DNA from: Bibersteinia trehalosi
GTDB lineage: Bacteria; Pseudomonadota; Gammaproteobacteria; Enterobacterales; Pasteurellaceae
DNA length: 64,000 nucleotides
Assembly: GCF_004346205.1 (NCBI RefSeq)
Contig: NZ_SMAM01000001.1
Coordinates: 248,001-312,000 of the forward strand
Reading direction: 5' to 3'
The translations under genes and the position numbers were made by a program. Shown one piece after another: positions 1 to 64,000 of the stretch (the first letter of the stretch is position 1; each line of letters starts with the position of its first letter). A model generated the notes under the pieces. It saw only the letters and a program-made list of their open reading frames with translations, ran no database searches and was not told the origin of the DNA.

Positions 1-2207
1 CAGATTTTTCTGCTGATATAAATGCGCCAAATTTAAAAGGCTTAGTTCCGCATTTGGCTGCGGGGGTCAAAGGGAAAGTGAAAATGCAAGGCAAATTGGT
101 TGAACCAATTTTAGAGCTTGATTTAACGGCGAATGATGTTGCCTACGACACGCTAAAATTACATCACCTTAGTGCAAAAGGCAAAGTGCACACTGAAAAG
201 CAGATTAACGTTGATCTTAATTTAGTGTTAAACCAATTTAGTCGTGGTGAAATTAAAATTGATCATGCCAATTTAACTTTGCAAGGCACAGAAACAAATC
301 ATAATCTAAAATTTACCTCGAAGGGTGAACCCGTTGCTGGGAATTTACAGTTAGCAGGTAAATTTGACCGTAGTCAGCAAATCTGGCAGGGAGCGTTAAG
401 TAACGTTTCAATTCAATCGCCGGTAGGGATATTCCAAAATGATAAAGCTGTACAAATTAACTATAACAATAAGCAAATTTTGGCGAATATTTCTGCGCAC
501 TGCTGGCATAATCCAAAACTTCACCTTTGTTTCCCTCAAACATTCCAAGCGGGAGAAGAAGGTAAAGTGCCTTTTGAAATTCGCCAATTTGATCTGGTAA
601 GCGTACAAGAATTTTTGGATAACAATACACAATTGATTGGCATGGTAAACGCAAAAGGTGATGCAGCATGGTTTAAAAATAAAGCACCTCAAGTGAATCT
701 TGAACTTAGTTCAAATAGCCTGAAATTAAGCCAAAAATTGGATTCTGGGGCGTTCCCATTAGCTTTTGCACCAGTAAAAGTTACTGCAAAAATGGCGGAG
801 AATAATTTAAATGTGAATACGGATATTCGCATTGAAAATAATGGACGTATCACAAGTGATATGCAAATGAAAGATATTGCAAATAAACGTGCCTTATCTG
901 GCAGTATTCACATTGATCGTGTTCAGTTAAGTTTATTAAAGCCATTATTAAGTAATGGGGAGAGTGTTCATGGTGATATTAATGCACGTTTAACAGTTGG
1001 AGGAACAGCGCTTTCACCATTGTTATATGGCAATCTCAATTTGACGGGTTTAAAAGCACAATCGAATGCTATGCCGTTTGATGTTACCGGTGGGGGGCTA
1101 ACACTGAATTTTAATGGGGCAAGCTCAACACTGAAAGGAAATGTACAAACGCCACAAAGCAATTTGGTGTTAGATGGTGATGCGAACTGGCAAAAAGTAG
1201 AAGCTTGGTATACGCGTATTCGAGCAAATGCAAACAAATTCCGTGTGGATCTGCCAGGTATCGCTAAAGTGGATATTAGTCCAAATATTGAGGTGAAAGC
1301 TTCACCTAAAGAATTAGTATTGGGCGGAAAAATTGACATCCCTTGGGCACGCATTGAAGTCCAAGAGTTGCCGGAAAGCGCCGTAAGTGTGAGTAGTGAT
1401 GAAGTGATTATGGATGGCTCAGCCAAACATAAAAGAAGCTTCAAATTACCTATGTCTAGTAAAAATGCACCACAAAACGGACAAGGTATGGCAATTAAAG
1501 GCGATGTTGCCATTAATATTGGCAACGATGTTCGCTTAGAGGCCTATGGCTTAAAAACACATCTAAATGGTACCGTAAAAGTTCGCCAAGGTAATCGAGG
1601 TTTAGGACTATATGGGCAAGTGAATTTGAAAAATGGGACATTTGCCTCTTTCGGGCAAGATCTTGTTATCCGTAAAGGGCTAATTTCTTTTGCAGGCTTA
1701 CCTTCTCAGCCAAGTGTTGAAATTGAAGCGATTCGTAATCCAGAGGCGATAGAAGATCAGCATGTCACCGCTGGTGTAAAAGTAACGGGGATTGCAGATA
1801 ATTTAGACGTAAAACTGTTTTCTAGCCCGTCAATGTCGCAAGATGAAATTCTTTCTTATATCCTGACAGGAAGAGGCTTAGAAAGTAGTGGTGATGCGGG
1901 TTCAGGTAATTCTATTGCTGCCGCATTAATTGGATTGAGTCTATCGAAAGGGAGTAAAACGGTCGGAAGTGTTGGCAGTGCCTTTGGGATTAACGATTTA
2001 AGTGTTACGACAGCGGGAATAGGTGATAATACTAAAGTGGTAGTCAGTGGCAGCTTAACGCCGAAATTCAGAGTAAAATATGGTGTTGGTATTTTTGCAC
2101 CGCTAACGGAATTAACTTTACGCTATCGTCTTGCACCAAGTTTATATTTACAGTGGGTATCAAGTTTGAATCAGGCCGTGGATTTACTCTATCGCTTTGA
2201 ATTTTAA
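1..2207 (+). CDS. tamB: TamB, translocation and assembly module subunit (C-terminal part, 5' end outside window)
   Basis: The frame is open to the left edge of the window, so this is the C-terminal ~735 residues of a longer protein. TamB is a long inner-membrane-anchored periplasmic beta-solenoid that works with the outer-membrane protein TamA and takes part in outer-membrane biogenesis and lipid transport. The visible part is rich in alternating hydrophobic/polar strands and ends in the conserved DUF490 C-terminal domain, including LTGRGLESSG, a glycine/serine-rich stretch, then VSGSLTPKFRVKYGVGIF and a terminal aromatic YRFEF. The internal TTG at 54 is not a real start. cydD begins 58 bases downstream; an uptake sequence lies between them. 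Confidence 0.93.
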   Translation, partial: DFSADINAPNLKGLVPHLAAGVKGKVKMQGKLVEPILELDLTANDVAYDTLKLHHLSAKGKVHTEKQINVDLNLVLNQFSRGEIKIDHANLTLQGTETNHNLKFTSKGEPVAGNLQLAGKFDRSQQIWQGALSNVSIQSPVGIFQNDKAVQINYNNKQILANISAHCWHNPKLHLCFPQTFQAGEEGKVPFEIRQFDLVSVQEFLDNNTQLIGMVNAKGDAAWFKNKAPQVNLELSSNSLKLSQKLDSGAFPLAFAPVKVTAKMAENNLNVNTDIRIENNGRITSDMQMKDIANKRALSGSIHIDRVQLSLLKPLLSNGESVHGDINARLTVGGTALSPLLYGNLNLTGLKAQSNAMPFDVTGGGLTLNFNGASSTLKGNVQTPQSNLVLDGDANWQKVEAWYTRIRANANKFRVDLPGIAKVDISPNIEVKASPKELVLGGKIDIPWARIEVQELPESAVSVSSDEVIMDGSAKHKRSFKLPMSSKNAPQNGQGMAIKGDVAINIGNDVRLEAYGLKTHLNGTVKVRQGNRGLGLYGQVNLKNGTFASFGQDLVIRKGLISFAGLPSQPSVEIEAIRNPEAIEDQHVTAGVKVTGIADNLDVKLFSSPSMSQDEILSYILTGRGLESSGDAGSGNSIAAALIGLSLSKGSKTVGSVGSAFGINDLSVTTAGIGDNTKVVVSGSLTPKFRVKYGVGIFAPLTELTLRYRLAPSLYLQWVSSLNQAVDLLYRFEF

Positions 2208-2226
2208 CCCTTGGTATTAATAGGCA

Positions 2227-2235
2227 ACAAGCGGT
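2227..2235 (+). repeat. Apl-type DNA uptake sequence (ACAAGCGGT)
   Basis: Exact 9-base core between tamB and cydD, followed by a T-rich run and TTTTGCAAAATT, the extended form typical of the Apl uptake sequence. Further exact copies in either orientation occur at 5191, 17061, 18550, 21051, 24586/24625 (inverted pair), 30222, 31229, 31802, 36544, 38144, 41142, 57468 and 63159; one-base variants (GCAAGCGGT) are also common. This frequency is the main evidence for placing the organism in the Apl branch of Pasteurellaceae. Confidence 0.9.
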
Positions 2236-2265
2236 CTTTTTTCTTTAAAATTTTGCAAAATTAAT

Positions 2266-4005
2266 ATGGATAAACAACGACAAAAACAACTACAAAAATG
2301 GCTACGCCAACAACAAAAAATTGTCAGAAAATGGCTCTATCTTAATGTATTACTCGGTGCAATAAGCTCGCTGCTAATGGTTGGGCAGATGTGGTTATTA
2401 GCCTCAATGCTCCACAAAATGATAATCCAGCATCAAATGCCTAGCATGCTATGGGCTGAGCTTGGTTTATTGCTGGTGTGTTTCTTCGGCAGATCAGTAT
2501 TAGTTTGGTTACGTGAGCGAGCAGGATTTCAAGCAGGGCAGACTCTCCGTTTACATTTACGCCGCGAAATCATGGCGAAATTATCGCAAATTGGACCGAT
2601 GGCTATTGGACAGCGCCCCGCTGGAAGCTGGGCAACAATTATGCTGGAGCAGGTAGAAAACATCCATAATTTTTATGCGCGTTATCTGCCGCAACAATTT
2701 TTATCCTTGCTTGTGCCAATGATTATTCTCTGTGCTGTTTTTCCATTAAACTGGGCAGCAGGGCTTATTCTGTTTTTAACCTTGCCGTTATTACCTATTT
2801 TTATGGCGCTAGCGGGGATAAAAGCAGCTGAAGCGAACCAGAAGAATATTGGTATTCTTTCACGTCTGAGTGGGCAATTTCTAGACAGTTTAAAAGGATT
2901 AGAAACCATTCGTTTATTTGGTCAATCACAAAGTCAAACAGCTCTCATTTATCAACGTACCGAAGAATTTCGCCTCAGCACGATGGATGTTTTAAAAATG
3001 GCATTTCTATCCTCGGCGGTACTTGAGTTTTTTGCAGCGATTTCTATTGCAGTAATGGCAGTCTATTTTGGTTTTATTTATTTAGGCGATCTTAATTTTG
3101 GTTATTACGATACGGCTGTTACCCTCTTCATCGGTTTTTTCTGTTTAATGTTAGCACCAGAATTTTATCAACCACTGAGAGAATTAGGCGTTTACTATCA
3201 TGATAAAGCGGCCGCAATTGGGGCTGCAGATAGCATTGAGCAGTTTTTAAGTGAAAATGTGATTACTCAAACGGCTGGGCAAAAAGATTTGCCGAAACAA
3301 CCGCTTGTGATTGAAGCAAAAGACTGTGTTATCCTGTCTCCACAGGGTAAAGCGCTTACACAGCCACTGAATTTTCGCATAAATGCACAGCAAAAGATCG
3401 CTTTAGTTGGGCAAAGTGGCGCGGGTAAAAGTTCGCTAATGAATATGTTACTGGGTTTCCTTGCCTATCAAGGTAGTGTGAAAGTGAATGGTGTAGAACT
3501 AAAAGAACTAGATATAACACAATGGCGTGCTGTGCTTGCTTGGGTCGGACAAAATCCTCAATTGATGAATGCATCGTTGCGAGAAAATATTTTACTGGGT
3601 AATCCAAACGCAAGTGAGGCAGAAATAGCGAACGCGTTAGCGCAATCAAGGGCTGATGAGTTTGTTTCTCGGATTGGGTTAGATAGCCGGGTACAAGATG
3701 CAAATGCGGGACTTTCTGGCGGGCAGGCGCAACGGATTGCAATTGCACGAGCGTTACTTCGACCATATCAGCTACTTTTACTTGATGAACCAACAGCAAG
3801 TTTAGATATGCAATCAGAACAGCAAGTTTTGCAAGCATTACACAATTTAAGCCAAATGCATACCACCTTAATGATTACGCATCGCGTTGAAGATTTAAAA
3901 CAATCTGATGAAATTTGGGTGATGAAGCAGGGACAGATTGTCCAGCAAGGCACATTTGATAAATTGGAACAACAAGGTTTTTTTGCTGAATTATTAGGAC
4001 ATTAA
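2266..4005 (+). CDS. cydD: CydD, thiol reductant ABC exporter subunit
   Basis: Half of the heterodimeric CydDC ABC exporter that moves cysteine/glutathione (or haem-linked thiols) to the periplasm and is needed to assemble cytochrome bd oxidase. The 579 residues are the expected family length. N-terminal ~310 residues carry hydrophobic membrane segments; the C-terminal ATPase has Walker A GQSGAGKSS (about residue 380), signature LSGGQAQR, Walker B LLLLDEPTASLD and a switch histidine in MITHR. The stop codon TAA abuts the cydC ATG directly, so the two are translated as a pair. The hydrophilic Lys/Gln-rich first 20 residues are also typical of CydD. Confidence 0.96.
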   Translation: MDKQRQKQLQKWLRQQQKIVRKWLYLNVLLGAISSLLMVGQMWLLASMLHKMIIQHQMPSMLWAELGLLLVCFFGRSVLVWLRERAGFQAGQTLRLHLRREIMAKLSQIGPMAIGQRPAGSWATIMLEQVENIHNFYARYLPQQFLSLLVPMIILCAVFPLNWAAGLILFLTLPLLPIFMALAGIKAAEANQKNIGILSRLSGQFLDSLKGLETIRLFGQSQSQTALIYQRTEEFRLSTMDVLKMAFLSSAVLEFFAAISIAVMAVYFGFIYLGDLNFGYYDTAVTLFIGFFCLMLAPEFYQPLRELGVYYHDKAAAIGAADSIEQFLSENVITQTAGQKDLPKQPLVIEAKDCVILSPQGKALTQPLNFRINAQQKIALVGQSGAGKSSLMNMLLGFLAYQGSVKVNGVELKELDITQWRAVLAWVGQNPQLMNASLRENILLGNPNASEAEIANALAQSRADEFVSRIGLDSRVQDANAGLSGGQAQRIAIARALLRPYQLLLLDEPTASLDMQSEQQVLQALHNLSQMHTTLMITHRVEDLKQSDEIWVMKQGQIVQQGTFDKLEQQGFFAELLGH

Positions 4006-5670
4006 ATGCGCACACTTTTTCCTTTTCTTGCCCTCTATCGCACGCATTTAGGGCGTTTATTGTTAGGCGTTATTCTTGCGATCACTAGCCTCAGCGCGAG
4101 CATTGGGTTGCTGAGTTTATCGGGATGGTTTTTAGCCGCAACTGCCTTGGTTGGCTCCAGTATTCTATTTAACTTTTTTTATCCTTCCTCTGGAGTGCGT
4201 GGTTTAGCAATTGGACGAACACTTTCTCGCTATTTTGAACGTTTAGTCACGCATGATGCAACTTTTCGTGTGCTGGCAAACCTACGGGTATCGGTTTTCC
4301 GTAAATTAATTCCGCTTAGCCCTGCAGGGCTCAACCGTTATCGCAATAGTGAATTGCTGAATCGCTTAGTGGCGGATGTTGATACGCTTGATACGCTTTA
4401 TTTAAATTTGCTCTCACCTTTTATTAGTGCGGTGATGGTGATTTTATTTATGGGTATTGGTCTATCTTTTATTTCTGTTACGTTAGTATGGGTCATTTGT
4501 GGTACACTCACAGCTTTACTGATTCTATTACCTGTTTTGTTTTACCGATTAGGACAGAATTTAGGGATAGAGGCTGTACAAGCGAGAGCTGATTATCGTT
4601 CACAATTTATTGAATGGATCCAATTAAATGCAGAATTTTTACTCTTTGGTATTCAAGAGCAGACTGCGCAGAAATTACAGCAGACAGAAAGCAAGTGGCT
4701 TGCTGCACAGAGCAAAGAGAGCCGTTTATCCGGATTTTCTAATGCATTGTTATTAGCGGTAAATGGGATACTGGTATGCGTGGTCATCTACCTTTCGGCA
4801 ACAACCATTTCTGCGCCAAATGCGGAAAATCCAGAAGCGTTAATTGCACTGGTTGTTTTCTGTGTGTTGGCATCGTTAGAAATTCTGTCACCAATAGGCA
4901 TTGCTTTCTTACATTTAGGTCAGGTGGTAAGCGCGGCGCAACGGATCAGTGAACTTACCGAACAGCAGCCATTGGTTGAGTTCCACGGATCGGCAATTTG
5001 GCAAAAAACTAGCAAAAATCAGCCGCTTATTTGCTTTGAGAACGTTGATTTTTGCTATCCACAGCGTGACCAGCAGGTGTTAAGGCAAGTCTCTTTTGAT
5101 GTCCGAACTGGTGAAAAAGTTGCTCTTCTAGGCAAAACAGGGAGTGGCAAATCCACAATTTTCCAACTGCTTACACGTAATTATGAGCCAACAAGCGGTC
5201 AAATTTGGCTAAATAATTGCAAAATTAGTGATTATCCTGAACAGACTTTACGTCAGCATATTGTTACCTTAAGCCAACGAGTACATATTTTTAGCAATAG
5301 TTTGCGAGAAAATCTGAAAATGGGTAATCCAGAGGCTACAGATGAACAGTTAATGAAGGTTATGCAGCAAGTTGGTTTAGATTATTTGTTGGAAGAACAT
5401 GGATTAGCATTATGGCTGGGCGAGGGCGGTCGTCATCTTTCAGGCGGAGAGCAACGTCGTTTAGGGTTAGCTAGGTTATTGTTAAGTGAGGCAGAAATTG
5501 TGTTGCTTGATGAGCCAACAGAAAGCCTAGATAGAGAAACGGAACAACAGATTTTGTCACTCATTTTTCAATACTGTCAGCAACGTACATTATTAATGAT
5601 TACACATCGATTAAATGGCTTACAGCAGTTTGATAGAATCTATCAATTGGATAATGGGCAGTTAGTTTGA
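4006..5670 (+). CDS. cydC: CydC, thiol reductant ABC exporter subunit
   Basis: Partner of CydD in the inner-membrane thiol exporter needed for cytochrome bd and periplasmic redox balance. 554 residues: six membrane segments in the first ~310, then an ATPase domain with Walker A GKTGSGKST, signature LSGGEQRR, Walker B IVLLDEPTESLD and MITHR. It starts on the base after the cydD stop, with no gap. An Apl uptake sequence lies inside the gene at 5191. The gene ends in a strong hairpin shared with the convergent formate dehydrogenase operon. Confidence 0.96.
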   Translation: MRTLFPFLALYRTHLGRLLLGVILAITSLSASIGLLSLSGWFLAATALVGSSILFNFFYPSSGVRGLAIGRTLSRYFERLVTHDATFRVLANLRVSVFRKLIPLSPAGLNRYRNSELLNRLVADVDTLDTLYLNLLSPFISAVMVILFMGIGLSFISVTLVWVICGTLTALLILLPVLFYRLGQNLGIEAVQARADYRSQFIEWIQLNAEFLLFGIQEQTAQKLQQTESKWLAAQSKESRLSGFSNALLLAVNGILVCVVIYLSATTISAPNAENPEALIALVVFCVLASLEILSPIGIAFLHLGQVVSAAQRISELTEQQPLVEFHGSAIWQKTSKNQPLICFENVDFCYPQRDQQVLRQVSFDVRTGEKVALLGKTGSGKSTIFQLLTRNYEPTSGQIWLNNCKISDYPEQTLRQHIVTLSQRVHIFSNSLRENLKMGNPEATDEQLMKVMQQVGLDYLLEEHGLALWLGEGGRHLSGGEQRRLGLARLLLSEAEIVLLDEPTESLDRETEQQILSLIFQYCQQRTLLMITHRLNGLQQFDRIYQLDNGQLV

Positions 5671-5687
5671 TAACAAGGGCATAAATA

Positions 5688-5717
5688 AAAATGCGGTCAA
5701 TTTCTTGACCGCATTTT
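5688..5717. terminator. Bidirectional terminator between cydC and fdnI
   Basis: Perfect 13-base stem AAAATGCGGTCAA / TTGACCGCATTTT around a TTTC loop, with A-run on one side and T-run on the other. It lies between the convergent stops of cydC and fdnI and can serve both strands. The arms contain an AAATGCGGT sequence close to the Haemophilus-type uptake core. Confidence 0.85.
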
Positions 5718-5721
5718 GCTA

Positions 5722-6402
5722 TTATTTTATTGAGTCTTGCTGAGCTTTTAATTCTTTTTCAAGCTCAGGCAGAACCTCTTCTCGATACCAACGTGGGTGA
5801 TGTTTCTTCGCCCAACGCACCGTTACCCAGCCTTCCACCATTCCTCGAATAGAGCCTTTCACCCAAAATGCCATATACATGTGCACCATAATACCGGTAA
5901 AGAGCATAAAGGCACTGAATGAGTGCAGGAAGATTGCAATGCGGATTACAGGAATTGAGAAATTATGTGAGAAGTATTGTCGCCACATAATGATACCTGT
6001 TGTAAGCAAGGTAAACATAGCAAGAATAAGCGTCCAGAATAACAATTTCTGCCCAAGATTATACTTGCCATTGTCTGAAACTGCGTGTTCATTGCCTTTT
6101 AGTACTTCCACAATGTTTTTAAGCCATACCCAGTCATTTTTTTCTGGGATATTATGGTGCCAATAGATACGTACCATATTTACAAAGGCAACAAACATAA
6201 TAATACCAGTGAATGGATGAATGAAACGGGCAATTTGTGGTGTGCCAAGGATCTCCGTGAGCCAAGCAAAATCAGGGAAGAAAAATGCTAAGCCGGATAA
6301 GCCCGTTACAAAGAAGCAGATCACTAATAGCCAGTGACTCAAACGAGCAGGCGTTTTATGGCGTATGATTTTGTGATCGTTACTGATCTGAACCTTACTC
6401 AT
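5722..6402 (-). CDS. fdnI: Formate dehydrogenase gamma subunit (cytochrome b556)
   Basis: Inner-membrane di-haem cytochrome b that anchors the formate dehydrogenase and passes electrons from the Fe-S beta subunit to menaquinone. 226 residues, close to the E. coli FdnI length (217). Start chosen at the ATG at 6402, preceded by GGAGGA; the longer open frame to 6480 lies inside fdnH. Four hydrophobic segments are visible, with candidate haem-ligand histidines in RLSHW, FIHPF and in FLHSF...MVHMY. It overlaps the end of fdnH by 8 bases, indicating coupled translation. No fdhE follows; the operon ends here at a terminator. Confidence 0.94.
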
Positions 6403-7294
6403 GTTTTCCTCCTTGCTCGTGGTGCTCTTCCACGTCTTCTTCGTTATTTGGGCCAATAGCAATATAGTGTGCAGCCGCACTTAACGCTAAGCCTGCCATC
6501 GATACCGCAGCGACTGGTTTGAGTACATCTTTCCAGAGCGTAATCGTTGGGTCAATTTGCGGATCTTTTGGTAAGCCTGAATAAAGTTCTGGCTTGTCAG
6601 CGTGGTGTAATACATACATCACGTGCGTACCGCCAACCCCTTCTGGGTCGTAAAGTCCTGCATTCTCATAGCCACGAGATTTCAGATCTGCAATGCGTTT
6701 TTCCGCATAGTGTTTCATCTCTTCTTTGCTACCAAATTGGATTGCACCAGTTGGGCAAGTTTTCACGCAAGCAGGTTCTTGACCTACGGTTACACGATCT
6801 ACACAGAGAGTACATTTATACACACGGTTATCTTCTGGATTCATTCTTGGAATGTTAAACGGACAACCTGCGATACAGTATCCGCAGCCGATACATTTGT
6901 CCGATTGGAAATCCACAATGCCATTGGCATATTGAATGATCGCCCCCGGTGCTGGGCAAGATTTCAAACAGCCTGGTTCGGAGCAGTGCATACAACCGTC
7001 TTTACGGATAAGCCATTCTAACCGTTCGTTTTCTTCCACCTCATTAAATCGCATCACTGTCCATGCTTTAGCGTTGAGATCGGCGGGGTTATCGTAAACC
7101 CCAACACAGTTTTGCGGTTCTGCCCGAATATCATTCCATTCAGAACAACCAACCTGACAAGCTTTACAGCCGATACAAGCAGAAACATCAATCAGTTTTG
7201 CTACTTCAACTTGATGGTTTCTTGCTTGTGGAGCAGGCGTTAAAGCCGAAGTTGCAGAGGCTTTAATAATGTTTTGAGATTGAACTACACCCAT
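6395..7294 (-). CDS. fdnH: Formate dehydrogenase beta subunit, four [4Fe-4S] clusters
   Basis: Electron-transfer subunit between the selenomolybdenum catalytic subunit and the membrane cytochrome. 299 residues. Four ferredoxin cysteine motifs are visible in order: [37 protein letters not shown] and CTLC...CVKTCP. A single hydrophobic helix near the C-terminus (about residues 255-277) fits the known membrane anchor of FdnH/FdxH. The start lies 2 bases after the fdnG stop, and the end overlaps fdnI, so the three genes form a tight operon. Confidence 0.96.
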
Positions 7295-7296
7295 TT

Positions 7297-10200
7297 TTAG
7301 CCTCCGATTTTCTCAATGTTTACTAACATACATTTTGACTCAGGGGTTTGTGTATTTGCATCACCAGAACGGACAGTTAAGTTATTAGCAAAATAACCTT
7401 TTTTTGCTTTGGTGGTTGCAGCAAAGCCCCAGTGAATAGGAATCCCTACCGTATGAATCGGTTTACCGTCAGAAACAAGCGGACGGATACGTTTGGTAAC
7501 TAAGGCAACACATTTAATTTCGCCACGTTTAGACCAAACACGCACTCGGTCGCCATTGCTAATGCCTTTTTCCACCGCTAAGGCTTCGCTAATTTCAACA
7601 AATTGCTCAGGTTGAGCGACAACGTTAATCAGCGAGTTCTTTGTCCAGTAGTGGAAATGCTCGGTTAAGCGGTAAGTGGTCCCTACATATGGAAACTCAT
7701 CGCTTGTACCAAGATCTGCTTTATCAGACGGTAAAATGCGAGCCACAGGACTTTGTACCACATTTGGGTGTAATGGATTTGTGCCAATTGGTGTTTCCAT
7801 TGGTTCGTAGTGTTCAGGGAAAGGCCCGTCCACCATACGTTCACGCACAAATAAGCCACTTACCCCTTCAGGCTGCATAATAAACGGCATTGTCGGACTA
7901 TTTGGAGGGGCTGTACCAAAGTCGGCAACATCAATATAGTTCCAGTTTGTACCATTCCATTTCACGAGCTGACGTTTTGGATTCCATGGGTTGCCTGCTA
8001 AATCCGCAGAAGCACGGTTATAGAGGATACGGCGATTCACTGGCCATGCAAATGCCCAACCTAGTGTGTTACCTAAACCTGACGGGTCAGAGTTATCACG
8101 GTTTGCCATTTGGTTACCTCTTTGCGTCCATTGTCCGGTGTAGATCCAGCATGCACCAGAGGTTGTTCCATCATCACGCATAAAAGCAAAACTTGGTAGT
8201 AATTCACCTTTTTTCACGACAAGATTACCGTTAGCATCTTTGAGATCGACTAATGCATAACCATTGTTCTCTTTCGCTAGTTCCTCTGCTTTTGGATCAC
8301 GAGGGTTTGCATAGTTCCAGCTCATTGCTTCTAAACCTGCAAGTGGTGCTTTTCCGCCCTCTTTTGCATAAAGAGCTAACAATTCCGCACGAAGTTCTGA
8401 GAGAATCTCCACATCAGGTTTTGCCTCAAATGGAGCATCAGCAGCTTTCCAGTGCCATTGCAACCAACGCCCAGAGTTAGCGATTGAGCCATCTTCTTCT
8501 GCGAAGCAGGTGGTTGGCAAGCGGAATACCTCGGTTTGAATCTGTGCAGGATCTACATCGTTAAATTCCCCATGATTCATCCAAAATTCGGAGGTATCAG
8601 TAATGAGTGGATCAAAGATTACTAAGTATTTTAAATTACTCAGTGCCTTGATGATTTTGCCCGAATTTGGATAAGAAGCAACAGGATTCATGCCTTGGCA
8701 GAAATAGCCGTTTACCTTGCCTTCATACATTTTTTCAATGAAACGCATATGATCCATACCGCCTTTTTCTAATTTCGGCAGGTAGTGGAAACCAAATTCA
8801 TTTTCAGCTGTTGCTTTATCGCCAAAGAATGATTTCATCATACTGATGAAGAATTTTGGCGTATTACCCCAGTAGTTAGTTTGATCTTTACCCATTTTTT
8901 TAGGGGTAATACGATTTAAGAATGCTTCTAAGCTGGTATCGCTTTCGGTTGGCAATGGTAAATAAGCTGGTAAACGATTTGGGAATAGCCCTAAATCGGT
9001 AATACCTTGCACATTGGAGTGTCCACGCAATGCATTTACCCCACCGCCGGCAACACCGATATTTCCGCAAAGCAACTGAATCATTGCCATTGTACGAATG
9101 TTTTGTGAACCCACTGTGTGTTGAGTCCAGCCAAGAGCATACAAGAATGTGGCTGCTTTGTCAGGCGCGGCTGTTTTAGCGATTTCTTCACAGAAGATGT
9201 GGAAATCTTTTTGTGAGGTACCTGTAATGCGTTCTACCATTTCAGGAGTGTAGCGAGAAACGTGTTCTTTTAAGACATTGATTACACAGCGAGGGTGCTG
9301 CATTGTCATGTCTCGTAACGGTTCACCATTCTCATCAAATTGGTATGCCCAAGTAGATTTGTCTTTGTAAGTTCGAGTGGCTTCATCGTAGCCTGTGAAA
9401 AGGCCATCTTCAAATTTAAAACCATCATTGATTAAGAATGTTGCATTAGTATAGTGCTTAACGTATTCGTGCTGAATTTTATCGTTTTGTAACAAATAGT
9501 TAATCACACCAGAAAGGAAGGCAATATCCGTGCCTGAACGTAATGGCATATAAATATCAGCAACAGCAGCAGAGCGGTTAAAGCGTGGATCAACCACCAT
9601 TAACTTCGCACCGTTTTGTTTTTTTGCCTCAATCGCCCAGCGGAAACCGACAGGGTGAGCTTCGGCAGCGTTACCACCCATTACAATAACGAGGTCAGAG
9701 TTTTTAATATCAACCCAGTGATTGGTCATCGCACCGCGACCAAATGATGGAGCAAGACTTGCTACCGTTGGTCCGTGTCAGATACTCGCTTGGTTATCAG
9801 TGAAGGTAATACCGAGTGCACGTACAAATTTTTGTGTGAGCAAACCTGTTTCGTTACTACATGCAGAGCCAGCTAAGAAACCAGCAGTAAGCCAGTGATT
9901 GACAGGAGTGCCTTCGGCATTCTTCTCAATGAAGTTCGCATCACGGTCATCTTTCATATGGCGTGCGATACGCTCAATTGCCTCATGCCAAGAAATACGT
10001 TTCCACTCTGTTGAACCCGGTTCACGCACTTCTGGATATTTTACGCGGCGATCACTATTGACATAGTCTAATGCGCCTGCGCCTTTCGGGCACAATGCGC
10101 CACGACTGACTGGGTGGTCAGGGTCGCCTTCAATATGAATCAGCTTCCCTTTACTATTCATTGTGGCATCGCCACCTAAGCTGTACATCAGCATACCGCA

Positions 10201-10371
10201 GCCGACTGCACAGTATGTACAGGTTTGACGGGTCTCTTTTGCCCGTAGCAATTTGTATTCACGAGGCGCAGCTAAGGCTTGTGCTGGGGCAAACCCCAAC
10301 ATAGCCGCAGATGTGCCTGCCATACCACCTGCACAGATCTTAAAGAATTTTCTTCTATTGACCTGTAACAT
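7297..10371 (-). CDS. fdnG: Selenocysteine-containing formate dehydrogenase alpha subunit
   Basis: Catalytic subunit (Mo-bis-MGD, selenocysteine, one [4Fe-4S]) oxidising formate in the periplasm. An in-frame TGA at 9778-9780 splits the frame; continuous reading through it gives 1024 residues, near the 1015 of E. coli FdnG. The TGA is codon 198, flanked by DNQASI and [10 protein letters not shown], matching the family selenocysteine site (U196 in E. coli). A twin-arginine signal [12 protein letters not shown] starts the protein; CTYCAVGCG plus a downstream Cys bind the cluster. Start taken at the ATG at 10371 behind GGAG, not the GTG at 10377. Annotators that treat TGA as stop will break this gene in two. 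Confidence 0.96.
9738..9780 (-). promoter_or_regulatory. SECIS element with selenocysteine UGA of fdnG
   Basis: On the minus strand the UGA (9780-9778) is followed by a foldable segment: lower stem GACCAA / UUGGUC (9773-9768 with 9743-9738) and an apical AGCAA / UUGCU stem closing a GUC loop. Position directly after the UGA and a G-U-containing apical loop are what the bacterial selenocysteine elongation factor SelB needs. This supports readthrough rather than a sequencing error or pseudogene. Confidence 0.85.
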
Positions 10372-10546
10372 AATCACTCCAAAACCGCATTTGCGGTCAT
10401 GTCTTACTTACAATAAAATTAGCGAGTGCTAAACCGATGAGTTAGTCGAAGGGTGATGAACACTTACTACGACTTTATCAATGGCATAAATGATACATTT
10501 TTTTAACAAATTAAACTACTTTTTACCCCAATTTTTAGGAAATAAT

Positions 10547-11359
10547 GTGAGTTCGATCAAAAAAATCCCAGCAAAACGATTGGTTATTGAGAATGGTTCT
10601 TTTTCCATTAAAAATCAACAGGATAATTTAATTTCAGAAGTACCCGTTGCACTCGTTTACAATGGCATTTCTCACACAGTAATGATGTGTACACCACAAG
10701 ATTTGGCTGATTTTGCATTGGGATTTTCACTTGCTGAAGGCATTCTGCTCAATAAAAAAGAGCTTTATGGGCTAGATATTATATCGCACTGCAATGGCAT
10801 TGAAATTCAAATGGAAATCAGCACTCGCCGTTTTACCGAATTAAAAGCAAAACGCCGCTCAATGGCAGGGAGAACAGGTTGTGGTATTTGTGGGGTAGAG
10901 CAATTAGAGCAAGTGCAACAAGATGGCAGAAATTTTGTAAAAACAGACCGCTTGCAGGCGGTGTCTCCGCTTATTTTTAATCATTGCTTAGCCCAGCTTG
11001 AAAATGCGCAAACACTCGCAAAAGAGACTGGGGCAAGCCACGCCGCGGCATTTTTTACCCCCGAAGGTAAAATGTTAGCTATTCGAGAAGACGTTGGAAG
11101 ACACGTTGCACTGGATAAATTACTCGGTTGGTATGCTAAAGCGGATAGCCCATTAGGTTTTGTCTTTGTGACCAGCCGAGCCAGTTTTGAAATGGTACAA
11201 AAGTGCCTAGCCTGCGGAATTGAAATGCTCTGTGCGATTTCTGCTACTACCGAAATGGCGCAGCAAATGGCAGAGGAAAATGGGTTTACCCTATTAGCAT
11301 TTACCCGCAAAGGGAGAGCCACGATCTATTCAGGAAGTAATAGATTGGCATTAGATTAA
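10547..11359 (+). CDS. fdhD: FdhD, sulfurtransferase for formate dehydrogenase
   Basis: Transfers sulfur from IscS to the Mo-bis-MGD cofactor so that formate dehydrogenase becomes active. The conserved RTGCGICGVEQL loop contains the two catalytic cysteines; GREDVGRHVALDKLLG-like sequence (REDVGRHVALDKL here) and the C-terminal FTRKGRATIYS are family hallmarks. The open frame runs from an ATG at 10490, but the first 19 residues are poorly family-like and have no ribosome site; the GTG at 10547 behind AGGAAA gives 270 residues (E. coli 277) and is preferred. Divergent from fdnG, about 175 bases apart. Confidence 0.93.
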   Translation: MSSIKKIPAKRLVIENGSFSIKNQQDNLISEVPVALVYNGISHTVMMCTPQDLADFALGFSLAEGILLNKKELYGLDIISHCNGIEIQMEISTRRFTELKAKRRSMAGRTGCGICGVEQLEQVQQDGRNFVKTDRLQAVSPLIFNHCLAQLENAQTLAKETGASHAAAFFTPEGKMLAIREDVGRHVALDKLLGWYAKADSPLGFVFVTSRASFEMVQKCLACGIEMLCAISATTEMAQQMAEENGFTLLAFTRKGRATIYSGSNRLALD

Positions 11360-11374
11360 CCTTGTTTTTTCTGC

Positions 11375-11380
11375 TATAAT
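11375..11380 (+). promoter_or_regulatory. Probable gyrB promoter -10 (TATAAT)
   Basis: A consensus TATAAT stands 65 bases before the gyrB ATG. A weak TTAGAT lies 18 bases upstream as a possible -35. It overlaps the intergenic space right after fdhD, so gyrB can be transcribed independently. Confidence 0.55.
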
Positions 11381-11404
11381 CCCACCCAATTTTTTGCATT
11401 TTTT

Positions 11405-13992
<2,588 letters not shown>

Positions 13993-13999
13993 TATCTGG

Positions 14000-14044
14000 C
14001 AAGCGGGTTGGCTTTGCAGAAAATTTGCAAAATCTGCCCGCTTG
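14000..14044. terminator. Uptake-like inverted repeat after gyrB
   Basis: CAAGCGGG and CCCGCTTG are inverted around an inner GCAGA/TCTGC pair with TTTGCAAAA in the loop region, followed by TTTT. It can fold into a long imperfect hairpin and probably ends gyrB transcription. A TATAAT at 14071-14076 just after it is a likely lysS promoter -10. Confidence 0.6.
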
Positions 14045-14118
14045 TTTTAGCCAAAAGTGGTTAAATCCCGTATAATTCCCCATTTTTGAAACGAATTCTT
14101 TTCATTTAAGGTAATACA

Positions 14119-15621
14119 ATGTCAGAACAAGAAAATCAAGAATTAGATCTTAATGGCGAAATGCTTGCTCGCCGTGAAAAACTAGCCCAACTTCGAGCTA
14201 AAGGCAACCCCTTTCCAAATACTTATCGCCGTGAACATTTAGCGGCAGATTTACACAAACAATATGATGAAACTGATGGCGAAGCGTTAAAAGAGCAAAA
14301 TATTCCTGCGGTAGTTGCAGGACGTGTAATGTTACGCCGTGTGATGGGTAAAGCTGCATTTGCGACGATTCATGATGTCAGTGGTGAAATTCAGCTCTAT
14401 ATTGCCCGAGATAATTTACCAGAAGGTGAATATGCAGAGCTTATCGCAATGTTAGATTTAGGCGATATTGTTTGGGCAAGTGGTAGCCTGTTTAAAACGA
14501 AGACAGGTGAACTAACGGTTAAAGCTCATCAATTTAAATTATTAACGAAAGCGCTGCGCCCATTGCCGGATAAGCATAAAGGCTTAACGGATATGGAAAC
14601 CCGCTATCGCCAGCGCTATTTAGATTTAATTGCGAACGAGCAATCACGCCGTACTTTTATGATTCGTTCAAAAGTGGTTTCGGGTATTCGCCAATTCTTC
14701 TTAGAGCGTGGCTTTATTGAAGTAGAAACGCCGATGTTGCAAGTTATTCCGGGTGGAGCAGCGGCGAAACCATTTATTACACACCATAATGCGTTAGATG
14801 TAGATATGTATTTGCGTATTGCACCAGAACTTTATCTCAAACGCTTAGTGGTCGGTGGTTTTGAGCGGGTATTTGAATTAAACCGCAATTTCCGTAATGA
14901 AGGGGTATCCGTACGCCATAACCCAGAATTTACCATGATTGAATACTACCAAGCCTATGCGGATTACCATGATTTAATGGATAACACCGAAGAACTATTA
15001 CGCAAATTGGCATTAGATATTCTAGGTACAACCGATGTGCCATATGGTGAATATGTGTTTGATTTTGGCAAACCATTCGAGCGTATTACCATGCACGATG
15101 CGATTGTAAAATATGGTAACGGCATCACTCGTGAAGACTTAGATAGCTTCGAGAAATCCGTTGAAATTGCCAAAGGTTTAGGTATTGAAATCCAAAAATC
15201 GTGGGGATTAGGCTCAGTAGTGAATGCCATTTTTGAAGAAGTGGCAGAGCATCAATTGATCCAACCAACTTTCTTAATGGCACACCCTGCGGAGATTTCG
15301 CCATTAGCGCGCCGCAACGATGAGAATCCAGAAGTGACCGATCGTTTTGAGTTGTTTATTGGTGGCCGTGAAATTGGTAATGGCTTCTCAGAATTAAACG
15401 ATGCGGAAGACCAAGCTGAACGTTTCCACGCTCAAGTTGCTGCGAAAGAAGCGGGCGATGATGAAGCGATGTTCTACGATGATGATTTCGTTGTCGCACT
15501 TGAACACGGCTTGCCACCAACAGCAGGTGAGGGTTTAGGTATTGACCGCTTAGCGATGATTTTTGCTAACGCTCCATCAATCCGTGATGTGATCTTATTC
15601 CCTGCAATGCGTCAAAAATAA
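14119..15621 (+). CDS. lysS: Lysyl-tRNA synthetase (class II)
   Basis: Charges tRNA-Lys. 500 residues, the normal class II LysRS length. An OB-fold anticodon domain occupies about residues 60-150; class II motif 1 includes [14 protein letters not shown], motif 2 [18 protein letters not shown], and motif 3 [21 protein letters not shown]-type sequence near the C-terminus. The start ATG follows TTAAGGTAATAC. The gene has its own TATAAT upstream and a strong terminator downstream. Confidence 0.98.
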
Positions 15622-15635
15622 TGTTACGATAAGAT

Positions 15636-15676
15636 AACGCCATATCAACAGACTCGGGTTTGATATGGCGTTTTTT
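15636..15676. terminator. lysS terminator
   Basis: Perfect 12-base stem AACGCCATATCA / TGATATGGCGTT around a 13-base loop, followed by TTTTTT on the plus strand. It sits 15 bases after the lysS stop and separates it from the convergent thiamine operon. Confidence 0.9.
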
Positions 15677-15735
15677 GTTGCTCAAGCGCTGGGAAATTGC
15701 AGAAAAAATGCAAAAAACAAGCGCTTGTCTCTCTT

Positions 15736-17034
15736 TTACCACGCTATATTTTTCGTCTCTTTAATCTTCCACAACGCAAAGCAAGAAATCAATGAATTGA
15801 ATGCTAAATACAACCCAACACCGAAGATACCATAGTGGTTGTTCAACTGAATCGCGATGATAGTTGCTACACTTCCACCTAAAATACCTGCAATAGTATA
15901 AGCAAGGGCGGCACCAGAATAGCGAGCTTCTGTTGGGAATAATTCAGGCAATAAGATTGAAAGCGGGCCAAATGTTGCACCGATTAAGATCATTCCCACG
16001 GCTAAGAACCAAAATAATGATAGTTCTGAGCCATTTTGCAAAAACACTGGCAGGGCTAAACCGAACACTGCGGTTAATGCGGTAAAAAGCAACATCCATA
16101 TTCTGCGTCCAATTAGCTGAATCCCCAAACCAGACAGCGCAATACTAATGGCAAAAACCACAGAGTTAATCAGTAGCAAGCGGGTAAACAGCGCACTATC
16201 TAATCCTAAGCCTAGCGGATGTCCTTGTGGCGAAAGGACTATTGGATTTTTGGCATAGAGTTGAGCAAAAGCAATTAAAATATAGAACAGTACGTAACCT
16301 GCTGTAGCGAGTAATACGCCAAGTATAAACGGGCGGAAATGCAGGGTAAAGACAGCTTTGGCTGGTAAGTGTGCTGTTTTACCCTGCTGCTCGGCTTTTA
16401 AAAATACTCTACTTTCATGCAAATTCACACGAATATACAAACCAATAGCAACCAGTATTAACGAAGCAAGAAAAGGAATACGCCAAGCCCAATCTAAAAA
16501 GGCTTGTTGCCCAAATAGTGCCGTGGTTAAGAAAAAGGCACCATTGGCGAGCAACAAGCCTATTGGGGCACCAAGTTGTGGAAAAATGCCAAACCAGCCG
16601 CGCTGGTGATTAGGTGCATTTTCAGTGGCAACTAATGCGGCACCAGCCCATTCACCACCGAGAGCTACGCCTTGTCCAATACGGCAAAGACAGAGTAGTA
16701 GCGTAGCCCAAATACCCAGTGCAGCATAGTTTGGCAGTAAGCCGATCATCATGGTCGATAACCCCATAAGTAGCAATGAAGCAACTAATGCTCGCTTTCG
16801 TCCAAATTTATCGCCAACATGCCCGAATAGCACGGCACCGAGTGGTCGGGCAAAAATGGCGAGAGCAAGGGTGGCGAGTGAGGCAATTTGGTTTGACATT
16901 GGGTCATGACTATTAAAAAACTGGTGATTAAAAATTAGCACTGCAGCCATGGTGTAAATATAGTTATCAAAATACTCAATTGTTGTGCCGATCATTGCGG
17001 CAATTGCGACTCTAGTTGGGTTATTTTTTTGCAT
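15736..17034 (-). CDS. MFS transporter of the metabolite:proton symporter (MHS) type, last gene of thiamine operon
   Basis: Twelve-helix secondary transporter, 432 residues. The loop motif GHVGDKFGRKRALVASLLLMG and the RIGQGVALGGEWAGAALVATE stretch place it in the sugar-porter-like MHS/ProP branch of the MFS. It overlaps the 3' end of thiE by 14 bases and so belongs to the TPP-riboswitch operon. An HMP, thiazole or thiamine-related substrate is therefore likely, but this is inference from position. Start taken at ATG 17034 behind AAAAGG; a GTG at 17043 is possible. I recall an equivalent transporter next to thiE in Haemophilus influenzae. Confidence 0.85.
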   Translation of the reverse strand: MQKNNPTRVAIAAMIGTTIEYFDNYIYTMAAVLIFNHQFFNSHDPMSNQIASLATLALAIFARPLGAVLFGHVGDKFGRKRALVASLLLMGLSTMMIGLLPNYAALGIWATLLLCLCRIGQGVALGGEWAGAALVATENAPNHQRGWFGIFPQLGAPIGLLLANGAFFLTTALFGQQAFLDWAWRIPFLASLILVAIGLYIRVNLHESRVFLKAEQQGKTAHLPAKAVFTLHFRPFILGVLLATAGYVLFYILIAFAQLYAKNPIVLSPQGHPLGLGLDSALFTRLLLINSVVFAISIALSGLGIQLIGRRIWMLLFTALTAVFGLALPVFLQNGSELSLFWFLAVGMILIGATFGPLSILLPELFPTEARYSGAALAYTIAGILGGSVATIIAIQLNNHYGIFGVGLYLAFNSLISCFALWKIKETKNIAW

Positions 17035-17698
17035 GGTTTGCACCTTTTAGCAAAAAATTGACCGCTTGTGGCACATTTTCAGCATGACTAATAGCACTAA
17101 TCACTGCTACACCATCTGCACCAGAGTCTCGGAGTGGTTGTACATTCTCGGGCTTGATGCCTCCAATAGCAACGAGTGGTTTAGTGATACCATGTTTTCT
17201 CAATGTATGGATAAATTCCATGCCGACTACCGGCTTGGGATCTGTTTTGGATTGTGTAGGAAATACGGGGCCAATGCCGAAGTAATCAATTGCCGGATCC
17301 ATATTGCTAAATTTTGCTTGTTCAAGTGTATTAACTGATAACCCGATAATGAATGGCTGTTTGGCTTTTTGCCGAATTTCGGTAACTGGAGTATCGCTTT
17401 GCCCCACATGAATGCCATCTGCCTCAAGTTCAAATGCAAGTTTGACGTTATCATTGACAATAAAGGGTACATTATATGTTCGGCAAAGATCGCGGCAGGC
17501 TAGAGCTAGGGCATGCTGTTTTTCCGGCTGATTTTCGAGTGAAAATGCGCCTTTATCTCGAAATTGAAAACAGGTAATACCGCTTTCAAGGGCTTGACGT
17601 AAAATACATAATAAATTTTCAGCGGGATTGCCTGCGTGAATTCGGCAATCTTGAGTGCCAGCAATAAAGTAGAGTGGAAGATAAGATTTAATTAACAT
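17021..17698 (-). CDS. thiE: Thiamine-phosphate synthase
   Basis: Joins HMP-pyrophosphate and thiazole phosphate to thiamine monophosphate. 225 residues with TIM-barrel landmarks: QFRDKG (substrate binding), VNDNVKLA, GIHVGQSD, GIGPVFPTQSK, and VAIGGIKPENV at the phosphate site. ATG at 17698 is preceded by AAGGAG. It lies 24 bases after thiD and overlaps the downstream transporter gene. Confidence 0.97.
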   Translation of the reverse strand: MLIKSYLPLYFIAGTQDCRIHAGNPAENLLCILRQALESGITCFQFRDKGAFSLENQPEKQHALALACRDLCRTYNVPFIVNDNVKLAFELEADGIHVGQSDTPVTEIRQKAKQPFIIGLSVNTLEQAKFSNMDPAIDYFGIGPVFPTQSKTDPKPVVGMEFIHTLRKHGITKPLVAIGGIKPENVQPLRDSGADGVAVISAISHAENVPQAVNFLLKGANHAKK

Positions 17699-17722
17699 AA
17701 GACTCCTTAAGTTGGTTGTATA

Positions 17723-18526
17723 TCACTGTCCATATGCCCAATGATTAGTTGGTCCTTGTCCATGTCCGATATTGAGTGGCTGGCGAATTGCTTCTGTAAT
17801 AAAGGCTTTAGCAATTTTTATTGCTACCTTTAATGGATTGCCCTTGGCAAGTTCAGCCGTCAAACAGGCAGAAAAAGTACAGCCTGTGCCGTGTGTATGG
17901 GGCGTGTGAAAGCGAGGGGAAAAAAGGGTAAATTGTTCTTCAGGAGTAAAGACCCAATCCACACAAGCTTCATTTTGCGCATTAAAACGGTGTCCACCTT
18001 TGATAATTACCGTACTTGCTCCCATCTCTTGTAGTTTAGCTGCAGCGTTAATCAAGCTATTCTCACTCGCAATAGTGAGCCCCGTTAATGCTTCTGCCTC
18101 CGGAATATTAGGCGTGATAACATCAGCCAATGGCAACAGCGTTTCTCGTAGCGCTTGGATAGCATTTTGTTGCAACAAGGGCGCGCCACCTTTAGCAATC
18201 ATCACGGGATCTAACACAAATGTACCCAAATCGAACAGCTTAATTTGCTCAGCAACGCATTCAATAACCTCTGCTGTGCCAAGCATGCCGACTTTAAATG
18301 CTTGAATATTAAAATCCTCTGCAACCGCCTTTATTTGAGCCTCAATTGAAGGGAGAGGAATAGTGTGAATATCAAACACTCCTAAGGTATTTTGGGCAGT
18401 AACGGCAGTAATAACGGAAGTGCCGAATACCTTACGCATTTGAAAGGTTTTTAAATCGGCTTGAATGCCTGCCCCTCCACCGCTGTCTGAGCCTGCAATA
18501 GTTAAGGCTTGATAAATATTAGACAT
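17723..18526 (-). CDS. thiD: Hydroxymethylpyrimidine/phosphomethylpyrimidine kinase
   Basis: Phosphorylates HMP twice to HMP-PP for ThiE. 267 residues, ribokinase fold, with N-terminal [20 protein letters not shown] and C-terminal [15 protein letters not shown] anion-hole motif. Start at ATG 18526 (GGAGAAAATTGCAA upstream); it overlaps the end of thiM by 8 bases. No ThiC is present in the window, so the pyrimidine is presumably imported. Confidence 0.96.
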
Positions 18527-19313
18527 TTGCAATTTTCTCCCGTAATTTGACCGCTTGTGGGCTCATCACGCCCAATTCATCAAGTAAGCTTGTTTGGAAT
18601 TGTCCCAATTGGCTTGGTTGTAATTTCTCTGCAGCTAATTCACCGGCAATTGCGTAGGTGGAACAGGCCTCACACAGTGCATCGAAATAGCTTGTTGGTT
18701 CGGCAACGCTTAAAAAAGCGGTGCAAACAGCACTTAACAAACAGCCTGAGGCGGTGATTTTGGGGAGCATAGGCGTACCATTGGTAAGCAATGCTGTGCG
18801 TGTGCCGTCGCTGATCACATCCGTTTCACCACTGATAACCGCAATAGTGCGATATGTGTTGGCAACAATTTTAGCGATTTCGATCAGGTTGTCGCGCCCA
18901 TTTCCGGCATCTACCCCTTTAGCTTGCCATTCAATGCCGGCAATCGTTGCCAATTCGCCAGCATTGCCGCGAATAGCAGCAAATTGAACCTCGCTCAGCA
19001 AGCGTTGTACAACGCGTTTACGATAGTTTGTTGCGCCTACCCCTACAGGGTCGAGTAAAACAGGAATGCCGATTTGATTGGCGGTTTTGCCAGCAAGCAA
19101 CATTGCCTCTAATTCTTTGCCAATCAAAGTACCGATATTGATCACCAAGCCATTGCTGATTTGGGGCACCTCTTCCATTTCTTCGATATTGGCAGACATT
19201 AAAGGCGAAGCACCTAATGCTAATAGACCGTTGGCGGAAAAATTGGCGGCGACAATATTGGTGATATTGTGAATTAATGGATTCTGTTGGCGGATTTGAG
19301 TTAAATAGCACAT
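18519..19313 (-). CDS. thiM: Hydroxyethylthiazole kinase
   Basis: Phosphorylates the thiazole moiety for salvage. 264 residues. Family motifs are [23 protein letters not shown]-like sequence near the N-terminus, [20 protein letters not shown] and [14 protein letters not shown] near the ATP site. Start set at ATG 19313 behind AAGGAAAG; the longer open frame to 19373 is not supported. Coupled to thiD by overlap. Confidence 0.95.
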
Positions 19314-19374
19314 AAAACTTTCCTTACTAAGAGATTTTCCCCTCTCCTGTTTATAGGTATGGGGAAAGGTCAAG

Positions 19375-20316
19375 TTACTTTAATTCCACGGCATAATTTT
19401 CCAATGGTGGCATCTCTTTGACTAAGCCTTGGGTAGTTAAAAATTCTGCCATTCGGTGATAGCGATGGCTATCTAAGGCTCTTGGGCGATGGGCAAGGCG
19501 AGGTAGAGTGTCTGTCCAAGCTCTGCGGTTAAGCTCGTTGTTTAGCTCTTGCGGTTTGTAACTCACAAAGGCTTCCCATGCGGCGTGAGGGTGATTTAGG
19601 GTGTAAACTGTTGCTTGTTCAAGTGCGGTTAAAAATGCCGAGAATTTGGGTTGATTTGCTTTTTCTTTATGAACGACAACGATCAGCTCATCATAAGCCG
19701 GTACGCCGTGTTCTTCGGGAAAAAATGCCTTGCCTTTATGTTTTTCCAATGCCAATTGATTGAGCTCAAAGTTACGGAATGCGCCAATCACTGCATCCAC
19801 TTGCCCTGAGAGTAAAGCAGGCGAGAGTGACCAATTGACATTGACAAGCTCAATATCTTGCTTGGAAACGTTTGCAGACGAGAGCATGGCTTTCAATAAA
19901 GCATCTTCAAATCCACTCACTGAATAACCGATTTTTTTACCTTTTAAATCAGCAAGGCTGTTGATCTTGCCGTTATCCAACACTACAAGGCTATTGAGTG
20001 GCGTCGCAATCAATGAGCCGATCCGAGCTAAGGGTAAGCCTTGAGCCACTTGTTGCTGAAGTTGTGGTTGGTAATTTATCGCTAAATCTGCTTTGCCGGC
20101 AGCGACTAATTTAGGCGGCATACTGGGATCAGCGGGTTCGATAATTTCTACCTCTAACCCTTGTTCCGCAAAATAGCCTTTTTGCTGTGCCACAATAATG
20201 GCAGCGTGATCAGGATTGACGAACCAATCCAGCATCAAGCTGATTTTTTCTTTCGCGACGAGGGTTTGAGCAGCCATCAATGTGGCGACGGCAAGAAAAG
20301 TGCGATGTAATGTCAT
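19375..20316 (-). CDS. thiY: Thiamine-precursor ABC transporter, substrate-binding protein (ThiY/NMT1 type)
   Basis: Periplasmic binding protein of 313 residues with a signal peptide ([21 protein letters not shown]). The mature N-terminus [26 protein letters not shown] is the NMT1/THI5-like motif of pyrimidine-precursor binders such as ThiY, which binds a formylaminopyrimidine. Start at ATG 20316 behind CGGAGAAACAC; the open frame upstream to 20673 lies inside thiX and is spurious. Placed between thiX and thiM in the riboswitch operon. Confidence 0.9.
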
Positions 20317-20329
20317 TGTGTTTCTCCGT

Positions 20330-21091
20330 TTAATGTAAATATGCCGCCCAAGGCACAAGGCGTTTGAGCAGCCGGTCGGTAAAAAAATAGAGGGCAAGAG
20401 CTTGTATGAGGAGGATAAATAGGGCAGCGAACATGAGATCGGTATGCATTCGGGCGTTGGCATGTAGCATGAGGTAGCCCAAGCCTTGTGATGAACCGAC
20501 CCATTCACCGACAATCGCTCCAATTGGCGCAACGGATACGGCGATGCGTAAGCCTGAAGCCAGTGAGGGTAATGCCGCAGGCAGACGGACTTTAAACAAT
20601 ATCGCAAGCGGTGAAATTTGTAGGGTTTTTGCCAAATCCAACCAAGTGTTTGGTGTGTTACGTAAACCGTCAAAACAAGCGGCGGTGACAGGGAAATAGA
20701 TAATCAACACTGTCATCATAATTTTGGAAGCCAGTCCATAGCCGAACCACATAACTAATAACGGCGCAATTGCAAAGACAGGTATGGCTTGTGAAATGAC
20801 CAAGATAGGCAATAACAAACTGGAAAGGCGTTGATAACGCGTGAGCAGTAATGCCGAGCCTAAGCCAAATACACTGCCGAGTAACAAGCCAAGCAGAATT
20901 TCAAGCAGGGTAATTTGCGCATGACTCCATAAGAGCGGTGCGTTTTCACTGAGTTTTTGCCAAACGGTAAAGGGCGAAGGCAGCAAATAGGGCGGAATTT
21001 CGCCTAAAATGACCGTGCTTTGCCATAAAAGCAACAAGCAAAGTGCGATAACAAGCGGTCTAAAAAGCGGTATTTTTTGCAAAATTTTCAT
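20330..21091 (-). CDS. thiX: Thiamine-precursor ABC transporter, permease
   Basis: Inner-membrane permease of 253 residues with about six hydrophobic helices. The EAA-type loop ahead of RLPAALPSLASGLRIAVSVAPIGAIVGEW is characteristic of the SsuC/TauC/ThiX group. It overlaps the thiZ stop by 4 bases (ATGA) and is followed 13 bases later by thiY, so it is the transmembrane part of the same importer. Confidence 0.9.
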   Translation of the reverse strand: MKILQKIPLFRPLVIALCLLLLWQSTVILGEIPPYLLPSPFTVWQKLSENAPLLWSHAQITLLEILLGLLLGSVFGLGSALLLTRYQRLSSLLLPILVISQAIPVFAIAPLLVMWFGYGLASKIMMTVLIIYFPVTAACFDGLRNTPNTWLDLAKTLQISPLAILFKVRLPAALPSLASGLRIAVSVAPIGAIVGEWVGSSQGLGYLMLHANARMHTDLMFAALFILLIQALALYFFTDRLLKRLVPWAAYLH

Positions 21092-21825
21092 AGATGTTCC
21101 CCGCTTGTTTTTCCTTCACTTGTTAATGCTTCAAACAATTGTTGTTGTAATTGCCAAAGTGCTTGAGTTTCCAATGTTCTGGGTGTGAGGCCGGTTAGCG
21201 GATAAACGCTAGAAAGTTCAGCAGGCAGGCCGCGAAGAATACGAATCTCATCACTGACCCGAATGGCTTCTTGTGGATCGTGTGTGATCAGTAGTACCGT
21301 TTTACCGCGCAACAGCTCGACTGCTAAGGATTGCAGTTGATGGCGAGTAACAGCATCAAGGGCAGAGAAGGGTTCATCCATTAAAATTAAATTAGCCTCT
21401 TGCATCAGTGTGCGGGCAAGGGCAACACGTTGCCGTTGTCCACCAGAAAGCTGGTAGCAAGGCTTATGAAGATGATCGGATAAGCCTACTTGTTCGAGGA
21501 GATAAACCGCTTTTTGGTAAGTTTCTGCTGATTTTTGACCGCTTAAATGCGCGTGAAGTTGAACGTTATCAACCAGTGACAGCCACGGATAGAGCGAATC
21601 GGTTTGTGCCAGCCAAGCAAGACGGGTATTGGCGGCAAAGCAGATTTCGCCTGTTTGGACAGCGCGATCTTCAAGCCCAGCAATGGCGCGTAGCAGCGTT
21701 GATTTCCCTACGCCACTGCTTCCGAGGAGTGTTGTCCACTTGCCTTTTGGAAGCTCAAAATTAAAGTGCTGAAATAGCTTGCATGAGCCAAAAGCAAGGC
21801 AAAGGTGCTTAATTGCAACGCACAT
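21088..21825 (-). CDS. thiZ: Thiamine-precursor ABC transporter, ATP-binding protein
   Basis: ATPase of the precursor importer and first gene after the TPP riboswitch. 245 residues with Walker [15 protein letters not shown]-loop, signature [15 protein letters not shown], Walker [13 protein letters not shown] and the switch region [13 protein letters not shown] at 21825 follows CGGAGG, which is partly enclosed in a small hairpin (21833-21850). Related to SsuB/TauB; assignment to thiamine uptake rests on operon and riboswitch. Confidence 0.9.
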
Positions 21826-21832
21826 TTCCCCT

Positions 21833-21850
21833 CCGAATTACAGGATTCGG
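21833..21850 (-). promoter_or_regulatory. Hairpin touching thiZ ribosome-binding site
   Basis: CCGAAT / ATTCGG with a six-base loop; the 3' arm supplies the first bases of the CGGAGG ribosome site of thiZ. It is a possible expression platform for the TPP riboswitch acting on translation. No T-rich terminator is visible between aptamer and gene. Confidence 0.5.
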
Positions 21851-21904
21851 AAAGTCAAAGCGTGCAGGATAGAATAAATGAGAGAGATAGAATGGGATCT
21901 TGGC

Positions 21905-21990
21905 ATCATTAGTTTCCTACGGCAGCATTAACTGAATCAGGTTCACGGGTATCATCTCAGCCTTTAACGGCACCCCGACTAATGGCGAAG
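21905..21990 (-). promoter_or_regulatory. TPP riboswitch (THI element)
   Basis: Minus-strand RNA contains the canonical conserved pieces in order: CGGGGTGCC, GGCTGAGATGATACCC, GTGAACCTGATTCAG and a closing TAATGCTGCCGTAGG. It lies about 80 bases before thiZ and should shut down the seven-gene thiZXY-thiM-thiD-thiE-MFS operon when thiamine pyrophosphate is plentiful. Confidence 0.97.
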
Positions 21991-22019
21991 ACTATACGGG
22001 AGTTTGCTTGAAGAAACAA
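21991..22019 (-). promoter_or_regulatory. Promoter of thiamine operon
   Basis: On the minus strand TTGTTT (22019-22014), a 17-base spacer and TATAGT (21996-21991) lie immediately upstream of the TPP aptamer, putting the start of transcription just before the first riboswitch helix. Confidence 0.7.
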
Positions 22020-22081
22020 GTAAGAATTTACAAAAATGTGAACAAGTATGCATTTTTGTAAAGGCATTGCCTGTTTGTACC

Positions 22082-22110
22082 TTGTCTATTTTTAGCTTTT
22101 AGACTATCAT
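22082..22110 (+). promoter_or_regulatory. Promoter upstream of rbfA
   Basis: TTGTCT (22082-22087), 17-base spacer, TATCAT (22105-22110), about 47 bases before the rbfA ATG. It gives the rbfA-truB-mltB group its own promoter, separate from the infB operon where rbfA often sits. Confidence 0.55.
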
Positions 22111-22157
22111 CAACCGATTTGCGCCCTCACTTGGGCTTAATGATTTAGGAAAAGAAC

Positions 22158-22556
22158 ATGTCTAGAGAATTTAAACGTAGCGACCGTGTCGCTCAAGAAT
22201 TACAAAAAGAAATTGCGGTTATTTTACAGCGTGAGGTAAAAGATCCGCGCATTGGTATGGTGACCGTATCTGATGTTGAGATTAGTCGTGATCTGGCATA
22301 TGCGAAAATTTACGTTACCTTCTTATTCGATAATGATCAAGATGCGATTACACGTAGCCTAGCAGGTTTGAATAATGCCTCAGGTTATATCCGCACCTTA
22401 GTGGGTAAAGCGATGCGTTTGCGTATCGTGCCTGAGCTTAAATTTTTCTATGATAAATCGTTGGTTGAAGGCATGAGAATGTCGAATTTGGTTACCAATG
22501 TTGTACGCCAAGACCAAGCTCGCCATGTTGATGAAGAGGCGGAAAACGAAGCATAA
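22158..22556 (+). CDS. rbfA: Ribosome-binding factor A
   Basis: Small KH-fold protein that binds the 30S subunit and helps mature the 5' end of 16S rRNA, important in cold. 132 residues; the N-terminal [29 protein letters not shown] and the [13 protein letters not shown] core are diagnostic. Its TAA overlaps the truB ATG by one base (TAATG). Confidence 0.97.
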
Positions 22557-23494
22557 TGGGGAGAAGACCAAAAAAAAGAGGCAGAGATATTCATGGCATT
22601 TTTTTGTTAGATAAACCGCAGGGGGTTAGTTCTAACGATATTATGCAAAAGGTTAAACGGCTATTTAATGCCAATAAAGCTGGGCATACAGGCGCGCTTG
22701 ACCCTTTAGCAACAGGGATGTTGCCTATCTGCTTAGGAGAAGCCACTAAGTTTTCGCAGTTCTTATTAGATTCGGATAAACGTTATTTAGTTTGCGCAAA
22801 ACTCGGGGAGCGTACAGATACGAGTGATGCCGATGGGCAAGTTGTGCAAACGCGGAGCGTTAATGTCTCTGAGCATGATATTTTAGCGAATTTAGATGCA
22901 TTTCGTGGTGATATTCTGCAAGTACCAACGATGTTTTCTGCTTTAAAACATAATGGTAAACCCTTATATGAATACGCTCGTGCGGGGATTAATGTAGTGC
23001 GTGAAGCACGTCCTATTACCATTTTTGAGCTGAAATTTATTGAATATCAGGCACCATTTTTGACCCTTGAAGTACATTGTTCAAAAGGAACTTATATTCG
23101 CACCTTAATTGATGATTTAGGTGAGGCTTTAGGCTGTGGGGCACACGTGACGATGTTACGCCGTATTGCGGTTGCAGATTATCCATTTGAGAGAATGATG
23201 ACCATTGAGAATTTGCAAAATTTAGCCGAAAATCAAGCGCTTGCCACGTTAGATAAGCTGCTTTTGCCGATAGATAGCGCGGTGAGCCGTTTGCCGAGAA
23301 TAAATTTAGATGAGTTGCAAACTAAGGCTGTTGGCTTTGGTCAAAGGCTGAAGTTTGCTAATGAGCAGCATATTCTGGGTGCAGCGCGCTTATTTTCAGC
23401 AGATGGAATCTTTTTAGGTGTAGCTGAAATTCGCGAAGATAATGTGATTCGACCAAGCCGAATGGTAGTGATAGACAAGGATAATGATGTATAA
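22556..23494 (+). CDS. truB: tRNA pseudouridine(55) synthase
   Basis: Makes pseudouridine 55 in the T-loop of tRNAs. 312 residues. Catalytic Asp lies in [24 protein letters not shown]; later [23 protein letters not shown] is a second family motif; a C-terminal PUA-like part completes it. Translationally coupled to rbfA. Its last codons overlap the start of mltB. Confidence 0.97.
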
Positions 23495-24578
23495 AAAATT
23501 ACGTAATGTTGCATTAATAAGTGCTGCAACTTTATTGGCAGTTGCTTGTTCTAGCGATAAGTCGCAGATTAAGCCCTTAGCGCTGGATGCGCAATATGCT
23601 AAACCGCGTACATTCCAAAATTTTACGGATTATGTTGTTTTTTTAAAACAAAAGGCCGCTGGACAAGGCGTATCTGCCAAGGTTTTAAACTCTCAGTTTA
23701 ATATTAATTATGTGGCTCGGGCTGTGGAGTTAGATCAGGAACAAGCTGCGCGTCGTCGTGATCCAAATACCCCTCCGCCTGCACCTAATCCTAACGGTGT
23801 AACCAATTATTTAAATAAAGTTTTAACCCAAGCTAAGGTGGATGCTGCGGTAGATCGCTGGTGGCAATATCAACCTCATCTACATAAAGCAAGCCAAAAA
23901 TATGGTGTCCCTAAAGAATATTTAATGGCTCTTTGGGGAATGGAAAGTAGCTTTGGACGCTATCAAGGTAATTTTGATGTGCTCTCAGTGCTGGCAACTT
24001 TAGCTTTTGACGGAAGACGAGAGGCGTTGTTTACTCAAGAATTTGTCAATGCGATGAAAATGTTACAAAACGGAACGATTTATCGTGCTGAAATGAAAGG
24101 ATCGTGGGCTGGTGCAATGGGACAAACTCAATTTATGCCAACCTCATATTTGAAATATGCAGCAGATGGTGATGGCGATGGCAAAAAAGACATTTGGCGA
24201 AACCAGTATGATGCTTTTGCTTCAATAGCCTCTTATCTTGCTACAGTAGGATGGGAACAAAATCTGCCTTGGGGGGTTGAAGTGAAATTAGCTCAGCCAA
24301 TGGATCTCTCATTTGCTGGTATTGAAAAGCATCAGGCAAAATCACTTTCTGAATGGCAATCTATGGGGCTTTATTTAGCTTATCCTAGCGAGCAGGAAAA
24401 TCGTAAATTAAATGCGTTACGCAGTGCAAAATTATGGTTAGTGCGTCCAGATAAAGAAGTAGGGCGTGCGTTTTTAGTCTCAAATAACTATCGCACGATT
24501 ATGGACTGGAACCGCTCGAATAATTTTGCTATTAGCATTGGTAAATTTGCAGATCGGATTGAACAGGCAGTAAGGTAA
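23487..24578 (+). CDS. mltB: Membrane-bound lytic murein transglycosylase B
   Basis: Outer-membrane lipoprotein that cleaves peptidoglycan glycan strands to 1,6-anhydromuropeptides. 363 residues with lipobox LLAVAC near residue 21. The catalytic Glu is in [16 protein letters not shown], and the SLT_2 features [21 protein letters not shown] and [11 protein letters not shown] follow. Two adjacent ATGs (23484, 23487) overlap the truB end by 8-11 bases, so it is probably co-translated with truB, an unusual partner. Confidence 0.93.
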
Positions 24579-24585
24579 CCATGAA

Positions 24586-24633
24586 ACAAGCGGTGCAATT
24601 TTTGCAAAATTTTGCAAGATTTGCACCGCTTGT
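24586..24633. terminator. Uptake-sequence inverted pair between mltB and tmaR
   Basis: Two complete ACAAGCGGT cores face each other, giving a 13-base perfect stem ACAAGCGGTGCAA / TTGCACCGCTTGT with an AT-rich loop. It lies between two convergent genes and is well placed to end both transcripts. Confidence 0.8.
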
Positions 24634-24644
24634 ATTATGGGTAT

Positions 24645-24968
24645 TTATTTTGTTTTCTTCGCTGAGCAGTCGGCCATTTTTTTACGAATTTCACGACGTT
24701 CTTTGGAAAGTTCTGCATTCCGAATAATGTAATCATCTACACGATTTTCATAGTCATCACGCATATCCATAATAATTGTGCGAATTTGCTCTACGGTCAT
24801 GTCATTACTAATATATTGGTTTAAGTTATCCAATAATAAGATTCGCTTTTGATTATCGCGGATTTTTTTGTCGTTATCTGCAGTTTCACGTAGCAGTTTA
24901 TTTTTTAAACGATAGAGGTGAATATAGTCCAACATGTCTTGAACAGATTTTGGATTAGTTGTTTCCAC
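24645..24968 (-). CDS. tmaR: TmaR (YeeX/DUF496) polar PTS regulator
   Basis: 107-residue coiled-coil protein matching E. coli YeeX/TmaR, which recruits PTS enzyme I to the cell pole. Shared family stretches are METT at the start, [20 protein letters not shown], and [22 protein letters not shown]. Start is GTG at 24968 (encoding the first Met of METT) behind AAGGAG. Monocistronic, convergent with mltB. Confidence 0.93.
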
Positions 24969-25150
24969 GAGTTACTCCTTAAGTTAATAAATTCATCCGT
25001 TGCAAATGCTAGAGCTTTTATGTGTTATCGTCAAAGCATTTGATCAAATTTTCTGTAAAAAATCACAAATAAACTGCTGTAAATCAAGTTGCAAGTTATG
25101 GTAGAATTCGCCGTTATTTGACAATATTACATTTCTATTGGGAGTATGCA

Positions 25151-25792
25151 ATGACGAGTGCAAACAAGCGTTCTGTGCCAACGCTTTTCTCTGAAAAAAC
25201 GGATATTTATAGCCACCAAGTACGTATTGTATTAGCGGAAAAGGGCGTTGCTTATGAAATTGAAAACGTACAACGCGGTACGATTTCAGAAGATTTAATG
25301 GAAGTTAACCCGCGTGGCACAACACCAACCCTAGTTGATCGTGATTTAGTACTCTCTAATGCTCGTATCATTATGGAATATTTAGATGAGCGTTTCCCAC
25401 ATCCACCGCTAATGCCTGTTTATCCTGTCTTACGTGCGCAATGTCGTTTAAATATGCATCGTATTCAACAAGATTGGTATTCATTAATGGATTTTATTGA
25501 TCGCGATCCTAACACGCCAGATGCGCAAAAAGCTTTAAAGCAATTGCGTGAAGAGATTTTAGCGCTAGCGCCAGTATTTTCTGATACTGAATACTTTTTG
25601 AGTGAAGATTTCAGCTTAGTAGATTGCTATATTGCTCCGTTATTATGGCGTATGCACAATTTAGGCGTAGAATTTAGCGGTAAGGGAAGTGCAGCCGTTA
25701 AAGGTTATATGAGCCGAGTATTTAAACGCGATAGCTTTTTACAATCAGTAGGTGGTAGTGCGCCGAAAAACCTCATGGATGATAAAGATTAA
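25151..25792 (+). CDS. sspA: Stringent starvation protein A
   Basis: RNA-polymerase-associated protein with a glutathione S-transferase fold, which changes transcription in starvation and acid stress. 213 residues (E. coli 212). N-terminal thioredoxin-like part includes SEKTDIYSHQVRIVLAEKGV, followed by NPRGTTPTLVDRDLVLSNARIIMEYLDERFPHPPL. Start ATG 25151 stands behind GGAGTATGCA; the in-frame TTG/ATG upstream is not needed. Stop overlaps the sspB start by one base. Confidence 0.96.
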   Translation: MTSANKRSVPTLFSEKTDIYSHQVRIVLAEKGVAYEIENVQRGTISEDLMEVNPRGTTPTLVDRDLVLSNARIIMEYLDERFPHPPLMPVYPVLRAQCRLNMHRIQQDWYSLMDFIDRDPNTPDAQKALKQLREEILALAPVFSDTEYFLSEDFSLVDCYIAPLLWRMHNLGVEFSGKGSAAVKGYMSRVFKRDSFLQSVGGSAPKNLMDDKD

Positions 25793-26208
25793 TGAAACCG
25801 TTACGACCTTATCTTTACCACGCTTATTACCAATGGATTTTGGATAATGATAATACCCCTTATCTATTGGTAAATAGCGAATATCCTGGTACAGATGTGC
25901 CGCAGGAATTTGTGCGTGATGGTAAGATCATCTTAAATATTTCCCCACGCTCAATTGGGCAATATATTGTTGATGATGAAGGCATTAGTTTTAGCGCTAG
26001 ATTTCAAGGCATGCTACGTGATGTATATGTACCTTTAGGTGCAGCCGAGGCTATCTATGCTCAAGAAACAGGGGATGGTGTTATGTTCCAAGATGAACCG
26101 TATTATGATGCGGAAAATTATCTTATGCGTACAGCGGATGTTAAAGAAAGTGAGAAGATAACACCCAAAAAACCTAAAAAGTCAGGTCATTTAAAGCTGG
26201 TTAAATAA
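25792..26208 (+). CDS. sspB: Stringent starvation protein B, ClpXP adaptor
   Basis: Delivers ssrA-tagged proteins to ClpXP. 138 residues: globular domain containing PYLLVNSEYPGTDVPQEFV and NISPRSIGQYIVDDEGISFSARFQG, then a flexible tail ending in GHLKLVK, the ClpX-binding motif. Coupled to sspA through TAATG and followed by a strong terminator. Confidence 0.96.
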   Translation: MKPLRPYLYHAYYQWILDNDNTPYLLVNSEYPGTDVPQEFVRDGKIILNISPRSIGQYIVDDEGISFSARFQGMLRDVYVPLGAAEAIYAQETGDGVMFQDEPYYDAENYLMRTADVKESEKITPKKPKKSGHLKLVK

Positions 26209-26214
26209 ATGTAT

Positions 26215-26241
26215 AAGCCTATCTATTGATAGGCTTTTTTT
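26215..26241 (+). terminator. sspAB terminator
   Basis: AAGCCTATC / GATAGGCTT stem with a four-base loop, followed by seven T residues, 6 bases after the sspB stop. Confidence 0.93.
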
Positions 26242-26378
26242 TGCGTTGCTTTCTATCAATTGTTTACAACTTTCTGAAAATTTACTTGCATTGTTTATAT
26301 CAATACTTTATCTTATATGCAGCGCACTACTTTAATAGTACAACAAGACAAGCAAATGTAATAAACAAGGATGCTCTT

Positions 26379-27338
26379 ATGAAATTTAGTAAAACTATTC
26401 TTTTTACCGCTCTTTCTGCTTTGGCTTTGAATGCCTTTGCCAGCGAAAAAGTACATAATGTAGCAATTACCGCTATTGTTGAACACCCTGCATTGGATAC
26501 TATTCGTCAAGGCGTGATTGAAGAACTTGCACGCCAAGGCTTTGAAGAAGGTAAAAATATCAAGATTGATTTCCAATCTGCACAGGGGAGCACCGCAACG
26601 GCGGCACAAATTGCACGTAAATTTGTGGGCGATAAAGCCGATATTATTATTCCGATTACCACACCGAGTGCTCAGCCGGTTGTGGCGGCAACACGCTCAA
26701 TTCCGATAGTTTTCTCTGGGGTAACAGATCCTGTTGCGGCAAAATTAGTGAAATCATGGGAGCCAAGTGGCACAAATGTAACTGGTATTTCTGATCACAA
26801 ACCAATCGAACCACAACTTCAGCTGATTCAAACCCTTGTACCGGAATTAAAAGCTGTAGGTTATGTGTATAGTGCAGGGGAGGTAAACTCTGCGATTGTC
26901 TTAGAAGAGTTACAAAATGCGGCTGCTAAAGCCAATGTGAAAGTTGTGCCAGTTGCAGTACAACGCAGTGCAGATATTGGTACAGCCGCTCGTAGCTTAA
27001 ATGGTAAAGTGCAAGCTATCTATATTTCAGAAGATAATGCGGTTGTCTCGGCTTATGAAGCGTTACATAAAGCAGCATTGGAAGCAAAAGTGCCTGTGAT
27101 TGCGGCGGATAGAGACACAGTAAAACGTGGTGCATTAGCGGCTTATGCGGTAAGCCAATATGATATTGGTGCAGAAACAGGTAAAATTGCCGCACGCATT
27201 TTAAATGGCGAAAAAGCAGGTGATATTGCAACGCACGGCGTGAACAAAATGGAATTATCGGTAAACACCCAGACTGCCAAAGAGCTTGGTACCCTCATTC
27301 CAGAAAATATCTTAAACGAAGCGAAAGAGCAGTTTTAA
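26379..27338 (+). CDS. Orphan ABC transporter substrate-binding protein (ABC_sub_bind / TrpX-like family)
   Basis: Periplasmic protein of 319 residues with signal peptide MKFSKTILFTALSALALNAFA. The fold is that of the PF04392 family (related to TrpX and BMP-type binders): VAITAIVEHPALDTIRQGVIEELARQG at the N-terminus, IARKFVGDKADIIIPITTPSAQ, and PIVFSGVTDPVAAKLV. Start at ATG 26379. No permease or ATPase gene is next to it: a terminator follows and convergent trmJ lies beyond. Substrate unknown; tryptophan-like or other small ligands are bound by relatives. Confidence 0.85.
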   Translation: MKFSKTILFTALSALALNAFASEKVHNVAITAIVEHPALDTIRQGVIEELARQGFEEGKNIKIDFQSAQGSTATAAQIARKFVGDKADIIIPITTPSAQPVVAATRSIPIVFSGVTDPVAAKLVKSWEPSGTNVTGISDHKPIEPQLQLIQTLVPELKAVGYVYSAGEVNSAIVLEELQNAAAKANVKVVPVAVQRSADIGTAARSLNGKVQAIYISEDNAVVSAYEALHKAALEAKVPVIAADRDTVKRGALAAYAVSQYDIGAETGKIAARILNGEKAGDIATHGVNKMELSVNTQTAKELGTLIPENILNEAKEQF

Positions 27339-27344
27339 ATGAAT

Positions 27345-27373
27345 AAGAGCCTTGAGAAATCAAGGCTCTTTTA
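27345..27373. terminator. Bidirectional terminator between binding protein and trmJ
   Basis: AAGAGCCTTG / CAAGGCTCTT stem around AGAAAT, T-rich on the right; it lies between convergent genes. Confidence 0.9.
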
Positions 27374-28099
27374 CTATAGCCGTTTTTCTACTGCGGTTAG
27401 CATACCGCGTAATAGATTTAATTCGGCAGTTTCCAATTCCGCACGCTGGTAAAGTCGGCGTAATTTTAGCATAACAGCATCGTTACGGATAAAGCCTAGT
27501 TTTCGATAAAGCCGTTCAGTATGGGCGAAAAAATGTTCTAAGTTTTCAGCACTAGGGTAGTCGGCAAGCGGTCGATTTTCTGATTTTTTTTGCAAATTTT
27601 GTTGTGCTAACCACGCCATGCGAATTTCATAACAGGCAAGCTGTACTGCCATCGCTAAATTAAGTGAGCCGTAATCAGGGTTTGTTGGAAAATTCAGATG
27701 GTATTGACATTTGAGCAGTTCTTCATTGGTTAATCCCACCCGTTCACGCCCAAAAACCAGTGCAATTTTGCCTTGCTCGGCACGTTGCATTACCAACTCA
27801 CCGCAGGCTTTAGGCTCAATCAAACTACTTTGTAAATGGCGTAATCGAGCACTCGTACCAATAACTAATTGGCAATCAGCAATGGCCTCATCAAAACTAT
27901 CATAGATTTGAGTTTGTTCTAGCACATCTTTTGCACCCGCTGCAAGGGCTGTTGCTTGCTCATCAATGGCTTGTTTAGGGGATACAAGTCTAAGATGATG
28001 AAAGCCCATCGTCTTCATTGCACGGGCTGCCGAGCCTATATTGCCCGAATGAGACGTTTCGACCAGTACAACTTGAATTTGATTTAATAAATCCATCAT
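27374..28099 (-). CDS. trmJ: tRNA (cytidine/uridine-32-2'-O)-methyltransferase
   Basis: SPOUT-class enzyme that methylates position 32 of tRNAs. 241 residues. N-terminal [22 protein letters not shown], then [16 protein letters not shown] and [21 protein letters not shown] are the three SPOUT knot motifs; the last includes the SAM-binding trefoil. Its ATG overlaps the moaC TGA (ATGA, 4 bases), so it is translated from the moaC message. Confidence 0.96.
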
Positions 28100-28572
28100 T
28101 CCGCCACAAAATCACCCGATTTGCCGCCACTTTTTGAAAGCAGGCGGACTTTTTCAATGACCATATCTTTTTGCACCGCTTTGCACATATCGTAAATAGT
28201 CAAAGCCGCCACACTTGCCGCTGTTAAAGCTTCCATCTCCACGCCTGTTTTACCGCTTAATTTGCAAAGTGATTCAATGCGAACCTGGTTGGTTTCTGGC
28301 AAGGCTTCAAGCTGAACTTCCACTTTGGAAAGAAGTAGAGGGTGGCAAAGCGGGATCAGCTCCCAAGTGCGTTTTGCGGCTTGAATTCCTGCGATACGAG
28401 CAGTGGCAAACACATCGCCTTTATGGTGATTGCCCGAGACGATCATCTGTAAGGTTTCGGGATTCATGGTCACAAAGGCTTCCGCTCGCGCAATGCGAAC
28501 GGTGTCATTTTTTTCTGAAACATCAACCATATTAGCCTCGCCGTTTTGGTTGATGTGGGTAAATTGAGTCAT
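28096..28572 (-). CDS. moaC: Cyclic pyranopterin monophosphate synthase
   Basis: Second step of molybdopterin synthesis, converting the MoaA product to cPMP. 158 residues. Hallmarks are [18 protein letters not shown], the [19 protein letters not shown] stretch, [27 protein letters not shown] and the lysine-rich GGKSGDF C-terminus. It is separated from moaA by ~400 bases of palindromic repeats instead of following it directly, and moaD/moaE do not follow. Confidence 0.97.
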
Positions 28573-28975
28573 TATTTGTCCTTTTTTGTATTAAATGTAT
28601 CGGGCGGACACATCGGTCACCCCTGCAAGCGGAATTTTAAATTTATATTGAGCAAGAATAATGCACATATGTAGGGGCGTATTGCATACGCCCGTAACAA
28701 TATAAATCCTAACGAATAAATGTAAATAATGCTCTGTTTGGGCGTACGCAGTACGCCCCTACAACAGCGTTTTGTTATTGAACAATTATTGTCTTTTAGG
28801 GGGAATGGATAATTGTTATCTGCATTTTTTTATGTCTTTTGTAAGGCGTACTGCGTACGCCTGTGGGCGTGAGCATCACGCCCCTACATACAAGGTGATG
28901 AAATTGTAGGGACGCCACGCTGGCGTCCGTAATGATATTTCATTTTGCAAAAAAATCGCTAAAAAACAGCGCTTG
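28573..28975. repeat. Gene-free region with five GTAGGGG-type palindromes between moaC and moaA
   Basis: Five short palindromes share a GTAGGG(G) tail and a CG-rich stem with a three-base loop. Stems: GGGCGTAT/ATACGCCC (28675-28693), GGGCGTAC/GTACGCCC (28740-28758), GGCGTAC/GTACGCC (28845-28861), GGGCGTGA/TCACGCCC (28865-28883) and GGACGCCA/TGGCGTCC (28910-28929 region). The first and last have the tail on the left; the second and fourth carry it on the right as CTAC; the third lacks a clear tail. Arm sequences differ but stay complementary. No gene or transposase is visible in the region. Confidence 0.85.
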
Positions 28976-29992
28976 CTATCCCCCGATACTCGCCAAATTA
29001 TTCCGCACACCACTATCCCCAATATGCAAATAATGATGTTCTCTTTTGCCTTGTAGTGCAGATTTTAGACGAGTTTCCAATTGTAAACGTTGGTCATCAG
29101 ATTGTAATAGATCTCGTATTTCTACCCCTTCTTCGCCAAATAAACATAAATGCAATTTTCCTAAGGCAGAAATGCGTAAACGGTTGCAACTGGCGCAGAA
29201 ATTTTTTTCATAGGGCATAATCAAGCCAATTTCCCCCACATAATCAGGGTGGGAAAGCACTTTGGCGGGGCCGTCTGAGATTGCCCGTTGTTGTAATTGC
29301 CAACCTTCATTTAATAAACGAGTTAGAATGCTTTGCCCTGAAAGATGTTGGGCTTTGAAAAAGCTATCCATTTCGCCCGTTTCCATTAGCTCAATAAAAC
29401 GCATTTGAATAGGTTGATGTTTAATCCAAGCCAAAAATTTGTCTAGCTCTTTGGCGGTGTATTGTTTCATCAATACCGCATTGACTTTGATTTTTTTATA
29501 ACCTACGGCAAAAGCGTGATCAATACCGTTGAGAATGGATTGGAGCTTATTCTCGCCAGTGATGAGTTGGAATTGACGAGGATCTAGGCTATCTACACTC
29601 ACATTAATATCGGTAATACCACTTTCTTTCCAAAGTGCCACATCTCGTTCCATACGGTAGCCATTTGTCGTCAGGGCGACTTTGCGGATCCCTTGTGTTT
29701 GAGAAATTGCCTGAGCGATATCTAAAAAATCTTTACGAAGTGTAGGTTCTCCCCCTGTAATCCGGATTTTTTCCGTACCAAGATCGGCAAATGTCCTTGC
29801 AATACGACGAATTTCATCAAGGGTTAAAAACGTTTGTCTATGAGCAGGTGGGTGATAGCCGTGTGGTAAACAGTAGTTACAACGAAAGTTGCAAACATCA
29901 GTCACAGATAATCGCAAATAGGTATATTGGCGTTGAAAACGATCCACTAGGGCAGAATCGTTGCCGATATTTTTGATCGGAATAGTTTGCAT
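28976..29992 (-). CDS. moaA: GTP 3',8-cyclase, molybdenum cofactor biosynthesis
   Basis: Radical-SAM enzyme starting molybdopterin synthesis from GTP. 338 residues. N-terminal SAM cluster CNFRCNYC, then TGGEPTLRKDFLDIA, and a C-terminal second cluster in CASCNRLRISALGKLHLC; the protein ends in the catalytic Gly-Gly (ASIGG). Start at ATG 29992 behind AAGGTG; the upstream extension to 30070 is riboswitch RNA, not protein. Supplies cofactor for FdnG and DmsA in this window. Confidence 0.97.
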   Translation of the reverse strand: MQTIPIKNIGNDSALVDRFQRQYTYLRLSVTDVCNFRCNYCLPHGYHPPAHRQTFLTLDEIRRIARTFADLGTEKIRITGGEPTLRKDFLDIAQAISQTQGIRKVALTTNGYRMERDVALWKESGITDINVSVDSLDPRQFQLITGENKLQSILNGIDHAFAVGYKKIKVNAVLMKQYTAKELDKFLAWIKHQPIQMRFIELMETGEMDSFFKAQHLSGQSILTRLLNEGWQLQQRAISDGPAKVLSHPDYVGEIGLIMPYEKNFCASCNRLRISALGKLHLCLFGEEGVEIRDLLQSDDQRLQLETRLKSALQGKREHHYLHIGDSGVRNNLASIGG

Positions 29993-30007
29993 TGAACACC
30001 TTTCTAA

Positions 30008-30104
30008 ATACGAGAGGCATAGCCGTTTCCAGCGATACCTTGTGCGAATTTTCGCAGGCACTGCCGCCATATCAACGACTTAGGCAAACAGGCTCGGGGT
30101 CAAA
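30008..30104 (-). promoter_or_regulatory. Moco riboswitch-like leader of moaA
   Basis: The minus-strand leader carries elements of the Moco RNA motif in order: CCCCGAGCC, GGCGGCAGTGCCTG, an AAGGTATCGCTGGAAAC segment, then GGCTATGCCTCTCG close to the moaA ribosome site. A TATAAT (30119-30114) lies just upstream. In E. coli this element controls moaABCDE in response to molybdenum cofactor; here it would control moaA directly. Confidence 0.85.
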
Positions 30105-30113
30105 ATTACGGTT

Positions 30114-30119
30114 ATTATA
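30114..30119 (-). promoter_or_regulatory. moaA promoter -10 (TATAAT)
   Basis: Minus-strand TATAAT about 10-15 bases upstream of the first conserved base of the Moco element. No clear -35 is visible, so activation by a regulator is possible. Confidence 0.5.
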
Positions 30120-30270
30120 GCGAAAGTAAGCACTAGAAAGAATGATTATATGCGGCTTTATCGCCGAGAAAATACGCAGATGTGCGTATTTATGTTCTTG
30201 GTAGATTTCTAGGCGATTTTTACCGCTTGTTAGAGTATGATTAGCACTTATTCACGCTTGGTATATCACG

Positions 30271-31167
30271 ATGGATTATTTAGATTCTTTTATTAAACTG
30301 CACCAAATTGAAGGTGAAATTAAAGTGCTTTGCCGTTTTCACGGTGATTGGCATATTGATCACCCCGCAAGTGAAACACCGCTTGGCGTTTTTCATATTA
30401 TTTCCAAAGGTCAGTGTTGCATTAAATTAGACGGGCAGTGCCGCCATTTAAAGGCAGGCGATGTGGTCTTTTTTCCTTACGGTACAGAACACGAATTAGC
30501 AAGCTGTCCAACACTGTTTGATATTTCCCCAGACAAGCTAATTCCTATCCAACGGCAAACGAACAACCATTTTACCGTGTGTCGTAACCATCAAACTGAC
30601 AATGATGATTTTGAAATGTTCTGCGGTTTTTTTCATTATCGTTATCCCTCCGCATTATTTGAATTACCCAAGTGGCATTTAGCCGAAAATAATCACTCGG
30701 TGCTGGCATTGCTCGCCTTATTGCGTGATGAAAAAGCAGAAAATTTGGGTAATCAAACGGTGATCAATGCGTTGGCTAATGTGCTTTTTACCTATCTCAT
30801 TCGGGATTATTTAGCACACCATCAAATTCAAAGCGGTATTTTAGCCGCCCTTCAAGATAAACGCCTAAATATCGCTATTCAAACAATATTAGAACAGCCT
30901 GAAAAAGATTGGTCAATGGATAAACTTGCTGAACTTTGTGCAATGTCTCGCTCTAATTTTATCCGCTTGTTCAAAGAAAAAAGCGGTATGTCCGCAGGCA
31001 AATTTTTAACCGAAATTCGCCTACAAAAAGCCGAATTATTATTACAAAATAGTGCACTTTCCATTCAAGAAATTGCCATCGCGGTTGGTTATCAATCGGA
31101 AGCGCATTTTTGTAAGCTCTTTAAAACTTATAAAGGTTGCTTGCCAAAAGAATTGCGTATTAAATAA
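30271..31167 (+). CDS. AraC-family transcriptional regulator with cupin sensor
   Basis: 298 residues. N-terminal ~130 residues form a cupin ligand-binding domain (HIISKGQCCIKLDG, LKAGDVVFFPYGTEHEL); the C-terminal ~100 carry the two AraC helix-turn-helix units (WSMDKLAELCAMSRSNFIRLFKEKSGMS and SIQEIAIAVGYQSEAHFCKLFKTYKG). It resembles regulators such as RclR that sense reactive compounds, but the ligand and targets are unknown. Divergent from moaA, convergent with dmsC; a target in one of these operons is possible only by position. Confidence 0.88.
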   Translation: MDYLDSFIKLHQIEGEIKVLCRFHGDWHIDHPASETPLGVFHIISKGQCCIKLDGQCRHLKAGDVVFFPYGTEHELASCPTLFDISPDKLIPIQRQTNNHFTVCRNHQTDNDDFEMFCGFFHYRYPSALFELPKWHLAENNHSVLALLALLRDEKAENLGNQTVINALANVLFTYLIRDYLAHHQIQSGILAALQDKRLNIAIQTILEQPEKDWSMDKLAELCAMSRSNFIRLFKEKSGMSAGKFLTEIRLQKAELLLQNSALSIQEIAIAVGYQSEAHFCKLFKTYKGCLPKELRIK

Positions 31168-31173
31168 AGACAA

Positions 31174-31206
31174 AAACGCCGTTTGATTTCCCAACGGCGT
31201 TTATTT
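31174..31206. terminator. Terminator between araC-type gene and dmsC
   Basis: AAACGCCGTT / AACGGCGTTT stem with a nine-base loop, followed by ATTTT; lies between convergent genes. Confidence 0.9.
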
Positions 31207-31236
31207 TGCCAATTTCCTGTCAAATCTAACCGCTTG

Positions 31237-32157
31237 TTAGCCCCCCAACGCTTTCAACCCAACCGTCATATGCGTACCATAAAACAGCGTTCTAGCAATC
31301 AGTTCGCCTGCGACAATGAACAAACAACCTAATCCACTTAATACGACCGTTTGTTTTTTGAGACTTACGAAAATCAACCCAATCCCCAAGCCAATAAAGA
31401 TAAAGCGAAGTACGCTATACATCGCATAGCTTGGGACTAAATCTAAGGCATTAAAAATCGCATTTTTCGTTTGGGCTAAATGTTGATAGTGGAAAATGGT
31501 GACCACCACTGCGATAAGCGCAAAGAGTGCGGAAAGTTTGGCAAATAAGGTTTGCCCTTTTTCCACTTTTGCTAACTGTAATAGCACCACCGTTAGGGCT
31601 GAACCTGCTAATAATGCGGTTAAGCCGAAAGAGAGTGGCGTGAAAATGCTATTCCACGTTGGCACGGTTGGAATGAGATAAAGTTTTGCCATTGCACCAA
31701 CGAAAATTACGCCGCTAATGGTGACAATTATTCTACCAAGCGTTGCCCAGCCTTTTGGCAATTTGTGGCTAATTGGGGCAATAATGCCAGCGAGTTTATC
31801 TACAAGCGGTAATTTTACCTGATCTTTTTGCAAAAATACCGCTGTTGCCAATGCCCAGTATGCACCGCCTAAGGCAAAAAAGGTTGAGCCAGTGAAAATT
31901 TCGTTACTCAAATCCGATGCCCCTACTCGGTTTAGAGCGTTGAATGCACGCTCTGGCGAGCCTAAGTGGGTCGTGGACGCAATAAAGCCTAATGCCATCA
32001 AGCCCCATAAAATGGTCATCGCATAGTGTAGGCGGTTTTCTGCTTGCTTGCCTTGCGATGTGGCAAGGATAAAGGTTAAGCCGATAAAAGCGCCCACGAC
32101 CGCCTGTGCAAAGACGGTGAAGAAAACTAACGGTAATTCGTGTAATCCTGCACCCAT
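31237..32157 (-). CDS. dmsC: Anaerobic DMSO reductase membrane anchor subunit
   Basis: Integral membrane subunit that oxidises menaquinol and passes electrons to DmsB. 306 residues, eight hydrophobic helices, N-terminal MGAGLHELPLVFFTVFAQAVVGAF and HLGSPERAFNALNRVGASDLSNE typical of DmsC. One base separates it from the dmsB stop. It ends just before an uptake sequence at the 3' end and the shared terminator. Confidence 0.95.
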   Translation of the reverse strand: MGAGLHELPLVFFTVFAQAVVGAFIGLTFILATSQGKQAENRLHYAMTILWGLMALGFIASTTHLGSPERAFNALNRVGASDLSNEIFTGSTFFALGGAYWALATAVFLQKDQVKLPLVDKLAGIIAPISHKLPKGWATLGRIIVTISGVIFVGAMAKLYLIPTVPTWNSIFTPLSFGLTALLAGSALTVVLLQLAKVEKGQTLFAKLSALFALIAVVVTIFHYQHLAQTKNAIFNALDLVPSYAMYSVLRFIFIGLGIGLIFVSLKKQTVVLSGLGCLFIVAGELIARTLFYGTHMTVGLKALGG

Positions 32158-32158
32158 T

Positions 32159-32779
32159 TTAAACCTCCTTCGGATTGGCTAAGAAACCGCCTTCAAAATC
32201 GGTCGGTTTGGCGTTGGTATTTAAGCGTAACGCAATGTTTGGATTGGTGTAGCTTGATGGCGGAAGTGGTGCAACATCTTTGATTTCGCCATACTTTTCA
32301 CGCAGTTCGTCCACCGGCAACAGATCTAACGCACGTAGTGGGCAAGATTCTACACACATCGGTTTTTTGCCTTGTTCTACACGTTCAAAACAGCCATCGC
32401 ATTTGGTCATACGCCCTGTGCGTTGGTTAAATTGTGGTGCACCATATGGGCAAGCCATTGAGCAGTATTGGCAACCAATGCACACATCTTGATTCACCAC
32501 AACAAAGCCATCTTCACGCTTGTGCATTGCACCACTTGGGCAAACATTGGCACAGGCTGGGTTGTCGCAATGGTTACAAGAAATCGAGAGATAGTAAGAG
32601 AACACATCTTGCGTCCATGCTTCGCCCTCTTGTTTCCAACCACCTCCGCAGTATTCATAAATACGGCGGAAACTGACATCTGGGGTAAGATCTTTGTAAT
32701 CTTTACAGGCTAACTCGCAGGTTTTACACCCTGTGCAACGTTGCGAGTCAATATAAAAGCCATACTGTTTTTTACTCAT
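32159..32779 (-). CDS. dmsB: DMSO reductase iron-sulfur subunit
   Basis: Electron-transfer subunit of 206 residues with four [4Fe-4S] cysteine groups: CTGCKTCELAC, CNHCDNPACANVCP, CIGCQYCSMACP and CDGC...CVESCP. Lies between dmsA (10 bases) and dmsC (1 base). Family length and arrangement are as in E. coli and Haemophilus. Confidence 0.97.
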   Translation of the reverse strand: MSKKQYGFYIDSQRCTGCKTCELACKDYKDLTPDVSFRRIYEYCGGGWKQEGEAWTQDVFSYYLSISCNHCDNPACANVCPSGAMHKREDGFVVVNQDVCIGCQYCSMACPYGAPQFNQRTGRMTKCDGCFERVEQGKKPMCVESCPLRALDLLPVDELREKYGEIKDVAPLPPSSYTNPNIALRLNTNAKPTDFEGGFLANPKEV

Positions 32780-32789
32780 TTTCTACCCC

Positions 32790-35225
32790 TTATTTCACTA
32801 ATTCAATTTGCACTAAGTTGGTGTGCTGTGGATTACCTTTTGATAAAGGCGATGGTCGCTGTGTGGTGAGCACGTTAAAGCTACCGTTTTGGTCAATGCG
32901 GTTGCCATCTGGGGTGTACCACGCCCCTTCGCCCATTGCGGTCACGCTCGGCATAATACGAGGCGTCACATTTGCCATCACACGAGTTTCGCCACGATCA
33001 TTGAAAATCCGCACCATATCGCCGTTTTTAATCCCACGTTTTTCTGCATCAAGCGGATTGATCCACACCGATTGTAAAGAGGCTTGCTGTAATACGTCCA
33101 CATTGCCATAAGTAGAATGCACACGAGATTTATAGTGGAAACCGACTAATTGCAGCGGGAATTGCTCACGTTTCGGATCGTCCCAGCCTTCAAATTGGCG
33201 TGCATAAATTGGCAATGGGCTGATGATGTCATCTTCGGCAAGCTCCCACGTGGCAGCAATTTTTGCTAAGCGTTCAGAGTAGATCTCAATTTTGCCCGAT
33301 GGCGTGTTCAATGGATTTGCCACAGGATCTTGACGGAAGGCTTTATAAGCCACCATATGCCCAGCAGGATCTTTTTGTTTGATAATGCCACGCTCACGAA
33401 ACTCTTCAAAGCTAATCTCTTTGAAGAACGGGTTCTTCTCTTGGGTTTGGGCATAGAGATGGCGTAGCCACTCTTCTTGGGTTCTGCCTTCGGTGAAGGC
33501 TTCTTTTACGCCCATTTTCTCCGCAATGCCAGCGTAGATTTCATAAATTGGTTTACACTCAAATTGCGGTTCAATCGCTTTATCGGCAAAAATCACATAG
33601 CCCATATTGCCCGCTGAGCCGTCCATACAGAAGTCCGCTTGTTCAGACGTAGTGCAATCAGGCAATAGAATATCCGCATATTTAGCCGTTGAAGTCATAT
33701 GGTTATCAATCACCACCAGCATTTCTAGTTTGCTTTCATCTTGCAAAATTTCGTGGGTGCGGTTGATGTCGGAATGCTGATTGATAATGCAGTTGCCTGC
33801 GTAGTTCATAATAAATTTGATATTTTGATTGAGCTTTTCCGCCCCTTTCAAGCCATCTTTCAACGCTGTCATTTCTGAGCCACGAGTTACCGCATCTGTC
33901 CACATAAAGATTGGGATTTTTGCCTCAATCGGGTTTTTACCAGCGGGCAAACGCACGAATGGAATAGTGTAGAAACCTTCACGAGAACCGCTGTTTCCGC
34001 CACTAATTCCCACATTGCCCGTTAAACAAGCCAACATCGCAATGGCACGAGCCGCCTGTTCACCATTTGCGTGGCGTTGTGGCCCCCAACCTTGACAGAT
34101 GTAAGCCGGTTTGGTGGTCGCAATTTCACGTGCTAATTCAATAATTCGTGCTTGTGGAATGCCTGTAATTTTCTCTGCCCATTCTGGGGTTTTGGTGGTT
34201 TTGTCGTCGCCTTCGCCTAGAATATAGGCTTTATAATGTCCGTTTTTCGGGGCAGATTCAGGCAAGGTTTTTTCATCGTAGCCGATACAGTAAGTATCAA
34301 GGAAAGCTTGATCCACCAAGTTTTCGGTAATCATCACATACGCCATACCTTCCACCAACGCCGCATCGGTACCCGGGCGGATTGGCACCCATTCGCCACG
34401 CCCTGCAATGGTATCGTTATAGCGAGGGTCAATCATAATGGTTTTGGCTTGTGAGCGTTCTTGGGCTTGTTGATAGAGATAGGTCACGCCACCACCACTC
34501 ATACGGGTTTCCGCAGGATTGTTACCGAAATAGACCACTAATTTAGAATTTTCAATATCGGTTGGGCTATTGGCGGCATTGCTTCCATACATATAGGGAA
34601 TCGCTTCAAAAATTTGTGCATAGCTATATGTCCCGTGCGAGCCTAAACAACCACCAATGCTGTTCATAAAACGGTTGGAAATACTGCGTGGTGGCGGATA
34701 ACTTGCCGCAACAGTCGCCCCGATTGTGCCAGTAGTAAATGGCAAATAAAGCGATTCATTGCCATATTGAGCGATAATACGTTTTAAGTTGGACGCAATC
34801 TCTTCAAAGGCTTCGTCCCACGAAATTCGCTTAAATTTGCCTTCGCCACGTTTGCCGACACGTTTCATTGGGTATTTCAACCGATCAGGATTATACACAC
34901 GACGACGCATTGAACGCCCCCTTGCACAGGCACGCACTTGGTGGAAATCGCCATAGACATCCGTGCCTAAATTATCGGTTTCCACATATTTAATCACCCC
35001 ATCTTGCACGTGCATACGCAAAGGACAACGGCTGTGGCAGTTTACCGTACAAGCACTCCACACCAGTTTTTCTTCGCCTTTGTTTGTTGGGGTTGATTGC
35101 GTTTCTGCTTTCGCAATTGGAATTTGCACGCTACTAGCCGCCAGTGCTACACCACCGACCGCTGCCGTGCCTTTTAGAAATTGTCGTCTTTCCGTTGAAA
35201 TCGGATTTTCAGGTTTATTCTGCAT
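32790..35225 (-). CDS. dmsA: DMSO reductase catalytic subunit (Mo-bis-MGD)
   Basis: Catalytic subunit reducing DMSO or related S-/N-oxides at the outer face of the inner membrane. 811 residues. Twin-arginine signal TERRQFLKGTAAVGG; N-terminal cluster motif CTVNCHSRCPL with a fourth Cys in VRACARG; molybdenum-binding serine in the HGTYSYAQI region. Start at ATG 35225 behind GGGGAACT; the track upstream to 35246 is leader. Expression probably depends on FNR (site at 35289). Confidence 0.95.
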   Translation of the reverse strand: MQNKPENPISTERRQFLKGTAAVGGVALAASSVQIPIAKAETQSTPTNKGEEKLVWSACTVNCHSRCPLRMHVQDGVIKYVETDNLGTDVYGDFHQVRACARGRSMRRRVYNPDRLKYPMKRVGKRGEGKFKRISWDEAFEEIASNLKRIIAQYGNESLYLPFTTGTIGATVAASYPPPRSISNRFMNSIGGCLGSHGTYSYAQIFEAIPYMYGSNAANSPTDIENSKLVVYFGNNPAETRMSGGGVTYLYQQAQERSQAKTIMIDPRYNDTIAGRGEWVPIRPGTDAALVEGMAYVMITENLVDQAFLDTYCIGYDEKTLPESAPKNGHYKAYILGEGDDKTTKTPEWAEKITGIPQARIIELAREIATTKPAYICQGWGPQRHANGEQAARAIAMLACLTGNVGISGGNSGSREGFYTIPFVRLPAGKNPIEAKIPIFMWTDAVTRGSEMTALKDGLKGAEKLNQNIKFIMNYAGNCIINQHSDINRTHEILQDESKLEMLVVIDNHMTSTAKYADILLPDCTTSEQADFCMDGSAGNMGYVIFADKAIEPQFECKPIYEIYAGIAEKMGVKEAFTEGRTQEEWLRHLYAQTQEKNPFFKEISFEEFRERGIIKQKDPAGHMVAYKAFRQDPVANPLNTPSGKIEIYSERLAKIAATWELAEDDIISPLPIYARQFEGWDDPKREQFPLQLVGFHYKSRVHSTYGNVDVLQQASLQSVWINPLDAEKRGIKNGDMVRIFNDRGETRVMANVTPRIMPSVTAMGEGAWYTPDGNRIDQNGSFNVLTTQRPSPLSKGNPQHTNLVQIELVK

Positions 35226-35253
35226 AGTTCCCCACAAATTAAACATAAAAAAG

Positions 35254-35302
35254 CGGGCTAACTATAAAAGGGGAGAATGTGGAAATTATTGACCCTAGTC
35301 AA
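35254..35302 (-). promoter_or_regulatory. FNR-type dmsABC promoter
   Basis: An exact palindrome TTGAC CCTA GTCAA (35289-35302) resembles the FNR box TTGAT-N4-ATCAA with one change per half. A TATAGT -10 (35266-35261, minus) places the start near 35254, which puts the box centred at about -41.5, the position of class II FNR activation. This fits oxygen-controlled DMSO respiration. Confidence 0.7.
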
Positions 35303-35311
35303 TTTCTGACA

Positions 35312-35344
35312 AGAGTTGGACTAAATCGCAAGAGGTTTGGACTA
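35312..35344. repeat. Direct repeat upstream of dmsA FNR-like site
   Basis: AGAGTTGGACTA (35312-35323) and AGAGGTTTGGACTA (35331-35344) are nearly the same, spaced about two helical turns apart, upstream of the FNR-like palindrome relative to dmsA. Possible binding site for a second regulator; no specific factor recognised. Confidence 0.5.
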
Positions 35345-35376
35345 TTGTGAAAAGCATAGAAGATACAGAGCTTCAC

Positions 35377-35423
35377 AAAAGTCAGTTTAATTTACGATGC
35401 TATCTTAAGTTAAACTGACTTTT
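35377..35423 (-). terminator. Terminator downstream of napF
   Basis: Fourteen-base perfect stem AAAAGTCAGTTTAA / TTAAACTGACTTTT with a 19-base loop, ending in TTTT on the minus strand. It separates torD-napF from dmsABC, so the two groups are likely separate transcripts. Confidence 0.8.
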
Positions 35424-35484
35424 CTCTGTATTCGTAAAAATTATGGCTGGTACAAAATTTGCTGGCTTTGTTAGTAGGATTTAT

Positions 35485-36030
35485 TTAAGCCAGCTGTAAA
35501 CTCACATAATTCTGCGGACAAGCCACTTTACATTCCCCACAGCCGTTGCATTTTTCATTGTCTAATTGCATTTTTTTCGTGCTGGAATTAAATGAAATGG
35601 CTTGTTGTGGGCAAGCGGTTTCACAGAATTTGCAAGGTTGATTGTGCTGGCGAAGGCAGGCGAAATCAAATTCGGGACGAAGCCCGGTATCGGGCTTGGT
35701 GTTTAATGCTAAGGCTCCTGTTTGGCAAGCATTGGCACATTCTCCACACAGATCACAAGCTGAAAAATCTATTTCAATGCAGGCTTGGTTGTCTTTTAAC
35801 AGAATTAAACCATATGGGCAGACTTTGACACAGTCGCCACAGCCATTGCACTGTTTGAGAAATAACGGTTCGGCAACGGCAAAAGGCGGGCGTGCTGCGG
35901 ATTTTTTTAGCAGATCCGCTTGGTTTTGCAGGTGGGCTTTTTGTCCACCGCCGAGCAACGCACGGAATAAGCCACGCCGTGAAATATGGTTGTGGGTGAA
36001 ATAGGCGTTGTAATAGCGTTCGTCTTTCAT
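35485..36030 (-). CDS. napF: NapF-type ferredoxin with four cysteine clusters
   Basis: Cytoplasmic ferredoxin-like protein of 181 residues. N-terminal SRRGLFRALLGG is typical of NapF-like proteins. Cysteine groups: CNGCGDCVKVCP, CDLCGECANACQ, CKFCETACP preceded by a further Cys, and CNGCGECKVACP. NapF proteins help insert or protect clusters of molybdoenzymes. It starts 2 bases from the torD stop, upstream of dmsABC; I recall the same pair beside dmsABC in H. influenzae, so the target is probably DmsA rather than nitrate reductase. Confidence 0.85.
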   Translation of the reverse strand: MKDERYYNAYFTHNHISRRGLFRALLGGGQKAHLQNQADLLKKSAARPPFAVAEPLFLKQCNGCGDCVKVCPYGLILLKDNQACIEIDFSACDLCGECANACQTGALALNTKPDTGLRPEFDFACLRQHNQPCKFCETACPQQAISFNSSTKKMQLDNEKCNGCGECKVACPQNYVSLQLA

Positions 36031-36032
36031 AT

Positions 36033-36638
36033 TTAACGATAAAGTCTGACGGCAAGCGGTTCAATTTCCAAATTTTTTTGCAACGCCTTCAATAATGCTT
36101 CGCCGAGCATTCCTACGCCACGGTAAAATGGTACGCTTTCCGCATTAAATAGCTCAAAAAAGCGATATGCCCACGTTAGAAAATGGTCACGCAAAAACGG
36201 TTTGAGCAATTCAGGTTGCTGTTCGGCAAGATAAGCAGTAAGCATAAACATTAAGCCGATATGATCTTCAGGTTCATTTTGTGCTAGTGAAAAATGGATT
36301 TGATGTGCTTGCAGAAAGGCACGCAATGCGAGCAAGCTATCGCCAAAAATTACACTTTCTTTATCTAAATAGACCGATCCCCAAAGTGGTGCGGGCAAAT
36401 GGTTCGGGCCGATGAATAATTTTTGATAATCTTCATCAAGTTGTTCAAGGCTTTGCATTTGCAAATTTTGTTGAATTTCTGCCCGCTTGTTTTCGGGGAG
36501 AAAGTCGCAATCTGCTTGCCACGAGCTATTTTGAAATAGCATAACAAGCGGTTGATTTTGAGGCACATTTGGTTCATAGAAAAAGAGTGAACCTAAAATA
36601 CGGGCAAAATGGGTAAATTGGGAGATAGATTGTTGCAT
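36033..36638 (-). CDS. dmsD: TorD/DmsD-family molybdoenzyme chaperone
   Basis: All-helical chaperone that binds the twin-arginine leader of a molybdoenzyme until the cofactor is loaded. 201 residues; the family signature [18 protein letters not shown] (E-x-DH-x2-L-x2-M) is clear, preceded by [22 protein letters not shown]. Given its neighbours its client should be DmsA. First gene of the torD-napF pair. Confidence 0.9.
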
Positions 36639-36762
36639 AATTCATTTATTGAGAAAATTTGGCAACATACTACCTGAAAAGTGCTTAGGGGTTAAGTATT
36701 CTCTTTTGTCGGCTCTACTGAATTCGTGTATTATCATGCTTTATTTTTCACGCCTATCTGCT

Positions 36763-38226
36763 ATGCAAAATACTATTCTCACGGTTTCACAACTCAACTA
36801 TACCGCTCGTCATCTATTAGAATCTGAGCTTGGGCAAATTTGGTTAATGGGCGAGGTTTCCAATTTAAGTAAGCCTGTTTCTGGGCATTGGTATTTAACC
36901 TTGAAAGATGAACAAGCTCAGGTTCGCTGTGCAATGTTTCGTATGAAAAATATGCGAGTAAATTTCCCTGTGCAAAATGGTATGCAGGTGCTTGTGCGTG
37001 CAAGTGTAAGCTTGTATGAGCCAAGAGGGGATTATCAAGTGATTATTGATAGTATGCAACCCGCGGGAGATGGGCTACTCCAACAGCAATTTGAACAACT
37101 TAAAATGAAATTGGCAGGGGAGGGGCTATTTGCTCAGGAACACAAAAAACCTTTGCCTGATTTTGTGAAACGAGTAGGGGTTATAACCTCCTCAAGTGGG
37201 GCAGCCCTGCAGGATATTTTAAATGTATTAAATCGGCGTGATCCAAGTTTGCAGGTAGTAATTTATCCCACATTAGTGCAAGGTAAAGAAGCCGCTCAAG
37301 AAATAGCCGAGATGATTCAGCTTGCTAATCTACGTCAAGAGTGTGATGCGTTAATTGTTGGGCGAGGTGGCGGTTCATTAGAAGATTTGTGGTGTTTTAA
37401 TGAAGAGGTTGTTGCTTATGCGGTTTATCACTCATCTCTTCCTATTATTAGTGCAGTAGGGCACGAAACCGATGTGACAATTTGCGATTTTGTTGCCGAT
37501 TTAAGAGCGCCTACACCTTCTGCTGCTGCGGAGCTCGTTAGTCGTGATCAAATGGAGCTTGCTCGTCGTTTACAGCAGCAACTAGATAAAGCCAGTTTTG
37601 CTTTTGATCGTCTCTGGGGAGAAAAAGTAGCCCAATTTGAGCGCTTGCAGCTTCGCTTAAACGTTCAGCATCCAACACGTCAAATTAGTGCTTATCAGCA
37701 GTATTTATTGCAAATGCGGCAACAAGCTGTCCGAACAATTTATCAGCAAAGCACTCAAGGAAAACGGCAGTTAGAAAACCTCACCCAACGATTGGTGAAT
37801 CAGCATCCTCAACGTCGTTTAGCGAGCCAACAAATGCGTTTAGTGCAATTAAATCAGCAATTAGAAAAGCGATTGCTGCAAGTGTGGCAAGCTAAGCAAC
37901 AATGTTGGCAAAATCTGCAACAGCGTTTGGAAAATAATCCATTGCCTTATCAATTAGCAGGCTATCACCATCAAACAAACCAGCTGCAACAACGTTTAGA
38001 TTTTGCAATGCAAAGACATTTCAGCCAACGAGCGCAAGCTTTTCAAGCTCTATGTGTGAAATTGGAAGGATTAAGCCCATTAAAAATCTTAGCGAGAGGC
38101 TATTCGGTAACGCAAGATCAACATGGTAAGGCATTACTTTCGACACAAGCGGTTAAAATTGGTGAGAAAATTACCAGTAAGCTTGCTGAGGGGCAGATTA
38201 TCAGTGAAGTGATTGCGATAAAATGA
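36763..38226 (+). CDS. xseA: Exodeoxyribonuclease VII large subunit
   Basis: Catalytic subunit of the single-strand-specific exonuclease VII. About 487 residues; N-terminal OB fold ([32 protein letters not shown]-type sequence), catalytic core [18 protein letters not shown] and [31 protein letters not shown], then a long Gln-rich coiled coil (about 280-420) and RGYSVTQ near the end. No start has a clear ribosome site; ATG 36763 aligns best with the family, ATG 36736 is an alternative. Carries an uptake sequence at 38144. Confidence 0.93.
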
Positions 38227-38227
38227 A

Positions 38228-38249
38228 AAATCAGCCCTCGGGCTGATTT
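38228..38249. terminator. Bidirectional terminator between xseA and greA
   Basis: AAATCAGCCC / GGGCTGATTT with a two-base loop, between convergent stops; A-run left, T-run right. Confidence 0.85.
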
Positions 38250-38254
38250 CTGGT

Positions 38255-38731
38255 TTAGATATATTGTACGTCAATGACATCCAGTTCAACATTACCACCT
38301 GGGGTTTTAATATTGACCGTATCATCAATTTCTTTTCCAACTAAACCACGCGCAATAGGAGAATTGACAGAAATCAGCCCTTCTTTGATATTTGCTTCAT
38401 CATCGCCAACAATACGATAGGTGACTTCTTCGTCTGTGTCATTGTTTATCAGTGTTACGGTTGCACCAAAAATGATTTTGCCTGTATTTGCCATAGTGGT
38501 GACATCAATAATTTGTGCGTTGCCAAGTTTACCTTCAATTTCTTGAATTCGTCCTTCACAGAAACCTTGTTGCTCACGTGCTGCATGGTATTCGGCATTT
38601 TCTTTTAGATCGCCATGTTCACGAGCTTCTGCAATTGATTTAATAATCTCTGGGCGACGTACATTTTTTAAAAATTCAAGTTCTTCACGTAATTGCTGCG
38701 CACCGCGCACAGTCATTGGGATTTGTTTCAT
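38255..38731 (-). CDS. greA: Transcription elongation factor GreA
   Basis: Rescues stalled RNA polymerase by stimulating transcript cleavage. 158 residues from ATG 38731, exactly the E. coli length; N-terminal coiled coil [22 protein letters not shown] with the acidic tip [21 protein letters not shown], and C-terminal FKBP-like domain with [17 protein letters not shown]. The extension to 38749 lacks family match. Confidence 0.98.
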
Positions 38732-38840
38732 ATCTGTCCTTAATAGCAAAAATTATCGCCAAAATAACATAAGGTATTTTGGCGACAGCGTTTAAATAGA
38801 ACTTATTATTCATTTTTTTGCTGAAATTTCAATGAAATTT

Positions 38841-40352
38841 TTATTCACAAGCGCTTAAGTTTTCCATTTTTTCTGCAAAATCTAATGCCAAATTGGCTCG
38901 GACCTGCTCGAAGGTAACTCTTTTTAGTAATTTGCCATTCTCAAAGATGGTTTCAAGTAAATCATCACTAAAATCGCTATTTGCATTTAATCCATCAATA
39001 TAACTATCACGCGATAGCACTTTTACACGACCTTTTTGCGATTTTTTTAACCCATTATCTGTTTTTGGATCTTTAAAGATCGCTTTTTCTTGTCCATTGA
39101 TAGTAATTGCGGTTGCCTTCGTCGCGAAGCCTAATGTATCACGCGTATTGTTTTGATAAGTTAGTGAGCCTACGCCAAAAACTAAATTTTCTGAGGCAAA
39201 GCCTTTGGCTTTTAAACCTTCAAGAATACGCACCATCTTGGCAAAATTTACCCCATCGCCATAGATAGCGCCGATATGTGAATCAAGTACTTTATATCCT
39301 TTATGATTAACATGGCCACCAAAAATATCCCATAAACACTCAATGAGTCCTTTACGTTCGTGTTCTGTGGTCGCATTAGGATCACCACAGATAATTTTGA
39401 AAGAGTCTCCACTATCTGGGCGAATAATAATTTTAGCCTGTGCTGGGCGGGCTAGAATTTCAGCTTTTAAAATAGGCAGATTCACCGTAATGTTGTGCCA
39501 GAAATCAGTGGTATCAGCAACAATCGACAACATAGAATCTGGATGCTGCGCCATTAAGTAGCGAAATGTCGGCAGTTCATCAAGACCGTGTGCACTCATG
39601 ACAGAATGCTCCGTAGCCGGAATAGAAGTGCCGATGAGTTGATTACAACCATAATAATGCTCAATATAGGAAATTGCTGGAATTGTGTCTGTTCCGACAA
39701 AGGCTGTAAGATGCCCCGCTCCAGACGTTTCAGCACTTTCTAAACTACTCATGCCACGCATTGAGAAATCATGTGATTGATATGCTACATGGTTTGCCTC
39801 ATCACATGTCTGTCGTGCAAATTCAGTTAATGTTAGGCGATAACGCCGAGCAATAGAAGCTGAAACCATAGGTTGCCATAAAGAAACATTAATTAATGTT
39901 TCTAAATAATTCGTGAGCCAGAAAAAATCTGGATGAGTATTTTCAATCGTCATTACAGGCACTTTGAGCCCGACACTTAAACCTTCGGCAATCGCTTTAA
40001 TTTTCAATGGCAAATAACCTAAACGGTGGAGTGCAGCAATATGTGCACCATCGTCAATGAATCCTAGTGTACGCTTAATAAATGCGCTATATTCCTGAAC
40101 AACATCAGCCTCTTGGCGTGAGAAAAAGTTCTCATTAAAGTAGTGGATAAGATACTTTTCGATGAAAGCTTGGAAACCAAAGGGTACTACACGATCTAAA
40201 TGTGGCGCGAGTTTATTACTGCGAGGTGTTAGCGTACTATAGATAAATTGAGAGCCGACAGGATACTGCAAGCGGTGTGAAATTTTATAAAAGTCGCAAA
40301 GCAAGATCGGAATTGCAGTAGTTTTTGCCGTTTTATTACAAAAATGTAGCAT
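38841..40352 (-). CDS. nadV: Nicotinamide phosphoribosyltransferase
   Basis: Converts nicotinamide and PRPP to NMN, the entry step of the two-step route to NAD that gives V-factor independence. 503 residues, homologous to human NAMPT. Landmarks: CDFYKISHRLQYP at the N-terminus, the SHDFSMRGMSS loop, AFVGTDTIPAI, SIPATEHSVMSAHG with the catalytic-site histidine, IIIRPDSGDS and SHIGAIYGDGVNF. Chromosomal, between greA and tRNA-Val, with no plasmid or mobile genes nearby. NMN must then be adenylated elsewhere (NadR/NadM type). Confidence 0.95.
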   Translation of the reverse strand: MLHFCNKTAKTTAIPILLCDFYKISHRLQYPVGSQFIYSTLTPRSNKLAPHLDRVVPFGFQAFIEKYLIHYFNENFFSRQEADVVQEYSAFIKRTLGFIDDGAHIAALHRLGYLPLKIKAIAEGLSVGLKVPVMTIENTHPDFFWLTNYLETLINVSLWQPMVSASIARRYRLTLTEFARQTCDEANHVAYQSHDFSMRGMSSLESAETSGAGHLTAFVGTDTIPAISYIEHYYGCNQLIGTSIPATEHSVMSAHGLDELPTFRYLMAQHPDSMLSIVADTTDFWHNITVNLPILKAEILARPAQAKIIIRPDSGDSFKIICGDPNATTEHERKGLIECLWDIFGGHVNHKGYKVLDSHIGAIYGDGVNFAKMVRILEGLKAKGFASENLVFGVGSLTYQNNTRDTLGFATKATAITINGQEKAIFKDPKTDNGLKKSQKGRVKVLSRDSYIDGLNANSDFSDDLLETIFENGKLLKRVTFEQVRANLALDFAEKMENLSACE

Positions 40353-40484
40353 ATAGATTCTCTTTATTGCATATGTATATTGGCAAGTATAGCAAATGAA
40401 AAGAAAATAATACAGGAACAGCGAAATATAATTAATGATTTTCTAAATAAATTTAGGGATGCATTAGAAGAGATAGTAAGATAA

Positions 40485-40561
40485 TGGTGCGACTAGCTGG
40501 ACTCGAACCAGTGACCCCCACCATGTCAAGGTGGTGCTCTAACCAACTGAGCTATAGTCGC
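40485..40561 (-). tRNA. valV: tRNA-Val (anticodon GAC)
   Basis: Cloverleaf of 77 bases including encoded CCA: acceptor GCGACTA/TAGTCGC, D stem GCTC/GAGC, anticodon stem CCACC/GGTGG with loop TTGACAT (anticodon GAC), T loop TTCGAGT. Close to E. coli tRNA-Val(GAC). The first T-stem pair is A-C instead of G-U in E. coli; all other stems pair, so it looks functional. It is single, not in a tRNA cluster. Confidence 0.97.
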
Positions 40562-40648
40562 ACTGAAGAAGTGAAAACAAGCGCATTATAGAGAATGAAA
40601 CTAAGATTAGCAAGATTCAGATTCGTTTTTTGCTTTAAGTGCTTGTTT

Positions 40649-41464
40649 TTAAATCATATTGAGTCTTTTTTGTGTAAAAATTTGCTTATCCTCCCAACGA
40701 ATCATTGTTAAATAGTTGCCCCATACACAACCTGTATCAAGCGCATAGATATGTTTAGGCGTTGTATAGCCGATAAGACTTGCCCAATGACCAAATATGA
40801 TAGGATGATGAAATTTAGGGTTATCCAACTCAAACCATGCTTTTAATTCTTGAGGCGCTTGTTCGACTGGCAATTTGCATTCAAAGTCTAAGCGTTTGTC
40901 GGCATAGCAAAACCGCATTCGAGTACAAACATTGATTGTGTAACGCAAGCGTTCTATCCCTGTTAATTCTGGTGACCAACGATCAGGGCTATTGCTGTAC
41001 ATTTGCTGAAGCAATGCAGGATAATCATTGCTTTGTAATACATGTTCTACTTCCTTAGCGCAGTTTAGCGCGGTATCCAAATCCCATTCAGGACTAATAC
41101 CCGCATGAACTAACACAAATTGATGAATGGGGTGCAGTGCTACAAGCGGTTGATTTCGCAACCAATTTTGCAAATCAGCGCGGTCTGGTGCATGGAAAAT
41201 CGGATCAACTTTGTCCTTGGGTTTTACTCTTTTGATACCTTCAAGTGTTGCAAGGAGATGTAGATCATGGTTTCCTAATACAACGGTGGCTTGTTTACCA
41301 AGGCTCTTAACAAAACGTAAGCATTCGAGTGATTTATCACCTCGGGCAACTAAATCACCCGTTAGCCACAGTTCATCTTCTTCTGGGTTAAATTTAGCTT
41401 GAGCTAAAATTGCCTGAAATTCATCAAAGCAGCCATGTAGGTCACCGATAATATAAGTTGCCAT
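40649..41464 (-). CDS. apaH: Bis(5'-nucleosyl)-tetraphosphatase, symmetrical
   Basis: Hydrolyses Ap4A to two ADP. 271 residues. Metallophosphatase motifs [22 protein letters not shown] and GNHDLHLLA appear at the N-terminus, with FGHWASL and [10 protein letters not shown] towards the C-terminus. An uptake sequence sits at 41142. It follows slam by 71 bases but a co-transcript is uncertain. Confidence 0.97.
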
Positions 41465-41535
41465 AATTTTCCTAAAGAGATCGATTTTGCAAATTTTTTG
41501 CGATCTTAGACCGCTTGCACAGGGCTTTGCAAGCG

Positions 41536-42951
41536 TTAAAAGCGACTTTCGATGATCAGATTCGCATTTTTATCCGTGTAAGCATATAGGCTTGGTAAGT
41601 TGCTATGATGTTTAGCATAGCCAAGTTGCAGTTTGGGTGTAAACCCTAACCAATGCCAATCTCGTTTCCAAAGGGTAAGATTAATGCTGTTCACACGATC
41701 ATGGCGAATTTTACCCAGATTAAGTTTGCCTCCCAGCACCGCAGTGTCTTTATAATGTCTGTCGGTGTAAGCTAGGGTCAGGCGGCTTGATAATCCAAGT
41801 GTTTGCCATTCCTGCTGCCAGCCGAAACGTAAGCTTTTGGTATCAGAACTATGTTGTTTCAATACGGTTTTATCTCGGTTGAAATCCGTGCCAATAAAGA
41901 AAAATTGTTGCGGATTACGTAGCCAGAGTAGGGTGGCTGAAGCAAGTTGATAGTTGCCATTATAAATGTGTTGGTCGAAATAGCGTTTTTTACCATACTC
42001 GAATGCAGTAGCAAGTTGCCAGCGAGAAGAAAGCCAATGCGCATGTTCTAGCCTTAATCCGTTTGTCCAGCGTTCTGATTGATGATGTTTCCAGCGTTTT
42101 TCATAAAATGGTAATACGCGGGTGGTTTGCTGTGACTTTTTGTAAGCATAGCCAAACAAAGCGCGATTGGTGATTTCATCGTAGCCATGATTATCCCAAT
42201 AAAGTTCCCCCTGCGTTTGATTATCGAAACTAAGGTAATGCGAGCCAAGTAGGTTAAAATCTCTTTGTAGTCCAAAAGAATAGTGAATTCCGTGCGCAGT
42301 TTGTGGTAACAGGTTAGGCTGTTTCACATAGCCGGTATGCTCAATTTCAGTTTGTTTGGATGTGTTATTGATATTACCATCCCGTACATAGTGGGCAGAG
42401 AAATTGAACTTCCAAGCTTGTTTTTTCTCCAGATATTGCTGATACTGTTCAATCAGTTGCTGCACTTTATAAGGTAGATTTTCGGCACTTTTAGCTTTAT
42501 CGAATTGTTCACTTGCCGCATTCGTTTGTTGATCATGTAGTGATGCAATTGCCAGTTCAATTCGTACGGTATTTAGTTCAGGTTGTTTAGCAAGAATAGT
42601 GCGAAACTCTCGAATAGCTTGTGAATAATTTCCTTTAAGTAGCGCGATTTTACCTTGAGCATAGCGCAATAAAATTGGGTCAATATGGGCAAAATCTTGA
42701 TAAATTGTGACCAGTTTTTCCATATTAGTGAGCTGGCGAGTATAGATAGCTTGGCTGAGTAATTTTTCGGTTAATGCCTGATTAGCACGTAATTCAGCTT
42801 CGTTAAAAATGTGGCGAGACGATTGTTCCACTGCAAGCTGTAAGGGTGCCGATGTTGGTTTAGCGATATGTTCTATTTGGCTAGGTGTACTATTGGGATC
42901 TTGAGCAAAGAGTAATGTCGGAAAAAAAAACAGTAATGGAAATTTCTTCAT
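41536..42951 (-). CDS. slam: Slam-family outer-membrane translocator of surface lipoproteins (DUF560)
   Basis: Slam proteins move specific lipoproteins across the outer membrane to the cell surface. 471 residues: signal peptide [16 protein letters not shown], an N-terminal TPR domain (about 30-180; [31 protein letters not shown]), and a C-terminal beta-barrel (about 185-471) of alternating aromatic strands that ends in a terminal Phe (LIIESRF), typical of barrel insertion. Right downstream of a lipoprotein gene of Slam-substrate type. It is separated from it by 56 bases holding a strong hairpin. Confidence 0.88.
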
Positions 42952-42970
42952 TTCTTATCCTTAGAAAAAG

Positions 42971-42994
42971 AAAAGGGCTGTTACCAGCCCTTTT
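42971..42994 (-). terminator. Hairpin between lipoprotein gene and slam
   Basis: Perfect ten-base stem AAAAGGGCTG / CAGCCCTTTT with a four-base loop, followed on the minus strand by CTTTTTCT. It lies inside the lipoprotein-slam transcript and probably terminates part of it, so that more lipoprotein than translocator is made. Confidence 0.8.
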
Positions 42995-43007
42995 AGCTAT
43001 GGCGAGC

Positions 43008-44258
43008 CTATTTTTCAGTTTTCACTGCACCAAATACAGCGTTATATTTAGTTATGCCGTTATCTTTTATATTATCTTCTTTTTCTAATTGTATAGACCC
43101 TACAGCATCGTTTAAAGTTGGTCCAACTAATTTTACTGAATAGTCTCCTTCTAAATCATCTTGTTTATCTGCGGTAGCTGTACCGTAGAAACCAATTTCA
43201 TAGGTTGGCTGGAAAGCTGCTGGTGCAAGCTTGCTTTGTTCAAGAGTAATTTTACCTACACTATTACTATTTACTGTACCGGTTAATGTGCTGTTTTCCC
43301 ATTTACTATCTAAATGCAGACTAAGGGTAACATCACCATCAATTTTAGGTGTCTCAACTACCGATTGTCCATTGATCTGTTTTTCCACACGGGCAATTAC
43401 ATTACCTTTATATTCAGCATCACCCAGTAGCTCATTATTCCATTTACCATTTTTACCTTGTAAAGTGTAAACCGTATATTCGGCACTATTAGTATTACTA
43501 CCAGCCCCGCTATCTTCAGAAATACCATCACTGTCGCGACCGGTTTTTAGTTGCACGTGGAACAGATTACTATTTTCGGCATCAGTAAAAAGAGCACCAT
43601 AGCTAGAATACGGTTGATTGATGTAGAGGTAGCTAATTTCTTGGCTATTACCAACCAATCTAGAGTCTTTATAGCTGCCTTGATGCAGGCCAAGGTAGTT
43701 ATCGCCTCGATTGTTAAGAGATTTAATAAAACGACTGTCTTGAGTATTTTGACCTAATTCAAAACCAAGAGAATAGTTATATTCTGTATCTCCAAACTCT
43801 TGGCTGGCTCCAAGTGGTGATTTATCACTTTTTAGGTGGTAATCCGTATGATCTGCTCTTGCGCTACTTACATTAACTAAACTTCCTGTCTGACTTAATG
43901 CAACAACTCGCCATGCCTGGCCTTTGCTATCCTCATTAATACCAGAAGCGTACGGTTTATTCTTTGGTATATCAGGTTGTGCGGGTTGTTCTGGTTGAGC
44001 TGGTTTTTCTGGTGTAGGAACAACGGGCTCTGGCTGTTTTGGTGTTTCGGCTGGAGTAACCGGTTTTGGTTGCTCAGGTTTAGCAGGAATGTTATTGGCT
44101 TTATTCGATTCTTCCTTTTTATCCTTTTCCTTTGTGATTTGAATTGGTTGAGGCTCTGAATTTTTTGCTACCACAGATGGACCATGGCTAGATTTACAGC
44201 CAGTAATCACAAAAGAAACCGCAATTGCGGCAAGAGTAAGTTTAAATGTAGAACGCAT
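43008..44258 (-). CDS. Predicted Slam-dependent surface lipoprotein
   Basis: Lipoprotein of 416 residues. Signal peptide with lipobox VITGC (Cys21); residues 22-102 form a charged then proline-rich tether (many PEK/PEQP repeats, 58-102); the rest is predicted beta-rich. The C-terminal segment includes EIGFYGTATADKQDDLEG, GSIQLEKED and ends VFGAVKTEK, which resembles the TbpB-type barrel domain common in Slam substrates (the usual G-x-FYG...ELGG...FGAKK pattern). Ligand unknown. Neighbours: slam downstream, znuD divergent, so a metal- or haem-binding co-receptor is the best guess. ATG 44258 follows GGAGATAAA. Confidence 0.75.
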   Translation of the reverse strand: MRSTFKLTLAAIAVSFVITGCKSSHGPSVVAKNSEPQPIQITKEKDKKEESNKANNIPAKPEQPKPVTPAETPKQPEPVVPTPEKPAQPEQPAQPDIPKNKPYASGINEDSKGQAWRVVALSQTGSLVNVSSARADHTDYHLKSDKSPLGASQEFGDTEYNYSLGFELGQNTQDSRFIKSLNNRGDNYLGLHQGSYKDSRLVGNSQEISYLYINQPYSSYGALFTDAENSNLFHVQLKTGRDSDGISEDSGAGSNTNSAEYTVYTLQGKNGKWNNELLGDAEYKGNVIARVEKQINGQSVVETPKIDGDVTLSLHLDSKWENSTLTGTVNSNSVGKITLEQSKLAPAAFQPTYEIGFYGTATADKQDDLEGDYSVKLVGPTLNDAVGSIQLEKEDNIKDNGITKYNAVFGAVKTEK

Positions 44259-44347
44259 GTTTTATCTCCGTTAGGTTAAATCCATAAAATTTTAATGGAT
44301 ATATTTCCTGCTTGGCAAGAGGGGAAAGATAAAAATATATAATTTTT

Positions 44348-44399
44348 TTATGGTTATTATTGTCAAGCCTCATATTTTGCAGTAACTTATTAACCATAA
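44348..44399. promoter_or_regulatory. Possible operator in znuD / lipoprotein divergent region
   Basis: Nine-base inverted repeat TTATGGTTA (44348-44356) / TAACCATAA (44391-44399), placed between the two divergent starts. The 161-base intergenic region is very AT-rich. It does not match the E. coli Zur consensus well, so the regulator is unassigned. Confidence 0.35.
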
Positions 44400-44419
44400 T
44401 TATTTTATGGAGAATAAAA

Positions 44420-46792
44420 TTGTTTAATAAAAAATTACTAGCTGTGTTGATTTCAGCCCAATTTAGCCCGCTTGTTTGGGCAAACAATAACGATGTTGCA
44501 GTGTTAGACGAAGTTTCAGTAGTTGGTAGTACACCGAGTATTTCGCAAGGAAGTGAAGTTACCTTACTGAAAGTCAGTGATAAAATTATTGCAGGTAAGG
44601 AATTTAAAAAGCGCTCAGCAACGCTGGGCAATGCGCTTGCAGCGGAGTTAGGTGTACACAGTAACCCGTTTGGCGGTGGCGCGAGTAAGCCAATTATCCG
44701 TGGCCAAGAAGGCGCGAGAATTCGTATTCTGCAAAACGGTTCGGATGTGATTGATATGTCAAACCTATCGCCAGATCATGCGGTGGTTGCCGATTCATTG
44801 CTTGCTAAACAGGTAGAAATTTTGCGTGGTTCCAGTACCTTGCTTTATGCCAGCAGTTCACCGGCTGGGATTGTGAATGTGGTAGATAAACGCATTCCAA
44901 CTGAGATCCCAGAAAAGGGCTATGAAGTGGAACTCAATAGCCGTTTTGATACCGCTGCCAAAGAGAAAGTCGGCGCATTAGGAGCAACCTTTGGTATCGG
45001 CAAACATATTGCGGTGCGAGCCGAAGGGCTGACCCGCCACAGCGATAACTACCGTGTTCCAGGGATTAATTTAGGCGAACGGTTAAACTATGTACCGGAT
45101 ACTTATAATAAATCCAAAGTCGGTACGTTAGGATTGTCCTTTGTTGGTGAGCAAGGTTATATCGGTGCGTCATACAGTAAACGGCGGGATAACTATGGCT
45201 TACCAGGGCATAACCATAAATTCGATTTCTGTACTGGTCATATTTACGGCAATAAACGGGACAAATACGCCTATACCTATCTCTATCCGCATTTGATTGG
45301 CGAGGAAAACATTGGGAGCAATCCGCATTTCCACTGTGGAACTAATCATGCAGAAGATGGTACACACAGTCACGATAATCCATTCGGACACGATCACGAC
45401 CATACACACCCTGGTCCATGGGTTGATTTAGAATCCAAACGATTTGATGTAAAAGCCGAGTTGCGTCAGCCATTCAAAGGTATTGATAAAATTAAAGTAA
45501 GCTACGCCGATGCCGATTATTACCATGACGAAAAAGATGCCGGTGTGTTAGCAACACGCTACCATAAACAGCTGAAAAAAGATCAGGATTATGGCAAACC
45601 GGTCAATATTTTCAAAAATCGAGGCAAAAATGCCCGCTTGGAAATCTATCATGCACCACTAGATGGTTTAACCGGTGTATGGGGCGTGCAGTACCAAACT
45701 CAGAAGAGCAGCATGCATGCACCGAAAGATCGTGAAGTGAAATTCCCGCTGGTTGAAAACACGAATAAACAGATGAGCCTGTTCGGTATTGAACAGTATA
45801 TGTGGGATAATTTTGCTCTTGAATTTGCCGGACGAGTAGAAAAGCAGAAGATTGAAATTGAATACGATCGCAATGAAATCAAACGCTTGCAGGATCATTA
45901 TCGCATTAGTGGTGGTCAACAGGTTGAGCCAGATCTGTCTCCTTATAACCAAAATGCTTATGCCTATTCCAGTACGCTAAATTGGTTTTTCCACCCAGAT
46001 TATCAACTTTCATTTACTGCATCGCATAACGAACGTTTCCCAACGCCGATGGAGCTGTATTATCACGGACAGCATATTGCGACTAACTCGTTTGAATACG
46101 GCAATAAAGATTTGAAAAAAGAGCAATCTAACAATGTAGAACTAGGCTTAGGTTATCAAACTGAGCGAGTTGGATACAAAGTAAATGTTTATTACAACCA
46201 CTTTAAAAACTACATTTACAATGAAAATTTATTCCGTGAAAATCAGTTGTTTATGCGTCGTTATAACCAGGCAAAAGCCCGTTTTTACGGCATAGAAGCT
46301 GAGGCAAGCTACCGCTTTAACAACAAATACCAAGCCACGATTTTTGGTGATATGGTAAGAGGCTGGCTGACCAATTTACCTCCACTGACGGTAAACAGCG
46401 ATTACAGCGTATTTAAAGATTATTTACCAAAAGATGCTAAACCAGGTGAAGATTATTTGATTTATCGTGCTGATCAAAATACGCCTCGAACCCCTCCTGT
46501 ACGACTAGGTTTTCGTTTTAATGCGGAGTTTACCCCAAATTGGTCAGGAGATTTAGAATTGATCCGTACCTTTACTCAACGCCGTACCAGCCAGTTGGAA
46601 TATATCACGGAAGGTAATACGATGTTAAATATAGGTGTGGCATATAGTAATAAGTGGAAAGATTTGGATTACAAAATCAGCCTAAACGGCACGAATCTGC
46701 TGAATCAGCCAGTTTATATTCATACCTCCTACCACCAATTTGTGCCGCAAATGGGGCGTAACTTTATCTTAGGAATGGAAATGAAATTTTAA
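44420..46792 (+). CDS. znuD: ZnuD-type TonB-dependent receptor (zinc, possibly haem)
   Basis: Outer-membrane TonB-dependent transporter. About 790 residues from a TTG start at 44420 behind GGAGAATAAAA (MFNKKLLAVLISAQFSPLVWA signal peptide); the frame upstream to 44360 has no such signal. Plug domain with SKPIIRGQEGARIRILQNGSDVIDMS-like sequence, then a 22-strand barrel ending MGRNFILGMEMKF. It matches the Neisseria ZnuD pattern across the length, including GLPGHNHKFDFC, LYPHLIGEENI and a His-rich loop at residues about 264-334 (13 His, 2 Cys in 71) suited to zinc capture. Divergent from the lipoprotein-slam pair. Confidence 0.9.
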   Translation: MFNKKLLAVLISAQFSPLVWANNNDVAVLDEVSVVGSTPSISQGSEVTLLKVSDKIIAGKEFKKRSATLGNALAAELGVHSNPFGGGASKPIIRGQEGARIRILQNGSDVIDMSNLSPDHAVVADSLLAKQVEILRGSSTLLYASSSPAGIVNVVDKRIPTEIPEKGYEVELNSRFDTAAKEKVGALGATFGIGKHIAVRAEGLTRHSDNYRVPGINLGERLNYVPDTYNKSKVGTLGLSFVGEQGYIGASYSKRRDNYGLPGHNHKFDFCTGHIYGNKRDKYAYTYLYPHLIGEENIGSNPHFHCGTNHAEDGTHSHDNPFGHDHDHTHPGPWVDLESKRFDVKAELRQPFKGIDKIKVSYADADYYHDEKDAGVLATRYHKQLKKDQDYGKPVNIFKNRGKNARLEIYHAPLDGLTGVWGVQYQTQKSSMHAPKDREVKFPLVENTNKQMSLFGIEQYMWDNFALEFAGRVEKQKIEIEYDRNEIKRLQDHYRISGGQQVEPDLSPYNQNAYAYSSTLNWFFHPDYQLSFTASHNERFPTPMELYYHGQHIATNSFEYGNKDLKKEQSNNVELGLGYQTERVGYKVNVYYNHFKNYIYNENLFRENQLFMRRYNQAKARFYGIEAEASYRFNNKYQATIFGDMVRGWLTNLPPLTVNSDYSVFKDYLPKDAKPGEDYLIYRADQNTPRTPPVRLGFRFNAEFTPNWSGDLELIRTFTQRRTSQLEYITEGNTMLNIGVAYSNKWKDLDYKISLNGTNLLNQPVYIHTSYHQFVPQMGRNFILGMEMKF

Positions 46793-46799
46793 AGAAAAC

Positions 46800-46829
46800 G
46801 AAGGCTTTCAGAGATGAAAGCCTTCTTTG
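46800..46829 (+). terminator. znuD terminator
   Basis: GAAGGCTTTC / GAAAGCCTTC stem with AGAGAT loop followed by TTTGTTT, between convergent znuD and rnb. Confidence 0.92.
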
Positions 46830-46839
46830 TTTATATTAG

Positions 46840-48816
46840 CTAAAGCAATAATTCGCCGACAATACTGCGAGTTTCCAATCGTACTTCGGTTAATCTCAGC
46901 TTAACCGTTTGCCCAATTTGATAAGCTTTAGCACCTTTAATATAAAGTGCTAATTCTTCAGGCGTAAACAAGATTTCTTCTTTATTTGAATGAAGTGTCG
47001 AGCATGGCACAAAAATGGATGCACCGTTTTCAGTCACACGCACACGCAATCCACCACGAGAAACATCGTGAATTTCGCCCTCAAACTCTACATTTTTCTC
47101 TACCATCGGTTCAAGATAGCAAGCATAAAGCCAGTCAGCAATATCACGCTCAACGAGACGATTCTGTTTACGAGCTTCTTGTAAACGAGCAAGTATGCTC
47201 TCTTCTACTGCAAGCGGTGCTTTTTGCGCCAAAATTTGCTTAATGATGCGGTGGTTTACCATATCGCCATATTTACGAATTGGCGATGTCCAAGTCGCAT
47301 AATGAGAAATCCCTAAGCCTAAATGTGGTGCTACGCTGTTTTTAAACTCTGCAAAGGTGAGATAACGGCGTAAACGCAACTCCAAGAAATTGGTTTGAGT
47401 CCGTTCGCTATACGCATCTATATCACGACGCATTTCGCAATAACCATCAAGTGTAGTTAAACGCTCTGGGGCATAACGTTCACTTAATGCTTCACGATTT
47501 TCATCATCTGCCAGTGTCTCTAATAAGAATTTGCGAGCAGGCTCTAAATTTTTACTATCAAAACCACTATGCGTATTGAATACCCCTGTACCAGCGTATT
47601 GTTCAAGATATTTCGCACAGCAAATGTTGGCAAGAATCATCGATTCTTCAATCATTTGGTTAGCAATACGGCGGAAATCTACGTGAATATCACGTACAGA
47701 TCCATCTTCATTTAATTCAAACGAATAATCACCACTTTCTTTGAAAAGTAAGGCATTTTGTTTACGCCATTCAATACGAGCAAGGGTAAATTGATGCAAC
47801 CACTCAATTTGCTGACGAGTTTCATTACTTTCTGGCTGCCAACTATTTTCTAGCTGCTCAATAAAATCTGATACATCGTTATAGGCTAAACGGTCATGCG
47901 ATTTTACCCAAGCAGAAACAAAACGAGTTTCTCCGACAATTTCACCAGCTTTATCCGTTTCAATGAAAGCCACTAATGCAGGGCGTTTTTCATTTGGTAC
48001 AAGCGAACAAAGTTCATCTGAAAGCTCACGAGGCAACATTGGAATGTTAAATCCCGGCAAGTAATTCGTAAAACAACGTTGGCGAGCATCTTTTTCCAAA
48101 CGAGAATTTTCAGGAATATAGGCTGTTGGATCGGCAATGGCGACGACTAATTTCCAGCCGTTATCGGTTGGCTCAATATAGAGCGCATCGTCCATATCTT
48201 GCGTACTAGGGCTATCAATTGTGGTGAAATAAAGATGCGTCAAATCCTCACGATCTAATTCATCGTGCAATTCATAACTATCTTCCCCTTTTACTGGTTC
48301 ACGAGGCTGTTCGTGGCGAGCAAGTGTTACCCACCAAGGGGCATAGTTATCATTTGCTTCACAAATAAATTGTGTAACCTGTGCAAAGAAAAAACGATCA
48401 TCACGCAGAGGGTGCGTGCGAAGTTGTGCCACCACCCAATCATTTTCTTTGAGTTCTTGGCTGACTTTTTTATTCACATTCGCCCCAATGCGATTGTTAA
48501 TGCTAGGATGATCTACGGCAAGTTGTAATTTACCGTCTTTGTTAAATTTCACCTGTGCAATAAAACGCTCAAGCATAGGCTCAATAAGGCTGTCAATTTC
48601 AACCTGTGCTTTATCGCCTTCACGCTTAACGACAGCTTTTACTCTATCGCCATGCATGACCTTTTTCATTTCTGGAGGCGGGATAAAAAAGCTTTCTTTA
48701 TCGCACTCTAAAAAGCCATAAGCTTTGTCAGATGCTTTTACTACGCCTTCCACATACTCTTTGGACGCTTCAATTTGTTGTTTTAGCTGGGCTAAAAGGG
48801 GATTATTTTGGAACAT
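46840..48816 (-). CDS. rnb: Exoribonuclease II
   Basis: 3'-5' hydrolytic exoribonuclease. 658 residues from ATG 48816 (family start MFQNNPLLAQLKQQI); the longer frame is leader. Order: two cold-shock domains, the RNB catalytic core with DSPSTQDMDDALYIE, and a C-terminal S1 domain (VEFEGEIHDVSRGGLRVRVTENG). The ribosome site is weak. An AT-rich gap with two hairpins precedes it. Confidence 0.95.
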   Translation of the reverse strand: MFQNNPLLAQLKQQIEASKEYVEGVVKASDKAYGFLECDKESFFIPPPEMKKVMHGDRVKAVVKREGDKAQVEIDSLIEPMLERFIAQVKFNKDGKLQLAVDHPSINNRIGANVNKKVSQELKENDWVVAQLRTHPLRDDRFFFAQVTQFICEANDNYAPWWVTLARHEQPREPVKGEDSYELHDELDREDLTHLYFTTIDSPSTQDMDDALYIEPTDNGWKLVVAIADPTAYIPENSRLEKDARQRCFTNYLPGFNIPMLPRELSDELCSLVPNEKRPALVAFIETDKAGEIVGETRFVSAWVKSHDRLAYNDVSDFIEQLENSWQPESNETRQQIEWLHQFTLARIEWRKQNALLFKESGDYSFELNEDGSVRDIHVDFRRIANQMIEESMILANICCAKYLEQYAGTGVFNTHSGFDSKNLEPARKFLLETLADDENREALSERYAPERLTTLDGYCEMRRDIDAYSERTQTNFLELRLRRYLTFAEFKNSVAPHLGLGISHYATWTSPIRKYGDMVNHRIIKQILAQKAPLAVEESILARLQEARKQNRLVERDIADWLYACYLEPMVEKNVEFEGEIHDVSRGGLRVRVTENGASIFVPCSTLHSNKEEILFTPEELALYIKGAKAYQIGQTVKLRLTEVRLETRSIVGELLL

Positions 48817-48841
48817 AGTTTCATCAGTGATAAAATAAAAA

Positions 48842-48867
48842 TTCCCCAAGTTATTTAAAATGGGGAA
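48842..48867 (-). terminator. Second hairpin between fabI and rnb
   Basis: TTCCCCA / TGGGGAA with a 12-base AT loop; followed on the minus strand by a T-rich stretch. It would end any fabI readthrough just ahead of rnb. Confidence 0.6.
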
Positions 48868-48940
48868 GTGTGGCTTCGACAAGCTCAGCCACCGCGAATA
48901 TAAAAAATGTAGCTCAGATAGGCTCTGCTATCGTAGAAAT
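48868..48940. repeat. Dispersed-repeat fragment with CTTCGACAAGCTCAGCCACC
   Basis: GTGGCTTCGACAAGCTCAGCCAC is a near-palindromic string (GTGGCT...AGCCAC) of a kind often seen dispersed in intergenic DNA of gammaproteobacteria. A shifted inverted relative (GTTGAGCTTGTT) occurs at 48951-48962 in the loop of the adjacent terminator. Confidence 0.55.
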
Positions 48941-48977
48941 AAAAATGGTCGTTGAGCTTGTTAAAACGACCATTTTT
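48941..48977 (-). terminator. fabI terminator
   Basis: AAAAATGGTCGTT / AACGACCATTTTT, 13-base perfect stem just after the fabI stop, ending in T-run on the minus strand. Confidence 0.88.
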
Positions 48978-48983
48978 TATGGA

Positions 48984-49766
48984 TTATTCAATATCACCCA
49001 TCGCTACTGTGCTATAACCAGCATCAACGTGTACGACTTCGCCAGTGATACCGCCTGCTAAATCAGAACATAGGAATGCCGCAGAATTACCCACATCATC
49101 AATGGTTACACAACGGCGTAATGGAGCAGTTTTTTCAAAGCTAGACAACATTTTCTTGAAGTCTTTGATACCACTTGCAGCAAGAGTGCGGATTGGGCCT
49201 GCGGAAATCGCATTGACACGAATACCATCTTTCCCCATATCGGCAGCCATCACACGAGTTGCTGCTTCAAGAGACGCTTTTGCCAAGCACATTACATTGT
49301 AGTTTGGAATTGCACGTTCTGCACCTAAATAAGACAGCGTTAAAAGTGCCGAATTTGGATTTAAGTATGGGCGAGCAGCTTGTGCCATTGCTACAAAACT
49401 ATATGCACTAATATCGTGCGCAATACGGAAACCTTCGCGGGTTGCAGCGTTTACATAATCGCCATCGAGCTGATCGCCAGGAGCAAAGCCGATAGAATGC
49501 ACAAAACCATCAAATTTTTCCCATTTTTTGCTAAGTTCAGCAAAACAATTCGTGATGCTATCATCAAATGCCACATCCATTGGTAAAACAATGTCTGAAC
49601 CAAATTCAGTTGCAAATTCTTCCACGCGAGCTTTCAATTTATCATTTAAGTAGGTGAAAGCCAGCTCTGCACCTTGTGCTTTCATTGCTTTGGCAATGCC
49701 GTAAGCAATAGAACGGTTGCTGGCTAAGCCAGTGATTAAAATACGTTTACCTGCTAAAAAGCTCAT
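48984..49766 (-). CDS. fabI: Enoyl-[acyl-carrier-protein] reductase (NADH)
   Basis: Last reductive step of each fatty-acid elongation cycle. 260 residues, SDR fold with [21 protein letters not shown] cofactor loop and the catalytic Tyr/Lys pair in [29 protein letters not shown] behind AAGGAATTAATT. Monocistronic. Confidence 0.97.
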
Positions 49767-49975
49767 AATTAATTCCTTCTATAAAAATAAATCAATGCCC
49801 AAAGGCAAAACGGTGGGATTATAGCGAAAACTCGTCTATTCGAGCAAATACAAGCGGTGTGATCGGACGAGTTTTTTGCAAAAATTGCACTACACAAGCT
49901 TTTTTATCGGCTTTAACTTGAAATTAAGGATTTCAGCCTTATCATAAGCAACATTTTGGGTAACGGAATAAAGAA

Positions 49976-50602
49976 ATGGGTAGAAAACGCAGTGCAAGTT
50001 CCTCTCGTTGGCTTGCAGAACATTTTAAAGATCAGTTTGTACAAAAGGCACATAAGCAGAAATTGCGTTCTCGTGCTTATTTTAAATTAGATGAAATCCA
50101 GCAAACCGACCGTTTATTTAAACATGGAATGACAGTGGTCGATCTTGGTGCTGCACCGGGTGGGTGGTCACAATACGTAGTGACCCAGATTGGTAGTAAA
50201 GGACGTGTGATTGCTTGTGATATTCTAGACATGAATCCTATTGTTGGTGTTGATTTTCTTCAGGGCGATTTCCGTGAAGAGAGTGTATTAAATGCGCTTT
50301 TAGAACGAGTGGGTGAAGAAAAAGTCGATGTTGTCATGTCAGATATGGCACCCAACTTTAGTGGTATGCCATCAGTAGATATCCCGCGTGCAATGTATTT
50401 AGTTGAATTAGCACTAGATATGTGTCGTCAAGTGCTCGCTTCTAAAGGGAGTTTTGTCGTAAAGGTATTCCAAGGTGAAGGCTTTGATGAATATTTGCGG
50501 GAAATTCGCTCTCTATTTAGTAGTGTAAAAGTGCGCAAACCTGAAGCTTCACGCGATCGCTCACGTGAAGTTTATATTGTGGCGACAGGCTATAAAGGCT
50601 AG
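49976..50602 (+). CDS. rlmE: 23S rRNA (uridine-2552-2'-O)-methyltransferase
   Basis: Heat-shock-inducible FtsJ/RrmJ methylating U2552. 208 residues: [13 protein letters not shown] (catalytic Lys), [17 protein letters not shown] site, [13 protein letters not shown] (Asp), [11 protein letters not shown] (Lys). Followed 91 bases later by ftsH, the usual pair. Confidence 0.97.
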
Positions 50603-50693
50603 TTGATAGTTTTTGCCGAATGCTATGAATATGGCAAACGATGGCAATTTATAGTACCCTTGCATAGATTTTTATTAAAAAAGAGGTAAACCC

Positions 50694-52607
50694 TTGAACG
50701 ACTTATTCAAAAATATCCTGCTGTGGGTAGTGATCGGCGTCGTGCTGATGACTTCTTTCCAAGGATTTAACGACACTTTCTCCAACACTAATAAAGTTGA
50801 ATATTCAGCATTTATTAACGATGTAAAAGAGAATCGTGTTAAAGCCGTCAATTTCAAAAATAATGACGAAGTGATTTCTGTCACCCGCAATAATGGCTCA
50901 GAATACCAAACAGTGATGCCAATTTATGATCGTGATTTACTTAATGATCTCCTTAATAAAAATGTCACTGTTGTTGGAGAACCTGCTGAGCGCCGTAGCT
51001 TACTCTCACAAATTTTGATTTCATGGTTTCCAATGCTGATGCTAATCGGCTTTTGGATGTTTTATATGCGTCAAATGCAAGGTGGTGGGCGTGGTGGTGC
51101 CATGGGTTTTGGTAAAAGTAAAGCTAAAATGCTTGCTCCAGACCAAGTTAAAACAAGCTTTGCAGATGTTGCCGGTTGCGATGAGGCCAAAGAGGAAGTT
51201 GCTGAAATTGTGGAATTTTTGCGAGATCCAAGCAAATTCCAAAAACTGGGCGGTAAAATTCCCAAAGGTGTGTTAATGGTTGGTCCACCAGGAACAGGGA
51301 AAACATTATTAGCAAAAGCGATCGCAGGGGAAGCGAAAGTACCATTCTTTACAATGGCAGGTTCAGATTTTGTAGAAATGTTTGTCGGCGTAGGTGCATC
51401 GCGTGTACGAGATCTCTTTGACCAAGCTAAGAAAAATGCCCCTTGTATCATTTTTATTGATGAAATTGATGCCGTTGGTCGCAAGCGTGGTGGCGCTGGT
51501 TTTAGCGGAGGACACGATGAACGTGAACAAACCCTCAATCAGATGCTAGTTGAAATGGATGGTTTTGAAGGCTCAGAGGGGATTATCATCATTGCTGCGA
51601 CTAACCGTGCAGATGTTTTGGATAACGCTTTAACTCGTCCAGGGCGTTTTGACCGTCAAGTCACAGTTGATTTACCAAATGTAAAAGGACGTGAACAAAT
51701 TTTGCAAGTTCACATGAAAAAAGTACCGCTTGCACCTGATGTTGATCCTATGCTGGTTGCTCGTGGAACACCAGGATACTCTGGTGCACAACTAGCTAAC
51801 TTAGTGAATGAAGCGGCGTTATTCGCAGCAAGAGCGAATCAGAAAGTCGTTACCATGAATGATTTTGAAAAGGCTCGCGATAAAATCAATATGGGGCCAG
51901 AACGCCGTTCTAATACCATGACCGAACGCGAGATTGAAAATACGGCATACCACGAAGCAGGACACGTAATTGTGGGTTATTTGATGCCTGAACACGATCC
52001 TCTTAATAAAGTAACGATTGTTCCGCGTGGTCAAGCATTAGGCTTCGCTCAATTCTTACCGGAAGGTGACCGTGTTAGCGAAACCTTTACTAAGCTGGAA
52101 AGCCAACTTTCCACCTTATTTGCAGGGCGTATCGCGGAAGGGCTTATTTTTGGCGAAGATAAAATCACGACAGGAGCGTCATCTGATATTCACCGAGCAA
52201 CTCAAATTGCACGCGCAATGGTTACTCAGTGGGGCTTCTCGAAAGAGCTTGGACCATTATTTTATCAAAATGAAGATGGCATGGGCGCAATTAAAGGCGT
52301 ATCTGAAGATAGCCAAAAATTAATCGACCAAGAAATGCGAAAAATTATTGACCGTAATTATGCTCGTGCAAAACAAACTTTAGAGGATAATATTGATATT
52401 TTGCACGCAATGAAGGCTGCGTTAATCAAGTATGAAACTCTTGATCGTAAACAAATTGATGATTTGATGGCCCGCCGACCTGTTGGTGATCCAGCGGGTT
52501 GGAATGATAAAGGTGATAATAATCCACCACCATTAGATACAACTAAAATGGAAGATGAACCGAAAACAGCTGATGATTTCGACAATCTGACCAATCCTGG
52601 CCATTAA
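50694..52607 (+). CDS. ftsH: ATP-dependent zinc metalloprotease FtsH
   Basis: Membrane AAA+ protease that degrades LpxC, sigma-32 and damaged membrane proteins. 637 residues. Start is a TTG behind AAGAGG; no ATG or GTG nearby fits. Two N-terminal membrane helices; Walker [19 protein letters not shown], Walker [16 protein letters not shown] region, zinc site HEAGH and the distal Asp. C-terminus acidic/polar tail. Confidence 0.97.
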
Positions 52608-52625
52608 CATATAACGTAGTTAAAA

Positions 52626-52657
52626 GCCGAGAGTGTAAACACATTCTCGGTTTTTTT
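52626..52657 (+). terminator. ftsH terminator
   Basis: CCGAGA / TCTCGG stem with a 12-base loop followed by seven T residues; folP, which often follows ftsH, is not here. Confidence 0.85.
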
Positions 52658-52697
52658 ATTTAAGCGCTATACAATAATTGTGCAATCGACTTTACAT

Positions 52698-52715
52698 TGT
52701 AAAAAATAAATTACA
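52698..52715 (+). promoter_or_regulatory. Candidate TyrR box upstream of tyrP
   Basis: TGTAAA-N6-ATTACA agrees with the TyrR consensus TGTAAA-N6-TTTACA at 11 of 12 fixed positions. It stands 58 bases before the ATG of a tyrosine transporter, a known TyrR target in enterobacteria. A TAGAAT near 52735 could be the -10. Confidence 0.55.
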
Positions 52716-52773
52716 ACTTAATTTGCAGTTCTGATAGAATGCTTCCACTGTTTTTTAATTAGGAAATTTCACC

Positions 52774-53982
52774 ATGCAAAATAAAACGTTGGGTAGTACC
52801 TTAATTGTTGCAGGGACTACGATTGGGGCAGGAATGTTAGCTATGCCACTTACCTCTGCTGAAATGGGCTTTGGTATGACATTAACATTATTGATTGTTC
52901 TTTGGTTATTGCTTTCATATAGCGCATTATTATTTGTTGAGCTTTATCAACGTGCTCCCGCTACTGATTCGGGTATTGCAACACTCGCAGAAGAATATTT
53001 TGGTATCGCAGGGCGCGTACTGGCTACCTTGTCGCTGGTTATTTTTATGTACGCAATTTTAACCGTCTATTCTCTTGGCGGTGGAAATCTACTTGCACCA
53101 TTCCTTGAGTTTGCTGGTGAAAATGCCGAAAAAATTGCAATTATTGGCTTTGTAACCGTCTTTGCTATTGCAGTGACAGTCGGCACTGGCGCAGTAGATG
53201 GTGTTACACGTTTACTCTTTATCGGTAAGTTAATTGCATTTGCTCTAGTATTATTCACGATGCTGCCAAAAGTCACCCTTGAAAATTTAGGTGCAATGCC
53301 GTTACATCACTTTTTAATTATTTCGGCTAGTCCTGTTTTCTTTACCTCTTTCGGCTTCCATGTCGCGATTCCAAGCATCAATAAATATTTAGATGGCGAT
53401 GTTCGCCGCTTACGCTTTGCAATCATTGCAGGTACAGCCATTCCATTAGTTGCTTATATTTTATGGCAAATGGCAACTCACGGAGTCTTTAGCCAAATGC
53501 AATTTGTTGAAATTATCCGCAAAGATCCAACACTAAATGGCTTAGTAGAAGCAACATTCCAAGCAACGGGCAGCAGTTTTATTAGTGGTTCCGTACGTAT
53601 TTTCTCTGCACTTGCGTTAATTACCTCATTCTTAGGGGTTTCGCTTTCGCTTTTTGATTGCTTAGATGATTTATTAAAACGCGTAAATGTGAAAGCAAAT
53701 CGCATTGTATTAGGCCTATTAACATTCGTGCCAGTACTTGCATTTGCCTTGTTCTATCGCGATTTCTTAGCTGTATTAAGCTATGCTGGTCAAATGTTTA
53801 CTTTCTACGGATTAGTATTGCCTGTTGCAATGGTATGGGTAGCAAGAAAACGTTATCCGGATATGCCATACCGTGTTGCAGGAGGCTCAATTGCACTGAT
53901 TCTTGCGCTCGTCTTAGGCTTAATTATTATCAATGTACCATTCTTAATTGAGGCGGGATTATTACCTAAAGTCGTGGGTTAA
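52774..53982 (+). CDS. tyrP: Tyrosine/aromatic amino acid permease
   Basis: Inner-membrane proton symporter of the HAAAP family. 402 residues, eleven hydrophobic helices. N-terminal TLGSTLIVAGTTIGAGMLAMPLTSA and FTSFGFHVAIPSINKYLDGDVRRLR are family hallmarks; closest in type to TyrP. Has its own promoter region with a TyrR-like box, and ends in a hairpin made from two uptake sequences. Confidence 0.93.
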   Translation: MQNKTLGSTLIVAGTTIGAGMLAMPLTSAEMGFGMTLTLLIVLWLLLSYSALLFVELYQRAPATDSGIATLAEEYFGIAGRVLATLSLVIFMYAILTVYSLGGGNLLAPFLEFAGENAEKIAIIGFVTVFAIAVTVGTGAVDGVTRLLFIGKLIAFALVLFTMLPKVTLENLGAMPLHHFLIISASPVFFTSFGFHVAIPSINKYLDGDVRRLRFAIIAGTAIPLVAYILWQMATHGVFSQMQFVEIIRKDPTLNGLVEATFQATGSSFISGSVRIFSALALITSFLGVSLSLFDCLDDLLKRVNVKANRIVLGLLTFVPVLAFALFYRDFLAVLSYAGQMFTFYGLVLPVAMVWVARKRYPDMPYRVAGGSIALILALVLGLIIINVPFLIEAGLLPKVVG

Positions 53983-53998
53983 TAGTCGTAAAGATAGC

Positions 53999-54040
53999 AA
54001 GCGGTCGAATTTGCAAAAAAATCTGCAAAATCGACCGCTT
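53999..54040. terminator. Uptake-sequence inverted pair after tyrP
   Basis: AAGCGGTCGA and TCGACCGCTT pair, with inner TTGCA/TGCAA, into a long stem. Two uptake-type cores (one-base variants of ACAAGCGGT) act here as a probable terminator. Confidence 0.75.
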
Positions 54041-54137
54041 TGCTTTAGCATCTGCTAATAATTCAAATAAAGCCTTAGACCAAGTTGTTGGAACAAGCTA
54101 CAATAGTATTAGTACAAATCTCTGAAAAGGTGTTGTT

Positions 54138-54620
54138 ATGGAAAATAAAAAACTACCGAAAGCATTAGATGCTATCGATCTCAAAATCCTAAGTGAATTA
54201 CAACGTAACGGTAAAATCTCAAATATCGAACTTTCTAAACGTGTGGGATTATCGCCAACACCTTGCTTAGAAAGAGTGAAGCGCTTAGAAAAACAAAATG
54301 TCATCATGGGGTATCGGGCGTTATTAAATCCAGAGTTACTAGATGCACCATTACTTGTTATTGTTGAAATTACGTTGGTCAGAGGCAAACCCGATGTATT
54401 TGAAGAGTTCAACCGTGCAGTACAACAACTTGATGAAATTCAAGAATGCCATCTTGTTTCAGGAGATTTCGACTATTTACTTAAAACACGTGTAGCCGAT
54501 ATGTCTGCATATCGGAAGCTACTAGGAACAACACTGCTACGCTTGCCGGGAGTAAATGACACCCGTACCTATGTGGTAATGGAAGAAGTAAAACAGACCA
54601 ACTATTTGCTATTAAAATAA
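54138..54620 (+). CDS. lrp: Leucine-responsive regulatory protein
   Basis: Global feast/famine regulator. 160 residues: N-terminal helix-turn-helix (LDAIDLKILSELQRNGKISNIELSKRVGLSPTPCLERVKRLE), then a ligand-binding RAM/ACT-like domain with the GDFDYLLKTRVADMSAYRKLL stretch. ATG behind AAGGTG. Nine bases separate it from ftsK, which follows in many gammaproteobacteria. Confidence 0.97.
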   Translation: MENKKLPKALDAIDLKILSELQRNGKISNIELSKRVGLSPTPCLERVKRLEKQNVIMGYRALLNPELLDAPLLVIVEITLVRGKPDVFEEFNRAVQQLDEIQECHLVSGDFDYLLKTRVADMSAYRKLLGTTLLRLPGVNDTRTYVVMEEVKQTNYLLLK

Positions 54621-54629
54621 GGATAAGTC

Positions 54630-57461
54630 GTGTTAAAAGGACAAGAAAATTTAATCAAACTCGCCCTTTTTCTAACCATTGCATTTGGCATCTATTTAAT
54701 TATCGCATGGGCGAGCTATAGTCCACTTGATAATGCATGGTCGGTTGCCAGCAGTGCCACACATACTGTGTTAAATAAAACCGGTATCTTAGGGGCTTGG
54801 CTGACCGATTTGCTATTGGCAATGTTTGGTAAAGTCGCCGTTATTGCGCCACTGGTACTCAGTTTTAGCGCTGCTTATGCGCTTGTTTTAGGGTTAAGCC
54901 CACAATTAACTTGGAAATCCATTAGCTTATGGCTTGCCAGCTTTAGTTTACTAATGATTGGGTTAAGCGCTTTAGCACATGTTATTTTACCTAATTCAGC
55001 CTATTATTTATCTGGTGGTTTTATTGGTGGTCTATTAGAGCAAGGACTTGGCAATGGCTTTGGTCAATTTGCCGTGCTATTTCTAGGTATGCTTTTTACC
55101 TCTATCGGCTTTTATTTTTGCTCTGGGCAGGTGCTATTACAACTTGCTAGCCGCTTATACGAATGGATCTTAAATGACAAAGAGAGTAAAACCGAGGAAA
55201 CGGTTTCATCTTCCTCTGAACAAGCGGTTGAAAATGGCGAAAATCTTGCAAAGCCCTCAGAATCAGTCGCAGAGTTAGCAGCCTCTAATATTGATAAAGA
55301 AAGAGAAGAAAATGCAACGAATAACGTAGAAAACCAGCAACTGACAGATATCTCTCACTTCGTGCGCCCTAAAATTAGCGGCTTAAAATCATCAGTAGTC
55401 CCCGCACAAATCAACGATGATAGCCTAACAGATATTACCCAGTTTGATACAAACCGTGCGCAAGATTTACCAAAAGTAAATGTAGAAATGGGAGAAGATG
55501 ATGCAATTTTCACACACAGTGTAGAAAATAGGAATGATGAAATAGATGCAGATCTCGCATTCGAATCGGTCATCATGCCAACAATTCGCCTAAATTCACA
55601 GCAAAATCAGCCAGTAGCAGCGGCAGAAGAGGCGGAAAAGATAACAAAACCACAATCACTAGAAGAAGCAAACCTGCAGGTGAATGTTCCTGTAGAGATG
55701 TTTGCAACACCTGAAGTTGTGGAAGAACCCGAATTCATGCAGCCAATCCCCAAAGTGCATGTTCGCCCATTAGAAGAACAAACGACAGATGAACGCATTG
55801 CAATTTTACGCGAAGTTGCGCAAAACGATGAAGAAGAATGGCAAGAGAAATTACCCCAAGTAAAGCCATTTGCTGCAGAAGCTGAGAAATTGATTGAAAC
55901 AGCTAACAAATCCAGCTATCCAAATGGAGGATACGGGACAAGTTTAGTACACCCATTATTGCAGAAAAAACAGAATACGCAAAAACCCACCACACCATTA
56001 CCGACATTAGATTTGCTCACCGCACACCCTGCAGAAAAACAGCAGATTACCGAACAAGAAATTCGTGAAATGTCGCAACGCATTGAACAAGAATTAGCAA
56101 ATTTCCGAGTCAAAGCCACAGTAGAAGATGTGCTAGTAGGCCCTGTTGTTACTCGCTATGAAATTCAACCAGCGGCAGGCACGATTGCGGCAAAAATCAC
56201 ACGTTTAGAAAATGATCTTGCCCGAGCCTTAATGTTTAGTGCTATCCGCATTACCGAAAAGGTTGCTGGTAAGCCTTATATGGGCATTGAAGCGCCAAAC
56301 CGTCATCGTGAAACAGTCTGGTTACGCGAAGTCTTAGATAGTGAAGAATTCCGCAATAGCCGTTTTACCTTACCAATGGCATTGGGTAAAGATATTAGTG
56401 GTAAACCTGTGGTTGTTGATATGGCAAAAATGCCACACTTGCTCGTAGCAGGGCAAACAGGTGGTGGTAAATCTGTAGGCGTAAATACAATGATCTTGAG
56501 TTTATTGTTTAAACTCTCTCCTGATCAAGTACGTTTCATTATGATAGATCCAAAAGTGGTTGAACTTTCTATTTATAACGATATTCCACACTTGCTTACG
56601 CCTGTTGTAACAGATATGAAAAAAGCCGAGAATGCGTTGCGTTGGGCTGTGGAAGAAATGGAACGTCGTTATCTACTTTTAAGTAGTTTAAGTGTACGTA
56701 ATATTGAAGGCTATAATGAAAAAATTCGCCAAGCAGATGAAGAGTATGGTTATCCTATTCCAAATCCATTATGGAAACCTGGTGATACCATGGATGCGCT
56801 ACCACCACCGCTTGAGAAAATGAGCTATATTGTGCTAGTTGTTGATGAGTTTGCCGATTTAATGATGTCCGCGGGCAAGCAAGTTGAAGATCATATTATG
56901 CGTATTGCCCAAAAAGCCCGTGCAGTGGGGATTCATTTAATCCTCGCGACTCAACGACCATCAACCGATGTCATTACAGGTGTGATTAAAGCAAACATTC
57001 CAAGCCGTATTGCTTTTACAGTGGCAAGCCAAATTGACTCCCGTACAATCCTCGATGCAGGAGGTGCGGAAAGTTTACTCGGACGGGGCGATATGCTTTA
57101 TTCTGCCTCTGGTAGCCCTGAAATTATGCGTGTTCACGGGGCATTTATGACCGATGATGAAGTGCAACGTGTGGCGGATAACTGGCGAGCAAGAGGTAAA
57201 CCTGATTATATCGAAAGCATTGTTGCCTCTAGAGATGAGGGCGAGAGTAGCGGAGAACGAAACGGAAATGATGAGGTCGATCCACTATTTGATGAGATCG
57301 CTCAGTTTATGATTGACGGAGGAGCAACCTCAATTAGCGGTATCCAACGTCGTTTCTCACTAGGCTTTAACCGTGCGGCACGCATTATCGACCAGCTTGA
57401 AGAGCAGGGCATTCTCTCTGCACCTGATAGCCGAGGTAAGCGAGAAGTATTGGCGAGATAA
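54630..57461 (+). CDS. ftsK: DNA translocase FtsK
   Basis: Septal DNA pump that segregates chromosome termini and activates XerCD at dif. 943 residues, GTG start behind AAGGATAAGTC. N-terminal four or five membrane helices (1-170), an acidic, Glu/Val-rich linker (about 190-430), motor domain with Walker A GQTGGGKSVGVNTMI and Walker B IVLVVDEFADLMM, and a winged-helix gamma domain binding KOPS (DPLFDEIAQFMIDGGATSISGIQRRFSLGFNRAARI). The linker is short next to the 1329-residue E. coli protein. Confidence 0.97.
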   Translation: MLKGQENLIKLALFLTIAFGIYLIIAWASYSPLDNAWSVASSATHTVLNKTGILGAWLTDLLLAMFGKVAVIAPLVLSFSAAYALVLGLSPQLTWKSISLWLASFSLLMIGLSALAHVILPNSAYYLSGGFIGGLLEQGLGNGFGQFAVLFLGMLFTSIGFYFCSGQVLLQLASRLYEWILNDKESKTEETVSSSSEQAVENGENLAKPSESVAELAASNIDKEREENATNNVENQQLTDISHFVRPKISGLKSSVVPAQINDDSLTDITQFDTNRAQDLPKVNVEMGEDDAIFTHSVENRNDEIDADLAFESVIMPTIRLNSQQNQPVAAAEEAEKITKPQSLEEANLQVNVPVEMFATPEVVEEPEFMQPIPKVHVRPLEEQTTDERIAILREVAQNDEEEWQEKLPQVKPFAAEAEKLIETANKSSYPNGGYGTSLVHPLLQKKQNTQKPTTPLPTLDLLTAHPAEKQQITEQEIREMSQRIEQELANFRVKATVEDVLVGPVVTRYEIQPAAGTIAAKITRLENDLARALMFSAIRITEKVAGKPYMGIEAPNRHRETVWLREVLDSEEFRNSRFTLPMALGKDISGKPVVVDMAKMPHLLVAGQTGGGKSVGVNTMILSLLFKLSPDQVRFIMIDPKVVELSIYNDIPHLLTPVVTDMKKAENALRWAVEEMERRYLLLSSLSVRNIEGYNEKIRQADEEYGYPIPNPLWKPGDTMDALPPPLEKMSYIVLVVDEFADLMMSAGKQVEDHIMRIAQKARAVGIHLILATQRPSTDVITGVIKANIPSRIAFTVASQIDSRTILDAGGAESLLGRGDMLYSASGSPEIMRVHGAFMTDDEVQRVADNWRARGKPDYIESIVASRDEGESSGERNGNDEVDPLFDEIAQFMIDGGATSISGIQRRFSLGFNRAARIIDQLEEQGILSAPDSRGKREVLAR

Positions 57462-57467
57462 TCTCAA

Positions 57468-57476
57468 ACAAGCGGT
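57468..57476 (+). repeat. Apl-type DNA uptake sequence
   Basis: ACAAGCGGTTAATTTT...TTTTGCAAAA, full extended form in the ftsK-ypfJ gap. Confidence 0.85.
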
Positions 57477-57513
57477 TAATTTTTTCTAAAATTTTGCAAA
57501 AAGGATACAAATT

Positions 57514-58371
57514 ATGCGTTTAGATGGACAAAGAGAAAGTCAAAATGTGATCGATCGTCGTAAAAGCCGTGGTTGTGGAATGCTAACTTCAGGACGAAAA
57601 AAAGGGGGCATTCTCAGTTTGCTCATTGTTTTAGTTGGAGCGTATTATGGTGTAGATTTATCGGGTATTGTGGGCTTAGGTAATGACATTAGCTATCAAC
57701 AATCAGCCAGCTCACGTTTATCGCAGGTAGAAGAGGATCATTTAGCAAAATTATCAAAACAAGTCTTGGGTAATATGGAAGATACGTGGGGTAATTATTT
57801 CCGTCAAAATGGAATGAGTTATCGTCAGCCTAAGCTGGTTCTTTATACTGGGGTTGAGGCAACAGGGTGTGGAACAGGGCAAGCTGCAATGGGGCCATTT
57901 TACTGTCCTGCAGATGAACGGATCTATATCGATCTTTCCTTCTATGATGATATGCGTTCAAAAATGCGTGCCGGTGGTGATTTTGCGTTTTCATATGTGA
58001 TTGCTCATGAAGTGGGGCACCATATCCAAAATCAATTAGGGATTTCACAACAAACTCAACAAGCACAACGTAACGCCAGAAGCAAAGCAGAGGCGAACAA
58101 AATATCCGTGATGGTAGAGCTGCAAGCAGACTGTTTTGCCGGCGTATGGGGGCATCAGATTCAGAAAGAGGGCAGATTAGATGAAGGTGATGTAGAAGAA
58201 GCCTTCGCTGCGGCTCAAGCCGTTGGCGATGACCGTTTACAGCAACAAAGTACAGGGAGAATTATTCCTGATAGCTTTACGCACGGCTCATCCAAACAAC
58301 GATTAGAATGGTTCAGAAAAGGCTTATATTCTGGTAACCCGAGCGTCTGCAATACCTTTGCTGCTTACTAA
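57514..58371 (+). CDS. ypfJ: YpfJ-type neutral zinc metallopeptidase
   Basis: 285 residues, predicted membrane-anchored protease: short basic N-terminus, one hydrophobic segment at about 30-50 ([21 protein letters not shown]), then a domain with the zinc motif [25 protein letters not shown] as a third ligand region, and a conserved [25 protein letters not shown] stretch. Family (DUF2342/YpfJ, KPN_02809) has no clear physiological role. Placed after ftsK where lolA stands in many relatives. Confidence 0.9.
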
Positions 58372-58390
58372 AACTTCACTCAAACCGTTT

Positions 58391-58453
58391 GTACTACTTT
58401 AGTAGTGCGAACTGTTTGACATCCATTAGAAATTCTTATAGCTTAACTAGCAC
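58391..58453 (+). promoter_or_regulatory. aroG promoter with TrpR-like sites
   Basis: TTGACA (58416-58421) and TATAGC (58437-58442), 15-base spacer, form a promoter. A palindrome GTACTAC-TTTA-GTAGTGC (58391-58408) keeps the outer bases of the aroH trp operator, and TTAACTAGCAC (58443-58453) matches a TrpR half-operator (complement GTGCTAGTTAA) across the predicted start. Control by tryptophan is plausible for a DAHP synthase. Confidence 0.5.
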
Positions 58454-58487
58454 TATTTAGATTACCTAACAATAAGAGAGCAACACA

Positions 58488-59561
58488 ATGTACAAAAGCA
58501 AAAATGATGATTTACGCATTAGCAAGATTGAAGAATTACTTCCTCCTGTCGCGTTATTAGAGCGCTTCCCCGTGAGCGACATTGCGGCACAAACTGTCGC
58601 AGATACACGCAATGCTATTCACAATATCTTACACGGCAAAGATGAGCGTTTATTGGTCGTAATTGGACCTTGTTCTATTCATGATCCTAAAGCAGCTTTA
58701 GAATATGCACATAAAATTAAAGCGATGCGTAACCTGTCTAAAATCAATCAAAACTTAGAAGTAGTGATGCGTGTTTATTTTGAAAAGCCGCGTACTACCG
58801 TTGGTTGGAAAGGGTTAATCAACGATCCTTATTTAAACGAAACCTATGCTTTAAATGATGGTTTACGTATTGCTCGCAAAGTGCTTTCAGATATTAATGA
58901 TTTAGGCGTTCCTGCTGCCGGTGAGTTTTTAGATATGATTACCCCACAATATATGGCAGATTTTATGAGTTGGGGAGCGATTGGAGCAAGAACGACAGAA
59001 TCACAAGTTCACCGTGAATTAGCTTCTGGCTTATCTTGTGCGGTAGGCTTTAAAAATGCTACTAATGGTGGCGTAAAAATTGCGTTAGATGCCATTGGTG
59101 CAGCAGAAGCGCCACACCATTTCTTATCTGTAACTAAATTTGGACATTCTGCGATTGTATCAACCGCAGGAAATCCAGACTGCCACATTATTTTACGTGG
59201 TGGTGACAACGGTACAAACTATGATGAAGAAAGTGTGAAAAAAGTATGTGCGGACATCAAAAAATCAGGTCGTCGCCCACACGTGATGATTGACTTCAGC
59301 CACGCCAATAGCCAAAAACAGTACAAGCGTCAATTAGACGTATGCCACGACGTTGCTGCTCAAATTGCAAACGGATCACACTTGATCTCGGGGGTAATGA
59401 TTGAAAGCCACTTAGTTGAAGGCAGACAAGATTTAGAAGAAGGTAAAATCCTAACCTACGGGCAAAGTATTACCGACAGCTGTATCGGTTGGGAAGACAG
59501 TGAAAAAGTGCTATTTGAACTCGCTGAAGCGGTGGAAAAACGCAGAAATTCTGCAAAATAA
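58488..59561 (+). CDS. aroG: 3-deoxy-7-phosphoheptulonate synthase (AroG type)
   Basis: First step of the shikimate pathway. 357 residues, class I alpha DAHP synthase; N-terminal NDDLRISKIEELLPPVALLERFP, LLVVIGPCSIHDPKAALEYA, FEKPRTTVGWKGLINDP, GARTTESQVHRELASGLSC and VMIDFSHANSQKQYKRQ are shared with E. coli AroG. Likely feedback-inhibited; isozyme specificity cannot be read with certainty. Monocistronic with own promoter. Confidence 0.94.
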   Translation: MYKSKNDDLRISKIEELLPPVALLERFPVSDIAAQTVADTRNAIHNILHGKDERLLVVIGPCSIHDPKAALEYAHKIKAMRNLSKINQNLEVVMRVYFEKPRTTVGWKGLINDPYLNETYALNDGLRIARKVLSDINDLGVPAAGEFLDMITPQYMADFMSWGAIGARTTESQVHRELASGLSCAVGFKNATNGGVKIALDAIGAAEAPHHFLSVTKFGHSAIVSTAGNPDCHIILRGGDNGTNYDEESVKKVCADIKKSGRRPHVMIDFSHANSQKQYKRQLDVCHDVAAQIANGSHLISGVMIESHLVEGRQDLEEGKILTYGQSITDSCIGWEDSEKVLFELAEAVEKRRNSAK

Positions 59562-59651
59562 AGTGTTAAAATATTGGGATTGCATTTTCCCTAAAACAAA
59601 AATCGTATCAAAGGCGGAGGTAATCTGCCCTATAAAACGATTAACGAAACC

Positions 59652-59674
59652 GTAGGGGCGAATCATATTCGCCC
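59652..59674. repeat. GTAGGGG-type palindrome (sixth copy)
   Basis: GTAGGGGCGAAT-cat-ATTCGCCC: same tail and architecture as the copies between moaC and moaA, with another pair of complementary arms. It lies in the aroG-tsaB gap. Confidence 0.75.
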
Positions 59675-59702
59675 TTAGTTTATTTAAATTAGAAGATGAA
59701 AG

Positions 59703-60395
59703 ATGAAACCAACCATTCTCGCTCTAGACACTGCAACTGAAGCCTGTTCTGTTGCATTACAATATCAAAACCAAATTACTCACACAGACGAACTCAGCCC
59801 AAGAACCCACACGCAACGTATTTTACCGATGGTTGATGAGCTACTCAAAACTCAACATATCAGCCTGAAAAATGTAGATTATCTTGCTTTTGGACGTGGA
59901 CCAGGCAGTTTCACTGGCGTGCGTGTTGGTGTGGGCATTGCACAAGGTTTGGCACTCGGGGCAGAATTACCTGTTGTTGCGGTCTCTAATCTTATGACCA
60001 TGGCAGAGCAGGCTTATCAACAATTAGGGGTAAAAGAAGTTGTTGCGCTGATTGATGCAAGAATGAATGAAGTCTATTTTGCTCAATTTTCAAGAGATGA
60101 TAATGGCTGGCATGAAATTATCACAGAACAAGTTTGCTCCCCAGAAAAAGCGATTGAACAGATCCAACAAGATCGCAAACCAACTATTGTCGGTACAGGT
60201 TGGTCGGCTTATCCGCAATTTGCCCAAGCGAATCTAGCTGTTTCAGTGAGTGAAATCACTTTGCCATCCGCTCGTTTTATGTTGCCACTGGCAGAATTAG
60301 CAATCAAAGTAGGCAATACGCAGTCAGCGTTAGATATTGAGCCTATTTACCTGCGGAATGAAGTTACTTGGCAGAAATTACCACACAAGCGGTAG
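59703..60395 (+). CDS. tsaB: tRNA threonylcarbamoyladenosine biosynthesis protein TsaB
   Basis: Partner of TsaD and TsaE for t6A37 in tRNAs. 230 residues, ASKHA fold without full metal site: ILALDTATEACSVAL at the start, DYLAFGRGPGSFTGVRVGVGIAQGLALG, and VALIDARMNEVYFA. ATG behind GAAGATGAAAG. Ends at an uptake sequence and a terminator shared with lysC. Confidence 0.95.
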   Translation: MKPTILALDTATEACSVALQYQNQITHTDELSPRTHTQRILPMVDELLKTQHISLKNVDYLAFGRGPGSFTGVRVGVGIAQGLALGAELPVVAVSNLMTMAEQAYQQLGVKEVVALIDARMNEVYFAQFSRDDNGWHEIITEQVCSPEKAIEQIQQDRKPTIVGTGWSAYPQFAQANLAVSVSEITLPSARFMLPLAELAIKVGNTQSALDIEPIYLRNEVTWQKLPHKR

Positions 60396-60420
60396 AATTT
60401 ACTGGAAAAAGTGCAAAAAG

Positions 60421-60446
60421 AAAGGACAGCATAAAGCTGTCCTTTT
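60421..60446. terminator. Bidirectional terminator between tsaB and lysC
   Basis: AAAGGACAGC / GCTGTCCTTT stem with a five-base loop; A-run before, T-run after, between convergent genes. Confidence 0.92.
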
Positions 60447-60459
60447 CATCTTTTATAGA

Positions 60460-61812
60460 TTATTCAAATAGCGCAGCGTGTAATGCGCGAATCACATTAT
60501 CTGCTTCTTCCATTTTCACTAAAGTACAAACGTTATTGGTGCTTGCACCATAGCTAATTAAACGCACATTATACGGAGCTAATGTTTCAAATAACTGTTT
60601 AGCAATACCTGATTGTGTGTGTAAGTTATTGCCAATAATGGCGACTAAAGCTAAATCACTTTCAACTTGTACATGGCAATATTGACGCAATTCTTCCAAT
60701 AATTCAGGTGAAAGCATGTCTGCACCTGAAGAAGCAGAGCCTGTTTTATCTAATGTTAATGCAACACTCACTTCAGAAGTGGTAACCACATCAACTGAAA
60801 TTTTATGGTTTGCTAAAATAGCAAAGACTTTTGCTAAGAAACCTTGTGCGTGCAACATACTTAGGCTTGAAAGCGTGAGTAATACTTGATTACGGCGTAA
60901 CGCTAATGCACGGAATGTTGGGCGTGGTTGCGGATCACGGGTTACCCAAGTGCCGCCTTGCTCTGGTGCTTTGCTTGAGCCTACATAAACAGGGATATTG
61001 CTACGCACTGCTGGGAGTAATGTTGATGGGTGTAATACTTTCGCACCGAAAGTTGCCATTTCCGCGGCTTCGTTAAATGCCATTGTATCAATACGTTTGG
61101 CTTGTGGCACAACGCGAGGGTCAGTGGTGTAAATACCTGGCACGTCTGTCCAAATTAACACATCGTTGGCATTCAATACTTCTGCTAATAGTGCGGCTGA
61201 ATAGTCGCTACCGCCACGACCTAATGTCGTTGTTTTACCTTCATCATCGCGCCCGATAAACCCTTGAGTGATCACAATTTTACCACTCTCAATTAATGGC
61301 TTAATCACCGTATCAGATTGCTGTTGGGTTTTCGCATCATTTGGAGCAGCCTTGCCATAGTGGTTATTTGTCGCAACAACGTCACGTACATCTACCCAAA
61401 CTGCAGGGAAATGACGTTCATTTAATAATTGTGTAAAAATTTTGGTGGACATCATTTCACCATGGCAAATTAACTCATCCGTTAATGCAGCGGATGTTGC
61501 AAGACTGGCAGATTCTGCTAATGCGGTAACGTGTTCTAAAAGCGCATCAATTTCCGCAGAAATAGTGTCTTTTTGCTGTAATTGTTCAATAATATTGTAT
61601 TGAATTGTGCGAACAGCATCTAAAATCTCTTCACGGCGAGCCAATTCGCAACCGTTTGCCAATTCAACTAAATAATTGGTTACGCCAGCAGATGCCGAAA
61701 GTACCACAACTTTGGTGTTGGGATCTTGAGTAACAATATTTGCACAAAGAGTCATTGCATCAAAGTTTGCAACGCTAGTACCACCAAATTTTGCAACAGA
61801 AAGATGAGACAT
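60460..61812 (-). CDS. lysC: Aspartokinase III, lysine-sensitive
   Basis: Phosphorylates aspartate, first step to lysine, threonine and methionine. 450 residues (E. coli LysC 449): KFGGTSVANFDAM, FIGRDDEGKTTTLGRGGSDYSAALLAE, WTDVPGIYTTDPR, and two C-terminal ACT domains. Monofunctional, no fused homoserine dehydrogenase. Controlled by a lysine riboswitch. ATG behind AGGAAATTC. Confidence 0.96.
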   Translation of the reverse strand: MSHLSVAKFGGTSVANFDAMTLCANIVTQDPNTKVVVLSASAGVTNYLVELANGCELARREEILDAVRTIQYNIIEQLQQKDTISAEIDALLEHVTALAESASLATSAALTDELICHGEMMSTKIFTQLLNERHFPAVWVDVRDVVATNNHYGKAAPNDAKTQQQSDTVIKPLIESGKIVITQGFIGRDDEGKTTTLGRGGSDYSAALLAEVLNANDVLIWTDVPGIYTTDPRVVPQAKRIDTMAFNEAAEMATFGAKVLHPSTLLPAVRSNIPVYVGSSKAPEQGGTWVTRDPQPRPTFRALALRRNQVLLTLSSLSMLHAQGFLAKVFAILANHKISVDVVTTSEVSVALTLDKTGSASSGADMLSPELLEELRQYCHVQVESDLALVAIIGNNLHTQSGIAKQLFETLAPYNVRLISYGASTNNVCTLVKMEEADNVIRALHAALFE

Positions 61813-61949
61813 AATAAGAATTTCCTATAAAAATAAAATGTGTTTACAAAATTAGAGGTCGAAATTTGAGATAGGAAATTGTGATGAGTTACTTTTGGGT
61901 TTGTTGAGAACTTTAAGAGCACTCCATTCAAACGGCTTAAAACCGATTT

Positions 61950-62095
61950 AAACGACAGCTAATAGGATTCAACCTGCTTAGCCGATGTTCATTCCTGATC
62001 TAGTGAATTCACACCTCGGCAATCACTCCCATCACTTATTCTCAAACGGCCTAGTTACCTAAAATAAGTTGCCTGAGTGTTGCGCCTCTCCCGCT
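61950..62095 (-). promoter_or_regulatory. Lysine riboswitch (L box) of lysC
   Basis: Minus-strand leader carries L-box landmarks in order: AGCGGGAGAGGCGC, an AACTAGGCC-type helix, GATGGGAGTGATTGCCGAGGTG, ACATCGGCTAAGCAGGTTGAATCCT and a closing GCTGTC. Layout resembles the E. coli lysC leader. The ~137 bases between aptamer and ATG (61813-61949) show no strong terminator with T-run; the switch may work on translation. A TATAAT lies just upstream at 62110-62105. Confidence 0.92.
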
Positions 62096-62104
62096 ATAAT
62101 TCGC

Positions 62105-62140
62105 ATTATAACTTTTTTTCGCTTTGGGATACTTCCCAAA
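62105..62140 (-). promoter_or_regulatory. lysC promoter with palindrome over the -35 region
   Basis: Minus-strand TATAAT (62110-62105) stands about 10 bases before the riboswitch. Where a -35 is expected there is instead a palindrome, TTTGGGA-TACT-TCCCAAA (62123-62140), that could be an operator. Confidence 0.5.
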
Positions 62141-62299
62141 ATAAAAAACGTGCATAGAAATAACGTTTTATTGCTATTCTGTCAAACAACATTTTATAAA
62201 AAAGATATGCCTGCCTAAATAATAGGCTTTTTGCTTTTATGGAACCCTTTTACTAGAATGTAGTCTGTCAATAATTACGGTTTTAATAAAGGACTTTCA

Positions 62300-63124
62300 A
62301 TGAAATTACTCAAACTTGCCTTAGCTTCTTCGCTTGCAATATATTCTTTTTCTAGTTTTGCTACCCCGTGGGAAAGTATTAAGACCCCAGTAGCGGGTAA
62401 AGCACAATCTATTGGCGGCTACAGCAATGGCTGTATTATTGGCGCTCAACCACTCGAATTAAAAGGCGAAGGCTATCAAGTTATTCGTTATCAACGTAAT
62501 CGCTATTATGGTCATCCCAATTTATTAGCGTACCTACAAAACCTCGGAAAAAAAGCAAAACAAGCAGGGTTACCGCCTATTTTAATTGGGGATATGGGTA
62601 TGGTCGCAGGCGGACGTTTCTCATCAGGACACGCCAGTCACCAAACAGGGCTTGATGCAGATGTTTGGTTACGTTTCGGGCCTATGGACGATAAAACCGC
62701 CGCAAAACCAGATGGATTAGGTTTGCTTGTTGTTGATCGTGAAAAGCAAGTGATTAATTCAAATTGGAAGCCAGAGCACGCCAAATTAATTAAAATAGCT
62801 GCGCAAGATCCGCAAGTTGATCGTATCTTCGTAAACCCCGCAATTAAAGTACAACTTTGCTCAACCGCAGGGCAAGATCGAGAATGGCTACGCAAAATCC
62901 GCCCTTGGTATTATCACGATTCTCACTTCCACGTTCGTTTACGCTGCCCAGCAGATGCACCACATTGTGAAAACCAAGCGCCAGTGCCAACTGGTGATGG
63001 TTGTGGCGCAGAACTTTATTCTTGGTTTGAACCAGCTAAACCAAGCAGCACACCAAAATCTAAAACACTACCTCAACCCCCTGCACAGTGCCAAATGTTG
63101 CTTTCTGAACGTGGGCTAAATTAA
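62300..63124 (+). CDS. mepA: Penicillin-insensitive murein DD-endopeptidase
   Basis: Periplasmic LAS-type metallopeptidase cutting D-Ala-DAP crosslinks. 274 residues with signal peptide (MKLLKLALASSLAIYSFSSFA), mature start TPWESIKTPV. Zinc ligands are in GRFSSGHASHQTGLDADVW (His, Asp) and YYHDSHFHVRLRCP (HxH). ATG after AAGGACTTTCA. A small GC hairpin (63135-63147) follows. Confidence 0.95.
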   Translation: MKLLKLALASSLAIYSFSSFATPWESIKTPVAGKAQSIGGYSNGCIIGAQPLELKGEGYQVIRYQRNRYYGHPNLLAYLQNLGKKAKQAGLPPILIGDMGMVAGGRFSSGHASHQTGLDADVWLRFGPMDDKTAAKPDGLGLLVVDREKQVINSNWKPEHAKLIKIAAQDPQVDRIFVNPAIKVQLCSTAGQDREWLRKIRPWYYHDSHFHVRLRCPADAPHCENQAPVPTGDGCGAELYSWFEPAKPSSTPKSKTLPQPPAQCQMLLSERGLN

Positions 63125-63158
63125 TCCATAATGTGGGGCATTGCCCCCTTTCTTAAAT

Positions 63159-63167
63159 ACAAGCGGT
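63159..63167 (+). repeat. Apl-type DNA uptake sequence
   Basis: ACAAGCGGTCAAAATT followed by TTTGCAAATTT, near-consensus extended form, between mepA and topB. Confidence 0.88.
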
Positions 63168-63213
63168 CAAAATTCGCTTAAAATTTGCAAATTTATGTTT
63201 ATTGAAATTACCT

Positions 63214-64000
63214 ATGCGTCTATTTATTGCTGAAAAACCTAGTCTTGGGCGGGCGATTGCCGATGTTTTACCGAAACCACACACCAGAGGCGATGGCTTT
63301 ATTCAGTGTGGCGAAGGGGATACGGTAACTTGGTGTATCGGCCATTTACTTGAACAAGCCGAGCCAGATGCCTACGATGAACGCTTTAAACTGTGGCGAA
63401 TGGAGCATTTGCCGATTGTGCCAAGCCAATGGAAGCTCATTCCCAAAAAAGAAACGCTTAAACAGTTTAAAGTGGTTGAAAAACTCATCAAACAAGCAGA
63501 CCAAATTATCCACGCTGGCGACCCTGATAGAGAAGGGCAGCTTTTAGTGGACGAAGTATTCGGCTATCTCAATTTGGAAAGCGAAAAACGCAACCAAATC
63601 CAACGCTGTTTAATCAGCGATCTGAACCCTAATGCGGTGAAAAAAGCGATTGAAAAATTGCAAAATAATCGAGATTTTATCCCGCTTGCAACGTCAGCTT
63701 TGGCTCGTGCAAGAGCCGATTGGCTGTATGGAATTAATATGACTCGAGCCTATACCTTGCAAGGGCGTTGGGCAGGCTATAGCGGCGTGTTATCGGTAGG
63801 CAGGGTACAAACACCCGTGTTAGGCTTAATCGTTCGCCGTGATTTAGAAATTGAGCATTTTGTGCCAAAAGACTATTTTGAAGTACTTGCCCATGTCGTC
63901 GTGCCAGAAACGCAAGAACAATTTAAAGCTCAATGGCAACCAAGTAAAGCGTGCGAAGATTATCAAGACGATGAAGGACGGGTACTTTCCCGACCTTTAA
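63214..64000 (+). CDS. topB: DNA topoisomerase III (5' part, runs out of window)
   Basis: Type IA topoisomerase that decatenates DNA. First 262 codons are present, open to the right edge. TOPRIM start [36 protein letters not shown] acidic motif, and [16 protein letters not shown]; the active-site Tyr is expected further on, outside the window or in its unread part. No strong ribosome site before the ATG. Confidence 0.93.

What the first reader, a model, noticed from the sequence alone, without database searches (positions are those of the whole stretch)
41536..46792. Slam + surface lipoprotein + ZnuD receptor: a candidate two-part metal or haem receptor with its own translocator
Seen: a DUF560-type Slam gene, a lipoprotein with proline-rich tether and TbpB-like C-terminus directly upstream of it, and a divergent ZnuD-like TonB-dependent receptor with a His-rich loop. 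Known: Slams export surface lipoproteins such as TbpB and haem-binding relatives, often next to their receptor; ZnuD imports zinc and can bind haem. Inference: the lipoprotein is a co-receptor that captures zinc, haem or a host carrier and hands it to ZnuD. I know of no described Slam-dependent lipoprotein working with ZnuD, though I cannot search.
Basis: partly seen in the sequence, partly recalled or inferred. Interest (0 to 1): 0.85.

Follow-up and report, generated by a model that had tools for sequence, protein, structure and literature searches.

The report
Zinc receptor with lipoprotein partner
In a group of animal-associated bacteria a zinc importer appears to be paired with its own changeable surface lipoprotein and exporter, under the same DNA switch as other zinc-starvation genes, which would extend the two-part receptor design known for iron and haem to zinc.

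Summary
In detail: 41536-42951 (-) is a Slam, 43008-44258 (-) a lipoprotein whose model has the Slam-substrate fold, 44420-46792 (+) a ZnuD with all four zinc ligands. In 140 Pasteurellaceae genomes, all 9 with this ZnuD (>=77% identity) carry the lipoprotein divergently beside it, in four genomic settings; Slam is there in 5. The shared promoter carries a palindrome (CCATWAWWWWWTTATRG) that outside this module lies upstream of znuA, znuD or an L31 ribosomal paralogue at 65 of 86 places; it precedes 9 of 9 ZnuD-linked lipoproteins (one with a mismatch) and 0 of 8 unlinked ones. The nearest ZnuD relatives carry a different Slam-type lipoprotein directly downstream. ZnuD and Slam are conserved while the lipoprotein's folded domain was exchanged. 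Best reading: a zinc-starvation-induced bipartite receptor, the zinc counterpart of TbpAB/HpuAB. A haem role is disfavoured. Co-reception, zinc control and ligand are inferred, not shown; in this genome znuA has only a two-mismatch copy. A co-regulated immune-evasion lipoprotein is the main rival. The searches made found no paper describing a ZnuD with a lipoprotein partner.

The parts
41536..42951 (-). Slam (type 11 secretion outer-membrane protein), 471 aa
   Evidence: Pfam SlipAM 293.2 bits and TPR_Slam 98 bits, both over cut-off; one of five Slams in the genome
42971..42994 (-). Hairpin plus T-run between lipoprotein and slam: possible partial terminator/attenuator
   Evidence: 8 terminator-like sites in the region against 5.1 expected by shuffling, so the scan alone is weak; a similar hairpin in 5 of 5 loci that keep Slam
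43008..44258 (-). Surface lipoprotein (SLP), 416 aa: signal peptide, lipobox Cys21, tether to about residue 105, folded domain about 106-416
43011..43943 (-). Folded handle-plus-barrel part of the SLP (residues 106-416), the part that has been exchanged between genomes
   Evidence: G000 against G004: dS 0.014 in residues 1-105, then 0.87, saturated and 1.44 in three stretches of residues 106-416
44282..44298 (.). Operator palindrome A (CCATAAAATTTTAATGG), upstream of the SLP, overlapping a -10-like hexamer
   Evidence: the SLP promoter has an exact copy in 8 of 9 linked loci and a one-mismatch copy in the ninth
44337..44353 (.). Degenerate middle copy B (two mismatches to the pattern searched; 26 such matches in the window against 15 expected)
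44394..44410 (.). Operator palindrome C (CCATAATTATTTTATGG), just upstream of ZnuD
   Evidence: A and C are the only perfect matches in this genome
44420..46792 (+). ZnuD-type TonB-dependent zinc receptor, 790 aa from TTG
45209..45415 (+). His/Asp-rich external loop of ZnuD (residues 264-332; 13 His)

Best explanation
The three genes form a zinc-starvation-induced bipartite outer-membrane receptor. Slam (the one encoded here, or another in the cell where it is missing) puts the lipoprotein on the surface. On its long tether the lipoprotein catches a zinc-bearing ligand, most likely a host protein such as an S100 protein or albumin, and presents it to ZnuD, which strips and imports the zinc with TonB energy. 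Shown here: the genes, the fold class (by model), the conserved zinc site, the linkage, the operator shared with zinc genes and the exchange of the lipoprotein's folded domain. Inferred: zinc control, surface display, physical partnership with ZnuD, and the ligand.
For: Linkage: 9 of 9 genomes with this ZnuD (of 140 searched) have the SLP divergently beside it, in four genomic settings, while 5 of 9 keep Slam there. Regulation: 124 strand matches of the operator pattern against 23 for the reversed control, in 48 of 140 genomes, that is 98 unique places. Twelve of them lie in SLP-znuD gaps. Of the other 86, 65 lie within 250 bp upstream of rpmE2 (27), znuA (22) or other znuD genes (16), and 21 do not. 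In this genome the two perfect matches are both in this gap, and one of nine one-mismatch places lies at the start of znuCB. Operator within 150 bp upstream: 9 of 9 linked SLPs, 0 of 8 unlinked SLPs, 0 of 7 genes at this genome's other Slam loci, 0 of 6 unlinked relatives of the second SLP type. Second pairing: in the sister ZnuDs (G048, G049; split support 100/99) a different lipoprotein with the same fold class lies 12-14 bp downstream of ZnuD, which has two operators upstream. The four zinc ligands are present in the window ZnuD and in the 7 other intact linked orthologues aligned. A conserved receptor with a more variable lipoprotein is the pattern reported for TbpA/TbpB (PMC7857515, passage).
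Against: No binding, complex or expression was tested. In this genome znuA has only a two-mismatch operator copy, rpmE2 is not among the matches, and matches with up to one mismatch number 16 against 11 for the reversed control. The SLP has no obvious conserved metal site: only His192 is invariant among its histidines, so it would have to bind a carrier rather than zinc itself. Unlinked SLP relatives exist without ZnuD (8 loci examined), so the fold is not zinc-specific. In 18 other ZnuD regions no Slam-type lipoprotein was recognised, so ZnuD can probably work alone. dN/dS of the SLP is 0.16-0.35 in most pairs (1.0 in one near-identical pair), so the variability is not shown to be positive selection. 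Fold matches do not discriminate ligands.
Confidence: 0.58

Rival explanations
1. The lipoprotein is an immune-evasion or shielding protein that is merely switched on by zinc starvation as a cue of being in a host; like PmSLP-1 it would bind a complement regulator, and sit beside ZnuD for co-expression only.
For: PmSLP-1, a Slam-dependent lipoprotein of Pasteurella multocida, binds complement factor I (PMC12080921, passages); fold matches tie fHbp with TbpB and hemophilins; exchange of the folded domain would fit immune selection.
Against: The linkage is with ZnuD more than with Slam (9 of 9 against 5 of 9), and a second lipoprotein type sits beside the sister ZnuDs. The SLP profiles match no solved Slam substrate by sequence.
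Confidence: 0.26
2. A haem system: the lipoprotein is a lipidated hemophilin or HpuA-like haem/haemoglobin catcher and the receptor imports haem.
For: Fold matches include hemophilins of Haemophilus and Acinetobacter (Z 12.9-13.7); haem-receptor models hit the ZnuD below their cut-offs (72-75 bits against 317-324).
Against: ZnuD keeps the four-residue zinc site; meningococcal ZnuD did not bind haem-agarose (PMC4557270, passages); the promoter shares its operator with zinc genes and has no match to the Fur consensus within 3 mismatches, a strict test.
Confidence: 0.05
3. No functional link: the three genes travel together as a surface-antigen cassette and the shared operator matters only for ZnuD.
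For: The module sits in different places in different genera, and between this genome and two of another genus ZnuD and Slam are 97-99% identical while ZnuC is 78-80%, so it has moved recently; two copies lie beside apparent transposase genes (naming from recall).
Against: An operator copy lies immediately upstream of the SLP itself in 9 of 9, apart from the one at ZnuD; the pair persists where no Slam is found at the locus.
Confidence: 0.11

Closest known systems
TbpA-TbpB, LbpA-LbpB and HpuA-HpuB bipartite receptors
   Same: A TonB-dependent receptor linked to a Slam-type surface lipoprotein with a handle-and-barrel fold; conserved receptor, more variable lipoprotein (PMC7857515, passages)
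   Different: Receptor is ZnuD-type; operator is that of zinc genes; lipoprotein has one handle-and-barrel unit and no sequence match to any solved member
ZnuD / TdfJ of Neisseria
   Same: Same receptor family, same zinc ligands, His-rich loop. ZnuD homologues in Pasteurellaceae, M. haemolytica included, were already listed by its discoverers (PMC2895646, passages)
   Different: [quoted passage not shown] here one is linked. The core of the Zur consensus quoted in PMC2895646 is not found in this promoter
PmSLP of Pasteurella multocida with its Slam
   Same: Pasteurellaceae Slam plus adjacent surface lipoprotein of similar fold
   Different: [quoted passage not shown] the main text of that paper has 0 occurrences of 'TonB'; no sequence match found
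Hemophilins / HphA with Slam and haem receptor
   Same: Slam-linked, TonB-receptor-linked (PMC8406197, passages, for HrpC), same fold class
   Different: Here a lipobox and long tether, ZnuD instead of a haem receptor, zinc-gene operator

Membership tests
Slam (T11SS outer-membrane protein) | SlipAM barrel and Slam TPR domain | tested here: met
   293.2 and 98 bits, both over cut-off
Slam (T11SS outer-membrane protein) | Moves its lipoprotein to the surface | not testable with these tools
   needs a display assay
Slam-dependent surface lipoprotein (fold class) | Lipobox behind a signal peptide | tested here: met
   MRSTFKLTLAAIAVSFVITGC by inspection; Cys21 invariant in 9 of 9
Slam-dependent surface lipoprotein (fold class) | Handle domain plus eight-stranded C-terminal barrel | tested here: met
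   Predicted model only: pLDDT block means 86-98 over 261-416, lower in the handle; fHbp, TbpB and hemophilins at Z 13-15 over 103-416
Slam-dependent surface lipoprotein (fold class) | Gene next to slam | tested here: met
   met in the window and in 5 of 9 orthologous loci, the window's included; 4 of 9 show no slam in the 14 kb fetched
NCBIfam NF041636 slam_lipo equivalog | Score over 80 bits | tested here: not met
   20.8 bits; so it is not filed under this equivalog
ZnuD | Zinc ligands Asp99, His100, Glu340, His499 of meningococcal ZnuD | tested here: met
   Aligned residues Asp119, His120, Glu371, His552
ZnuD | NCBIfam NF038289 cut-off of 950 bits (kind: exception) | tested here: not met
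   630.9 bits; a strict naming model, so it is called ZnuD-type on residues and homology, not on this model
ZnuD | Zinc-dependent expression | tested here: inconclusive
   Operator shared with znuA, rpmE2 and other znuD genes across the family; no expression data
TbpAB/HpuAB-type bipartite receptor | Receptor and lipoprotein genes linked | tested here: met
   9 of 9 linked
TbpAB/HpuAB-type bipartite receptor | Receptor and lipoprotein co-regulated | tested here: inconclusive
   operator copies towards both genes; no expression data
TbpAB/HpuAB-type bipartite receptor | Lipoprotein binds the ligand and docks on the receptor | not testable with these tools
   needs binding and complex assays
Hemophilin | Haem binding | not testable with these tools
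   same fold class only
PmSLP | Detectable sequence relationship to PmSLP-1 | tested here: inconclusive
   No match up to E 10 with the SLP profiles; PmSLP entries 9b3e and 9b3h are in the fold library, but that the sequence copy also holds them was not checked

The most novel reading that the evidence does not exclude
This is the first bipartite surface-lipoprotein/TonB receptor dedicated to zinc. The pairing arose in one ZnuD clade, has recruited two different lipoproteins, and is induced through a zinc operator in a bacterial family without a separate Zur protein. The lipoprotein's exchangeable head would decide which host zinc protein is plundered, or shield the conserved receptor.
Probability: 0.48. 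Interest if true: 0.82.

Novelty: new variant of a known kind. Interest (0 to 1): 0.72.

Why it matters
The Slam-dependent co-receptors described in the review seen (PMC7857515, passages) serve iron or haem, and another review states that Neisserial TdfJ (ZnuD) has no such partner (PMC6965322). A zinc version would give a concrete mechanism for zinc piracy in Pasteurellaceae, including Mannheimia haemolytica, would give a function to a changeable surface antigen, and comes with a testable zinc regulon in a family that has only one FUR-family protein per genome.

Tried and rejected
Haem reading: disfavoured by the zinc ligands, the operator and the lack of a close Fur-consensus match (one search allowed only 3 mismatches, so weak Fur sites would be missed). 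Classical Zur box: the core GTTATANTATAAC with up to 3 mismatches has no match between 44259 and 44419, and in the window is no commoner than chance (35 against 39.3 expected). A zinc site in the SLP itself: no conserved His/Cys/Asp cluster stood out by eye. SLP against solved structures by sequence: nothing convincing. SLP in genome contigs: no relative found; one further scan, with ZnuD, was then allowed and gave 5 loci. The second SLP type near znuCB in three genomes of the Mannheimia group (G089, G094, G095): not in the same operon, and in the two scanned without the operator, so not used. Fold searches cannot tell a TbpB-like from an fHbp- or hemophilin-like ligand (rows tied). PmSLP is not among the 50 rows shown for the window SLP, which excludes nothing.

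Limits of the counts. In one search at most 7 candidates per genome were scored. Of 25 genomes with an SLP match the 9 strongest are the linked set; of the other 16, one neighbourhood each was examined in 8 and none in 8. The 20 ZnuD regions are a selection of the matches. In the 18 without the second SLP, 14 open frames were flagged as possible lipoproteins by a crude motif; 10 of the 14 were scanned with Pfam: none matched TbpB_B_D, FHBP_C or HpuA at E<=0.01, and 3 matched nothing. G092's znuD has an internal TAG and was left out of the ZnuD alignment and tree. One unlinked SLP (G056) runs to its contig end and could not be scanned for the operator. The 8 unlinked SLPs come from 7 genomes; they and the own-genome genes had been scanned before over 250 bp with a looser pattern, where 2 of 9 SLPs (G066, G069) had a two-mismatch copy. 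The pattern was chosen after seeing the window's sites and the znuA sites, so its fit there is partly by construction; the rpmE2 sites and the unlinked znuD sites were not used to choose it. No chance expectation was computed for the 250-bp classification. In one search the row for the G048 ZnuD promoter is a positive although it prints under the heading 'unlinked'; its shuffles keep single-base composition only. The six module places not scanned were assigned by coordinates. The tree carries the program's warning about long branches.
Full report
What is there. The window holds a complete Slam (41536-42951, -), a lipoprotein (43008-44258, -) and a divergent ZnuD-type receptor (44420-46792, +; the start at TTG is inferred from the ribosome-binding site and orthologues). 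The genome has four other Slams. The lipoprotein has a lipobox, a tether to about residue 105 that the model leaves unstructured, and a folded part. Its AlphaFold2 model (mean pLDDT 69; block means 86-98 from residue 261, lower in the handle) matches NHBA, TbpB lobes, factor H binding protein and hemophilins, with Foldseek E down to 7e-7 and VIA-align Z of about 13-15 over residues 103-416. These rows are tied, so the fold class is settled as far as a model can settle it, but the ligand is not. Profile searches of solved structures by sequence find no relative.

The receptor. It aligns over nearly its whole length with meningococcal ZnuD (4rdr, E 7e-167). With the numbering of that structure paper (PMC4557270, passages) the four ligands of the buried zinc site, Asp99, His100, Glu340 and His499, correspond to Asp119, His120, Glu371 and His552 here. 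They are present in all 8 intact linked receptors aligned, the window's included. The loop that carries two His-rich clusters in that structure has 13 His here. The same paper reports that purified meningococcal ZnuD does not bind haem-agarose and that its pocket is too small for haem.

Linkage. Searching 140 Pasteurellaceae genomes, the lipoprotein is matched in 25 and ZnuD at E<=1e-60 in 50. Nine genomes have a ZnuD of at least 77% identity, and all nine have the lipoprotein immediately divergent from it. Slam accompanies the pair in 5 of 9; in the other 4 no Slam was found in the 14 kb fetched. So the lipoprotein is tied to ZnuD more tightly than to Slam. In 8 loci of unlinked relatives examined, 7 have a Slam beside the lipoprotein and none has a match to this ZnuD.

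Regulation. The 161-base gap between the two starts holds two perfect copies of a 17-base palindrome and a degenerate middle copy, at about 56-base spacing. In this genome the two are the only perfect matches to the pattern CCWTAAWWWWWTWAWGG; nine further places have one mismatch, one of them at the start of znuCB; with up to one mismatch there are 16 strand matches against 11 for the reversed control, so the one-mismatch set is mostly background. Upstream of the ZnuA gene a copy within one mismatch of a similar consensus lies in 14 of the 15 genomes looked at, and a two-mismatch copy in this one; for znuC, 7 of 15 have a copy within two mismatches and 8 have none. Over 140 genomes the pattern CCATWAWWWWWTTATRG gives 124 strand matches in 48 genomes against 23 for the reversed control, that is 98 unique places, 12 of them in SLP-znuD gaps. 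Of the 86 others, 27 lie upstream of the gene that I name rpmE2 (the zinc-free L31 paralogue; name from recall of its sequence), 22 of znuA, 16 of other znuD genes, and 21 elsewhere. L31 paralogues, znuA and znuD are standard members of zinc regulons (general knowledge). The operator lies within 150 bp upstream of 9 of 9 linked lipoproteins (8 exact, 1 with one mismatch), and of none of 8 unlinked lipoproteins, 7 genes of the own genome's other Slam loci, or 6 unlinked relatives of the second lipoprotein type (best 3 to 6 mismatches). Neither a Zur-type core nor a close match to the Fur consensus is found in the gap. Each of the 140 genomes has exactly one FUR-family match at E<=0.001, so a separate Zur seems absent. 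P. multocida znuACB has been reported to be under Fur (title of a paper in the reference list of PMC8000910; the paper itself not seen). Which protein reads the palindrome is open.

A second pairing. The nearest ZnuD relatives outside the set (G048, G049; 62%) have a different lipoprotein 12-14 bp downstream of ZnuD. It scores 32-36 bits with slam_lipo and 19-21 bits with TbpB_B_D, below both cut-offs, but the model of one of the two (mean pLDDT 65) matches Slam substrates, with PmSLP the best row. Two exact operators lie upstream of each of these ZnuDs. The SLP-paired receptors of both kinds form one group in a tree of 29 ZnuDs (100/99 for the split). In the 18 other ZnuD regions fetched no Slam-type lipoprotein was recognised (limits given under Tried and rejected). 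Relatives of the second lipoprotein occur in 35 of 140 genomes at E<=0.001, many weakly; the 8 further loci looked at do not have it directly beside ZnuD (in one, G115, a ZnuD lies several genes away).

Divergence. Between this genome and G004, Slam (dS 0.06), ZnuD (dS 0.12) and the SLP's first 105 residues (dS 0.014) are nearly unchanged, while the SLP's folded part has dS of 0.87 and more. That points to an exchange of the exposed part, not slow drift. dN/dS of the SLP stays at 0.16-0.35 in most pairs, so positive selection is not shown. ZnuC of the same two genomes is 78% identical, so the module itself has also moved recently. A conserved receptor with a variable lipoprotein is what is reported for TbpA and TbpB (PMC7857515, passage).

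Mechanism. The best reading is a bipartite zinc receptor: Slam displays the lipoprotein, the lipoprotein captures a zinc-bearing ligand and ZnuD imports the zinc. Since the lipoprotein shows no conserved metal site of its own, a host zinc protein is the likelier ligand. Gonococcal TdfJ takes zinc from S100A7 without a lipoprotein (PMC6965322, passages), so the partner would add affinity, selectivity or shielding rather than be indispensable. A hairpin with a T-run between the SLP and slam in 5 of 5 loci may hold Slam below its cargo (inference).

Against known work. Hooda and colleagues found TonB receptors in 120 of 185 Slam-lipoprotein clusters, with 0 occurrences of 'ZnuD' or 'zinc' (PMC5449769, passages and term counts); two T11SS surveys have none either (PMC12282271; PMC8406197; passages and term counts). 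ZnuD homologues of M. haemolytica and other Pasteurellaceae were listed in the ZnuD discovery paper, which has 0 occurrences of 'lipoprotein' (PMC2895646, passages). [quoted passage not shown] Full-text searches for ZnuD with Slam and lipoprotein (8 papers, all listed), Slam-dependent with zinc (10 papers, all listed), Mannheimia with Slam, surface lipoprotein or zinc (10 of 18 listed) and Mannheimia haemolytica, ZnuD, zinc or lipoprotein (10 of 27,662 listed) list no paper whose title or shown start of abstract describes such a pair. The library holds only openly licensed papers, and a 2024 survey of Slam-dependent hemophilins and a 2003 paper on bacterial zinc regulons are not held, so priority cannot be claimed beyond these searches.

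Odds.

Noticed in passing
140 Pasteurellaceae genomes; window 44282-44298 and 44394-44410: A palindrome (CCATWAWWWWWTTATRG) marks znuA, rpmE2 and znuD in a family whose genomes each hold exactly one FUR-family match; the regulator that reads it is unknown.
   Followed up: partly
window 43011-43943: The folded domain of the lipoprotein has been exchanged between closely similar modules while the tether, Slam and ZnuD are nearly identical.
   Followed up: partly
L213:463-1350 and L214:7511-8590: A second, different Slam-type lipoprotein lies directly downstream of the sister-clade ZnuD in two genomes.
   Followed up: yes
window 42971-42994: Hairpin with T-run between lipoprotein and slam; a similar one in 5 of 5 loci.
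   Followed up: partly
L054 (G069) 6827-10656: A distant relative of the lipoprotein lies beside an 888-aa protein that by eye looks like a TonB-dependent receptor, with no Slam found in the 14 kb fetched.
   Followed up: no
L038 (own genome C6): Another Slam locus of this genome with two lipoproteins and what by eye looks like a TonB-dependent receptor, without the operator.
   Followed up: no
L044 (G092), znuD: The znuD of one linked genome is interrupted by an in-frame TAG.
   Followed up: no
L151, L155, L157: The same palindrome lies upstream of one and the same gene in three genomes of one genus; by eye it looks like a zinc-type alcohol dehydrogenase (name from recall).
   Followed up: no
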